Source: Microthyrium microscopicum
Lineage: Eukaryota; Ascomycota; Dothideomycetes; Microthyriales; Microthyriaceae
Direction of reading: 5' to 3'
NCBI GenBank assembly: GCA_010405405.1
Contig: MU004236.1
Coordinates: 508,576 to 572,575 of the forward strand
Length of the DNA: 64,000 bases
The notes below the pieces were generated by a model, which was not told the DNA's origin, searched no databases, and worked only from the letters and a program-made list of their open reading frames with translations. A program made the translations under genes and the position numbers. Of this stretch, positions 1 through 64,000 are shown piece by piece; the first letter of the stretch is position 1, and each line of letters opens with the position of its first letter.

Positions 1-299
1 ATTGCTAGATACCTGGCAGCAATCTTTTGGAGAGACGTATGTCGCCAACTACAGTGCTAAAGGCCATCGAATGACCGATCACCTTGCCCATAAATGAAAT
101 CAACTGCATGAGAAACATCTCAGTGACATGGCAAGTTTGGTTTGAGCTGGGAAAACAAGCGACATTGGATCATGATTCTGGCTCTGGAAAGGAGATATCT
201 CCATGTAAATTGCTTTCGTAAGGAATGAGCTATTTGACTAGAATTTAGTGCCTCTCATGCTTGTTCTAAACACACTCCATACTACCAAGTGTTCTCCTT
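1..299. other. Intergenic, no gene seen
   Basis: This is the stretch downstream of the Zn2Cys6 regulator that ends at 300 on the minus strand. It presumably contains that gene's 3' untranslated region. I see no further open frame, RNA gene or repeat. Confidence 0.4.
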
Positions 300-2291
300 T
301 TAACCCGAAAAGGGACAGTGTATCGTTGGACTATCGGTAACATTCATGTCAAGATCCTGGAGAAGTAAGGACTCGAACACTGCAGAGTCAAGCGTTTGAT
401 TTGACCATTGGTTTGACCATTGGTCTGACCGTTGATTTGACCAGTGGTCGTTTTTCCTGAGAGATCCGTCCATAACAGGGCAAAGAGAAGCAACATAACG
501 GTACTGATTCCAGTGTTCAGTAGTTTCAAGGTTATGGGACTGCAGTTGTTTTGACATCCTTTCGTATTTGTTTCGAACCACATCAAGAACTGAGTCAAAC
601 AGATAATAGATATCTGGTGCGCTATTGGCATCTGCCGTTGTTGACGATAGTTTGCTCAAATGGGCTTGGATACTCTCCAAGTATGGCCCAAAAGAGGCGA
701 GATCTGTGACACTTAGGGGATTCGGGTTCGGGTTCTCAAGGGCCCAAGTAAGAAGCTGGAAGACCGAAATGATGCCTCTGATAAGCAAGTTCCAATCAAT
801 GGCTGAGAATTCATGATAGACCTCGTCATTAATTTCCATGAAAGCGCTAAAAAGGGACTTGAGTGCGCGACAACTTCTAGCCAAGTCGTCTTGGGGTTCT
901 TGTGAGTCTAGAGTGCTCATAATTGATATGCGAGTCGACACAAATTGCTTCAAAAGCCGAATGTGTGCTTTGGTTGTTAGCAAGGTTCGGAAGAAGTGAA
1001 GTCTACTGACCCATTCGTTGCAACTCTGGCTTCAGCGATTGCGTTAACTCTGACAGTCGTGTTTGTAGATCAGGGGCGGAGGAAAAGGTTTGAGTGCATC
1101 CAGTGGTTTCGAAATCTATAAGACGAAGTGTTGCCAGAACAGAGGCTGAGGTCTGCGTTTGCGATATTTCTATTAAGCAGGACTCTAGATAGGGAGTCCA
1201 ACATAAAGCTGCTGGCCTTACGGGCGGAAGAGAATAACTGAGTAAGTTAGGATACGGTTCTCCTTGATGCAAGAGTGACTGACGTGCTGCAAAGACAGAA
1301 GCAGCCCAAATACGCCAATTTTATAGCCAGACTCTCTGCCTCTGATCTTGAATCAAAAGAGTCTGGCGGAGAGTCATATCCGAGATCTTTGACCATATTT
1401 GCTGCAATTGCCAGCATATTGAATAGCCGGCCCTTCCGAGGGCTCAGATGAAGAGGAAACCTTTGCACGCATTAGTCGTTAGACACCAAAATACAAGAAG
1501 TGTATCCAACCAAGCGAGATAGATCAAGAGGCCTTGCAGGACATCGAGCGATCCTTCTGAACTGACTAAAACTTTCTCATTGACTGCTCTTCGGAACTCG
1601 ATGTCCAGTCTTTTCTGGACATCACTTTTGTTTGCTGACATGGCGCATAGTATGGCGAGTGTTAAAAATGGACGACTACGGAGCATAGCAGTCAAGTCCA
1701 AATCTCCCGATAATGGTACGAATGGGAAGTGATCTTCTCGCTCCTTAAAAATGGCTAGATAGGCTGTTGCTTCATTGCGATTCAGTCTAGGAAGAGATTG
1801 AGATGCATCTTCTTTTCCATGCTTAGATTCTCTGCTTGGTGCTGCAATTGATCCATTTTCTGAGCATTGCATCCAAGATTCAGGGAAATGTCGCATCAAC
1901 ATTGAATCGTGATTCTGCGCGAGAGAGAGCAAGATTTGTTTTTGACCTTTCTTCAATTCTAATATTGAGTTGAAGAATCCAGACACCACATCGGTATGGT
2001 TTTGGTCTTCATCGGGCACCTTTCGAAGCGATTGGGCTACCTGGCCGCTGTCTTTGTCGCTTTTTTTCCTACCACCAAGTCGACGAACAGTATCACGCTT
2101 GCATTTCGATCGAGTAATGGCACATCTATCATATGTTATTGCAGGTCCGTCTAGCTAGCGCTACTCTCATACCTTTCACAAATTCCTGGAGTTGTGCTCG
2201 CGAGACACCTCAGCTTTCGACTGCGACAATTATCGCATGCTGTAAGCACTTTCGGGGCTGGACAAATTGGTTGAAGGATCTTTGTACTCAT
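300..2291 (-). CDS. Zn2Cys6 fungal transcription factor
   Basis: Predicted nuclear DNA-binding regulator of 601 residues. My five-exon model is 2291-2173, 2125-1511, 1460-1284, 1237-1011 and 967-300 (1806 nt, in frame throughout). The N-terminus carries a complete Zn2Cys6 cluster with cysteines at about residues 19, 22, 29, 38, 41 and 48 (spacing 2-6-8-2-6), split by the first intron. The middle has the helical character of the fungal-specific regulator domain, including an RKGRLFNML-type stretch and a WTPYLES segment. The start ATG at 2289-2291 lies 18 codons before the first cysteine. Near the C-terminus four 12-bp units give a tandem Trp-Ser-Asn-Gln run, which is unusual. It is divergent from the small coiled-coil gene at 3028. 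The target genes cannot be told from the sequence. Confidence 0.85.
400..447. repeat. 12-bp tandem repeat inside the regulator gene
   Basis: There are four head-to-tail copies of a 12-bp unit (TTTGACCATTGG and variants). Because the unit is a multiple of three it stays in frame, and on the minus strand it encodes four WSNQ-like tetrapeptides near the C-terminus of the Zn2Cys6 protein. Confidence 0.85.
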
Positions 2292-3027
2292 GGCAGCATA
2301 AGGCAACACGGGTCCTAGTTCTTCGCTGTTTCTGAGATTGCGATGTTGGGAACTGTGGTTGAGAGTGGAGACTTATATCTTACAGCGTTTCCAGGATGTC
2401 CTTCAGGGTTAAACTTGCTCAAACTCATCAATCTGGCACGTGTAACCTACCCTCCTCCAGAGCTCTTGGGGATACTTGTTCAGGAAGTGATGAGTTCAAA
2501 GTTTATTACTTATTCTATTGGTTCTGGTAGTTCAACTTCAACTCTGTTACCCTGTTCGCTTGCACCCCTCCTGTCAAGCTTGCGACTCGCCAAACGTCTA
2601 GAAGCAGCAATACTTCTCATTGGACTACTTCAGACTAGAGTAGATACCCAATGCCAATGCTCAAAGTAGAAAGTTAGAGCCTTGATGGAGAGTGGGCACT
2701 ATCAATATTCAGTAGCAATGCCAAACTTCAGCCGATGAGACCTAGAAGAAGCATACCAACAAACTCACTTCTAGGCTCATCTCTTGACTCAAGCCTACGT
2801 TTATGAAATCGTCACTTATATGCAATTGTAAGAGAACAACTCAGCAGGTGAGGCTATTCTGCTGGCTCTCTGCATATAACTTGACCCATTCCTCTCCAAG
2901 ATCCAAACTTCTTCATCCCTCGCCAACTCTACAATATCTTGCCAAATCGATCTGGCACTGCAATACTACAGAGCATCTCGCTTATAATCCACTCCACATT
3001 CCATCAACAACGAGACGAACTGAAACG
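2292..3027. promoter_or_regulatory. Divergent promoter region
   Basis: This stretch lies between the Zn2Cys6 regulator (-) and the coiled-coil gene (+), so both promoters should be here. I could not pick out a convincing TATA box or operator. The short open frames inside it look random. Confidence 0.4.
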
Positions 3028-3818
3028 ATGTATGTTGACCTCGACGAAGACATGTCTGAGCGGTCTGAGTTGTCTGATACCGCGAAGTGAGTTTGCAGCC
3101 TCACTAGTGTTGTGTGACTGGCTAATTTAAACTCATAGGACAATCTTCGATGTTGAGGAGGACGCCGTAGCAGAAGATGCTGTTGACGAGGATGCTGTCG
3201 ATGATGAGGATGCTGCTGAAGAGAACGCCGAGGGTGACAGCGAAGATGATACCACTGACACATACACCAACATGGTCAAAGCAATCTCCTCATACGATCG
3301 CTTGATGAAAGGTGACACGATGAAGGCCCCTGAGCTAGAGGAAGCTATCAACTGGAAGTTGCGAATCGACATGGGTCTGTCCACTCTCGTGATCGCTCGC
3401 TGGGAAATGAATAGAATCGTCGACTTATACAATGACCCTGTCGTCGGTGGTCCTCATGAATGCCTCCCGAATTATCTCCGCTCGAAGGTCAAAACAGCCT
3501 TGGAAGCCAAAAGCGAGCACCTACCGACCTTCCAGGTAAGCATAACTGCATCCGCAAGGACTACAACTCATGAATTGGCATACTGACGAGTTACAGCACG
3601 ATCTGAATATTGAGCGCAATGACTATCAGGTTCAATACGTACGGCTTCTGCAACGCCTCCAGCAGCGCAAGGCGGAATTTCAGAACACCAAGGCAGAACT
3701 CCAAGAGACCGAGACGGACCTAGAGCGTTTCGCCTGCTCCGTCAAAGCGAGATGTTCTGCGGCTCGACTTCAAGCTCGAAAAGCCCGCCGCGTGGCTCGC
3801 ACCAAGGCACGCAAATGA
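3028..3818 (+). CDS. Hypothetical acidic/coiled-coil protein
   Basis: I do not recognise this family. The model has three exons, 3028-3086, 3139-3535 and 3597-3818 (678 nt, 225 residues), with clean GT..AG junctions and a matching frame. The N-terminal 60 residues are strongly acidic, with repeated Asp/Glu-Ala runs. A middle part (about residues 70-150) looks globular. The last 75 residues are Gln/Glu/Lys/Arg-rich with heptad-like spacing, so a coiled coil is likely, and they end in a very basic Arg/Lys tail. The acidic head and basic coiled tail suggest a nuclear or chromatin-associated protein, but that is inference from composition only. Confidence 0.65.
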
Positions 3819-4151
3819 GTTTAGATCACTGGTAGATGCCATCAGGCTCTGACTGCGGTCTGCAAGGTCATTGGAAGTGTGATGATCAAGAGTCTGAGAT
3901 TTATTTGGGTTCCGAGTAGATTACCTCAGCCTCTGGGCCTACTTGTTCCATTTCGGAGCCTTGTTGAGTCAAAATGTTCTGTCATCGTTGCAATCATGGG
4001 TATCACTGTCATATTTTCTGAAGGCCATGATTGCGCTGTTTTCAGACATTAACTGTTTTAGGAATCTTATAATCATCCGGACATAACAGCATAATATACA
4101 AAACTCCTCCACCTCCTTACATAGTTCTACACATACCCATCCCATTTCTCC
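3819..4151. other. Convergent intergenic stretch
   Basis: This is the gap between the 3' end of the coiled-coil gene (+) and the 3' end of the 210-residue gene (-). It should hold the 3' untranslated regions of both. Nothing else is apparent. Confidence 0.4.
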
Positions 4152-4784
4152 CTAAGCAGTAGCACCAGCAACAGCAGCACTATAAACCTGCATCTGCAAC
4201 TCCGCCAACGTAAACCCCACAACAACCAACTCATCCACCAACGCCCTCCCCATCTCCCTCTTCTCCGTCCCCTCCGCAATCTCCATCGTCCCCGCCGTCT
4301 TCACCCAATGCCCAAACACAAACTTGCCCAACGGCATCGCCTGATCATCCAAAGCCACAAGATCCGGAAACTTCAACACGCCCTTGCCGTTCACTTGCCA
4401 CGTGACTTCTGCGCCGTTGAGGGCGGGCGAGGCGTATGTGAACTTGCGGCAGCTCATGCGGGATGCGGTTTTGAGTTGGAGGGTTTGGTTGGCGATGGTT
4501 AGGTCGATTGGCTTCATGGTGTGGAATGTTGATGTCCCGACTGTGGTGCCATTGGCGGTGAATGTTAGGTTCGGCTTGCGGGTGCAGCGGACATTGATTG
4601 TGTAGAGGGTTGTGGATTTGTCGAGGGTTGTTACGGTTATGTTGCGTTGGAGCGCGCCGTTGAAGTTGAAGAGGAGAGTTGTGGGAATACTGGTGTCTTG
4701 GGGAATATATTCCTGTTCGATTATTTGGGGTTTTGAGGTGGATTTCGTGGTGTCTTTGCTGGAGAAGCGATGGAGGATAGTCAT
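4152..4784 (-). CDS. Hypothetical intronless protein, 210 aa
   Basis: This is a single open frame starting with ATG at 4782-4784. The protein is rich in alternating beta-prone segments (Thr/Val/Ile), and has no signal peptide or membrane segment. Its pattern is faintly like small fungal LURP-one/tubby-like beta-barrel proteins, but no diagnostic motif is visible and I assign no function. The coding strand is C- and T-rich at third positions, unlike the random frames nearby, which supports it being a real gene. Confidence 0.6.
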   Translation of the reverse strand: MTILHRFSSKDTTKSTSKPQIIEQEYIPQDTSIPTTLLFNFNGALQRNITVTTLDKSTTLYTINVRCTRKPNLTFTANGTTVGTSTFHTMKPIDLTIANQTLQLKTASRMSCRKFTYASPALNGAEVTWQVNGKGVLKFPDLVALDDQAMPLGKFVFGHWVKTAGTMEIAEGTEKREMGRALVDELVVVGFTLAELQMQVYSAAVAGATA

Positions 4785-5838
4785 GATGTATGGTTGGTGG
4801 TCTTGTTAGAATTAAATGCAGAAAGACGTATTGTATTTGATTGTATGTGGTTCGTTTACACTTGGAATGACTTGGAATTTGATAGCCTCGATTTCAAGGG
4901 GAAGTGCTCCGTATTTATATCACCTTTCTATATATTTTTGGAAATGGCCAAGATGTTCGTGAAATCGCAAAAGCGTTGGATACCACCATATTGAGGAAGG
5001 ACTAATCCCAAAGTGGTTGTACGGAGCGCTCTAAGCCTCTGATCGGCCAAAACCAACCGCAGCCTTGTAGAGCATGGGGCTCGTTGCGAGTCAACTTGTT
5101 GAAAACGCTGATCTTTAGTATAAATCTACGTCACAGCCCCGATTTTCAGCCTTATACATGTAGCTCGCTCTATGATTGGTCGAATGCTGTCGATTCTAGT
5201 CGCTAACATAAGATCGGCGGGGAATGTCACGGAGTTGGATCCGAACACTATCTTAATGTTGATCGTATCTCTGAAAGCATTGAGAAGGTAATGGCTTCTA
5301 ACATATTGCAAGGTCAGTCCATGATGAGCCGGAACAGCTAGGCCAATGGTCGTTGTTTGGCGAAAACTAAAGAAATCAGAACGTGTATTGGTTTCTTTAT
5401 ATCATCTTCCCGCTTATGGCATTGAACATCTCAGCATTCGGACTTCGGATCATTTGAACCATCATACTCGAAATGTGCTGGAATCAATCCTTCCCTGGTC
5501 GGGGGATGCCACACTAGAAGACGAATATCTTGTTGCTTCATATCACTGGGCAATGCGACGAGTTTTTAATTTGAGTTCGTCACAACCATTCTCAACTAAC
5601 ATATGATTACTATCTCAAAGCTACTAGTATATTGATCTTGGTGTTTGATCATGGCATGGCACATGAATTTAATCGGTCTTGAACGTTTAGCATTGTCAAT
5701 TTTCTTTTTTGTAGGTATCATTAATCATTGTCCTCTGGTAGCCATTATACAAAGGTCCTCATCCTATGCCTGTGCAACATCCAGCCTGAGCCTAACATTC
5801 CGACGACCAGTATACCCGACGAGCTATATGTCTGACCT
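4785..5838. other. Intergenic, no gene seen
   Basis: This holds the upstream region of the 210-residue gene (near 4785-4950) and the 3' flank of the WW-domain gene. Open frames of 60-86 codons in the middle lack recognisable motifs or coding bias. Confidence 0.4.
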
Positions 5839-6815
5839 CTAGAAATCTCCTCCTCCCATATCACCTCCACCAAAGTCTCCACCACCATCACCACCGCCAA
5901 AGTCTCCACCTCCGTCGCCTCCTCCATAGTCTCCGCCGCCGTCTCCTCCGCCATCACCACCATCGTGACCCATTGCTTCACCTAGGAGCATACCGCCTAG
6001 CAGTCCACCTCCTGCACCCAATGCGAGACCACCGCCCATTCCAAGCCCGCCTGGCTTCCGACCACCCATTTGCTGCTGCGCATACGGACTCTGTCCATAG
6101 CCGCCCTGCTGAGGGTAGCCTTGCGGTGGATAGCCTTGTTGCGGATAGCCCTGTTGATAACCTTGCTGTGGGTAACCGCCTTGCTGTGGATAACCACCTT
6201 GTTGCGGATAACCTTGCTGCTTATTCTTGCCGGCACCTAGCAGTTTACCCAAGAAGCTTCTCCGCTTAGGTTCGCCATCAGGCTGGGGACTCGTCGACAT
6301 GCCCGGCCCGCCCGATGGACCACCATATCCCGGAGCTAAGCCACCTTGCTGAGGACCTCCACCATAGCCGCTGTCATAGTAGCTATCCGACTGTCCCGCG
6401 CGGCTCGAGTCTCCCTTGTTCCCAGAGGCGCGTGCATTTTCTTCTTCTTGCAGTTGGCGCGCAAGTCTCTCGTCTTCAGTCATGTCATGGCCGCCGTGTA
6501 GACCGCTCTTCTCAGGGTTGAGCATTGAACTGCCGCCGGCTGCGTAGGCTGGTGGTGCGCCGGGTGGTGGCGCTTCGTCGGAGCCGCCGGATGGGTAGAT
6601 TGGCGAGGTGGGTTTGTCCCATTGTGATTTTTTGGTGTAGATGTTTACGAAGAACCATTCTTTGTATTCAGAGTTCCAGACGGCTTTCCAGCCTTCGGGG
6701 ACTTTGGGTGGCGGTGGGCCCTGGATGCGCGAGGCTACGTCAGTGGATTGCTTGGCAAAAAGCGATTGAGCAGGTAGATGTAACTTACCGGTGGGGGCGC
6801 GTCGAAATCTGCCAT
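5839..6815 (-). CDS. WW-domain, Gly/Gln-rich protein
   Basis: The model has two exons, 6815-6789 (nine codons) and 6720-5839, giving 302 residues. The splice acceptor at 6721-6723 keeps the Pro-rich lead-in to the WW domain in frame. The WW domain spans about residues 14-45, with both signature tryptophans (VPEGWKAVWN and KKSQWDKPTSP) and the usual Pro after the second one. It is followed by a charged EEE segment, a Gln-Gly-Tyr-Pro repeat block (about residues 190-240) and a Gly-rich tail ending in repeated GGGD(F/Y) units. WW domains bind proline-rich ligands. The low-complexity tail suggests a self-associating or membrane-apposed adaptor, which is inferred from composition. Confidence 0.85.
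5841..6250 (-). repeat. Low-complexity coding repeats (GGYPQQ / GGGDF)
   Basis: Within the WW-domain gene, 15-18-bp units encode repeated Gln-Gly-Gly-Tyr-Pro motifs, and 5841-5970 encodes repeated Gly-Gly-Gly-Asp-Phe/Tyr motifs. These are in-frame minisatellites likely to vary in length between strains. Confidence 0.8.
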
Positions 6816-9194
6816 GTTGGAAGAATCGAAGTGGTGTATTTGAGTTTCTCAGAATTGTAAAGTGGTGATAGAGAGAGAAAGTAAGGAATGGTGGTAAGGT
6901 TGGGTGTTTATATGGAGGGGCAGGGTTGATGGAAGACAGCAAGAAGCAAGAAAGAATGACAATGACAACAGGAGGCTTGGTACCGCTTGCCCGGTTGAGA
7001 TGCTAGCGTTTGTAGCGCCATATCCAGTGATGGCAAGTGTAGTCGTCAGCATGCCAGGCGCAGTTTCCAGATTTGTTCTATCGCCTCCCTCAACTTCCAA
7101 ACCTATCACCAATTGAATCTCCAGCAATGTGTGGCTGTGCCCAGCATATTTCACCAGGCGAACGCCGTTGGCAGCCTGATTGACACCAGAATCAATCAAG
7201 ACCAAGCGGCCGTTGTCAAGTTGTGAACGGATATCAGCAGCCTATGAGGTCACTCGAACATGACACTTCTGGCACGAGTCACGACATTTTGCCCCGCAGG
7301 TACTATCAAGATTCAAGATTCAAGATTCAAGATCTGATCTTTCATGTCCGTTGCCGTTGCCAAGGTATGATCGCGTTGCTTGCATTGGCTTTCATGTTCC
7401 AAGGAGGTAGTACTCATCTTCATCTTCACGATCGAATTGTTTGGGAGCCGCATGTTGTACTATAATATGCTCTTGGAGCAATTGGTGCTGGAAGCCGTAC
7501 GCCTTCACGGACGCCATATGCAAGTCAAGTACTGATGCAGGAACCTTTAATCCACAAGACAATGGCGCGCATGCCTTGAACCCTTCCAAGGATGAAAGCG
7601 GCTCCAGAAACAAATGTCGCGTTGACCCAGTTGTAAGATAGGAGGTGCTTTTACCGCCTTTCGAAAAGAACGCGATGTTGTTGACATGCCCCTGACGAAC
7701 CTTGTCTACAGGGAGAGTTTCGTAACCAACTCTCAAACAAGAGTGGAAACTGTCGCAGCATTTCCGACCTTGTGTTCACGTCTCCAACAAAAGATCTGGC
7801 GGTAATTGACCAAGGAGCGCGGTGTACGCCACACGCACGTTTGCTGAACGCGGGTTTGTGGTACTTGAGAGAATAACGATGCAGAATAAAAGGGGTGGCA
7901 AGCTGGCCAAGAGAGCCCTCCAGCCAAGTACGGTAGCAATGTGTTATCACCACATACATAGATAGTAAGCAGTAGTTTAGCAAACCAATCAGGCCCCCAT
8001 AGCTCAAGGATATTACAGGGCGTGATTTAGCTACAAACTAGGACATAAACGTGATAGAGTAGTAACGTGCAATTTCGCTCTCTTCGTATTCAACCATCTC
8101 TTTAACTAGAGTTACACCTATTATATGGTAAGAGCTTGCATCAGGCTGATTACTGTATGTAGCCTTCTCCAATAGTTGGGATACGCGAGCGCGATTGATG
8201 AACACCTGCATGCACACATCTCCCGAATTCAAAAGTCGATACGAGAAAAACAACTCCTATAGAGAATGCCAGTAAAATGCTTTCGATTAGCTACTAATAG
8301 GGTCACGATATCTACAATCTATATAGCCCCCGATATGGTACAAGTCACAGCAGTACATGGAACCATCGTACCACACACCGCGAACATGGCTCGGAAGCAA
8401 TAGCGGCAATCGGATTAGTTCTCGATCATGAAGAGTTGTCAAGTTCTCAACCGGGCGATTCCTTGCGTATAAATCACTAACTATTCTGCGAGTCCCTTAT
8501 TAAACTAACAGGTCCTTCTACGATGCTTTCTGAAAGGTGTTACCAGCTATTGTATCCCGTAGAGTTGAAGTTGCAGTATGACTTGAAATTAATCAATTCG
8601 CTCGCTCCTACAATGGTTTGCGGGCTCGAGATTTTCATCCTAGAGTGGGGAAGTCCCTGCTTACAATTGATTAATTGTGAGGGGATTGGGAAGGAATGAG
8701 GGTCATCTGGTCTTGAATCTCGCCCTATCGTTCGCAACTTTAATCCAACTCGACTACAATTGTACAGGTCTTCAATATCGCGATTCGCGGTTTTTGTTCA
8801 GCTCTTTGTGTATAGCAGAAGAAATAGGCACAGTTTGAGGATGGTTGTATCGGACTTGCGACCTATCAAACTGCTTTTAACCTTGAACTCACTAATGCGC
8901 CTGCGAACAGGATCAGGATATAGGATTCATGGACTGAGGTAGGGAAGGACACCTGGTATCAACAAGGATCCCTCACTTTGATAGGAGTTTGCTTGTGATA
9001 TTGAGGTTATCTCGAATCGCTCCCTGTTGCAACAGCAGCAGAATAGGTAAAATAAATCTGACGATGGCGATCAATGTGCTTGATATATACAGAGTACTCC
9101 GTACAGGCAGACATTGTCGAATTATAAAAGATCCAAAGTTTGTGTGATCTTCTCGCAACAGAGATATTGGACGTCCGTGCAAGTGGTCCCGATA
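6816..9194. other. Gene-poor stretch
   Basis: This contains the promoter side of the WW-domain gene. A 7-bp CAAGATT tandem (four copies, about 7307-7334) is present. The longest open frames (about 114-118 codons between 7392 and 8007) overlap on the same strand in different frames and carry no motif. I see no supported gene. Confidence 0.4.
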
Positions 9195-9345
9195 TACCGT
9201 TTTTACCCTTTCAGTTGGGATAGGTTAGCGCGGTTTTTTAGGCAAGGTTTGTCCGTGAGCGATAGCGAGTCCCTGGCTAAATTCACAGCGCCACCAGCAA
9301 GAAAAAGCGCGCTAACCTATCCCAACTGAAAGGGTAAAAACGGTA
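9195..9345. mobile_element. 147-bp MITE, copy 1 (TA target duplication)
   Basis: This is a non-coding hairpin element at 9197-9343 flanked by TA on both sides, as expected for the Tc1/mariner superfamily. Each terminal arm is 36 bp (9197-9232 and 9308-9343) and begins CCGTTTTTACCCTTTCAG. The arms are perfect reverse complements. The 75-bp loop is alignable, without gaps, to a second copy at 25128-25274. No transposase is encoded. Confidence 0.9.
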
Positions 9346-10923
9346 GCATATACCCAGAGACGGCGCAATAATGGAGCATGTTTGAGATTCAACGCGTCCC
9401 ATTTCTGGAAACGGAGGCTCTCCACTGGCTCACAGACGCTCTACACGGGAAGGAATTGAGTGGCTCAGGACCATGAATGCTCCGAGGGTCCTGGGCAAAG
9501 AAAGGGTTTCCCTTTCCCCAGCAAAAAAGTAGGTATGGCCGGGTTGAAGCATGTCGCCGAGTTCTCTAGTAGGCAGTCATGGTGAAAATGTTTTGGGACT
9601 ACTGCAGGCCCCGCAGAACTTAGAAGGCCTGCGGCGATTTGGTTGCAGCGCTGAGCAGATAGGAAAAAGGAATCAAGTATGCAGTGCATGTGTGTTCCTT
9701 GTACCTGTTCTAGTAGGAGAACGAATGATCTTGCGGACCTGACGGCATCTCTTAGGTACCAAAGAAAAAAGATGACCTAAGGAGCCTCCATACTTAGCGC
9801 CATAATGGAAGTATCGCAAGTAATGTCTGTAATGGACATCAGCGATGAACATGTTGTCAAGTGCTTACCAGTACAGCTGATGAGGATTTTGAGTCAACCT
9901 ATTCGAGAAAGTAATCAGTACTTATCAACGTGAGATGTAAGAGGTCATGCTGGTGTAGCACACTTTCTGGCCTCTGCACAAGCCCGCTCCGTCTGTCTCG
10001 CCAACCAGACGTGTTCTCGAAATTTATTCTTGTCTGCAGCAATCACTCGCCCAGTGTCTGCTCATCCCGTCCTAATTTGTACTGGCACGTTGGCCTGCAG
10101 TCTAGGCCTCACCAATCCCATCGCATTCTCCCCAAATTGCTCCACACGGGAGCCTTTCCCCACCCTTCAAAGTTCTCACAGTGGTTCGGTACATGCCAGG
10201 AGCCCAATTGCGCTGGGAAACTGCATCATTTTTCGAGGGCCTTTTGCTTCTTTCACTTCTCCTACAACTGTCTGTCAGGCTGTACAGAGGAAAGTAACAT
10301 ACCTTGAAGGCAGCTGGCAGGGACTTGAGCTGGGCTGTCAGGGCTATTCATAAGACTTCCAAGACAGCGCTGAGCGACTAGTACCAGGGGAATTCAATAC
10401 GCCTCCGCTCAAGCTCAGACACTGCCTTTCTGGTGCTTTTCTTTTCCACTCTCCCTCCATCAGAATCGCTGCCGTGTCTGGCCATTCAGGACTCTCGAAA
10501 GTTCCAAACCTTGTATCCCTCAATCCACTTCAACCCTCACCTCACTTTCACTTTACTACCTCCAAGTGTTCGTCTTAGGACCATCACTGCTCTCTCATCC
10601 CCTTCATCCACTGCAATAACCGATCCTTCCATCACTCTCTCACATACATACTGCCTCTTCGGTGCCTGTTTCATGGTCCGAACGCCTCGAACGCCCCTCG
10701 CTACTCTCGACTGCCCCAACTGACTTCCCTCGCTCTTCAATCATCGTCCAGCTGAACAATCAGCCTACACCCGTCGCAACTCGATTTCTCATCCGTTGGA
10801 TACTCGAAATCCATCGTCCTTGATAACAGTTCGCGACGATATCATCCACTATACTCGAATAACAATACGGCGAATCCCTTGATGGTGCAGACGGCTCATA
10901 TGAGCTGCTAGAAAGTTTACAGG
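9346..10923. promoter_or_regulatory. Upstream region of the LIM-RhoGAP gene
   Basis: No gene is supported here. The last 500 bases (about 10,420-10,923) are pyrimidine-rich on the plus strand (CTTTTC, CTCTCCCTCC, CATCACTC tracts). This is typical of the core promoter and leader of constitutively expressed filamentous-fungal genes and fits the LIM-RhoGAP start at 10,924. Confidence 0.4.
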
Positions 10924-13900
10924 ATGCTTTCGCCTTCGGCTTACCACGATGCTCAGCTGGAGCAGGAGGAAGTGTACCCGTGCAAAGGATGCGGCGAGGT
11001 ATGACTTGAATTGTCTCTGGATAGACAAGAGGGTGAATGAGACATTGGCAGAACGTGCTGGTGGTCTCAGCCTCTGGTTCTTGGAGAGATCGCATGTCTG
11101 TCATTAGCTTGTGCTGACGATGTTCCACAGATTTTAGAGGAAGGCAAGGCCTTTGAACTTGGTAAGCAAATCATCTTTTCATCGTCTTTCTATGGATGGT
11201 TGTTGTTCTTTGGGCATCTCAAGATTCAGTTGGACAATGTGCTAGCGCCATTGCTCAAGTGCTCCTTCTCAACCTGTTCGTTGTTGCGGTTTGTCAACGA
11301 TGAGACCAACGACTTCCTCAATTGGCACAACACTACTCACATCCATCGTTCGCGCCTTCCTTTTTTCCTTCACAAAGGTCGCGCCTTCCTTCCTTTCATT
11401 TAGACAGCCATCGCGCCTTCCATACACTTCCCCGCTGTACTTGAGCCGCGACTTCTACTCAGACTCAACACCATGACCTCTACTTCTACTTCTTATTCCT
11501 TGCTTATCTTCTTTTCTCGCTAATATGAACCCTCTCCTAGCTGGCAACCGATGGCATATTGATTGTTTCCGCTGTAATACATGCAGTACTCTCCTTGACT
11601 CGGACGCGAACCTCCTTCTCCTCGGCGATGGTTCCCTAATTTGCAACAATTGTACATATAGTTGCAACGCCTGCGGAAACAAGATCGAAGATCTGGCTAT
11701 TCTCACCGGCGACCAAGCTTTTTGCGCCAGCTGCTTTCGCTGCCGCAACTGCAAGCAGAAAATAGAAAATCTTCGATATGCTAGGACTACTCAGGGTATC
11801 TTCTGCATGGCCTGTCACGAATCTGTTATTCAGAAAAGACGAAAGAATAGGAACAAGCACAAGCAAGCCAATCCCAGAACCGATGCGCTCGATAAAAAGC
11901 TCCCCGAGCTTCCCAAACCCGACATGCCTCCTAGTACCTTTTCTTCCGATGGCACCGAGCCTTCCCTCTCCGAGAACAAATCCGATCTAGATACTCTCGT
12001 CGACAGCGAATTCCCTCGCCCAGCCCAACCTCATCACGAACACTCGAACCATTCCACCACCGAAAGATCGACTGCATCAAGAGACGAGCCAAAGGGTATA
12101 TTCTCTCTTCAAGATTTCCAACAAACTCTGACCACATCAGACAACTTGACTTTGCCTGCAAGCACCTATCAAGGGTCTCAATCCACCCCTCAAACTCATT
12201 CTGGTCTTAGTGCTGCAGTGTACGACCCAGCTAATGAGCTCGGCGGTTTTTTCGTTCCTCTCGTGCTCGACCCTAATCCCCCAACGGCTTCATCCCCTCA
12301 TACTAATGGCCGTGATTACGATTCTCCCGCGTCTACCAACATGGTGAAAGCCAATGAATCGAAGCCAGTGTCCCGAGAGTACATGAATACTGCTGCTGCT
12401 TCGAACAATCGGCCAAGTAGAGAATACTTGCACGACGGTAGGCATCAGTCATCCCGGTCATCGTCTACCGAAGGAAAACCTCCCCTCAGCCCTCATATCG
12501 CCTATCAAGAAAAGACTCGACAATCATCAGATCATATCTCAGATCAAGCGCGAAAGCGTCCTCCTCCACCTGCCTCCCCTCATTCTGGAGATTCCACTGC
12601 ACCTTCACCATATCCACCTACCCAGAATGATTTCAAGCTTCAAGACGCACCCAAATCCAAGAAGAATGGATCACGTAGAAGCTCAAAAGACAATGCCCGA
12701 TCCCCACCAGTCGTATCACCTACGGATTCACATTCTCGAAACATGACTCCACAAATTGATATGCCGCTCACATCTTCTCCAATAGAATCGGAACACAAAA
12801 ACTCGTTCTACTCTGCGCCACAGGATTCTTATCCCGATCGATTGCCAAACGGAATACCGAATAGATCGAGAGATAGACCGCCACCACAACAACAAGTTGA
12901 ACGGCCACGGAGAGGTGATTCTTTGGCTGCTAATGTCGTCCGAAAAGAAGTGCCATCTTCTTCATCAAGTGTACCACATATTGCTGAACTCGGCCATGAT
13001 CGTAGAGGCTCATCCAATTCTCAAACGAACGGGGGATATTCAGCACCCAGACATGTGGAAAACGGTAATGCATCTAGACCAGCTCATGACGGTTCAAATG
13101 GGCGTGGGCCAGGTCGACCTAGCACTTCAGAGATTAAGTCTGGGTCAACCTTCACCGCTCCTAGGAATGCTCCTCAACCTCCGGGAAATCACAAGTCCGC
13201 AGACTCAAATAGCACAGCACCTAGCGATACCAGCACTTCACCCATTAATGCTACACAAGAAGAACATCGGAGAGAAGATGCACATGACCAGGGAGGAGTC
13301 CTACGTAAGATGTCCAACGCCGTACGCGGTCACGCTCGAAGTGTTAGTGACCGAGTGGTACCGTCACCGCGCTCTCAGAAGTGGGCAAGATCCCCCCTGA
13401 ATGGATCTGTAGACCTAAACAGTCCCACTTCCTCACTCAGTCCTGAACGTCGTACACCGGAATACCGCAGCCCAGACTCTCGAGACGAGAGTGCCGTTCT
13501 GAAAAGTCAACTTCGTCGCGCACAACAGCGAATTGCTGATCTTGAAGGAGAAAAGAACAATTTGCAAACGATATTAAACGGAGCACCCGACATGAATCAA
13601 CTAAACCTGTCTCTTAAAGAGAAGCGCTCTACCATGGCTATTCTGGACACTCAACGAGAAATAGTAGTCCGTGAATTGGAGGTCATGACGGAACACCTGA
13701 AGAGAGTTAAGGATTCTAATCAGCCTTTGGAAATGACGACATTCAAATCCGAGGTGATGAGCGATTTCGCTGGTTCTCTCAAGAGATTAAAGGATACTTT
13801 GACAGCAGAAATCGAGGGCCTCATTCAAAAGCGCAATGATCTCAACGTCGAGATTGATAACCTCGTTCGCATGAAAGACAAGGGCTTCCAGGAATACGAA

Positions 13901-15140
13901 AATCTTAGCAATCGCAATCAGCAACTTCACCAACACAATAATATGTTGGCTCAAAACATTCAAGAATCAATGAAGGGTAACAAACAGCAACCAAATGGCC
14001 TAGGTCTTTATATGGCGGGCAATGGCAAAGAGAAATCCGAGACCTCCGCCAACGATTTAAGACAACTTATGATGGACTCTACCACCACCTTCGGGCAAGA
14101 CAGTGAGCAGGAACCAGCTATCATAACTACACCACAGGTTGTCAAGATGAAGCAGACTAAACCCAACATGCTGCGCAAAGGTGGTGGTGGATTCAGCAAA
14201 ACGTTAAGAGGCATTCGAGGAGCACTTGCCTCGGATCGTAATGAGCGCGGTCCTATGACGACTGAAGGAATCGCCTATAATCAACACCAAGTCCCTCTTG
14301 ATGCGAATGCTGGAGCTCCTCGATCAGCGAACGAGCGCGGCAATTTCCGTGGCTTTTTTGGTGGGAGCGACAAGAATGGGCCTCGCCATCTGAAGAACCT
14401 TCAAAACAGCAGCAATCCAAACCTTGCTGCCGAGGCTGTGTCTCCATCTCGTAAGTCTACTATTCTTTTTGTCATGATCCCTAACACTAACAATATCCTC
14501 AGAACTGTTCGGCTCGGAATTATCTGCACGATGCGACTTTGAGAAGCGAACCATTCCATGCATTGTCGCCCGATGCGTTGAAGAAGTTGAACTACGAGGC
14601 ATGGATGTTGAGGGCATCTACCGCAAATCCGGTGGTTCTGGCCAAGTCAATCAAGTCAAATCTGGCTTTGAGCAGAGCAGCGAACATGACATTTCTGATC
14701 CAGAACTGGAAATCCATGCTGTTACCTCATGTCTCAAGCAGTACTTTAGACGATTACCCGTTCCGCTTATCACCTTTGACGTCTACGACTACCTATTGGA
14801 CGCCAGTCGAGTTGAGGATATCGACAAGCGTGCAGTCCGGATGCGCGAGGCGATTGATCGATTGCCAAAAGCTCATAGAGATTGTCTTGAATTTCTGATA
14901 TTTCATCTTGCTCGGGTTACTAGCCATGAGAAAGACAACTTGGTATGTGAATTCACGTCGAATAAAGACTTGCTTCTAACACTTGAATAGATGACTCCAC
15001 TGAATTTAGCGGTTGTTTTCGCGCCCACGATTATGCGACCCATCAGCATCGAGCGAGAGATGATGGACATGCAAGTCCAACGACAGGCCATACAATCCCT
15101 GCTCGAATTGAATAAGGTCATCTTCGAGACGGCGCCTTGA
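10924..15140 (+). CDS. LIM-domain Rho GTPase-activating protein
   Basis: Predicted cytoplasmic GAP that switches off a Rho/Cdc42-type GTPase at growth sites. The five exons are 10924-10998, 11131-11161, 11541-14450, 14503-14942 and 14991-15140 (3606 nt, 1201 residues). Two LIM zinc fingers lie at about residues 20-75 and 78-130 (CKGCG...WHIDCFRC...CNNC, then CNACG...CASCFRC...CMAC). A long Ser/Pro-rich, presumably disordered linker follows to about residue 650. A coiled coil covers about 660-830, and the RhoGAP domain about 1008-1195, with the arginine-finger segment GIYRKSG and a later LNLAVVFAPTIMR helix. This architecture matches yeast Rga1/Rga2 and Lrg1-like proteins; I cannot tell which subgroup. 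The internal ATG at 11525 is not the start, because LIM1 begins two exons upstream. Confidence 0.9.
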
Positions 15141-16076
15141 TAGCCAGATCAACCACCATCTAAACCCCAACTGGCTTTGCCGGTCCACATATCACCAACC
15201 TTTTCCAATACTTCTCTTCAGCACCTTCATTTCAGCGACCAGCAGGCTTGTCACTGGCCTCTCCGAATTCCCGTGTAGACTTGCTGTGGATATACCCATT
15301 TGCGTTTGCTTTCTTGCTCTCTTTTTCTCCTGGCTGTTGCTGACCCAAATTATTCCCGTACGAACTTTGTAACTCGAAAACTTTTTATCACCCCCAGTAT
15401 GCTATTGCTACTACCTTGCCAAATTCATTGACGACTTTACGCCACCCGGTCAGTACAGAGGGTTGATCTGGGCTTTGGACATATTTTTATAACTTGGACT
15501 CTTGACTGCACATTGATTGCACAACTGTGCGGAAGGCTCGAACTGGGATGCTCTGGTTCCGGGTTCGCTTCCATTGCTTTGCGTTGAGAAGGCTCAAAAG
15601 GAGGATGGAAGAACAGTGTTGACAATGAAGACTGAGGGGGTCGTTCGTTTGGACAACTTTCTTTCATGTCTCGTGTGTGTACATTACTTGCAGATGAAGT
15701 GAGAGATAGTTTGGATTCGAATCAAATGCGAATTTGACCGAGAATGTTCCTGTGCCGTGCTTTGACTTTTGAACTGTAACATCTTGATACAACTCCTTCA
15801 TTCTCACTTCTCCAGCTCAACCAACGGATCGCGCATGCCTTTTGCTGTTCAATGTGAACGCTTGAGTTGTTATGACTGCTCACAAGCGCTCTAGTGAAAA
15901 CTGACAGTCAAACGTCTCAAGCCTGATCCCTTATGTGTCAGTGAACCCCTATGGACTCATATCAACTGGACATCTTACTGACGTACCACTCAGCTGCCAA
16001 TATCACCTAGATTCCTAACCCTCCCATCAAAGACATATCATCAAAGCAGTATCATACACCACCTCTCCAACCCCAA
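15141..16076. other. Intergenic, no gene seen
   Basis: This is the 3' flank of the LIM-RhoGAP gene followed by the upstream region of the small gene at 16,077. The region just before the ATG is C/A-rich (ACCACCTCTCCAACCCCAA), a common fungal leader pattern. Confidence 0.4.
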
Positions 16077-16502
16077 ATGCCAACATACACAACCCTCTCC
16101 ACAATCGACGACTGGACCCGCTGGCACGCGCAAACCATGCGCTTCGCCCAATCCCGCTGTATAGAAACATACCTCCTCTCCACTGATACTACTTACTCAT
16201 CTACCGCGGATCCATACTTACATCTTCCAGCATTACCAAATCTCGGCGATGCGCCGAATGATATTGGACTGATGTATCGAGATTATCGGGCACGAGAACT
16301 AAGGCGTGAGCTGGGCGAATTGAGTGAATTGATGCTGGATACAGTTTGTGAAGAATGTAGGAGGAAGGCGGGCGTGTATATGACGCCGGCGGAGATATAC
16401 CATGCTGTTATGCGATGGGCGTGGTTCGATGGTGGAACGACGAGAAAAGGAGTAGATGGGACGCCGAGCAATGGCGTGCATGATCAGAAAGGAGTTCTGT
16501 AG
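16077..16502 (+). CDS. Small hypothetical protein, 141 aa
   Basis: This is an uninterrupted frame from an ATG preceded by CCCCAA. It starts with a Thr/Trp-containing helix-prone segment and has a helical middle with two cysteines spaced CEEC, ending in a short Gly/Thr-rich tail. I do not recognise the family; the composition resembles small conserved ascomycete proteins. The strong third-base C bias in the first half supports coding. It is convergent with the DnaJ/TPR gene, leaving about 260 bp between the two stops. Confidence 0.6.
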   Translation: MPTYTTLSTIDDWTRWHAQTMRFAQSRCIETYLLSTDTTYSSTADPYLHLPALPNLGDAPNDIGLMYRDYRARELRRELGELSELMLDTVCEECRRKAGVYMTPAEIYHAVMRWAWFDGGTTRKGVDGTPSNGVHDQKGVL

Positions 16503-16762
16503 AGAGGAGATGATCAAGCGGGATGAATACTGAAAGGGAGGTCTATTGTAGGAAGATGGTCTATTGAGGAACAAGTTGAACAGCCGCCTTGATATAACAA
16601 ACAAGCAAGACGAGTCTCTATACAACAATACATCCTGGAAATCCAGCGCCATAACCATGCAAGACAGAGGAATGAATGCATTACCACATCCAGAAACGCT
16701 GCAGCAACTTCTCCGTTGAACTCTGCCAACAATCATTACTAGAACGCTCTCCCGGCGTCACC

Positions 16763-19074
16763 TCATTGGAACTGGAACCCGCCGGGAAACCCTCCACTAC
16801 GCGACCGGCCATTAGCTCCGCCTGCACCAGGGAATCCGCCCGCACCACCGAATGGATTTCCACCGCCGCCGCCAAACTGCGAGCCACCAAAGGGAGATCC
16901 GCCGCCGCCAAAGCTGTGTCCTCCGCCTCCACCGCCAAAACCACCAAAGCCACCTCCTCCGCCGCCGCCGCCCATCATGTTGAAGAGTACGCTTGGATCG
17001 ATGTTCATGTGGCCTGGATGGCCGCCGAATCCACCGCCGCCGCCGAACATTTCGGAGGGATCGATGAGATCTTCGCCAGAGTCGTAGCGAGCGCGTTTTC
17101 TGGGAGTTGTTAGCTAGTGGTTGTGAACGGGGGCAGGGAAGTAACATACTGAGGATCACTAAGCGTCTCATATGCCTCGTTCACGTCCTTGAAGCGCTCA
17201 GCCGCGTTTTCATCGTCGGGGTTTTTGTCAGGATGGTGCTGCAGTGAACACTTATGGTATCCCTTTTTGATTTCAGACGAGGAAGCGTCTTTGGTAACGC
17301 CTAAGATCTTGTAGTAATCTTTACGGAGGGCCTTCTTCATCTCGAGTTCGGCATTACGAATGTCACGCTGAATGCCGGGTTCGCTGGGATTGTTTTCTTG
17401 CACGGACTTGTATTCACGAACAGCGGATTCCCAGTCGCCAGATTCGCCATAAGCTTTGGCGAGGGTTTTGCGGGCTTTGGTGTAGGATGGGTCTAGTTCG
17501 AGGGCTTTTTCACAGTCTGCGATTGCGGATTTTGCTTGGTTGAGCTGTGAGATGTTAACTTGTTGTGAGTAAAGAAAAAGCTGAAAATTCCATGCTTTCT
17601 AGATCAAAGTTACATACCTTGGTATAACACATTGCTCGATTTTGAAGAATCTTTGCGTTTGTGGGTTTGTTGGTAGAATCGACGTCAAGCGCTTGCGAAT
17701 AGAAATCAACAGCTTCTTGATATCGACCTCTCTTGAAGAAGTCGTTTCCTTCGGCCTTTAGCTTATCAAGCTTTTGTACCATTCGCAGATATCTGACGGC
17801 CTCTCTATAATCTGGATCGCAGCTTAGAGCCTGTCTGAAGTGCAGAATCGCCTTGTCGTTTTCTCCCTGACCATACAGAACTCGACCCCTCAATACTAGT
17901 GCTTCCGGGTCCTGATTGTTGTTCCTTAGTAGTGACATGGCAACGTTTTGAGCTTCGCCTAGTGAATTGACATTGCCCATTTTCAAATATGCCTCACCAC
18001 GCATAAGCTTCCACCGACGTGGCTTGTCGACTGCAAAGCCTAAACCTCGCTCAGCCTGATCGAGAGCATGAAGAACCATAGATCCAGAAGCGTCTTTTAG
18101 AAATGATTCGGCCTGAGTCAGATGTTGTAGCATTTGTACAGCTGGTGCTCGATCTTTAGCCGATGCTGGTGGCTGTATTGAGTCGTATATTGCTATTGCA
18201 TCTTGTGGTCTGCCCAAGCCTGTGTAAATTCTAGCCAGTCGGACAAGAAATTTGGGATTATTAGGTTCGAGCTCGTCTGAACGTTTCGCATCTTCTAGAG
18301 CCTGATGATATTGATGCGCGGACATATGGGCAGCCGCGCGATTGGCATAGTAGGTTGAGGTCTGAGGATTTGCCTCAATGGCTAGAGGCAAAATTAGAAC
18401 ATGTTTACAAAGTGGCCGTATCAGGCTGTGGCAAACTTACCCTTGGAATACTCCTCAATGGCTTTGGCATATTCCTTTGCCTTGAAAAACTTATTTCCAG
18501 CGGTTTTGTGGGCTTCTGCATCAATTGGATTGTGGATGGGTAACGGGCTTGTTGGATGTAGGTGTGGTGGGACAGGGGGTCGATCGTCGGGAAATGGTGA
18601 GCTTGCGTATCCATTTGAAGGAGTAGTAGGCGCGCTTGAAGCTGGAGGAGAGTTTGTTTGACCTCGCTCTGGATCGCTAGCAGGAGGCTCGCTAGAATTG
18701 GCCGACATGGCCGATAGTGCGGAACGACGAAGTTCTGGAGGGAGATTGAGAGGATGGGTGGTTTCTTTGTCGTATCTTGCAGAAGAACGCTTTGATTTTG
18801 TAGGTTTAGAGGATTTGGAAGGAGACTTGGTAGGCGATTTTGGAGGAGACTTTGTGAGATATTTGGGTTTGGTGGAATCCGAAGATTTGGTAGGAGATCG
18901 CAAGCGTTCTTTGTCGTGTGAGCTGCGTTGAGAAGAGGTTGAAGGCTGCTTTTCCGGGCTAGCTGGCGGGCTGCGCAGGTCGCTCGAATCTTGGGAGGGC
19001 AGTTCAGTTGTTGTGGTGGTATTGATGGGCTTTGTTCTCGAGGAGGATTTTGAAAAGAGTTTAGGCAGGACCAT
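16763..19074 (-). CDS. TPR and J-domain co-chaperone (DNAJC7-like)
   Basis: Predicted Hsp70/Hsp90 co-chaperone of 709 residues. The four exons are 19074-18441, 18381-17618, 17544-17150 and 17099-16763 (2130 nt). Residues 1-180 are a Ser/Pro/Lys-rich, probably disordered head with repeated KSPTKSP-like units. TPR repeats follow from about 190 to 530 ([61 protein letters not shown] and others). The J domain lies at about 545-610 with the invariant HPD in [10 protein letters not shown], which is needed to stimulate Hsp70. The tail is a Gly/Phe-rich region ending in GGFQFQ. The order TPR then J domain is that of human DNAJC7 (TPR2). Confidence 0.92.
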
Positions 19075-20189
19075 GTCTTTTCAGATCTGGTGGAATAGAC
19101 AGGCAAGACAGGCTAAAGGGCTCGAAGCTAGAGATTGTGGAGCCTAAGGACGAGAATTGTTGGTTCCCGCAAACGGCAGTGTGGAACCAGAGAAGGAGAG
19201 CAGTGTTTTTTTGGGTGGTGGTTTGGCTTGGTTTGGGTGTGCAGCGGCCGCACAGCAAGCAATCCCTGGCTTGTCTTTTCTTTCTATGACCTTCTAGAAT
19301 CTCGACTTTTGACTGGTCAACTTTTATGTAGCGGCTCCAAAGATTTAGGATTCCAGGATCTTGGTTTGATATCTCTGATTCCAACAAGCACCTCAAAATG
19401 CTGTCGAATGCTATCAAAAGGATTGATTGCTTCTCTGGGACAATCTGGAGACAATCTGGAGATTGCAATGGTGTTGAAGTTGAATCTGCAGTAGGCAGGT
19501 GCGCGGTAAATGTGAGGCAACAGCGGGGGTTGTTCTTTCCTCAATCAAAGTCGTGAGATACACTTGCCTAAATCTGCAATCGGTCAGGGACGATTATGGC
19601 TGTTGATCGCGATTGCCCTGTCGAGCTCTTGAATAATGCGATTGACTTATTCTGAAGGCTCCAAAACTTTGAAAGGTATTCAAAAGCTCCTTTACTTACA
19701 GTGGGGAGCGTATTGTTGTTGTATATTTTTTGGCCCGTCTGCATCCTCCAACCACTTTCATGCAATTGCCTCTGCGCCATTTCATGATTGGCTGCGATTC
19801 ACTTCTTGTCCACGAATGGCCTCTGATCAGCTGTGAGCGCCAACCTCATCTTACTTTACAACTTCTCATATTGGCCCATAAAAGGGGTCGGGCTCGTTGT
19901 TGTCTTTGCATGCTACCTAACTCACTACGCAGTATTCGTTCCTCTGCGCTGGGAATCTCTTAACAACATGTCGCAGCATATCAGGATGTCGAGGAGGCGC
20001 TGAAAGCCGATGATTGTTTGGGTAGTGTCAAGCAACCTTAGCCATGTCAACATTCAATTGATCATGTCGCCGCAAAGCAACGCTGATACGTTGTCTGCCA
20101 TCCTAGGCCAACGGACCAGACGATCTTTGGGAAAGACCAGAGAATTTTAACAATACCTTAAGCTCCGAGCCACTTGAAATTCCGCTAGC
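19075..20189. other. Promoter of the DnaJ gene and decayed flank
   Basis: The first few hundred bases should be the promoter of the DnaJ/TPR gene. The part after about 19,970 runs into the 5' end of the HET pseudogene, where no reliable start can be fixed. No other gene is supported. Confidence 0.4.
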
Positions 20190-22520
20190 GAAACTTCAAC
20201 ATTTAAAGCAACCTCTTCTGCTATAGAATCTACTCTGGAGAATGTCATTCTCGGTGAAAGTCGCACCTATGAAGCTCTATTATATGTCTGGGGCAACTCC
20301 ATATACTCAAAAAGGAATGTCCTGAACGGATCTCCCTGTTATATCACGCCAAACTTCCATCTAGTCCTACTTCATCTGCGCCATGAAGACAAGGAACGCA
20401 TTCTTTGGATCGATGCTTTCAGTATCGATTAAGAGAATGTACAAGAGAGGAATCTACAAGTAGGTCGCATGCGGGAGATATATACGAACTGTTTCCTCCA
20501 TTTGCTATGGCTAACAATGGACAGAACATGGGAGGAGGACAGTCCCGACATGTACCGTGGGATGGATATCATCACCAAGAGGAGCGCCTTGTTTGAAAAG
20601 GCAAATGAATCGTCTGGGTCGAAATATATTGGCGTTGCTTTTGAGGCACATTGAGACTGGAGTGATCATGTGGCCGTGGGCGAAGTTCTGATGTGGCCGA
20701 AAATATGGTCTCGAGTCTGGATTATCTAGGAGATGAGCTGCGGTACATCTTATCGTTTGACATCTCATGATTGTCATAGAGTTGTTTTCGTTCAAACACA
20801 GTCTCGCATGACTTGAGCTATTTGGCTCTGCAAATCGGCCATTGCTACGCTTTATCAGGCAATGTTTGTCCACTATCCCATTTGCTATTGGCAGAACAAG
20901 ATCTTTCCGAGGTCCCCCTTTATATCTTCATCGTTGATGCTCTACTTATCTAACGAATCTCAGCTCCAAAAGTCAAATTAGTATCGCGCAATGCTACACT
21001 AGATTGGGATATCATCGAAAAAGCCATTCCAGACCACACGGATGCCACTAGTACCTCTCACAAAAGCCCGGACAGCCCGGACACGTTATCACTTGTTCTG
21101 TCCAACTTCCAGGTCATGATCAAAGCCCAAAGACACGTATACTTGGAGCTGCTCACGGGCGAAAAATCTTCTAGTCTCCTAGACGTCCTAACCAAGTTCT
21201 GTTTCCCAAACGCAACCAATCCCAGAGATAATGTATATGCTCTCTTCGTGTCTGACCGATTGGGCATCGAGATTGACTACAGCAAAAGCGTTACGGACAT
21301 GTATATCGATGTTGCTTGTAGAATAATCAATTTCATGGAGAACATAGATATGATCTGCAAAAGTCCATGGCCAGCAGCTGACAATCGAGCACTGCGGATT
21401 GATATACCATCGTGGTGTCCGGACTTCTTTGCCCACGGAGAAACACTTTTCCTATTTGCTCAACACAACCTCTATGACTGCAAAGCAGAGCCCCTAGCTC
21501 GCCTGTCTCACAGCGATATTGAGGCTGATCATGCGATCTTTGAAGTACGTACCTAGACAGGCTGCGAGGAAGCAGTTGAAGTGGCCGGATTTGAAATGTG
21601 TACCGTAGCGCGCGAGGGGGAGTAAAGGAAATTTACTAGTGATCGTCCTGTTAAGCTTCTAGACTAGAAAATGTATATTCTACAGAGAGGTACAATCGAT
21701 GCCGCTTTCTAAGAGAAGATACCTATTTTAGAAAACCTATATTTTCTGTTCAAAAAAGCATTTTCTGAAAAAACTATGTTTTAGCTATTTTTTAGCTATG
21801 TCATAGCTATAAAGAGGGGCAAAAAAATCACTATAGAATTCAATGAAGGATTAAGAGAGCGAGATAATTAGCAATAAATACTTTTTTTTTAAATTACAAT
21901 TTGAACTACAAAGGAGGCTAGATCAATACGCTATAGCTTAGTCAGGCGAGGCATAATTACGGCTTAGATTTACTAGGATAATCACAATTACTAAATCGAA
22001 ATTGCGGGGCAAATGTATATATCTAAGCAACTTTTTAGCCTCTCCTTTTAGAGCCTTCGTTCCTTCTAACATGCTATCGTACCTTCTTTATCTTTAGTCG
22101 TAAGTGCTTTTATTCACAGAACATAAGATCTAGTCAAGACATCATATTCTAGAGAAGAATAGGCTTCTAAAAGAAGTTCAAAAGGTAATGTAGTTTCATC
22201 AAAAGATCAAGTCCTTTACTCCCCCCTCCACGCTACGGTAGGTAGATATGCTGCGGATGTTTGTAAAGGATTGGTGGTTTTGCCTTACTAAAGGGGGTTT
22301 GTTTACAATGGTGCCGGATAGAGTGAGGAAACATGTCGTTGCTGTGTTGGATGGTGGAATGGTTCCTGTCATACTGCGGCCGGTAGTTGGGGGTACTTTG
22401 ACTGATACGGTAAGCAGAGTGAATGCTGCGCTTGAAAGCCCGAATCACGCTCCGTCTGAAGACAGATATCAGGTCGTTAGGGGGTGCTTATGTGCATGGC
22501 TTCATGCGGTTCGATAAGGA
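20190..22520 (+). pseudogene. HET-domain gene relic, interrupted by a TIR element
   Basis: Remains of a heterokaryon-incompatibility (HET) protein. A recognisable N-terminal HET core reads YEALLYVWG..., LNGSPCYITPNF, LLHLRHEDKERILWIDAFSID and ENVQERNLQVGRM. A second core part reads KIWSRVWII-stop-EMS, and a later segment contains NATNPRDNVYAL and IDYSKSVTDMY. Three stops lie in one frame: TAA at 20430-20432, TGA at 20652-20654 and TAG at 20727-20729. Each is one C-to-T change from the residue the family normally has (Gln, Arg, Gln). The gene is then cut at 21601-22240 by an inserted element. The C-terminal part resumes after it (LFTMVPDRVR..., LDGGMVPVILRP), with a +1 shift in a G run near 22480-22484 just before a YVHGFM motif. 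HET genes normally trigger cell death after fusion of unlike strains. This copy cannot be functional. Confidence 0.88.
21601..22240. mobile_element. RIP-degraded TIR element inside the HET relic
   Basis: The ends are 29-bp imperfect inverted repeats (25 of 29 matching), beginning TACCGTAGCG and continuing into a G-rich tract then AGTAAAGGA. The outermost TA pair fits a TA target duplication, as for Tc1/mariner-type elements. The interior is very AT-rich with repeated TAGCTAT motifs and has no usable open frame. The HET coding sequence continues on both sides, so the boundaries are well defined. At about 640 bp it is either a MITE or an internally deleted transposon. Confidence 0.85.
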
Positions 22521-22738
22521 GTTTCTTAAGGATTTTGGCGCAAAAGAGCAGAATTTCGTCCTAGCATAAAATAAGGGTAACAAAATCTGACAGTCTTCAA
22601 AGAGCTCAATCGTACATGTCAATTCCAATAAAGGATTGATTACACCACATCTTCTGATTCCATTTCAATCAATGGATTGCTCAGCTCCTAATAAGTCATG
22701 GCATATTTCTTTGGCGAGAATCATATGGTCTCATATGT

Positions 22739-23701
22739 TTACGTTCGCTGTGTATACCCGCGATAAAGCCAGCTAGGCTCACCAAAGTTAACATCAACAT
22801 CAACATTCCCAAAAACCCCTATCGCCGGAAAGATATCACACTCCCCCCTCAATCCCACAATACTCTCCCTCGCATCATCCGTATGCAACAAATCCCAACC
22901 GCCCGCCTTAACCCCATTCCTCGTAAAGAACACCTCCGTCCTCGTCTGCGGCCCAGCCTTAGTATGCAGCGGCGTAAACATCATGCCCAATCCAATCGTC
23001 TCACCAGCCCTAAATGGCTCCGTAAAGTCAAACCCACCAGCATCATTACCAACATACCGTCTTCCATCATCGCTGTGGACCGCAAGGCTGCCTCGCTGCC
23101 ACCCCGGCAAACGAAACGGTGGGTAAGGCGGCGCGAAGAATCCAATCGCTATTCCACTATCTTGAGAAACCTCGTTGTGACGGTGAAGCATACTTCCGAT
23201 GCGTGAGTGTTGTTTGCCGATACTGTGGATGCCGATTTCAAAGTAGATTGTTTTTGCGCGCTCGGTTAACATGGGGCTGTCATCGTAGTGTGAGTATGCT
23301 GGGAGTGCTGTTTGGAATAGCGTGTCTTTGCATCCATTGGACGTAACGCGCCATATTGAATGGTTGACGTTAGTTTGGTTGACTGTGCCGTTGAAGCCGG
23401 GAGGCATGATCAGTGTATGTTGATGTGCATGAACTGATCGCAGAGTAGCGTCGTCCATGGCAAAAGGCGGCGCGAGTGGAAATGCGGCACACCATCTTTG
23501 GGCATTGTCTGCTTCGTCGGTGGTTGCATTGGCGGCGGAGGAGAATTCATGCAAAAGACCGGGTGGTGGAGGATATGCTGGGGCTGAGTTGTCGTCCCAG
23601 GCTGGTTGTGCTGGTGGAGGATGGGGTTGATGTCCAGGAGGAGGACCAGGTGGAGGGGCTGCTGAGTAGGCTGGTAGTTCTTCGTCGTCGTTGTTCGTCA
23701 T
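22739..23701 (-). CDS. SPRY-domain protein with Pro-rich N-terminus
   Basis: Single-exon frame of 320 residues starting at ATG 23699-23701. Residues 1-60 are Pro/Ala-rich, with an acidic start followed by ELPAYSAAPPPGPPP, which includes a PAY-type motif that could bind WW domains. A SPRY fold is visible at about residues 145-315: YFEIGIHSIGK, IAIGFFAPPYPPFRLPGW, GSLAVHSDDGRRYVG, EPFRAGETIGLGM, EVFFTRNG and a final FPAIGVFGNVDVDVNFG. SPRY domains bind short peptides. Fungal relatives include Ssh4/Ear1-like Rsp5 adaptors, which also carry PY motifs, but no transmembrane segment is seen here, so that role is only a possibility. Confidence 0.85.
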   Translation of the reverse strand: MTNNDDEELPAYSAAPPPGPPPGHQPHPPPAQPAWDDNSAPAYPPPPGLLHEFSSAANATTDEADNAQRWCAAFPLAPPFAMDDATLRSVHAHQHTLIMPPGFNGTVNQTNVNHSIWRVTSNGCKDTLFQTALPAYSHYDDSPMLTERAKTIYFEIGIHSIGKQHSRIGSMLHRHNEVSQDSGIAIGFFAPPYPPFRLPGWQRGSLAVHSDDGRRYVGNDAGGFDFTEPFRAGETIGLGMMFTPLHTKAGPQTRTEVFFTRNGVKAGGWDLLHTDDARESIVGLRGECDIFPAIGVFGNVDVDVNFGEPSWLYRGYTQRT

Positions 23702-25125
23702 TGTACGAAGTGTTCCGGTGCAATGTAATATTGCGGCTAAGAAGGTGATGTATTTTCTAAGATCCTGGCTTGGTAGTAGTTGTTGGGTTGTCAGTGATCG
23801 TTTTTATAGAGAGTGCAAGATGTGGGGGCAATTGGCAATCAGGCTACACCTTCACAGCCCAGGTCCGTATTTCGTTGGTAACCAGCGAATATCGTTTGGC
23901 GACCAACGATGATATTGGTGATCAGTGTTCCGTATCCGTACAATAAGAATATCGCATAACAAACGGAGGTCAGTGTAAACATAGAGTAAGGAGGGATAGT
24001 AGCTCCTTCCACATGTTCCAAGACTAGTTCGTTCCTTCCATGCCGCTTGAGGATTGTGCTTGCCCCAATACCCACGCGGCTGCAAGCAAGGCAGGAACAA
24101 TTGAAATGCACCCCGCGGTCGTACCTGCCGCAAAGGAAGAACGGGGAGTCTAATTTAGCCTTGCCATTTTCACTATCAAAGTCGAGGTGTGATTCAACCT
24201 TACTTCATCTTTGCCGCAACTACTAGGTTCAGTTCATTCTCTCCAGCATCCAATTTGTATCAATGCAGCTAACAGAAGAGGGAACAGGAATTGGAATCCA
24301 GGATGCAGAGATTCAGAAAGTGACGTTCGGCTTGTCCCCACTCAGAACAAGGACTGCGATATCAAATACTCCACAGTGAAGGCTTGATTACCTGGGGATA
24401 CCTTGACCGGAATTCCGAATATTCTGACTGATCAGCAAGGTTTCTTTGTGTCGGGACACCTGAAAGAGACGTGAGAATTGGCTTGCAAGGTCCACGAGTT
24501 TAGTTCCCAGCCATCTGTCTTTTGGTCTGACATGATTGGCATTGTCTTGAACATCAACAACTGCAATCCAAGATCAACACCACTTGTCAAATCCGGCACT
24601 GTGGCTCTAGAAAAACACTTCGGCACGGGCCTACAACTCCAGCCTGGCGCGCTTAGCAGCATGGCATCTGAACTTGCAGGCGGCGCACAGCGTACCCAGC
24701 GTTCATTGCTTCTTGGACGTGCAAGGGCAGCGCTGCAACAGCAAAGGCGAGGACGGGTTGTTTTGTGAGATTTGAAGAGACACCCGCAGACAGGGTCATC
24801 GTCGGCCCAAGCTCGTGCAGGCAACTGCAGATGTCGGCTGAAAGTTGAGCGCTTGTTGCGCAACTTTAACTGGTTGTCAGCAACTCTAGCCGTGCGCCTC
24901 AGCATTAACGATCCCAGCCCTGCGCCCTCAATTGGTTCCAATGACCATGCTGCTGGACGCCAGTTCAACATCTGACTTGGAGTTGCAATGCTTAGAATGC
25001 TATCAAAGACTCAAAGTGCAGACGTCAAGCCAAAGGATCCCAGGCAGAGTGCCACTCCCTAGAATCTCCCCTTGAACTGTGTTTCCGAGATTGATTCCGA
25101 GCCTCCATGAGAAACATGACAATGC
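23702..25125. other. Gene-poor stretch upstream of the MITE
   Basis: The first 200 bases should contain the promoter of the SPRY gene. The two long frames between 24,432 and 24,975 are mirror images on opposite strands without motifs. No gene is supported. Confidence 0.4.
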
Positions 25126-25276
25126 TACCGTTTTTACCCTTTCAGTTGCAACGCTCTAGCGCGCTTTTTAAGGCGAGGTTTCTCCGTGAAGGACAGCGAG
25201 TCACTCCCTAAAGTCAGAGCGCCCCCAGCAAATAAAAGCGCGCTAGAGCGTTGCAACTGAAAGGGTAAAAACGGTA
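25126..25276. mobile_element. 147-bp MITE, copy 2 (TA target duplication)
   Basis: This copy lies at 25128-25274 and is flanked by TA. It has the same 147-bp length and the same outer 21 bases (CCGTTTTTACCCTTTCAGTTG) as the copy at 9197-9343, and the 75-bp loop aligns without gaps. The inner arm block at 25149-25157 is CAACGCTCT, where copy 1 has GGATAGGTT. The partner block at 25245-25253 is changed to match, so the hairpin stays perfect. Confidence 0.9.
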
Positions 25277-25914
25277 GAACCCCGGCATGGCTGCTATCTT
25301 TGTGGTGAGTTGCACGGGGCTCTCATCAAATGCATGAACTTTGTAGCCGTAATTTGAGCCGGAACGAGCTCCCCGTACCCATTAGTAACTATCGAAGGAT
25401 TACACTAATTGCCAAATATCTCCTCACTGACCCAAAAGCATCGCGAGGCGTCTTTTAGACCGTTTAGCAGTGGTTCGTGGGACGCGATTAACGGAAACGG
25501 GAAAGTTCTGTGCTGCTCAGAACTTCTCTATACCAAGCTGTCTTTGCCTCTACTCTTACCTTTCCAACATTTGCATAACCAGCTTCATAAGCGTCTGGAC
25601 TCCTTCTCTTCCTTTGTGTCAAGTGTAACTCTCTTGATCAATCTGGATATGCAGCTTAAGATCGCCCCTAACCATTAACATTCGACTACATGAAAGTTGT
25701 TCGTTGCAGTTATCTCGACCAATCCCGGTTGCCCATCCCGCCATCCTGCATTTGAGCATCGCTTTCGGCCTGCTGACAGGTCCGCTGCAACCTTTCTCCT
25801 CTCGCAGACTCTCTCCAACCTTTTAAAATTGCATCCACGTCCATCAGTTCTGCACCTTAATCAACTTGAGCATCCTTCGGTGTGCTGTGTAGCATAGCCT
25901 CTCTCTAGCCAGGC
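25277..25914. promoter_or_regulatory. Upstream region of the Ser/Pro-rich gene
   Basis: No gene is supported. From about 25,500 the plus strand is rich in CT tracts (CTTCTCTTCC, CTTTCTCCTCTCGCAG), as in fungal core promoters and leaders, ending at the predicted ATG at 25,915. Confidence 0.4.
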
Positions 25915-28476
25915 ATGGCCATGGCTTCGGCACAGGCTTTGGTATGTTTCATTGGCCCACCTTCGTGCCCACTCACATCTTGCGACTAGACTTCTCATAA
26001 CTAATACTGTAACTTAGTTGCCGAGCCCAACTCTGAAATCTGCGTTCTCTCCTTACACAGAATCCCCTTCATCACCCGCGCCATATTCGCTAGTCTTCAG
26101 ACAAATGCAGAGGTGAGACTTGACACGCCGCATGACAAGCATTCGACTTACTTTTCATTTCCAGACATTCCGCCAATTCGGACTCGCTCGCTCCGCCCTC
26201 ACCATATCCAGCTACTGTAGACCCGTCTCCAGTAGAGTCAAATACTTCAGCATCTACGGACTCTACAGACATCGAGGTGGACGATTCGCATGATGGCATT
26301 GACGATGCAAGATCTCCAGCCATCGAACTGCTCAGTCCAGCCGGCCATGACACACCGGTATGCGCTACAGTCTTCATGACATTTACTAGGCTGACCAAGG
26401 CATTAGCCACTACCAGTACGAATAGACACCGAAAGCGCCGCTCGAACGCAGCCTTCCCCAGATAACGATCCACAATCTGTTATACATGCGCCAAAAGGTT
26501 TCAAGGGATTCGCAAATTCTCTTCCGACTCATCATGAAGATCCCAACAGCCCAGATACTCATGTAGTCCAAGAATCGAGGAGGGGTTCCACTGTGCCTGC
26601 TGTAGACCGGCGACGCTCCACATCATCCCCCGATGCGAAATCCGAACATACAGTCACTTCACCTGATAGAAAGGACAAGTCCGATCCTAACGCTCAGGTA
26701 ACTTTTTGTCAACTTCCATCAAGCGAATCAAACTAACAACACACAGTCTGGCAAAGATACTGCTCCAATTGACACAAGTGTGCCTGCCAGCAGGCATGGA
26801 GCAGGATCAACTCCACGTGCCTCAACCGCCGAAGAAGCAGAAGCAGAATGGAAAAGGCGACGATCTAGGCACAGTAGAAACTTATCAGGTAATCATCGGT
26901 AGTTTGGAAGTAAAGAGTAAGCTAACTAAAAGCAGAAGAATCCGACGACTCAGAACAGACCAATGGCAACGACGACTCTGGCTCAGGCGTGGAATCCATC
27001 GGAGCTGCTCTGAGGAGTATCACTTCTTCTGAAGAAGACGTTGCATCTTTAAAAGCAGCTCTAAGTGAATGCTGGACTTTATGCAATACTCTAGCAACCT
27101 TAAGTTCGTCGCATCGGCAACGAATGTTCAGCTTCGGAGGAATTGGTGAAATACAGGAACAAGCATGGAAAAGTTGCTGGAGGCTTTGCCAGAAACTATA
27201 CGAAAGCAGGGACGAGGATCATTCTAGCCAGGCCAAACCAACTCTGGAGCTATGCCGGGACTTCTGCCAGGCTCTATTTGAAGCACGAGTTCGAGGGGAT
27301 GAAGTTACAGACTCCATCCTCCGAGTCAGTTTCGAGTTGAACAACCACCTCCACAACACTCAAGATCGCAACCTGCCCGATGTTTTTACAGAAAGAACTT
27401 TGGAATTTTACCTAACCATGTGCCATCGGTTGATGAAGCAGAGAACATCCCTCCCAGAGGAGACGGACTCTCTATTGAGAGCTTGTTGGGGTCTTGCGGA
27501 GCTTTTATTTAGCTTGAGAGAGAACAACAGGGACAACAAACCAGTAGATGAAGAAATGCTCAGTTCTGCTGTCCAAGCTTGTTGGGATCTCTGCGATCTT
27601 TTCAGAGAAGGCTGGACTCAGGTAAGGCCTGATCGAGGAACACCTCGTCCATATCAAAGCAGGTTTCCGCCTGGACCTGGAGGATATTCTTCGACTCAAA
27701 GCTATGCATCCAGCCGCACCGGCATGTCCCGACCTCCTTCTTCCCTTTCACTAGTAGAGCAAAATCTTCCCTCTGCTCAGGAGCGGCGACTCCGCAATCA
27801 GATCGTTCCAGAAACGCCGACGACGATCTTTGATGATCGCGATGATGTTGCGTCCCCGACAGAGTCCGCCATGCCAAATATTCTAGTACTCGGACCAGAC
27901 CATCCAGCTATGCAGTCTCGCGTAGCTCAGAACCGATGGCCAAGTAGTGCCTCACAAGCATCTAGCTACGTTTCCGAGGCTTCACGGAATACCGGCTCTA
28001 CTCGAACAGTAGGCGGATCGCAGTACAATCAAAGAATGGTGGAAAGTTCACAAACATCCCCAAAATCAGTAATATCTACAACCTCCAATGGTGAAGACCC
28101 ACACCTTGTCCGCATCAAAGCTCTCATCCTCAAAGCTGCTCAAAACAATGGATATCCACGAAACAGCAGCATAAATCCGCCATCTCTCCCGAACTATGTA
28201 TCAGGTCTGCCAGTCACGTCGTTCGGCCACTTGCCTTGGCAAATATCGCTCTTTGAGTCGTATCGGAAACTCGTACTGTCGGATCCGACTCTACGCGATA
28301 CCAATAGCCTTCCTATAGGCAAAAGACTGTCTGCTCACGAGATTGCCAAAGCCGTGCTGTGGATCAGCAAAAATGAAGCTTTCCAGTGGTTGCATAGCCT
28401 GTACAACTGGGTCTTTGGCTTTGATCCAGAAGAAAGTCTCAACGGGTCCAACTCTGGAGTTGGTCTACAGGTCTGA
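25915..28476 (+). CDS. Hypothetical Ser/Pro-rich helical protein, 762 aa
   Basis: I do not recognise this family. Six exons are needed to keep one open frame: 25915-25941, 26018-26112, 26165-26357, 26407-26697, 26747-26888 and 26936-28476 (2289 nt). Residues 1-260 are Ser/Pro/Asp-rich and probably disordered. About residues 265-450 form a helical region with regularly spaced Cys/Trp and repeating CWxLC-type units (SECWTLCNTL, KSCWRLCQKLYES, RACWGLAELLFSL, QACWDLCDLFREG), which look like three or four copies of a helical repeat. The rest is another disordered segment and a C-terminal helical block ending in a Gly/Asn-rich tail. Clean junctions with branch-like CTAAC/CTGAC motifs support the model. 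The second ATG at 25,921 is an alternative start. Confidence 0.75.
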
Positions 28477-29136
28477 TTTCCGAATACTTAAAACACCAAT
28501 TCTTTCAGGTTCAACGAACTCGCCAATCCCTTCAATTCACGGATCGACAAATATCTTCAAACATCGGACAGCGTGGTCTGACCAACATACTTTCTCGCTT
28601 TTCATCGCTAGTTATATACCCCTACCTCTCGTTTTCTTCGAATATTTCCTCAAATTTTCTCACCCAAAGATTTGGCCCGGATCGGCACCTTAGACAGTAA
28701 ATATGGCACATTGGAATAGGATACATTGGGGCATTGAGAGTGACCCAATTAGGCTTGTCGGTGGTTGGATGTCTGGGCTTTCAGGATGGGCAAATGGTTT
28801 GTATAGTTTTGGATACAGCCATATTAGACTAGAGTAGTCACATATCTGTGCCAGCGGGCAGAACAATCCAGCCAATGATCAAAAACTGTGACCTCTCCAT
28901 CCTTCTGTGACTATTGAGTAGCCAAAGATTAAGCCGATGAGTTAGAAGTTTTACGCGCGCTTGAGGCTCTAGCGCGTAAGATGAGGCTCAAATTCATGAC
29001 CATAAGGCTGAAGACAAGGCTGGCTGATCACTACTTTCATGCGCTCTCAAGAGTGCAGAGTCCGAGCTGACTTGTTATCATTATTGTTATGGCATCAATT
29101 TAATCAGCCATCTACATCAACCGCTCAGATTATCTA
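28477..29136. other. Convergent intergenic stretch
   Basis: This lies between the stop codons of the Ser/Pro-rich gene (+) and the NCS1 permease (-). It should hold both 3' untranslated regions. I see no repeat or RNA gene. Confidence 0.4.
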
Positions 29137-31262
29137 TCAAACTTCCAATTTTTGCACAGAGCTGCCCTCTTGCTTTTCACCCATATGTACACCATGTATC
29201 TCCTCGACCGAGTGATCAGACAACACATCAGCATTTGACGTGTCAAATGGCAAAATGAGGAATAGTACATAATAAATGATCCTGTAGCACGAACGTTTAG
29301 TCTAGGTTTCAGATCGCAGTGTCTATCGAGCTACACTTACATTGCAAACACCAAGCCATTCAGCCATGAGAAGGTGTAGAATTCAATCTCTCCTTTGGAA
29401 ATCTTGACGGCTGGATTGATCGCATGAGCTAGACCGGGTAGCTGAGGAGCCATGCCGAGCAATAGAGCTGCAATAGCGCGAGGATTGAAACCTTTGTTGT
29501 ACCAGTATATACCGTGGGGCTTGTAAAGTTGGACGATATTGTAGGTCTTTGCTCTCCGGATGATTAGGTAGTCGCACAGTAACACTAGGATCTCGTTAGC
29601 CCATGGATTGAATAGGATACAGCTGCAGGATAGATGACTTACCACCAACTAAAGGTCCCAAGAAAGTGCTATATCCTCCAATGAAATTGAAAAATGTAGA
29701 TGCCTTGGCCTGAATAAGCCAAGGATTGCACGCAAAGCCTACTATAGCGCAAATGACTTGTCCTCGACGGAAGTTGATGTATTTTGGGAATGCAGCTGTC
29801 AAGTCATTGCCGAATGGGACTGAGTTGCCGGAAATGTTGGTTCCAAGCATTGCAAAGGCGAATAGTAATCCAGCGAAGAACTTTGCTGGTCGGTTGTCCC
29901 AGAGCAATATGATCTCGGTCGGGTTCCAGAGTACTTGGCCATATACGACTTGAGATGTTGCTGCTAGGATTGAGCCAAGGAGTTCGGTGAGGGTGATGAA
30001 GAGTGGTAATGCGATTGCTTGGGCTGCTGCGGAGGCTCGTGGTTGTCTTGCGTATCTGGTTATGTCTGGCATGCTGGGAGTTGTTAGTATTTATTTCGTC
30101 AGAATATAGACTTGATAACGTACTTTACTGCAAAGGTGGCATTTGCGCCTATTGTTGCTAGAGTTGTGGCACAAAATACATATCCCTATAAGAGACATTA
30201 GTTCGAAATTATGGTGATTGATGGAGGATAATTTACCACTGACCACCCGCCCTCGATCTTGTTAGGTATGGAAAAGAGTGGCCCGACGCCGTGGGAAGCA
30301 GTCAAAGCCCAAGTGAACAATGCTACATAGAAGAAAGGCATCTATAAGGAATGGTCAGAAGAATTTCGTGGACTGCATTTGAGCTTCTTACCAAAACAAT
30401 CTTCACAGTGAAGATCCATCGTAGCGCCGAGATTGATATAAGCAGGAACGGAAACGATGCGAGCCAGAACAGACTGAAACATAGCAAGTCTGGTGCTGTA
30501 ATGGCGGCACTGGCTGGAAGGCTGTGCGCATGCCAGGTTTTAAAGGATGGCCAGATTGCTTGGGTTAGATATTAGTATCTCTTGTTCTTTTGATGGTCAA
30601 TGTCGAGTCGCATACCTTCTATCATACATCGTACGGCACCTCCTCCTAGAGTCGCAATGACTCCATAAAGGATGAGACAGAATATCCCGCGAATCAACAG
30701 AGCAATATAGGAACCCCACATTCCAAAAGCAGCTCGAGCAAGTACTGGAAAGTTAAGGCCTGTTTTAGATCCTAGGTAGCCTGTGATTACCACTGGTGGC
30801 TAACTTTGCTGTCAGCCCAAGTTCAGATCAACTCGAAATTTCTCATTTGCAAGAGATGGAATAGCTTACCGTGACAAGGCAATTTCCAACGAAACAAGCT
30901 GCAACAGCCAGACCAGGGTTCAAGCCTAATGCCACAGCACTCGATGCCTGTGTAAGAGTTAATTGTCAACTCACTACTTCGGGAGCAAGAAAGATCAGAA
31001 TGAAGTCGTACCGTCTGCATCTGGGCCGCATTGAAACCTTTTCAAAAGTTAAAACAAGTTCAAACTAGATTAAAATGGTTTCTTCCATACCTTCGCCAAT
31101 CCAGAATCCCGATACCTGCCACCATTCCCAAGTTCTGTGTTCCTGTGGGACAGGATCTAAATCTTTATTGCTCCATCGAGCGGAATCTCCTTCTGAGGTA
31201 AACGATCCTTCTTCAGGATATAGTACTAGGTACTTGTCATGAATGGAAGTAATCGTATCCAT
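29137..31262 (-). CDS. NCS1 nucleobase/allantoin-type permease
   Basis: Predicted plasma-membrane cation symporter of the NCS1 family, which carries purines, pyrimidines, allantoin or related compounds. The ten exons are 31262-31091, 31037-31012, 30947-30870, 30799-30616, 30558-30392, 30341-30237, 30185-30124, 30073-29643, 29584-29341 and 29281-29137 (1614 nt, 537 residues). About twelve hydrophobic segments are present. Family marks include NKDLDPVPQEHRTW with WWQVSGFWI near the N-terminus, GLNFPVLARAAFGMWGSYI, an NMPDITRYAR segment, and DYLIIRRAKTYN followed by YWYNKGFNPRA. The C-terminal tail is polar and may carry trafficking signals. It is divergent from the PuuE-like gene across a 586-bp shared promoter, which suggests a shared substrate pathway. 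The exact substrate cannot be read from the sequence. Confidence 0.92.
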
Positions 31263-31848
31263 ATTGGATACTTGTGAACGATAAGAAATGGTCAGGAAAT
31301 AGTAGAGACAGCTTGTTGGTTCAACCGCTCAAGCAAGATCCATGAGTTGATCTTTTCCTGGAAACAGAACGATAGATATAACTATTTTCAGACATTGACT
31401 TCTCTCATGTTCCTAAGTAAAAGTCACTAGTACTTTTCAAGTCTTCTGGACCCTTATCTTGGGATCTTAGGCGACATCGGATTTGATAGGTTGAAGCTTG
31501 ACTAGCCCATTGCCCGCGGGCCCGCGGGCATCAGTCTGACTTCCCTAGTTCTATCATTTCCTACTTTTTGATTTGCTGCTTTATGATTTCTCCATATCAT
31601 GCACAAGTCTTAATGTTCGATTAGCCTGATTGCCATGTTCCTTGCGGGTAACAAAACGGCGAGGTTTATAGAACCCGCGGGCCCCGAAGCCTTTCACATG
31701 TTGTCAATGGCTTCAGAAACATCTGGATTCGAAGAATTGAGATGAAAGACAACATCTTTTGAACCAAACTGTGTCTGTTTTTCAGCTTTCTGCAATTGAA
31801 AGACTCGAGCCTACAGTTGCGGTCATCACTTCTCAACAACCCGCGATC
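31263..31848. promoter_or_regulatory. Shared divergent promoter, permease / deacetylase
   Basis: This 586-bp region separates the starts of the NCS1 permease (-) and the PuuE-like gene (+). It contains a 20-bp GC-rich palindrome at 31511-31530 and a further CCCGCGGG at 31674-31681 in an otherwise AT-leaning stretch. The start of the deacetylase is set at ATG 31849. Upstream in-frame codons exist but there is no earlier ATG in that frame's open part. Confidence 0.6.
31511..31530. promoter_or_regulatory. Candidate Zn2Cys6 operator (perfect 20-bp palindrome)
   Basis: The sequence is a perfect palindrome made of two tandem CCCGCGGG units (TG at the left edge, CA at the right edge). Zn2Cys6 proteins typically bind paired CGG/CCG triplets, and a Zn2Cys6 gene lies 2.1 kb to the right. 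A third CCCGCGGG sits at 31674-31681. The regulatory role is inference. Confidence 0.5.
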
Positions 31849-33148
31849 ATGCCTATTGTCCACGAGAGCCCTTTACAGTCTGTTGATGGAGTCGCTGTTA
31901 GCATAGACGCGACGAACATCGACCCATTGAAAGGGACGCGATTTGACTTTCCTCGAGACCTCATTGGTTACGGGCGGGATTCCTTCGACCCCAAGTGGCC
32001 CAATGGCGCGAAAATCGCCGTGTCCTTTGTCATCAACTACGAAGAAGGTGGTGAGAGATCGCTTCTTGAGGGCGACAGTCAAACAGAATCAGTATTGTGG
32101 GAACAAGCTCACGTTCCTGTTCGGATTGGATCAAGGGATCCTAAGATAGAAAGCGATTATGAATATGGTTCTCGGGTTGGTGTTTGGCGTTTACTGAACC
32201 TATTTGAGAAACATGGTGTTCCAGTGACTGCTTATGCCGTAGGTCAGGCATTGGAAAAGAATCCAGCAGTGGCAAAGGCCTTCGTAGATGGTGGACATGA
32301 AATTGCTAGTCATGGTTATCGGTCAGTGGTTCTTTCTCGATACAGCTTCTAGGCTGTGACTAAAACTTTCCCCAATGAAAAACATTACTATATGTACTAA
32401 CACTTTTCAGATGGATACCGTATCACAACATGAGTCCTGAAATGGAAATGCAGTATATAAAGAGACAACTACAGAGTTTGAAAGCAAGCACTGGTTCATA
32501 TCCAGTGGGCTGGTTTATAGGTAAGACTCGGCTTCTCTTACTACTTTCTCTCGGCTTCGTTTGGACACAAATGGGTCCCCCTGACTGGTGATATTTGCAA
32601 GATGGATTGAAGCTGACAAGTTTCCAGGCCGCTGTTCACCGCATACAAAAGCACTTATTCATGAGGCGCATCAAGATCAAGACACCCCTCTGCTATACTC
32701 TTCTGACGCGTTTAACGACGATATTCCATATTGGATCGATGTACCCTCCGAAGAGTCAAGTCCGAATCCTAAAGGCCTGTTGATGATGCCATACTCATAT
32801 GACTGCAATGATCTGAAGTTTCAGATTGCGCCTGGTAGCTGGAGTTCTCACACCGCCTTCTCAGACTACCTGAAAGCTTCGTTTGATACTCTTTATGTCG
32901 AAGGAATTGAAGGTAGGCCAAAAATGATGACCATAGGTCTTCACTGCCGAATTAGTGGTAAACCTGGTCGCTTTTCAGCCATTGAATCATTTCTCAAGTA
33001 CATTCTTGAAAAGGAGAATGTTTGGATAACAACAAGGAAAGATATCGCACTTCACTGGAAGGAGACATTTCCGTATGAAAAGAAGAGCTCAGAGAAACAG
33101 GCGAGCAAACAAACGAACGGAAATCATGCATCCAATGGTTATCATTAG
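31849..33148 (+). CDS. PuuE-type polysaccharide deacetylase family (allantoinase-like)
   Basis: The three exons are 31849-32321, 32411-32520 and 32628-33148 (1104 nt, 367 residues). The second acceptor is TTTCCAG at 32621-32627, since the nearer AG puts the frame out. Family marks are FPRDLIGYGR, the IAVSFVINYEEGGE strand, GHEIASHGYRW, YPVGWFIGRCSPHT and LYSSDAFNDDIPYW, the set seen in PuuE (cofactor-independent allantoinase) and related metal-dependent deacylases. In this subgroup the first NodB motif has NYEEG in place of the usual Asp pair. It probably acts in the cytosol, since no signal peptide is seen. The last 20 residues are a polar Lys/Asn/Ser tail. The adjacent NCS1 permease fits uptake of a purine-derived ureide followed by its hydrolysis, but chitin-oligomer or other amide substrates are not excluded. 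Confidence 0.88.
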
Positions 33149-33669
33149 CTTTTGTCTCTTCGTACTAGTAGTCTTCCCCTCCGCAATGAATCCCTTAGCG
33201 ATAAAGTTTATGCTTTGACCCTGGATGTTGTTTTGAATTCGATGCTTGCATAAGCTTGTTGTGTATAACCATCCATATTGACAATTAGAACTATTGAGCT
33301 CCTGCGTGTTAGGTCCATGAAGTCAGACATGTTCAAAGTTCTAGACTACAAATATGCATGTAACAAAAAAGGAAAGACGTGTGCAAAAGAGCTCGTTAAT
33401 CTTTCGAATACCATAAATAGTGCTTCAAATACTAAAAGGCTGTGTTAAGGCAACCAATCAAGCTGTTTAAATGATGAGATGTGGCGTTCTTCCATGCCTG
33501 CATCAAGATAAGCTTGACTCAAGTCAAGATGGTGATGTTGAGCGTCCCCTGACCTCATTCCTGCCTCTCACCATCTGCTGTTGTATAACGCTTAGTCTTC
33601 AACAAGACAGAGGCCTACTTTTGAATAATCCAACCTCTTCGACTCGAATGCATTCAATTCTGGGGTAGA
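33149..33669. promoter_or_regulatory. Upstream region of the cluster regulator
   Basis: This lies between the deacetylase stop and the Zn2Cys6 start at 33,670. It should hold the 3' end of the former and the promoter of the latter. No gene is supported. Confidence 0.4.
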
Positions 33670-35871
33670 ATGGATGGACTGAAGAAGCGAGCTCGACCTT
33701 GCGACGCCTGTAGGTGAGCTTCCCTGGCGGCTACCTCCTCAACCTTCCGATTTCGACATTTTAATGTCAGAATCAAGTCGCTTCCAAAGTTTCAGCTAAG
33801 CCACATGATAAATGATATGACGTGCTTTTGACATCGTTGAAGTGTGCGTGTGAAGACCTCGTTGACTTTTTCGCAGGCGCAGAAAAATAAGATGTCTCTT
33901 CGCGGCCAATGATTCGAGACAATGCGTCTTATGTCAATCGCGTGCTACAGAATGTACATTTGTAGAAAGTGCGCCGAGGAAGAAACGACTCTCTTACACT
34001 AGGGAGGCATCTAATGACAATTCAACGACAAAGCCAGTTGTTCGCTCACCTGGTTCTCCTCCGGCGACCCCTATTCATGACTATTCGAGTTTGTCGGGAC
34101 CAACCCTGCTCAAACGAACACTGGTAGGCTTCCAATCAATTCGAAGTCGAGAATATCTGCTAAAAAGACACATATAGGGTCATCAAAATCGACAATCATG
34201 CTCTTACTTTGGATTAACGTCAGAACACGACCCCAGTATCATCAACTTGTACCCCTTCGACCAGAATGAAGAGTGCCAAGCGAGCGGTATGGGGCGACCT
34301 GGTGTCGTACGCCGAGTCAACTCCAACACTCATTATCTTATGAGAGTCGACACGCCGAGTGAGATGGAGCAGGAGCTGGCGGACCTGGATCAGATAGAGG
34401 CTACTGTCAAACCACATGGACCTGCCCTCGTTAACCTCTACTTCCGAATAGTCCATCCAAGCTTTCCTATTATCCATAAGAAGGTGTTTTTGGAGAAGTA
34501 TTCTCGAACATATCGCGGTAAGTGCGCTATTCATCATCATTCGCTGTTTCCCTTGAGTGATTCTGTCAATGCGACTGGTACTAAGAGATAGCAGAACTCA
34601 CTCCTCTTGGCTTAGCCGTAGTATATCTTCTTGCAATGGACTGGTGGTCATACAGTCGCAATCTAGCCAGCTTTACCAAGCCCAATATCAAAGAGTTGGA
34701 AAGTCTCACGTCCAAAATGATGGCAAACATGCACCTTCGACCGAAAATCTCAGATATTCAGGCATGTTTAGTATTATCACAGAGATCAAATGGCGATTCA
34801 TGGGCTCGAACAGGATTGCTGGTTTCCATGGCTCAAATGTTGGGTGTTCATTTAGACTGTACCGACTGGGCAATACCGCAGTGGGAGAAGGGCGTGCGGA
34901 AACGCATAGCTTGGGCTCTTTTCATGCAAGACAAATGGGGATCATTGATCTATGGACATGCTTCACATTTGACGTGGGACAACTGGGAGGTCCAGCCCCT
35001 GGAGGACTCCGATTTCCCTGAAACCGCCGAAGATGACGACGAGGAAGAAGGAAGCTCAGAGATTGAGGTCGGCAAGCAGATGTTTCTGTCTATGATCTCT
35101 CTCACTGAGATTGTAGCTGATATGCTTCACAGCCTGTTCAGTCTAAAGATCATCAGGAGCAATTTGGCGACAAATGAAGTTCTCGAACGCGCCAAACCCC
35201 TTCAACTTCGCCTGAAGCAGTGGTATGCAGAGCTTCCAGCTTCCCTTTCAATGGGAGAAACCAAAGCTAGGAAACTCTCTTCGAATGGGTATCTCCACCT
35301 ATCCTACTTTGCTGCAGAAACAACTTTACACAGGGCAGTCATTCGCTCTCATAATGTCCCGGGATTGGACGAAGAACTTCGACTTATCACACGTAATGCC
35401 GCCAAAGTTAGGTTTACGTCTGCAGTGGATTTCATAAAGAGACTGAGATCCGAACATCTGCAAAGCTTCTGGTACTTTACTTCCAAACTCAATCTCGCAA
35501 TCATTGCGACCTTCGGCATTGTTCTTTGGATCACAAGCTCAGCGGAACAAGAACGAGAATTCTATGCCTCCCAGCTAGCAGAATATCGATGGATGTTACG
35601 AGTCAGCAGTACATCGGCTGAGTTCATGAAATACACTGTCACTCAATTAGATGTGAGTAGCTTTTTGCAGCAAAGTCTTGACTCTAGTGCAACAGCCAGT
35701 CATCCCAATGATTCCGAATTGGTGGTAAATGGTGGAGGAGCTCAAGTTCTGACCGATTATTTGAGTCCAAACAGTCAGCTGAATTGGTTGCAAAACATCA
35801 ACCAACAGTTCGAGCTCAATCTTGATGACCTTGCAGGATACTCGGTTGGCGACTTTTCGACATACCAGTAG
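33670..35871 (+). CDS. Zn2Cys6 transcription factor of the permease cluster
   Basis: Predicted nuclear regulator of 636 residues. The four exons are 33670-33713, 33877-34123, 34178-34517 and 34592-35871 (1911 nt). The first intron (163 bp) falls inside the zinc cluster. Cysteines at residues 11, 14, 21, 31, 34 and 41 give the 2-6-9-2-6 spacing, and the RRRKIRC stretch is typical. The fungal-specific regulator domain occupies about residues 150-450, with LYFRIVHPSFPIIHK, SWARTGLLVSMAQMLGVHLDCTDW and KRIAWALFMQDKWGSLIYG. An acidic run (DDDEEEGSSEIE) lies at about residue 265. It follows the PuuE-like gene on the same strand and is the obvious candidate to bind the GC palindrome in the shared promoter. 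That link is inference. Confidence 0.9.
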
Positions 35872-36039
35872 AGCTACATGCTCACGATAACAAGTCCTAG
35901 AAGACGACAGCGTTCGCAAGACCTCCATGGAAGGGTACTGAGGTGTTTCTCCTTTGAAGCGAACCAGATTCATGGGTAGATGACTGCGGTATTCCACTCA
36001 TCTAACTAGCTGGCTCACATATCTATCTTCTCTGTTATT

Positions 36040-37261
36040 CTATTGGCCATTCGACATCGCAGCTGGTCTTCCAGCGCCTTTCGGAGCACCACCGGCTCCT
36101 TTTGGAGCACCTCCAGCCATTGTTGAGCCGGATGAGCTTCCTCCTAGATTCTTCGGCTTGATGTGTCTCCACCAATCTCGAGCCATCCAAGCGTCGAACT
36201 ATCAACTATCAGTTCTTTTGATCTCCGGACAATCACATAATCTTACCTCAGTGATGTAGCTAGAGCTACCGGCCATCATGATGAAGTTGGTTTGTCCTTT
36301 AGGCTTCCAGTCGTAGAAGTCATCAATAGCGTAGCTGTGACCCTATACAGAGTTAGAAACACTTCTACAAACTACAGGCCCAGACTTACCATCTCATGTA
36401 GATAGATCATGGCATCACCACCAGCCTTGAATTGAGCAATCGTCGCCGTGCGATAAGTTCTCTGACCCCAATCACCACCCTGCAGTCATTCATTCATTAG
36501 TAACATCAACAGCTAACATCTCGCTTTGGTACTTACAACACCACCAGCACCACCACCCAGGTTGTCTGACAGCCACAGACTCATCGAATACATATTCTCC
36601 TTTGGATTCTGGCACTTTGGAAACTGATCTTCGCACCCATTAGCCTCACCCTCTCTCCCCAAGAGACAAACTCACTATTCATATGGAAAAAATGCCCACA
36701 ATCCGGATTACACTGCGGCACACCCTCCTGATCTTTATACGCACTATACTTGCCCTCCGCCGTCTCATTCAGCCCCGGAAACAGTGCCTGACTCGTCCCC
36801 GCCCACCCCACAATCTTCACCGGCACCTTCGTATACGGCCACCCATCAAACCCAACCAACAAATCCGCCCACTTCTGGCTCTGCACCTGCAGCCCTTTCA
36901 GAATCGCCGCGCGCGTCGCAGCATCTGCGGTCGCGCTGGAGTGCCAGCGAACACAGTAGTTCAGGGCGCCGTTGTTATCGAGGATCTGGTTGTAGACCCA
37001 GCCGCCGCGCTTGAGATCTTGCGGGCGGCGCTTGATGACCCAGGCCCAGACGTCGTCGAGGTCTTGTTTCATGGAGGCGGGTGGGTTCCAGGTGGTTTCT
37101 TTGAGGGAGACGGCGGTGTCGGCGCGTTGGGCGCGCGGAGCGCCTTTGCCTTTAGGGGCCTGACGGCGGGAGAGGTCATTGAGGCCTGGCTCGAGGGGGG
37201 AGCTGGTTGACAGGGTGGTGAGGAGGCCTAGGATGGCTGCGGTGGTGGTTGGAAGACGCAT
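36040..37261 (-). CDS. Secreted HEXXH putative metallopeptidase
   Basis: The five exons are 37261-36676, 36628-36537, 36479-36390, 36342-36247 and 36198-36040 (1023 nt, 340 residues). Residues 1-20 form a classical signal peptide (hydrophobic AAILGLLTTL core) followed by a basic RR that may be a propeptide cleavage site. The zinc-binding motif HEMGH is present in YLHEMGHSYAIDDFYDW and is split by the intron between 36,343 and 36,389. The downstream acidic DDFYDW could supply a third ligand. The C-terminal 35 residues are Gly/Ala/Lys/Pro-rich with a repeated GGAPKGA unit. No close match to a named peptidase clan is recognised, so the enzyme activity is inferred from HEXXH plus secretion. Confidence 0.78.
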
Positions 37262-38150
37262 CGTGAGTCGTCTATTCTACGCTTCCAGGGCGTTGATACC
37301 AGAAAACAATACAGAAATCCAAAGGAGTGACAAGAATTTGGACTTTGATGTTGAGTGCCCCTTAGGGTCGGTATTATAGAATCGTTTACCAGTGCTGAGT
37401 TCATTGAGTATCTATCATATATTACCAGGATATCACTGTTACTACTTCGTTGTACTGTAATCTTGGAATTTCTCCGGACCCTACTCCTATATTAACTGTG
37501 CACGGAAGGCCCGATGATTGGCAGCTTTAAGCCAACATACAATAAAGGTCTGTATAAAGCTTCCAGGGTTTCTGCTTAATCGGTTACTTACCATCACACT
37601 GCTAACATCGCTGTCAATATACCGACTAGGCCTACCAACAACCTGGCTATGTCCCGTTCCTTTCCTGGTTTAGATGGCAGCCAAAGCTCAAACCATGACT
37701 TCTGTAATATGAAATATTTCAAGTAGAACGATATATCATCACTCTCTCTAGCTTGTTTGCTTGTCTTCGGCGAAGATTGTAGTTGGTTTTGAGTCTATAA
37801 ACAGAAGTTAGTCGTTGCATATTATCTCAACTCACCCCCTATCATAAAAACAACAATCTGAAAACGTTACATAAATTAAATATCAAAACTATCACTAGCG
37901 CTGCCAAACGCTCACACCCAAAGCCTATAATAGTACAACTGCTCGCAAAGAAAACAACAACCTTCAAAAGCAAAAGACCCAAACGACGGATGCAAAATGG
38001 TATATACCAATAGCACCGAAAACGCCAGACACGAAAACAACCACCCACTGATGCCTTTTCTTTTACCACAGAACACCATCAGGAAAATCAATCGCTGGCC
38101 ACGCAAGAACCTGTTTCCAACCAGGCCATTTTCAGCAATGTCGGATCTGA
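37262..38150. other. Intergenic, no gene seen
   Basis: This is the promoter side of the HEXXH gene, followed by the AT-rich 3' flank of the stu1 gene. Frames of 75-105 codons near 37,842-38,229 overlap in different frames without motifs. Confidence 0.4.
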
Positions 38151-41100
38151 CTACGCCTTGCCCCGTCGCGCAAGGTAGTAGGTGATCAAATTCAGCCCAC
38201 TCTCCTTCGCACCTTCCACAGCTTTCCAAAAGCCCTCGCCATTCTCACCGCCCAAGCGCTCATGGAGCGCTAAACAGAATTCGAGATCTGCACGTCGGAC
38301 TTCTGGGTCTGTGTCTTGGAGTAAGCGTACCGCTAGACTGCCGAGACGCTTTGTTTGATCTGGTGAGATCGGGACTTTGCGTGTCGAGGCCGCGGCCAGC
38401 AGAGAAGCTAGACTGTTCAATGCCATGGTGACGGTTCGCGCCATGTTTTCTCCTTGATTACCTGCCGACGATGGACGAGGTGATGATGGAGAGGAAGATA
38501 CGGTAGGTGATGTAGGTGGAGAAAGAGAGGCAGAGAGAGCGAGCGAGTCGATGAGGTCAATGACAGCGGAGATACATTCGGTAGGCTGGCCATTGCGGGC
38601 AATGTCGTCAGCGAGCTTTTCCATTTCGCTAGTAATGTGGCTCATGTCGTCGAATTGGCGGCGTGCGGTGAGCACAGAGCAGAGGGATTGAGAATAGAAA
38701 GGAGCAGCTTCTTTGCGGTGCATAGCGAGCATGCCGCGAATGGTAGCGAGAACTTGGGTCTTGAGGTTTTGCACCTTGGAGCTACTAGGAGTGCCGGAGA
38801 TTTTGAGACTATCTGCTGGTGCCTCGAGGTACTCAAGAAGAGCGACGAGCAAGTCGCCAAACTTGTGGGCGTCTTCGCCCCAGATGTCTTGGTTAGTTTT
38901 GACAATATCTTGTACACGGCGGAAGCCATGTGCGTCTAGATTTTTGCCTCGGACTCGCTCAATGGCGCTGTTGAGAAGGCGCTTATTCTTGGCAGCTTCT
39001 GCTGCATCCCCATTAGGTCCGAGAATGCTGCCAGTGCTAGTCGTCTTCATATGGCCACGGGGTGTCCGAGTTTCCTCAACGTTTTGCTCGTTGCTACGAG
39101 TGCTTTGAGCTAGGTCAACTTGCTCACGCTCAACATCTGAGCTTCGTTCGTTCAGAGCAATTTCGCCCAAGACGGGCTTGAAAGGGCCAGCTGGAGCAAC
39201 GTCAGTCTCATCAGCTTGAAAAGGATCCTCATATATTTGTACTGCTCCAGCTTCGGTTTCAGCCGAGTCAACAAGGCGCGATCGGTCCGGCGAGTGGGTT
39301 TTTCGTTGTGCATCAATTCGTTGAACAAGTGGCGATCCAGGTTTGACATTCTCCGCCTTCATGGGTGTCCGCCGAGGTAAGCCAGACTTGTATGGAGTAC
39401 CGCTTGAGCTTGGTCGAGGAGAGCTCTTATCCCGACTCTCTGGGCGTAGATTAGGAATTACCATCGTAAACCCACCAGTGTCGTCTTCTGAAGCTACAGT
39501 CGCGCCGCTATCGCGTGTTCTTAGATGAGGTATATGTGATTGATGGAGGGGTACCGAGTGGGATGAAAAATCATCCGGTGGATTGAATGGTGTTACAAGA
39601 GTAAGAGTTTCGTCCTTTTCTGGGCTGACGGGCACAGAGTTGGTTCGCCCATGCGTAGGCGATGGACGCGAAACAGTTTGCGCTCGTGCCTTGCCCCTAA
39701 TTGCCGGTGTCATCGCACCACCGCGTGCAGGAGTTCGGCCAATCGTTCGAGCAGCGCTGGCAGCCGTTGGCTTAGCTACCGACCCTATCTTAGAGGGACT
39801 AGTCTGTGGACTAATAGTAGGGGTTGTTTGTGTTGTCTGACCACCTCTCCTAGAGGCGTACGGATCCGCAGTCGCTGGGCGAGCAATCTCTGGCTTTCGA
39901 GGCCGTCGAACTGGGGCAGCAGTCAGAGTGCTCTTTGTCGACGGAGTGTCTGCTAATTTGCTAGGGGCAACTGTATGTGAGCGAGCTCCCGCTGGGCGAA
40001 TAGGTCCACGTCCAGCTCCAGAAGCTTCAGTGCTAGGAAAAGCAGCCAGTGCCGAGTTAGGGCGATCTGGAAGATTCTTCCCTAGAGCAGCCTTTCTCTG
40101 AGCAGCTATTGCATCTCTTATCGATGGCCGAGCTGTTGGAGCAGGTCGACTTTTTGTGCTAGCAACACTTGAGAATGAAGATGCCATGGATGATTTGTTG
40201 GGATTGTTCGCGTCCTTTTCTAATGCGGTTCGCATTTTGCTGTCTTCAAGACTGTTCATGAATCTAGAGATTTGTTAGTAATGGTCACTGAAGGACAGCG
40301 AGAACCTTACTTTTCACCCTGATCCGGCCAAACCTGGGCAAACACCCAATAAGCACTTCGAGTGCTTTCACGAACTTTTGGATTCGCATCTTCGAGACCC
40401 TTTTTCAAGCATTTCAGTATGACGTCCATACCACCGGAGTGTTCAATCTGTGCTTTATGGGATGCGTTTCTTCGAATAACAATCTTAAGCCAGCTGGGAC
40501 CAAACGCTCGAGTTTGCATATTCTTCTCTTGAAAGGTAAGCCAGAGATGGTTCATCATGCGTTGATTGTAAGAGGCATGAGACAATATCGCTTCCATAGT
40601 GGTGTCTGCGTTCTTGGCTGCAAGCTGTTTAGTGTTGGAACTCATCTTGATAAAGTTCTGGATCATAATCTCAGTCATTGGATCCATGGTGGTGCCGAGA
40701 GTGCGATACAACTCCTGCACCAGCTGGCACGCATTGGTTGACATGGTTGTCCGAAGAGTATTAGCAGCCTTGAGAATGCCGTCCATCATGCCCTTGATTC
40801 CAGCAACAAATGCGGCATGAAATTCCTCCAAGGCGTTGCCCTTCAATAGTCGACGAATCTTCTTGATGCTCTTGTCTCTCGCTAGCCAATTGTGTTCACT
40901 CTCTCGTCCTTCAAACGGTGGTTGCATGTCTCTAAAAGCATCTTCGAGCTCGCGCTGAGTGTGTATGTAAAGTGGATCTATGGAAGAATCTTGCGCAACC
41001 GGAGCCTCGGACATGATACTCTCGTTCATTGTGGAATCGACATGACCGTGATCTCCGGCTGGTGCTGACATTATGGATGCGCCGAGATCGAGTTCTACTG

Positions 41101-41885
41101 TGTTTCGCATTCCAAGATGTTGAACAACGAAGGCGACGATAGCTTTTCGTACGTCGCGAGAGGCCATTTGCTTCTTTAAATCGACCTTTGCATGTTCGGG
41201 CGCATTGCTAGCAAATTGTTAGCAATAAGCACAAGAGAGACTGGACAGTTTGACTTACCCAAATAGCTCCACAACTACACTTTTGGCAGTTTCTCGAACG
41301 CCACCATCTGAGTCTTCAAGACAAGCAACTAAACTCGGAACAAAGCCTCGGAATGGCAAACCGTCGCTGTTATGCATCTAGCCAGGCCATTAGTCGCCGT
41401 ATATACCAAGATCGAAAGTAACAAACCTTAACGACCCACATCATAGCCATCTCTTTTGAACGCGCATTGTTCCCAGCCAAAGCTCCCTCCTTGATCATGC
41501 GCTCCACATCGTTCTTCGAATATGGCCACAGATCGCAAAGGGTTTGGCTAGCAGCATTTCTTGTGCTCTCGCGCGCATCACCAAGTCTATCCAACAAGAT
41601 GGGCAGTAACTTTGGTGACCAAGCAGCAATAACCGACGTCTGTTCCTGCAGAGCAAGACGCTTAATTAAATGTGCAACGGTAGAAAACGCGGTGGAAACG
41701 AGAGTCGGTGAAGTTTGAGCGCTGATGCCTAGACGAATAGATTCGAAAATAACAGGTTGGGCGGAATCGGGGACTCGTTGGTGTTTGATGCTGCTTTTGA
41801 GGTTGTTGAAGGCAGCGAGTTTGGTGTCGATGGCAACAGAGGACTTTTTGAGAGTCGCCAACAGGTTCTGGGCCTGCTCATCCAT
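38151..41885 (-). CDS. stu1: Protein Stu1, CLASP-family microtubule-associated protein
   Basis: Predicted spindle and kinetochore microtubule-binding protein of the CLASP family. The four exons are 41885-41427, 41377-41259, 41207-40311 and 40263-38151 (3588 nt, 1195 residues), a usual length for fungal Stu1. The start MDEQAQNLLATLKKSS... matches the family N-terminus; the earlier in-frame ATG at 41,903 adds six residues. The N-terminal 500 residues are HEAT/TOG repeats (for example RLGDARESTRNAASQTLCDLWPYSKNDVERM, and later WLARDKSIKKIRRLL with MQPPFEGRESEHNW). About residues 500-850 are Ser/Arg/Pro-rich with RPASRGG-like basic stretches that suit tubulin binding. A C-terminal helical region ends in REGGKA-type basic residues. 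The recovered intron positions join the TOG frame cleanly. Confidence 0.93.
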
Positions 41886-42555
41886 GATTGTTGATGTTAG
41901 CAAAGTAGGAGGATCATGAACAGATTATTTTGAGTAGGGCGGGGGTGGTCTGTTTGGTGGGAGAGATGGTTGTGATGTAAGGGCTCGGTGCTGTTGGGAT
42001 ATCGCGGTTTCAATGTTGCCCGGTTGGATCTTGCATTGTTTATGGGCAGCCACGCAAAGGCACGTTGCGGCAGGAGCAACCCGCGTGCACTAGCCTAATC
42101 TACCACCCCTGTCTCTGGTTCCTTCTTCATTGGGACTGACCATTGGCCACCTCTTAAAAACATCATTGATCATCTGCATAAGGACAATGGACTTCTGGGC
42201 GCGACGACACCAAAATCAAGAAAATAGGGGTAACATTCGCCATTCGGACACGGCTGACAACATATTCATCACTATCTAAAGCCCTTATACTCTCTATGCG
42301 GTCTATAACCAGAACACGAAAGCGATTCAAACCACCCGTCCAAATCAGTAAGACCATAGCACACAAAGCTATACATGTCGCAAAAATGCTGAAATCCACA
42401 TGCAGTCTAAGACAAACTTGTATATGTACAACGCTATTCCCGCTGACCCGCAAATGCATGCAACGTTAATTGGGGTATCTTCATGTCGTCCAAACAACCA
42501 ATTTCATGCTGAGCTTAAGCCATCCTAAAGCCTTCACCAATTCATCCTCTCAGTT
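41886..42555. promoter_or_regulatory. Upstream region of stu1
   Basis: This lies between the stu1 start and the stop of the GH16 gene upstream, both on the minus strand. It should contain the stu1 promoter and the 3' end of the GH16 gene. No other gene is supported. Confidence 0.4.
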
Positions 42556-44816
42556 TCATGAGGATTCGTCAAAGTTGGCCGCCTTACAGCCATTCACCAA
42601 CGAATTTAGTGGCCATTGATATGGCGTTTGCGCCCTGGAGCACACAAGTCAGACAATATTCTTCATCGAGTGGGAGGATTACTTACCAAGTAGTCAAGTT
42701 CGCATTGTTGTACGCTTCAGGGTGTCGTGCAATGTATTCGGTAGTTTCATATCCAGGAGGGTCACAGGTGATTGACGTCTCTCCATCTGGTTGATATATT
42801 CGGATGTAGTCAATTCTCATTGTGGCTGGCATGAGCTTTGCCAGGCCTTCCATATTCAGCGCGGCAAACCCATTAGACATGCCAAAGTTGATAACCATCG
42901 ACATGGGCTCCTGTGGAATGACGCGCTGACCAATGTTGCCATTGGGGCCCATTGAGCGAGCGTCTGCAGTCCAAGTTGCTGAGTTGCCTACGAACCAGGT
43001 CACTTTTCCCTGAGGCCCAGGTTGGTATTCAAAGGCATATGTCTGGTACTCTTTACCATCATACCATTTGTTGTTGAGATTCGTCACTCCTGAAATGGCT
43101 TGTTGGTATATTGACCCCAGGTAATCGTTCATGGTCGTCAAAGAATGATCATAAATCTCGAGAAAATCTGCAACTCAGGTTAGGGCTGGAATATTATTTC
43201 CTCAAGGCGCAGCACTCACCATAGTCTGGTCTCCAGAACACATCGAAAGGTGCTGTTTGAAGACTCTGCGAGGCTGAACCAATTGGAGCGCCACTCGGCG
43301 GATCCAAATATCCGACACTGGCTTCCAAAGCATCAATTTCTGGAGCGCCTCTTGACTTGCCCGGGCTTGGATGATCCTCTCCTTTACATGTACACGCCGG
43401 AAGTCTCATTCCTGGAAGAAAGCTCAAGCCGCTGGGATCGCTCTGGTTCGCTGTAATGCCAGCGTCACATATATCGTCGTAGCTATAAGGCCACATGCCA
43501 TCCGTTGTAGAAGCGTATCCAGGTCGTCCAAGATTTCCCATGGACCAGAAGCCTGGCCAAAATCCAATGGTGTCGCCTGCTCCTGGTAACGAAATGCTCG
43601 CTTCCATTCGACCTCCTTTGAAACAAAGCTTGTTCCACGACTGAAGCATTCCAGAGCGGTAGTTGAGATCGTGATTTTTGAAAGCGTCAAACCGTATGTT
43701 GAGAGTTCCGTTCTGTGTCCATATTGCGTCTGGATCATACCACTTGAATTGGTCAGACATATAACTGCTTAAAATAGACTCGTACATACCTCTAAATCCG
43801 CCGTCACTCCATACCATAGATCTACAGCTTGCCAATAGGCATCATCACCATCGTAAAACGTCCTGCCGTCTGTGTTGAACTCATCCGAGAACTGAATAGA
43901 CATTAACTCAGCTTGCTATAAATATTGGGGTTTCAGTACTTACCACAAGGTTCAAAGTTGTGCCATCAAAGGACTTCTTCGTCAACGCCGACTTGGGCGT
44001 ATCTGGGTCTATTAATCCAATTCGTTGATTCTTCAACAGAGGAATGGTCCCGACACTAATGCACATGGGATCATTTGCGCATATTGGGACCGGTTTAGGT
44101 TTATCAATGATGCCTCTTATGAATGACCTGAGATTTGTTAGCGAATGTCTTCCAGCATGAAGCAGTATATTCCATGCTACTCACACGACCGGGTAGCCAA
44201 TAAAAAGCACCATTATGCCCAAGAGCAGCAATACCAGACCTCCGCAGTTTGTGACACCCCTCGTACTGAAGACAGAGCAGCCGATTTCGTCCTTTTCATC
44301 GTCAGGATTGTGTAGCCAGTCGTCTTTCTCAATGTCCTCTGGGTAAAGTAACAATGCTGTCGAGGGCAGTATATTGTATTTCGCGGCCACTGTCTGTGTA
44401 TTGACCTCTTCACTCGGGTCATCAAAGGGCGTGACGAAGGGGCCTGCAGAGTTTGAGTTTGAAGGGCTTGAAGGTGGCCATATACCGCGATCTGAACTCC
44501 AGCTCGATCTCTTCGAGGACGCGCCTGATCTGGGAGATTGGAAGGGGGATGATTCTTCGTCTCGGTACTGCTTTTGCTCCGGCGGTAGCAGCCGTTCATT
44601 AGAGTCTGTGGATTTTCTCTTCTGCTGATATAGTCCCAGAGCTGTCGTTGAGATCTTACGTCGGCTCGCTGATAGCAATGAACGGGTGGAACGAGATTTT
44701 ACTGGCCGGTCCAGTATGTTGTTATTGCTCGAGTTGAGGCGGATATGCGGCGTCGATTGGATATGTGGTGTGTATTCTGCAGTATATTCTGGAGGCGAGC
44801 TCGGCGGAGAGCTCAT
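42556..44816 (-). CDS. Beta-1,6-glucan synthesis protein, Kre6/Skn1 family (GH16)
   Basis: Type II membrane protein needed for cell-wall beta-1,6-glucan. The six exons are 44816-44185, 44128-43945, 43891-43790, 43742-43220, 43167-42687 and 42634-42556 (2001 nt, 666 residues). Residues 1-185 are a Ser/Pro-rich cytoplasmic head. A membrane anchor lies at about 190-212 ([21 protein letters not shown]). The GH16 domain follows, with [44 protein letters not shown] and the catalytic E-x-D-x-x-E box as PEIDALEA. The last exon supplies the short Kre6-type ending with a Cys. An ATG 14 codons upstream (44,858) is possible, but the segment before 44,816 does not look conserved. Confidence 0.93.
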
Positions 44817-47800
44817 CGCGCGGTCTGGACTGGAAAGTATAACGAGTGACAAATGCAAAGAAGTATCGATGGTCCGCCGGGGGAATCAGATGCGTTGTTG
44901 GGTCTATATTGACAAAGAGTGATGTGATCTGCTTCGTTAAGGTTCCATTGATGGATGCGGAGGGCATATGGATTGAAGCTGGCAGTATTAATTCTCAACC
45001 GTCGATAACTATTTGCAGAGACAGAGAGGAGGCAGAGTGAAGTAGACGATGGACGGGGACTGGGGAGCGAACAAAGAATGTGGAGGAGAGTAGTTCTTGG
45101 CTATCAAGGGGCATTAATGGTGCAGGCACGACACATGGATCAGGCGAGGCTACCATCACTTAGCAAGTGCATTGTAGTATATGGAAAGAGCTGCCATCGT
45201 GCCTGCTCCATATTTGGTAATTCCTCGTGCTGATGGTAGTCAGCATCAGACACCTCTACTTCACCTTCCTATAACAGCCACGACGGGTGTACCTTAGTAG
45301 GAAGTAGGTATTTTGATGCGACTTCTATCCCATCGCTATCTATCATGAAATCGAATGCCAACATCACTGAAAGGATACTGATGATGTGACTAGATCTCCA
45401 CACTCGCCTAGCAGCACGATCGGAACTCACTTCGTCTCTTGTTAGAGTATGGCAGATCCAGGGATGGACCATCCACCTCCTCAGATCTTGCTTGTCCATA
45501 AAACTCAAAAGTTGGCCAAGCTCTTTCAAATATCCTTGCTATTCATGCGACCACCAATCTGTGGCTTGAGGCACTTCATAGCTCATAGCCTCGAACTTGG
45601 GTCCTGTGTTTTGCTCTTACTATCCGTGTACTGGTGAGCATCTTGATGCTGGGCACCATCAATACGACTTCTTACTGCAGCCGAGGAATCAGAAACAATC
45701 GACATATAAGCCTCTAGAATTCCAGGATCCAGAAACTGGTTCTGGAAGTTCCCCTATGTACGTGAGAGATCGCAGAATATATCAAAAATTCACTCCAAAA
45801 TCACGTGAGACGCCACCATTCAATGTTTTCTATCTTCCAAATACGAAATTCTGCACGATCCCATCTACTTTGTTACTTAGGTACTACTTACTGCAATCCA
45901 ATTACAGAGATCTACATCGCAGAAAGAGCTAGGTCAGATGAGCATACATGTATCAACCTGCATGAACTGGTGCATAGACAACAGCAACACCACGTAGCAC
46001 ACAATACCCAAACCAGCCTCCGCTGCATCAACTCAGCGTCCCCGATTCCTGGGGTCGGGAGATGCTTGCAATGAAGAAGCAACACTGGAGAATCAGGCGA
46101 GCACGACACCCGGCGGTACAGCTTCTCGCACATCGCGACCCGAGTGGATGCCGGGACGTTGCATGAGGCTTGATCTGTCGTGACACCAACCAAGTCCACA
46201 GGGGCTTTTTCAGTTGGTTGACTTTTGCGGCCTTGAGTTCTTTCACTAGTACACGATGTTGCGACTAGCCGTTGGGCTTGCACACGTCGCCGCACGTCGG
46301 ACAGTCGACATCGGACAGTCGACAGGTTGTGCTTCGTGAGCACAGCGTCGGGCTTGTTGTGAATTGCAAGCGGAGAGCGCGCAGGAAAAGGGAGAAGCTT
46401 ACTCCACTTATTCAATATCCACGAACGTGATGATCTGGAAACACTGCGTCTTCTCGTGTTTATTGTGCCGACGAAGCAAGCCCGGGACTTGCCTGTTAGT
46501 GCTCGCTGCTTGTGCAACGTTTTCGAAGAGATCATAGTGCATATCTCAAGGGGGGTTGGCTGGTTCAAGACTATTTGGATCAGCTAGGTGTTGACGGACA
46601 TTCAGAGAAGGAAACACAGAGGTTTCTCAGAGAGCCACGTTTGGTGCTTTGGGGTATGTATTCTTGTTTCTTACTAGCTGCATGCAAGAAGCTCATCGGA
46701 AACATCTTTTTGGGAGCAAGCCAATAAGCAACGACTTAAGTTTGGTCCCAAACTGCAGCGGGTTCCGTCGTGAACATGTTTCCCATGCTTCGTGCTTCCA
46801 AGAAAGTTGACAGTATGCAGAACAGATCTCCGGATTTGGCGATCTGGAATTGTTTGCGGTTTTGAGGCTATATTTGTCGGAAGAGGTACCCTCATGCATA
46901 CTGGGCTGCATCAGTTATTTTTGGCGCCTACCAACAACCTTCTAGACAAGAAATAATGTTTAAGCCTTCGAGGTTTCCTGGTTCTTAAGTCATCAAAATT
47001 TGAAGTGAAGCATGAGTCGATAAAATTGAATGGTCCACATCCGGAAGCAAGCGAGCCAATCTTACTTTATGGTAGGGCATCATGAATTGTATTAATTCTG
47101 GCAACACCACGAGTCTTTTAGGTCACCGTTTTTCAGAGAAACGCCAAGAAGAAACTAAACTGTTTTACGAGGGTAGAACCAAAAAACAAAGATGCGGCGA
47201 AAGTGATCGACAAGTAATTCCTGCGATGTCGTGTTTGATATGAAGTCGTTTGGGTTGAACGTCGAGCTAAGACCCCAGCATATCCGCACTCGAGATCAAG
47301 TTCTATATGTCCCTGAATATATAACAAATAGAGATCCACGATTAGCAGCGCCAGATAAGAACGACGGGCATCCGGCTATGACAGCCATGTGTCAGGAAGG
47401 TATGGACCAAACGACTGCTTGATCGACATAAACAGCGTGCTCCAAATTGCATGTTTATTAATATGATGCATACCCGGGTCTTTTTTGTAGTGCCCTGTTC
47501 GGTTTCTCGAAGGTCCTGAAGAACTGGCATGTGCGCTCTGGAGAAGCTTGCAATATGTTTGTTCCCCCCTGGTCGCTCTCTGTCGAGTTGATCCATGAGA
47601 GTTTCGAACCAGGGCTGGGTGCCATAGGCCGCGAAGGGGTACGCGGTTTACCTGGTGTTGCTGGTGTCACATCTTCTTAAGATGCGCTATAATATGAAGT
47701 TGATTGCAAGGGTTGCTATTAGAAACGGCTTTGCCCGGATTGGAATCTAGCTAGGTCGGCTTGTCATTTTGGATACATATTATCTGGGGGTTGGGACCAT

Positions 47801-49160
47801 TAGTTATTCACCTAGTGTGTCAATTAATCTAGGAAGGTATTTTACGATTGAATTGAAAGGAATAATGGATTTGTCTTCCTGCTGGTAGAAATGTATTGTC
47901 ACCTTTCTTGTTCATTGAGGATTCGTCGGCTCAATTTCTCGTTCCTATCAAATAAATAGTCCCGCTGGAATAGAAATAGTCAAGGAAGAATATCACTTAT
48001 GGCGAATGCAGATTTGAGTATCAAGGTATGAGGTATGGATTCTACAATCTCCCATGTAATACGTTTATATGGCATGGAGTATGTTCAAAGCTCACCAAAC
48101 GATGAATGACGAAGTTAGTCAATGACTGCCATTGGAATACTCCTATTTCACACTCCTTGACCAGTAAGGTGTATGATTAGAGAAGACGATTTGAGTACCT
48201 GGGGGAGATCCTACTAATTAGGGCCAAAACGATTCATCGTACGATGTTCAACAGGCGTCATCAATCAGATTCCGCGGATGAGATTCAAAGATCAGGTACC
48301 TATATTAGTGACACGTTCAACTATAAATTCCTCTTTGAATGTTTCAGTCTTTGCTTTGACTGCCATAGTACGAAAATACAGCAGTTTGCGGCATTGATTC
48401 TGGTTTGATCATGAGCACTAATATGCAAAATTAGAGGCTCGAATAGATAAAGAGAATTTAGTAACCTCTCTCTCATACTTACTAAACCAGTCGCGTATTT
48501 TCATCACAAGAGTGGTACAAGTTGACCGGTTCATCGAAAGTAATGAAAACTGAAGCAGACTCTCTCAATGTAGCTTGGCACAAGTTGAGTGTAAACCGAA
48601 TGCGCTGGGAGATGAAGCACCTTTCTTCCAATTGTATGATCCAATGGTCAACATTGTATTTGATGGGAGGAGCTGATTAGAGGTTTGGTCACGTCAGGTA
48701 TTGGAACCTTCCCCATGTTCAATTTCGTTGAAGAGATCTTCAATGCAAAAATCATCCTGTCCAACAAATGTCACGATGTTGATGGAGGTTGGGAGTGCAC
48801 TATTTCTCTGGCGTTAGGCCACCCCAACTTCCAAGCAGCTTCAGTCCCACGACATGCCGAAACAGGTTACCGACCACCAAAAGACCAAAGTTACATGTCC
48901 ATTTAGTGGATAGAGGAAGGCATCTTCCCAAATCGTGACGATTGGCCCACAAGGCAAGGCCGAAAACGAACTGCTGCACCCAGACTTATCCACACCTGGC
49001 TACCAAATCCATCCACGAGCAAAACCCCCCTTGGCTCGCCCCAACATTCCCCCCTAGAAAAAAACAAAAGACAAGAAACCTCCCGCGGCTAACCTTGCGT
49101 GGTTCCGCGCTAGTCTGTGCAGAATTTCAGCCATCCGCATCCTTTTCCTGCAAGCACTGA
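44817..49160. other. 4.3-kb gene-poor flank of the large element
   Basis: The first few hundred bases should be the promoter of the Kre6-like gene. The rest has normal base composition but no frame that I can support. A 218-codon frame at 45,912-46,568 (-) has no recognisable motif and atypical composition. A 14-bp direct repeat containing GTCGAC lies at 46297-46324. Confidence 0.4.
46297..46324. repeat. 14-bp tandem direct repeat (TCGGACAGTCGACA x2)
   Basis: Two perfect adjacent copies, each with a GTCGAC palindrome at its core. No gene is close enough to suggest an operator role. Confidence 0.7.
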
Positions 49161-49166
49161 CAAGGG

Positions 49167-49274
49167 TATGATGGCGCATTACTGCCAACCCCGCTCAAGA
49201 TAAGAACTTCTAAACTTCTAAACTTCTAAACTTCTAAACACGTTACTACATTACTACATTAGTGACGTTACCCC
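49167..49274 (+). repeat. Left terminal inverted repeat
   Basis: 108 bp beginning TATGATGGCGCATTACTG, then CTTCTAAA x4 (49207-49238), ending at CCCC. Compared with the right TIR it carries almost only C-to-T type changes. Confidence 0.92.
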
Positions 49275-50518
49275 ATTACTATATTACTATATTACCCTTT
49301 AATCTCTAGAGCTCTAGGTTATTAATTATAGATAATTGCAATCCTACCTTACTACTTAGAAGTTATTATATTTATATTAAGATATATCTTTCTAATAAGT
49401 TAGTATAGTTACATATATATTATATAATAATTAGTAGGAAGTATAAAGTATAAAGTATATAAATAATTACTAAACGTAAGTTTATATTACTATCTAACGA
49501 ATAGGTATATATATATATATCTACCTAAACTAATTAAGTATCTATCTCTTTCCTAGAGTTATTCCTTATACTTTTTACCTTATTACCTTATCTATAATAA
49601 AATGCTAGGCCCTACTTCTATTAATTTAGAGTTCTATTAGGATAAGATTAAAAATCTTATTATAGGATAGTTTTTTACTTATCTAAAAGTTATATATTAG
49701 CTAAAAGAAAACTATAATATTAACGTTACGCTAAGTATACTACGTTAGAGAATTAAGCAATAGAAGATCTAACGCCTTATAGCTTCTTTATTAGAGCGCT
49801 ATAAAAAGCTTAAGGAAATAATAAAATTCTTATTCTATAACAAGAATAGTAATAAAGATAAAATGCTCTATACTCTTTAAACTATAGAATATCTAATAAC
49901 TATGCGAACTCTCTAGCGTTATTAGTAAAAGCTTAGTCTTAAACGCTACTACAAGTTTATATTAGATAAAAATTTTATAATAGCTTACTACTAAGATAAA
50001 GCAATAGTTCTAGCTAAGCTTTATAGAGCTTATTTATTAGTATCATTATATGGCTATTAAGCTCTAGCTACTAGACTTTATAAATATAGATACCTAATTC
50101 TAGAGGCCTAGATTAATTAAATTTAATAAGATTTAGATTTTGTTAATATATAAGCTTACTAAAGATAAAAATATTAAAAACGTAGCAAATATAGAACTAA
50201 AGGCCTAAACTATATCTAGTTAATTAATAGGTATAATAAACTTAAAAAAGTAGGAATTAAAATTTATAGCTATATTAACGCCTACTTACGAAATATAATC
50301 TAGTATTATGTTAGTATATTAAATACTATAAGTATAAGTTATTTATATTAGTACTTAGATTAGTTAACTATTAATCTTATAATCCCTTAGTTTATTCGCT
50401 TAGATTAAGGAAGTAAAACTATAATACTTACTAATACTTATTATAAGTTTATAAAGGCTCTAGAGCATAGAATTTCTTTCTTAGATTATTATCTATATAG
50501 GACTAGTATTATAAATTA

Positions 50519-51397
50519 GAGGATTAAGCGCTAGTAGAGAAGCCTTAGCAAATTAGCATTAACTAAATAATAAGTAAATTATATAACTACGTATACTTAA
50601 GAGTTAGTACTAATATAATAACCTACTAGATATTTTTTAATAGGCTAGTTAATAAGGGTTCTTATTTAAAAGATAAACTTAAGGACTAAATTATAATATT
50701 AGCTATTTACCTTCTTATCCTATAGCGCGTAGTAGAGGAATTTATTAATAACTAGAATAACTATAAAATTATTAACGACAAGAAAAAGTAACTATACGTA
50801 GTAAATAGTAAACCTTAGCATTTATATATCTTTCCCTAAAGAGCGTAAAATATAGGCCTAGTTACTAATCTAGTAGTACTTTAGGCTAAGAAAGTAGTAG
50901 TAGGAAACTAGGATAAGGACACTTTTTTACTACCTAATATACTTTAATAGTATAACGAAAAGCTAGATGTAATAAAATTTAATCCTAATAGTAACTCCTT
51001 TAAAATAGAAGAAGATTAGCATAACCTAACAAACCTATATCTTAATTACTATCTTTGCTTATAAGGAGTAATTAGTCACTATATAGCATTAGGTAATACC
51101 CTAATTCTAGCTACTCTTAAAAATCCTTAGGGCAGTAAAGCTTAGATTAGAGATTACCTAAACTACTCTATAGTTTAAGAGATATAGAGGGCTATAAATA
51201 AAGATAATAGAGATAGTAATATTATAAAGTTCTAGGCTACTATAAAACGTACAGGACTTAGCTATCTTAATAATAATCAATTAGGAGATAATTTTAATAT
51301 TAATTTAGCTAAAGAAGAGGAAATTTAAGCTAGTAATATAGAGAGTAAGGGTAATATAGAAGAGGAGCTTTAGTTTATATTTAGGCGTTTTAATTAA
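50519..51397 (+). pseudogene. Relic reading frame A in the large element
   Basis: One frame can be followed for about 290 codons. Its only interruptions are TAA and TAG, the codons produced from CAA, CAG or TGG by C-to-T or G-to-A change; no TGA was met. It ends in a Glu-rich segment followed by FRRFN and a stop. Residue usage is that of a normal soluble protein with alternating charged and hydrophobic positions. I do not recognise the family. Confidence 0.6.
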
Positions 51398-51532
51398 TAA
51401 TAATAATTTATAACGATTTTATACACTTTAATCACTTTTTAAAACCTTACTATACTAGTAAAGCTTAACACTATAAGGCATATTATTAGATAAATAGCAT
51501 ATTCTCTTTATATTAAGAAGTTAAAGATTTCT

Positions 51533-51580
51533 AAGTCTCTTAAGTCTTTTAAATCTCTTAAATCTCTTAAGTCTCTTAAA
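51533..51580. repeat. 10-bp tandem (AAGTCTCTTA-like, ~5 copies)
   Basis: Imperfect tandem units inside the large element, downstream of relic frame A. Confidence 0.65.
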
Positions 51581-52399
51581 AAGGACAATATAAACGTTAC
51601 TTAAATTTTTAGTTTCTTTCTTTATTCTTAATAGCATTAATAATAGAGTAAGGGCCTATAGTAGCATTAGGCTTAGTACTCTTAAGTACTTATCCCATTA
51701 TTATAAATAGCGTATAAATTAATTACAATTAGGTAACTAAAATATAATACCTAAAGTACTAGGTGCTTATAGGCATATCTCCTAAAAGAGTTATTCTTAT
51801 GCCTTTAGTTATATTTACTAATTTATAAGAGCCTAGGTAAAGATAAATAAAAGATAACCTAAGGCCTTATACATTATCACTACTAACACTATATATAATT
51901 AAAAACCTAGATAATGTAATTAAGGTTTCTAACTCTAAAACGCTACTATAATTATAGTAATATATTAAATAAGAGCTTCTCCTTATTAAGATAGAGGAAT
52001 ATAATAATATCCTATTACAAAATCTAAGTAATAGAAGAACTCTAAATAATTTTGTTAAAGCGCAATATAGTTAGAGAAGCTACTAGAACTATGTAGGATA
52101 TAGATTAATAAATGCTATAGCAAAGCTAGATTCTATCGTATAGAAGATTTAATAAGGCGTATTAGCAATTCCTAAAAAAAAAGGTATAAGATTTTATTAA
52201 GATATAAGTATAAAAACTTACCCTAGTTTAGTTCCTAAAACAACCTTAGTATAAATAGAATAGAAAGTAGAGATCTATTCTTATATTATTAACTATAAGA
52301 CGTAGGGTAACTATATACAATTTAACTTTATTAAAGAATATTATAAGTAGCCTAGTCATTAGGGTAGCTTATACTAACGTATATAATAGCTTTAGTAAA

Positions 52400-53498
52400 T
52401 ATAGACCTTTTTTAGAGTAACGTTAAGAGTATTTAGGACTTTATTTATAAATACCTAGCTCCTTATTTAGACGACATAGTACTTATTAACTATAACAAAG
52501 TCTTTACTCATAGTAGGGGCATTTAAAACGTTAAACTTACTAGCAAAATTAAACTAGGCAAAGAACTTATAGGTTACGTATTCTTAAAGAACAAGAAGGG
52601 TAAGGCTTTAGGCCTTCCTCTAAAGCAAGGAGAGCCTCCTAAGATTAGCCTTATTAGTAGAATATATAATATCATTAAGCTAGCTAGCATTACTATAGGT
52701 AAGTTTATTAAAAGAGCTACCTTTAATATTAATAAGGAGGGTTAACTACAAATTTACCTAATTATATATAAGTATTAGGAGATTATTCTAGACTCTAATT
52801 CTAATGCGTCTATCTTATTAGCGCCTACTTTAAAGACCTTAAAGGTACCTACCCTAAAGACCCTAAAGGCACGCTAGTAGTTACCCTTAGAATAAACCCC
52901 TTTAAGACTTAGGTTAGGTAAAGCTATTAAAGCTAATCTAGGTGCTTAGATAAAGCTTAAGAAAGTTAAGCTTAATATAGACGTCCTTAAGAAGATAAAA
53001 GCTACTATACTAGAAGCTAAGCAAATTATAAAGGATCTATAAATAGCAAAGAATCTAGCAGAGGACAAAAGTAGATAAGGCCCTAAGTCTACTATAAATA
53101 ATAAGAATAATAGCCCTAGTAATAAGAAAAAAGCTATAGCTAGTAGTAAAGATAACAATTCTAATACCTTATTGCTATTACTAAAGACATTATTTTAGTA
53201 ACTAAGAGAGAAGAAAGCTACTAAAGAAGAGAAGGAAGCCACCGCTACTAAGCAAGAGAAGAAAACTACTAAACAAGATATACAGAAGTAGGCCACATTC
53301 TAGGTTAAGCTATTAGAGGACGATATATCTACTTACGCTTCTTAATCTCATAAGGTAGTACTTACTCTAGCGGACGAATAAGTAGCTATAGCTATTAAAG
53401 TAAATATTCTTAAGGTAGCTAAGGCTAACGTAGCAGTAAAGAAGCATAAGGGGCGTAAAGAAAAGGGTGCAAGATATAGACGTAGAGATAAGAAGTAA
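52400..53498 (+). pseudogene. Relic reading frame B in the large element
   Basis: About 360 codons are readable with only TAA/TAG interruptions. The second half is Lys/Glu-rich and alanine-rich, ending in a strongly basic stretch (KKHKGRKEKGARYRRRDKK) before a terminal TAA. A basic C-terminus of this sort is common in fungal DNA-transposon proteins, but no catalytic motif is certain. An isolated PYLDDI string near 52,460 is not followed by the rest of a reverse transcriptase. Family unknown. Confidence 0.6.
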
Positions 53499-54639
53499 GG
53501 TAGCGCTACTTAGTTACGTTAAAAGGCTATTTAGATATCTCTACTTATTTAATACTTATTATAGTTTTATTATACTTATTCTACTCTTTTCCTTACTAAT
53601 TCCTAAATAATTAAGATAGTATTAACTTACTAATAATTACTTAGTAAATACTTTCTTTATAAACTTAGTAGGAGTTCTATATATAATAGATATAATGCTA
53701 TCTTAATTTAGTAAAGAGGCTAGTAAAACCTATAACTACTACTAGCCTATTATTTCTAACTCTATTACTAGAGTCACTAACCTAGAAAGGATATATTAAA
53801 TGCTTAGCTAAAAAGTAAAGAGTAAGCATAGGGAACTTACTAGAGTTCCCTCCTAGTAGTAACGCTATAACTAGGATTAAGCTATATTTAGTAAGTAGAT
53901 CCTACGCTAGGCTTACTAAACTATAAGCTACTTATAACTTAACTAGACTTTAATAAACTCTAGTTTCTTAAAATTATTTTTTAAAGTTAACTAAGCAATC
54001 TTTTATTAAGCCTTAAGTATTACGCCCTTTATACATAGACCTTAAACTTAAATAGGACTAAATCTTAGGAAGGGCTAATACCCTTCCTAAAATAGGACTA
54101 ACTAATTTAATAATATGTCTTTATATAGGTACTATGCGTATGCTATAAAAGAATAAGTAACTAGCTTATTAAACTATTGTGCTCCTTCTTTATTCTACTA
54201 AACTAATGCCCTTATAATACTTAAGTAGTTTATTAACTTATAGGTTAAACCTAAATAAACGTTAGTAAGCATAATAATTAATATAATTTATTAAGTAGAA
54301 GTTACAAAACGTAATATGAAAAACTACTATATAAAGATAAAATAGTTAAGAAACAAGCTTAAGGAATTTACATAATATTGCTATAAATATCACTAAAACT
54401 AGAACTACTAACTAAAAATTAAATTAATTAAAAGTAGTACTAAACTATAAATTTAAAGGCTAAGGAAGTTATTAGTTAAGTATTAATATATTCCTATAAA
54501 AAATTAGTTATATTTCTATCTAATACTATTAGCTACTTACTAAGATATATAATAATAGTTATTAAGCTTTAACTTTAATTCTAATAGACTTTCTTAGGCT
54601 ACTAGTCTATAAAGGAGTCATAGTCTCGTTTAAGGTAGA

Positions 54640-55080
54640 TATGATGTTAGTTAATAGGAAATAACTTAAAGAAGGTTAATAAAGTTAATTATTAGGCCGC
54701 TAGGTACTTAAAGGTAAGGGTAGTAGGCTCTTTAATATCTAGACTATATCCTTTTAAGATTCTCTAATTAGGAGTAACTCTGTTTTTTTCTTTATACGTA
54801 ATATAGTTATCTATATCCTTATTATTAAATTTATAATAGCGCTCTAACTACCTCTTACTATTATACTCATAAAGAGGATAGCCTTTATTAAAGTTAACCT
54901 CCTAAACTAATTGCTTATTCTCTCCTTATTCTATCTTTACTCTATTTATCTCTTTTAAAGCTCTTAAAGATATATTAATTTTTTTAGCATTATTTAAAAT
55001 GCAAACGGGCTAGTAGTACTCTCTCTGTTTAGTACTATCTATCTAAATAAAGCTTACCTTAGCCTTACTTATGCTTTTAA
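54640..55080 (-). pseudogene. Relic reading frame C in the large element
   Basis: On the minus strand about 145 codons are readable with only TAA/TAG interruptions, running from near 55,075 to 54,650. It includes a Cys-containing segment (REYYQPVC), a charged helix (RALKEINRVKIEQ) and a Tyr-rich segment (KGYPLYEYNSKRQLERYY). Because it is opposite to frames A and B, the element carried genes on both strands or is a nested insertion. Family unknown. Confidence 0.55.
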
Positions 55081-58000
55081 GAATTCTTTTTACTTACCTG
55101 CATAATCTCTATAGTCTACCTTAAAAGCGTATTAATAATATTAATACGCCCTCACCTTCTAGAAGATTTAAGTTACTAAACTTAACTAATAAGCCTATTA
55201 TATTACTATTACGATCTATATATATCTTTATCTCCTCTACTTTTGAACGTGCCCTAAAAATATCTAACTTCTCTTTACTATCTATATAGCGCTAAAGGTC
55301 CTTATAGAAGGGCTCTAGGTAAGATTCTTTAATTTAATATTATATTATATTAATTTATATCTAGTTATTAGTATTAAGAACTTAATTAAATCTATAACCC
55401 TTAGAGTAAATATTATCAAAATAATATATAAAACGAAATAAAGCTTATAAATCCTTAGCTACCTCTTAGTAAACTAAGAAAGCAGCTAGAAACATATAAG
55501 CTTTATTTATTTTAAGGACTTTTTAGCTAAATACTTCTATATTAGAATGTCTTATAAAGTAGTAACTTTAACTATAGAGTAAGATCTAGAGAAAGTTATA
55601 CCTATATTAACTTATAATTTTAATCTACCCTCTATCCTAGATAATATACTACTAAAAAGTATGCTATATTAAAAAAGGGTTAAATTTAACTTATATATAT
55701 TATCCTTAGTATTTTTAAGTCTTTATCTTTTAATATTAGACCTTAATTGCCCCCTAGGTAAACTAAGAAAATAATTAGGGTCTAATATAGCTTTAGAGGA
55801 GCTAATACCTACCTAAATTAGGATTTTTATTAATCTAATATTAAGTTAGCATTCTTTTTAATAGTAGAAGAAAGTAGATAAATTCTTATCTATTAGTTAT
55901 CTTGTCACTAATATATATTTCTTCTACGTAAAGTACTACTTTAATTAATAATATAGTAGGTAGGGATCTAGTACTTTATTAGTATATATATAATAAAGTC
56001 CTTAGTAGAGACATACTATTACGTTAGATATAACTATCTTTCTAAAAAGAAGCACTACTAGCTATACTCTAATTAATATTTATGACATATACCTAAGTTT
56101 ATAATTAGCTTTAACCTATTAATATAATATTATCCCTATAGATAGAAGACTTCCTAAAAAGATAAAAGAACTAAATATATAATAAGTACTTAGGGCAGGC
56201 GAAGTAGTGTACTTACTTTGCTATCTTAGGCGTAGTAATAATAAGTAAAAGTAAATATATTAAAAAATAACTACTAAAATAAATAGGGATACTAAAAGCG
56301 ATCCTTACTATCTTAAAGTAGATTAGTAGACAAATAGAGTAAACTTAGGACTTACCTAAAGCGTACGTTATAGGCTTAAATCTAGCAAAGGATAGCCTAT
56401 AATACGCTTTTTGTATTTTTGTTTCTATTAGTTATAATATATAAAATATAAGTCTACTGTTCTATACTCCTAGATATTCTAAATAAACCCTTAGTTTGTT
56501 CTTAAAGTCATTAATTATTACTAGGTAACGAGGTAGATAGATACATAAGCCTTATAAGTTAAAAGTTTAACTACTTAGATTTTATAATATCCCTTTATAA
56601 ATAAGCATAATAACTAGTTAGTAACTACTATAGCTAGTAATATATTTTTAGATATTAGCTAACTCTAAGCTACTCTTTTACTACTTAATCGTCTAGCATT
56701 TAGATATATACTATAGTTACTACTTCTACCTACTAGGAACTAGCACTTTTTAACTTAAGGAGAACGTTACTTAAATAAAGATGTTTAGAAGTAGTTAACT
56801 AGCCTACCTTTATATATTAACAAACTAATAATAATATTTATTAATATTTATTTACATTATCTAGTATGTATTAATAGAAAGTATATCCCTACCTTTCTCA
56901 TAATATACTACTAATTATATACTAAGTAATAAAGTTTCTCTATTTTTTTAGAAGCTTCTATATCTACGTTCTTTTAATAATAATATTTATTACTTTAGAT
57001 TAATAATATGTACTAAGATTTCTATCTAAGGAAAAATTAGGTATATCTAAAGTATAACTACTAGCTAATAAATAATATAGTTAAATTACCTTAATAAGGC
57101 TACCTAGAGTCCTTACCTAATAAACTTAACCTTCCTAGAAAAGATATATACTTTATACTAAAGTAAAGAGTATAACCTCTATTATGCGTTAGGGCTAACG
57201 TATTAGATATACCTATTAATATTAGATTAAGGTAGGATTACTTTTTATAAATAGGAATACTCTTAGTAAAATTAAGAGCCTATAGTTTATATAGGTTAAT
57301 AATTCTATAACCTACTTATACTATTTATATTATTCTTAATATAGTGCTTATGCTTCCTAAGGATATAGGATAGCGTATAGAATTATCTCTATATATAATA
57401 ATAATAAGGCTATAATAATATTAGAAAGTTTTTAGAGAGCCTAGTTTAAATAAAAATTATAGTAGAAAATTATAGTAGTTAGCTTTAGTTTTTAGGCTTT
57501 ACCTTCCTCCTAATTGCTAACTTACTAGTATTTAGTTTAGATAGTATTTAAATAATATGCTAGTTTTTAACTAACTTTCCCCTATATTATAAAATATAAG
57601 CTCCTCTAATATATAGAATGACCTAATTGCTATACCCTAGACTAGAGTATAATTACTACGTAAGTATAATAGATTATATAGAACTATAGCCTTAGGAGAG
57701 CATTGTTAGTAAAATAGATGAAGGAAAAATAAGATTAGACTTAAAAGGTATACTAGAATTACTTTATTATAACTAGTAAGCCTATCTATAAGATAAAATC
57801 TCTAAATAAGGAGGTAATTAGTCGTTATTAATAAGCCTACTATAGATAGTAGTCTACGATAGGCTATAACTAACAAAGGGTAATAATATTATTTATATCT
57901 TATATATAGTGTCTCTAGGTAGTAAGTAGTTATAGCATTTAGTATAACTAAAATACTAATTAATTAATAGTTAAAAACTACCTACATCGCTATAGATTAA

Positions 58001-58561
58001 CTTAGCGTAATATAATATATTAACATAGAATGTATTAACGTTAAAGACGTTAAGACTTTTTTTTAAAAGAAAAAAATTAACATAAAAAATACCTTACTAT
58101 TTTGATCTTCTCTAGAAAGCGTATTAGAGAAAGGTAACTAACAAAGTATAATAAGATATCTCTAACAATAAATGCTAAAGCATAAATAGTTATAAAGATC
58201 ATTATAATATCATCACCTTAAAAGGATCTTAACATTAATTAAAATCTACTAAGATGTTTCTATAGCAATTTTACTAAGTATTAGTATAAATATACTACTT
58301 AACAAGCTTTATTATAGAAAGCTCTGCTTACCTAAGTAATACATAGTATTAAATAATACTACTTAGTAATGGAAAGGCTTTATAGCTATCCTAGCTAGTT
58401 AATACTTATATATCTAGAAAACTAGACTAGGTTATAAAGATAGGTTAAACTAGTAATCTCTACTAGTTTTGGCTACCTTAAAGCTAAGTAATTATTAAAT
58501 AATACTTTAAAAAGTAACTATAAGTTATTCTTTTTATTTTACTAAAATGAATATATATAAC

Positions 58562-58672
58562 AAGTAAAACAATATCTTAATCCCTTAATAATATCTTAAT
58601 CCCTTATGTAGTAAGTAAAATAATATCTTAATCCCTTATATAATAAGTAAAATAATATCTTAATCCCTTATA
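58562..58672. repeat. Tandem repeat with ATATCTTAATCCCTTA core, 4 copies
   Basis: Four copies of a 16-bp core, mostly spaced by AAGTAAAATA-type sequence so that the full unit is about 34 bp. It lies within the large element, about 1.9 kb from its right end. Such arrays can be binding sites or simple expansions; the function is unknown. Confidence 0.75.
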
Positions 58673-60473
58673 CAAGGCATCTCCCTATGAAGGGTAGATA
58701 CCTTAACGTATTCTAATAGGTCGTCCATAGAGCGCGCACTATAAGCAAAATACTAAGTATTTTACTATAAGGTATCTTACTATACGTATTCTCTTAAGTA
58801 GTCTTTAGGGAGGAATAGCATAGTAAGCTTTATAATTAATTTTACGCGTATAGAAGCATACTATACTAGAGAGTATAGGATTAAGAGTAGAAAGAGCCTT
58901 TTAGCTAAGAAGGCTTACTCTATAGTAGTAAGACGTTATTCCTAAAGTAATACTTACTACTAGATTATTATAGTAAGACTACGTAGGTATAAAACTACTA
59001 TGTAGTATAAGCTTAACATTATTATAGATTTTACACAATTTTTAATATTATATATTACAATTTTATAATAATTTTACTTCTTTTTTTTCCTAAAAGAGCT
59101 AAAAATATACTTTACCTCTACTAACTTAGTTCTTAATATAGCCATAGAGGAACTTAGCAAGACTTAGGTATATATACTACTTTCTATATAAACTAGCTTA
59201 GCGCTACTTAGACATAATAGCTAGATTAGAGTTATAGTCTTCCTCTTACTTAATACTAAAAAATCTTACTTTACTAAACCTTCTTTATTATAATTCTATT
59301 GCCTAATCATGTTAATTATGCTTAATTTGACGAGGAAAGATAAACTTATATATAATTTAGCCTTATAAGATTATTATATAGTAGTGCTAACTATCTTAGC
59401 GCTAATCTTATGCTATTTCCTTACTTTTTTTACGTTTTTATAGGCATAGTGTTCTATAATAGTAGGCTAGCCCCTTAAATATTTAAGTATAGATACGTTT
59501 TATAAGATAATTAGTATTTATAAGGAATACTTACGCCTTTAGCATTAGTAGTTCTATTAATTAGTAAGCTAAATAGTATATATAATAATTTAGTACGTAA
59601 GCTAAGGGATATAGGCCTACTAAAACGTAACTTTACCTTATATAATATAAATAGAGAAGTCTAAAATACTCTATATTAATGTCTTAAAGCTTACGCAATT
59701 ATATTAAAAGCTAGAAATTACTTTTAGGGATGTAAATTAGTAGTAGAAGAGTATTAGAAGACGTTATAGCTAAAGGGATAGAAGTTTTTAGCGACTTAGA
59801 CTTACTAAAAGTTAGTGAAGTAGTTATAAGCAAAAAGGATAACGCGCTAGAATAATATTATTTAGTAAGGGATTACGTTCTTCTTACTATTAAGATATAA
59901 TACTTAACCTAAAGGGACAATATATAAAGGAATAACCTAAGAACCTACGAAAGGGACAATACCTTAAAAGAGACATCGTAGCTAAGGCTTACCTATAAGC
60001 TAATTTAGTAAGGAACTACTACTACTAAGCTTTACTAAACTTTACTATAGTTATAAATCTATAACCTTGCTTTTATCTTTCTAAGGGAGGAGCCTTATAG
60101 TGCTTACCCTAATTAAAACCCTTACGTAGTATTAGTTTATTTATTAAAGCTATTTTAGAAGAGATATTATAAGTATAGTCCTCCTAAAGAATATTCCCTT
60201 ACTAAATTTAGCAAGCTTCTTTACGAACTAATATCTTTACTTATAACATATCCTTATAACTATACTAAAATCTACATATAGCCTGCTAAACTCCTTCTAT
60301 GCAAGCTATAGTATTATATAAGGATACTACCTTACTAAATATTAGTAACCTTATTATAAACAAAGATAATTTCTACTACTAAAATATAAAAAATAATTAT
60401 TACTAAAAATACTATCTAGAGATAGCCCTAACTAAGGGTAGGGCAGAATAGGTATTAGAATTAATATTAATGG

Positions 60474-60581
60474 GGGGTAGCGTCGCTAATGTGGTAATGT
60501 AGTAACGTGTTTAGAAGTTTAGAAGTTTAGAAGTTTAGAAGTTCTTATCTTGAGCGGTGTTGGCGGTAATGCGCCGTCATA
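60474..60581 (-). repeat. Right terminal inverted repeat
   Basis: 108 bp, the reverse complement of the left TIR, with TTTAGAAG x4 at 60510-60541 and the end GGCGGTAATGCGCCGTCATA. It keeps C at several sites where the left copy has T. Confidence 0.92.
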
Positions 60582-60587
60582 CAAGGG

Positions 60588-62973
60588 CAACAAGCTCGTT
60601 CAGCCCAAGAATAAGAGGCGTAACTTTTGGGAACCCCAGCCTCCGCTTGGCCGGCGTTCGTCTCGCGAATGCAATCCACGCAACCACCTTTCCGCGCCTG
60701 GATTTTCAGCCTGGTCAAATCGGTTTCATTTCTTTGATGGGCTTGCTTTTTGCTTCGTGTCTCTGTGGCGCGTTGGAGGGCACTTGCTATAGTGTGCCTC
60801 GTGCGACATGAGGTCCGGAAAGGGTGCAGGAAAAGGGTGCAGGCAGTATTTTGGGGATGGTTGGATTTGGTTTCGAGGAGTTGGCCTGCATGAGACAGGG
60901 AGCAAGCAGACGGAAGGCAGTTTGACGTGGGACTTGCGCTTGATCGGAGGGAGGATATCTCTCCGTCTGCTAACGATTGTTACTGATTCGTGGCCTAGTG
61001 AGAATCTATCTGTAGAAGCGTTTACCGTCTGGAGGGACGAGTTTTGATAGTGTAGCCCCTGCGTCACGTTGAGCCTCATGGCTTGTTGGTTTCTATCGTG
61101 GACCTGAAATTGTGTCTTGGTCCTTGGCCGACGCCGATCGGCGGTACAAGCCTCTAAACCGCCTGGCCTAGAAAAGCATGCGGAGATGACATGTCTCGCG
61201 AGTCGCAAGGGTTCAAGATGCACTGGGCGGTGGTAATCAAATTGTTCCTAGCATGGCATGCCTGACCGGTTGTTTAGCGATGGCAGATGGGGGCTCAGCT
61301 TAATAAGAGGCGACGAGCAATAGGTTTAGATTGGGGGTGATAATTAAGATATTAAGGTTGGGAAATAAACAACAGAAACCCGATGCGCCATCCTGGGAAG
61401 GCGGAGATTCAGCTTATATGTGGACGATGTAACCATATAAAGTGTTGGTAAGAATGAACCTCAACATCGCCCACAGCGTATACAAGCAGATGCCAATAAA
61501 TATCAAAAATGATGGTAAAAATACCTTGACCTGCTTTTCCATATGCAGAGCTATTACGCGCATGGCAGCATCCAAAGCATTTATCGTATCTGATGGGAGG
61601 AAGAGTGCCAGGTGGAATACGCTGATCCTTTGCTATTAGGCATTTGCGGGCATGGTTCTATCAGTATTCAAGCCGGCTCTTGTCCAGCGTGCGGCACGTC
61701 TCATGTGCTCGCAGCTCGCTATATCTTGTAATGCAATTTTAGTATCAAAGCATTTAATGAGCGTTATCCTTTGAATTCAACTGAATTGAAGATCTTATGT
61801 CAGCTTTGGTCATATCTGGTAATAGCGCATTCGATGGGAAAGAGCGCATGCGCTGGGGAATATAACATGCGATGGGAAATATAACATGCGATGGGAAATA
61901 TAACATGCGATGGGAGATATAACATGCGATGGGAAATATAACATGCGATGGGAGAATGGTAAGCAGCGAAGCAAGCACCCTCCCAACGCATCAGTTAGTC
62001 AGTGGAAACAACCCATGGGACAGTTCGCCAGTAAAGTGGCAAATAATGGCAGGTTTTACCAAGTCACCAATAATAATGAGCAATTGGATACTGCAGGCAT
62101 GGGCAAGGACTTGTGCTCTAGCCAGGAATGTGGTGTGGCAGGCCCAGAGATGCCGCAAGAACTCTGAGCGCGAGGTCTTGCAGCTGCTCTGCATCAAAAG
62201 TAGACGTGGATATGACAGCACTAAGCCTATAGGGTACCATAGGGGAGATTTGCCATGCATAAGCTGTCTACTACTGCTACTACTTGTAAGTACTTGGCCG
62301 TGCTGGCTAACGTGTGTGTGCTCGCTAACAGGGCCTCTGGCGTCTCTGTGCTCCCGCTCAAGCCTTGTGTCTCCCCATGCCCTGCCTAGTCCAGCCTAGT
62401 CTGCCATCTTACCGCGCATCTCCAACACCAAATCTTGGGCCTACAGGGCCTACCACGGTGCCACCACCCACCGCCAGCCTGTCTAATCATCTAATGCGCC
62501 CCTTGTCTCTGGCGGGTTAAACCGAACAGCAGCTTTGTGCCGACAAGTCCAAGAATCTTCATTTCCCCTAACCCACGCCATTCTGAGGGTAACTGAGGGC
62601 TCTGGGTCGTTTCTCCCCATCTCCTCCATTTCTCCCTCCTCCGCTCTTCTGCTTGCCTTCCCAACCAGATCCGATTCACCATCTTTGCATCACCAACCCA
62701 TCATCTGTCCATCACCACTACCCTCCTCATCCATCCCTTCCCTACTCTTAGCACTTGTTCTTGCCTTGATCTACACTTCGTTGTCTCACCTGGCTTGTTA
62801 GCTCAGGCTGCGTGCCGTTGCTCCCCCTTGGCGAGCTTCCGTGGTCGCGCCAGTATTCGAGTCCCGTCACTGCTGCTGACGGGCATCCCACAGTTCAAAG
62901 TAGCTGCTGGCTGTATCCAACTTCATCATCCCCAGTTCTGTCTCACAGTGCTGTCATCCATTAAGTTGTGTCG
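60588..62973. promoter_or_regulatory. Long upstream region of ssn6/cyc8
   Basis: No gene is supported between the large element and the Ssn6 start. It contains a 19-bp minisatellite (about 61,854-61,954), and from about 62,560 a strong plus-strand CT-rich tract (CTCCATTTCTCCCTCCTCC and similar), the usual look of a fungal core promoter and leader. Global regulators in filamentous fungi often have long leaders, so transcription may start well upstream of 62,974. Confidence 0.5.
61854..61954. repeat. 19-bp minisatellite, 5 copies
   Basis: Five head-to-tail copies of GGGAAATATAACATGCGAT with single-base variants (GGGAGAT in one). The unit contains the CATG palindrome and the array lies about 1 kb upstream of the Ssn6 start. 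Confidence 0.9.
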
Positions 62974-64000
62974 ATGATGGCTACTCATCCCCACACTTCG
63001 CCGCAAGGCCCTCTTCCACCTCATGGTCCTCCTATGGTTGGCCATGAACCCAATGGTCATGCACCAATGAATCAGCCTGCGAATACTCTCCAACAGCGGA
63101 TTGCGCAGCTCAATGAAGAATCATGGCTTCGAATTGGTAAGATTTCTTATTATGCCCTTACCGCCAAGCGTTGATACTAACAAAACAATCTCGATAGGCT
63201 CTCTTTGTGAGCTCATGAATGACCCATCGGGAGCTTCTCACGCATATGAGTCTGCTCTTCGTCACAATCGGTTTTCTGTCACTGCGATGCTCAATATCGC
63301 AAACATTCTTCGCGCGCGAGATGCATTTCCCCCCGCGATTGAGTACTTGAAAGCCATCACCAAATTCGAAGAGCGCAATGGAGAAGTATGGGCCGCTTTG
63401 GGTAATTTCTCCTGCCAAATTGCTTCTACTATTATCTAATCAGTTCAAGGCCATTGTTTTCTCATGCTCGACAACCTACAAGATGCCTACCAAGCTTACC
63501 AGCAGGCTTTATATCACTTACCGGATTTGCGGGTAAGTTAATTCTTGATATATATAGCTCATTTCTGATTTATTTGTAGGAACCGCGACTCTGGTACGGA
63601 ATCGGCATTCTGTACGATCGTTATGGGTCCCTGGAGCATGCCGAAGAAGCTTTCTCACAAGTTATGCGCATGTCACGAGACTTTGAAAAGGCCAATGAAA
63701 TTTACTTCCGTCTGGGCATAATTTACAAACAGCAGACCAAATACAGCGCAAGTTTGGAGGTATGTCAATGCTTTTGTGGTACAAACTGTGCAAATCTAAC
63801 AGAATCAGTGTTTTCGCTACATTGTCAATGATCCACCCAAGCCTCTAACACAGGAAGATATCTGGTTCCAGATTGGACATGTTCATGAACAGCAAAAAGA
63901 CGTAAGAAAACTTGCTCAATTCTGGAAGCAGTCTCTAACGACAATTAGTATGATTCAGCAAAATCGGCATATACACGTGTGCTTGATAATGATCCAAAGC
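62974..64000 (+). CDS. ssn6: General transcriptional corepressor Ssn6/Cyc8 (partial)
   Basis: N-terminal part of the TPR corepressor that works with Tup1 to silence many promoters in the nucleus. It is cut by the right edge of the window. Exons seen are 62974-63136, 63198-63401, 63450-63532, 63580-63759, 63809-63901 and 63949 onward. After a short Pro/His-rich head (MMATHPHTSPQGP) the TPR repeats start: LQQRIAQLNEESWLRIGSLCEL, HAYESALRHNRFSVTAMLNIANI, AIEYLKAITKFEERNGEVWAALGHCFLML, AYQQALYHLPDLREPRLWYGIGILYDRYG and EIYFRLGIIYKQQTKYSASLECF, all characteristic of Cyc8. The third exon uses the acceptor TTCAAG at 63444-63449, because the nearer AG breaks the frame. ATG 62974 and ATG 62977 are adjacent; either could be used. 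Confidence 0.95.

Follow-up and report, generated by a model that had tools for sequence, protein, structure and literature searches.

A probable IS3EU-like DNA transposon of Microthyrium microscopicum, broken by RIP, that shares a nearly identical inner segment with elements of diverged transposase families

The window, i.e. the whole stretch of 64,000 nucleotides of Microthyrium microscopicum DNA that was analysed, contains an insertion of 11,415 bp (49,167-60,581) with the ends TATGATGG...CCGTCATA. This insertion is a genuine transposon of a known kind that has been killed by mutation. Its features are given here in order of position; families A to D are described below.

49,161-49,166, no strand: left target-site duplication, CAAGGG (from the sequence).
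49,167-49,274, plus strand: left terminal inverted repeat (TIR) with four CTTCTAAA units (from arm pairing and 15 genome matches).
49,620-50,627, plus strand: RIP-broken transposase frame, with an N-terminal helix-turn-helix/Clr5-like part followed by an integrase-core part (from protein conservation between families, codon-position bias and matches in related copies).
50,561-51,937, plus strand: probable continuation of the transposase in another frame, after an intron or a frame change (31% identity over 470 aligned positions with the family C read-through frame).
54,700-59,650, no strand: shared core, in which families A, B, C and D differ by 0.11-0.35% transversions (58,900-59,200 excluded).
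54,725-54,889, minus strand: 55-residue coding stretch similar to the intact open reading frame (ORF) L047:1517-2554 (52.7% identity, E 1.5e-15; genome search E 2.6e-14).
59,017-59,111, no strand: patch with variants that cross family lines; in the window copy it takes the form found in C1a and all five B elements.
60,474-60,581, minus strand: right TIR (from arm pairing).
60,582-60,587, no strand: right target-site duplication, CAAGGG.

The earlier note, made from the window alone, had described a single TIR insertion with intact ends and a step in base composition at its borders, and both descriptions hold. The inverted arms (49,166-49,274 and 60,474-60,582) pair over 109 nt with 94% complementarity and are flanked on both sides by CAAGGG; GC content is 0.26 within the element as against 0.50 and 0.54 in the 500-bp flanks. 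The four CTTCTAAA units that it counted in each TIR are present in both arms of the window copy, whereas the left arms of four related copies (C8, C2, C4 and C12) have three. Tandem 32-bp units occupy 58,568-58,682; in this region, the window copy is 51 bp longer than most or all of the nine others in the alignment (a gap of 51 bases is seen in the four that were compared).

A search for further copies of the TIR had been set beforehand as a test that might refute the element. With the 108-nt TIR as query, 15 matches were found in the 36.9-Mb genome, corresponding to six long and two short elements, and the proposal was thus not refuted. The six long elements constitute family A and are labelled by contig as C7 (the window copy), C8, C2, C4, C12 and C5. 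The short elements (L017 and L018; 589 and 553 bp) have family-A-type ends, duplications of 6 or 7 bp and a mutual identity of 75%. Two of the long elements carry nested inserts, of 4 kb in C12 and 44 kb in C5. That in C12 (L015-L016; 4.0 kb) has the inverted ends TATAGTRTTATTAGG and is perhaps a TA-target transposon; that in C5 (L019-L024), at positions 1,728-45,921 of the joined stretch, is AT-rich and has its own short inverted ends of about 20 bp. The C5 element also reads N over 13.6 kb.

An internal segment (54,000-58,000) used as query yielded additional copies that lack the window TIR, eleven of which were retrieved, whole or in part. Five of these make up family B, two family C, and one (C6) is termed family D; C14, C16 and C4b are partial copies. 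Search matches alone point to one more copy, near C5:2,526,660, and to fragments on C4 and C11. Families B and C each have their own TIRs, of about 195 and 214 nt, respectively. The left half of C6 is different again from those of A, B and C; a search for its TIR found none, and its ends were not located. Partial cores (L044, L045, L046 and C12:1,475-5,539) lie within about 1.5 to 55 kb of contig ends.

Fifteen elements could be delimited at both ends, and all have termini of the form TATRAY..(A/G)T(C/T)ATA, starting with TAT and ending with ATA. With the ends fixed at TATRAY and its complement, exact target duplications of 5-7 bp are found in 14 of the 15; a 5-base match at fixed places is expected by chance in about 1 in 1000 per element. 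The duplications are exact in all eight family A elements (6, 6, 6, 7, 6, 6, 7 and 6 bp) and measure 5 bp in all five of family B. One family C element has 5 bp; the other has no exact match (AACGGG versus GACGGG). The window element is, then, no isolated curiosity: its family has several copies, and sister families occur alongside it in the genome. As a named repeat, the family is likely to be new.

RIP targets CpA and its complement TpG and does not produce transversions. The proposal that the element is RIP-mutated is borne out by the ratio (CA+TG)/(AC+GT), which at 0.05-0.25 across the six long family A copies reflects depletion of CpA/TpG; ratios of 0.58 and 1.37 in the two short copies indicate that the smallest elements were hit little or not at all. 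Pairwise comparison of C8, C2, C4 and C12 shows 836-1019 transitions as against 1-8 transversions. The window copy is separated from these four by 21-28 transversions, and C5 from the other long A copies by 135-151, the first 1.2 kb of C5 being 79% identical. Given this dominance of transitions, almost all divergence among A copies is of RIP type. A genome search with the catalytic piece of the transposase found 15 places, every one with at least nine stops; thus, no intact transposase copy is seen in the assembly.

Despite this decay, the gene in the left half can still be traced. A conserved plus-strand frame begins at about 49,360 and goes on in another frame to about 51,940, and the best matches of six-frame comparisons of the left half all fall in one plus-strand frame. 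Protein identity in this frame is 39.9% over 459 positions between A and B, 40.1% over 429 between A and C, 37.5% over 467 between B and C, and 27.2% over 449 between A and D. Transversions at the first, second and third codon positions number 69/52/110 (A-B), 71/54/105 (A-C) and 72/59/121 (B-C); the excess at third positions implies that the gene was under protein selection in the A, B and C lineages. The frame includes a block with residues that are invariant across families, which we take to be the D-D-E core from its likeness to integrase-type transposases.

In the window copy, the supposed triad codons start at 50,226 (reading N), 50,403 (D) and 50,526 (reading K). At the first catalytic Asp position, all 12 copies have Asn, as an AAT codon preceded by T, the unmutated form of which would be TGAT. 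The second position is Asp in ten copies and Asn in two, while the third is Lys after T in families A and C and Glu after A in B. Since RIP acts at CpA/TpG, these changes agree with what the neighbouring base predicts.

When stops were read as Q, W or R, the Pfam profile rva_4 ("Integrase core domain"), which presumably covers the IS3EU transposases, matched 3 of 12 copies (E 5.7e-4, 0.0077 and 5.2), and Clr5 matched 5 of 12 (E 0.011-9.2). All these matches fall below the curated cut-offs, and their positions are consistent across copies; the window copy, read through in the same way, matches neither profile. With stops as X, Pfam gave no matches in six whole element frames, eight pieces and 12 catalytic pieces. 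A genome search with PF24764 gave no match; as this profile is weakly present in the read-through copies, this result and those for PF02816 and PF03175 mentioned below mean little. PDB profile searches with the transposase found no integrase among the solved structures; the sole matches, to proteasome subunits (E 0.021-0.052), were taken as chance. A fold model of the transposase was poor (mean pLDDT 42.5, with values above 70 in the N-terminal helices alone). Matches to AP2 and Gly_acyl_tr_C in read-through frames were likewise treated as chance, and a reverse-transcriptase-like motif near 52,190-52,480 was dropped, having no support in Pfam scans of the element's six frames.

The divergence of the left half contrasts with the core. 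Ten elements were aligned, namely three of the six long A copies (C7, C4 and C8), four of the five B elements (C1b, C2b, C7b and C1c), both C elements (C1a and C5b) and one D element (C6); C8b was excluded because of repeated segments close to its right end. In the left part (49,167-53,500), families differ from each other by 28.0-34.3% transversions, compared with 0.05-0.09% within A, none within B and 0.21% within C. Transversions in the core within families amount to 0.04% (A), 0-0.17% (B) and 0.26% (C). Homology around the core extends more widely, from about 54,000 to 60,280. The transition on the left side is gradual, spanning about 53.9-54.7 kb, and on the right side the border is placed at about 60.2-60.3 kb in B and C and at about 59.7 kb in D. 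Transversions thus set shell and core apart about a hundredfold, and exchange can be counted despite heavy RIP.

Variants within the core also cross family lines. Of the 1895 transversion-variable columns of the left part, 11 divide a family; of the 56 in the core, 49 do so. The rarer state at 24 of those 49 columns is present in at least two families, with 19 such columns at 59,017-59,111 and the other five elsewhere in the core. Comparison of 17 copies over this patch revealed that, unlike the window copy, the remaining five A elements match C5b and C6; a further variant is common to C2b and C1a. In addition, the C5b core is five transversions away from each of the three A cores and 12 from its sister C1a, with which it shares its left part (8 transversions in 3843). 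The crossing variants and the affinity of the C5b core are not explained by one transfer per family. A single AT-rich patch holds most of the sites that cross family lines, which makes any count of exchanges uncertain. The alignments suggest that elements of different families trade parts around the nearly identical inner segment, and recombination may well have put one core into different transposase/TIR modules.

An alternative is that the core is a separate repeat, for example a subtelomeric one or a nested element, which each lineage took up, with no exchange between elements. Near contig ends, partial cores occur that lack these TIRs (C14, C16, C4 and C12), which is in keeping with such an origin, as is the difference of 0.63-1.17% transversions between three partial cores and the window core. 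Nevertheless, families A, B and C hold the core in the same place and orientation, its border at 53.9-54.7 kb is graded, and variants that cross the A, B and C lines are not what one capture per lineage would give. Separate capture is therefore regarded as unlikely, and exchange between elements is preferred.

As to the kind of element in which this exchange would have occurred, the earlier note could not place it in a known superfamily but had offered IS3EU-like elements among several candidates. This candidate is supported, and a provisional placement is possible. Complete IS3EU families have TA..TA ends and duplications of usually 6 bp, and published signs of IS3EU/GingerRoot elements combine these with an integrase-core match (PMC10045372, as far as the available text goes). 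Here, TA..TA termini occur in 15 of 15 delimited elements; duplications are of 6 or 7 bp in 8 of 8 family A elements, with family B deviating at 5 bp. IS3EU elements of rust fungi (Pucciniales) are described, in the accessible part of the source, as having TIRs of more than 30 bp and the ends TAYGG..CCRTA (PMC12730594). The TIR of the window copy, at 109 nt, is of such length; the ends here are TATGAYGG..CCRTCATA, with GG three bases further in, and the published form is given for Pucciniales and not as a rule of the superfamily. An alpha-kinase gene opposite the transposase appears, from the partial account, to be a trait of TET+ IS3EU members of rust fungi; a search of the genome with PF02816 gave no match, and its positive control was also silent everywhere.

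Taken together, the TA..TA ends and 6-bp duplications, along with the Clr5-type N-terminus and the likeness to rva_4 that related copies show, make IS3EU-like the best placement, provisionally and on the basis of sequence comparison. An assignment outside IS3EU proper, to a new superfamily or a different one related to integrases (for instance a branch resembling GingerRoot or IS481EU, or one that has no name), would be in line with the duplication size that varies by family (6 in A, 5 in B), the inexact match to published fungal ends and the sub-threshold domain matches. Against this stands the combination of ends, duplications and integrase-core match, which in the available text of PMC10045372 marks IS3EU/GingerRoot, and the assignment is considered rather improbable.

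Within the core of this IS3EU-like element, stop frequencies favour minus-strand frames in several stretches. The ORF that resembles the 55-residue minus-strand stretch is intact, encodes 345 aa with a CxxC..CxxC stretch and lies elsewhere on contig C1; a Pfam scan of it gave nothing above cut-off. The likeness indicates that coding sequence made up at least some of the core, and that either the element took up a host exon or the ORF derived from such an element. A DUF2812 match (E 5.6e-5) in one of 24 core frames from eight copies was treated as chance. The minus-strand coding stretch might invite the explanation that the core stayed identical through selection on a useful gene, or through slow evolution, and not through exchange. 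Yet transversion identity extends over about 5 kb, including stretches without any open low-stop frame, and even in the protein-conserved catalytic part of the transposase (50,167-50,667), the transversions that separate A from B or C amount to 13-22%; this explanation is highly improbable.

Polintons end in AG..TC, and the Maverick/Polinton identity raised by the earlier note on account of large size and 6-bp duplication is regarded as most improbable, since the ends are TATGAY (TATRAY across the elements, so that its observation of termini other than AG..TC was correct), none of five rve matches in the genome lies within the window element, and DNA_pol_B_2 (PF03175) has no match in the genome, a weak negative given that RIP hides genes and that the control matched in E. 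coli only, below cut-off.

The best explanation, with a probability of roughly 70%, is a dead IS3EU-like cut-and-paste transposon whose core was swapped by recombination between co-resident elements. The left gene would have made a DDE transposase whose helix-turn-helix N-terminus bound the TIRs; this enzyme would have excised the element and inserted it at a target site cut with a stagger of 6 bp, or of 5 bp in the sister family B. Copy number would have increased within a short period, and RIP would afterwards have mutated all copies examined. Co-resident elements would have recombined, most simply through gap repair or gene conversion templated by a copy from a different family, and recombination would repeatedly have set one nearly identical core between different transposase/TIR modules.

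A wider reading can be put forward tentatively, at somewhat less than even odds: the families may form an IS3EU-like exchange system, in which transposase and TIR modules that have diverged to saturation share one 5-kb core and, as live elements recombine, continually re-homogenise it, so that the core can switch enzyme. The window copy would then consist of an A shell with a B-type patch. Transposase lineages are usually assumed to evolve together with the element that they move; this is a concrete case in which element trees based on the transposase and on the rest must disagree. It also offers a test of how large transposons gain and retain passenger sequence.

Within the literature searched, no description was found of diverged IS3EU transposases that have a single core in common. 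With IS3EU/GingerRoot elements, as described in the available text of PMC10045372 and PMC12730594, the present families share TA..TA ends, long TIRs, the 6-bp duplications of family A and signs of an integrase-type transposase. They differ in the 5-bp duplications of family B, in ends of TATGAYGG instead of TAYGG, and in the one core common to diverged transposase lineages; alpha-kinase, too, was not found in the genome (control silent).

Styx of Zymoseptoria, as far as its available description goes (PMC10853768), is likewise an ascomycete IS3EU element. It duplicates 6 bp of its target, carries passenger genes and has subelements whose TIRs are distinct; it is exposed to RIP, and its dead copies are mobile, degenerate ones being movable in trans. 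It is smaller (7.9 kb versus 11.4 kb) and keeps intact copies, whereas the copies examined here are all broken. In the accessible part of that description, no mention was found of an identical core common to diverged transposases (PMC10853768).

The closest parallel to a travelling module is provided by fungal TET/JBP genes, which, according to the available part of PMC12730594, have passed between transposon superfamilies, in one case with more than 70% DNA identity. In both systems, a module moves between transposon lineages while the transposases remain different. Single genes are transferred there, whereas about 5 kb were nearly identical here before RIP, and the exchange here seems to have been repeated, inside one genome.
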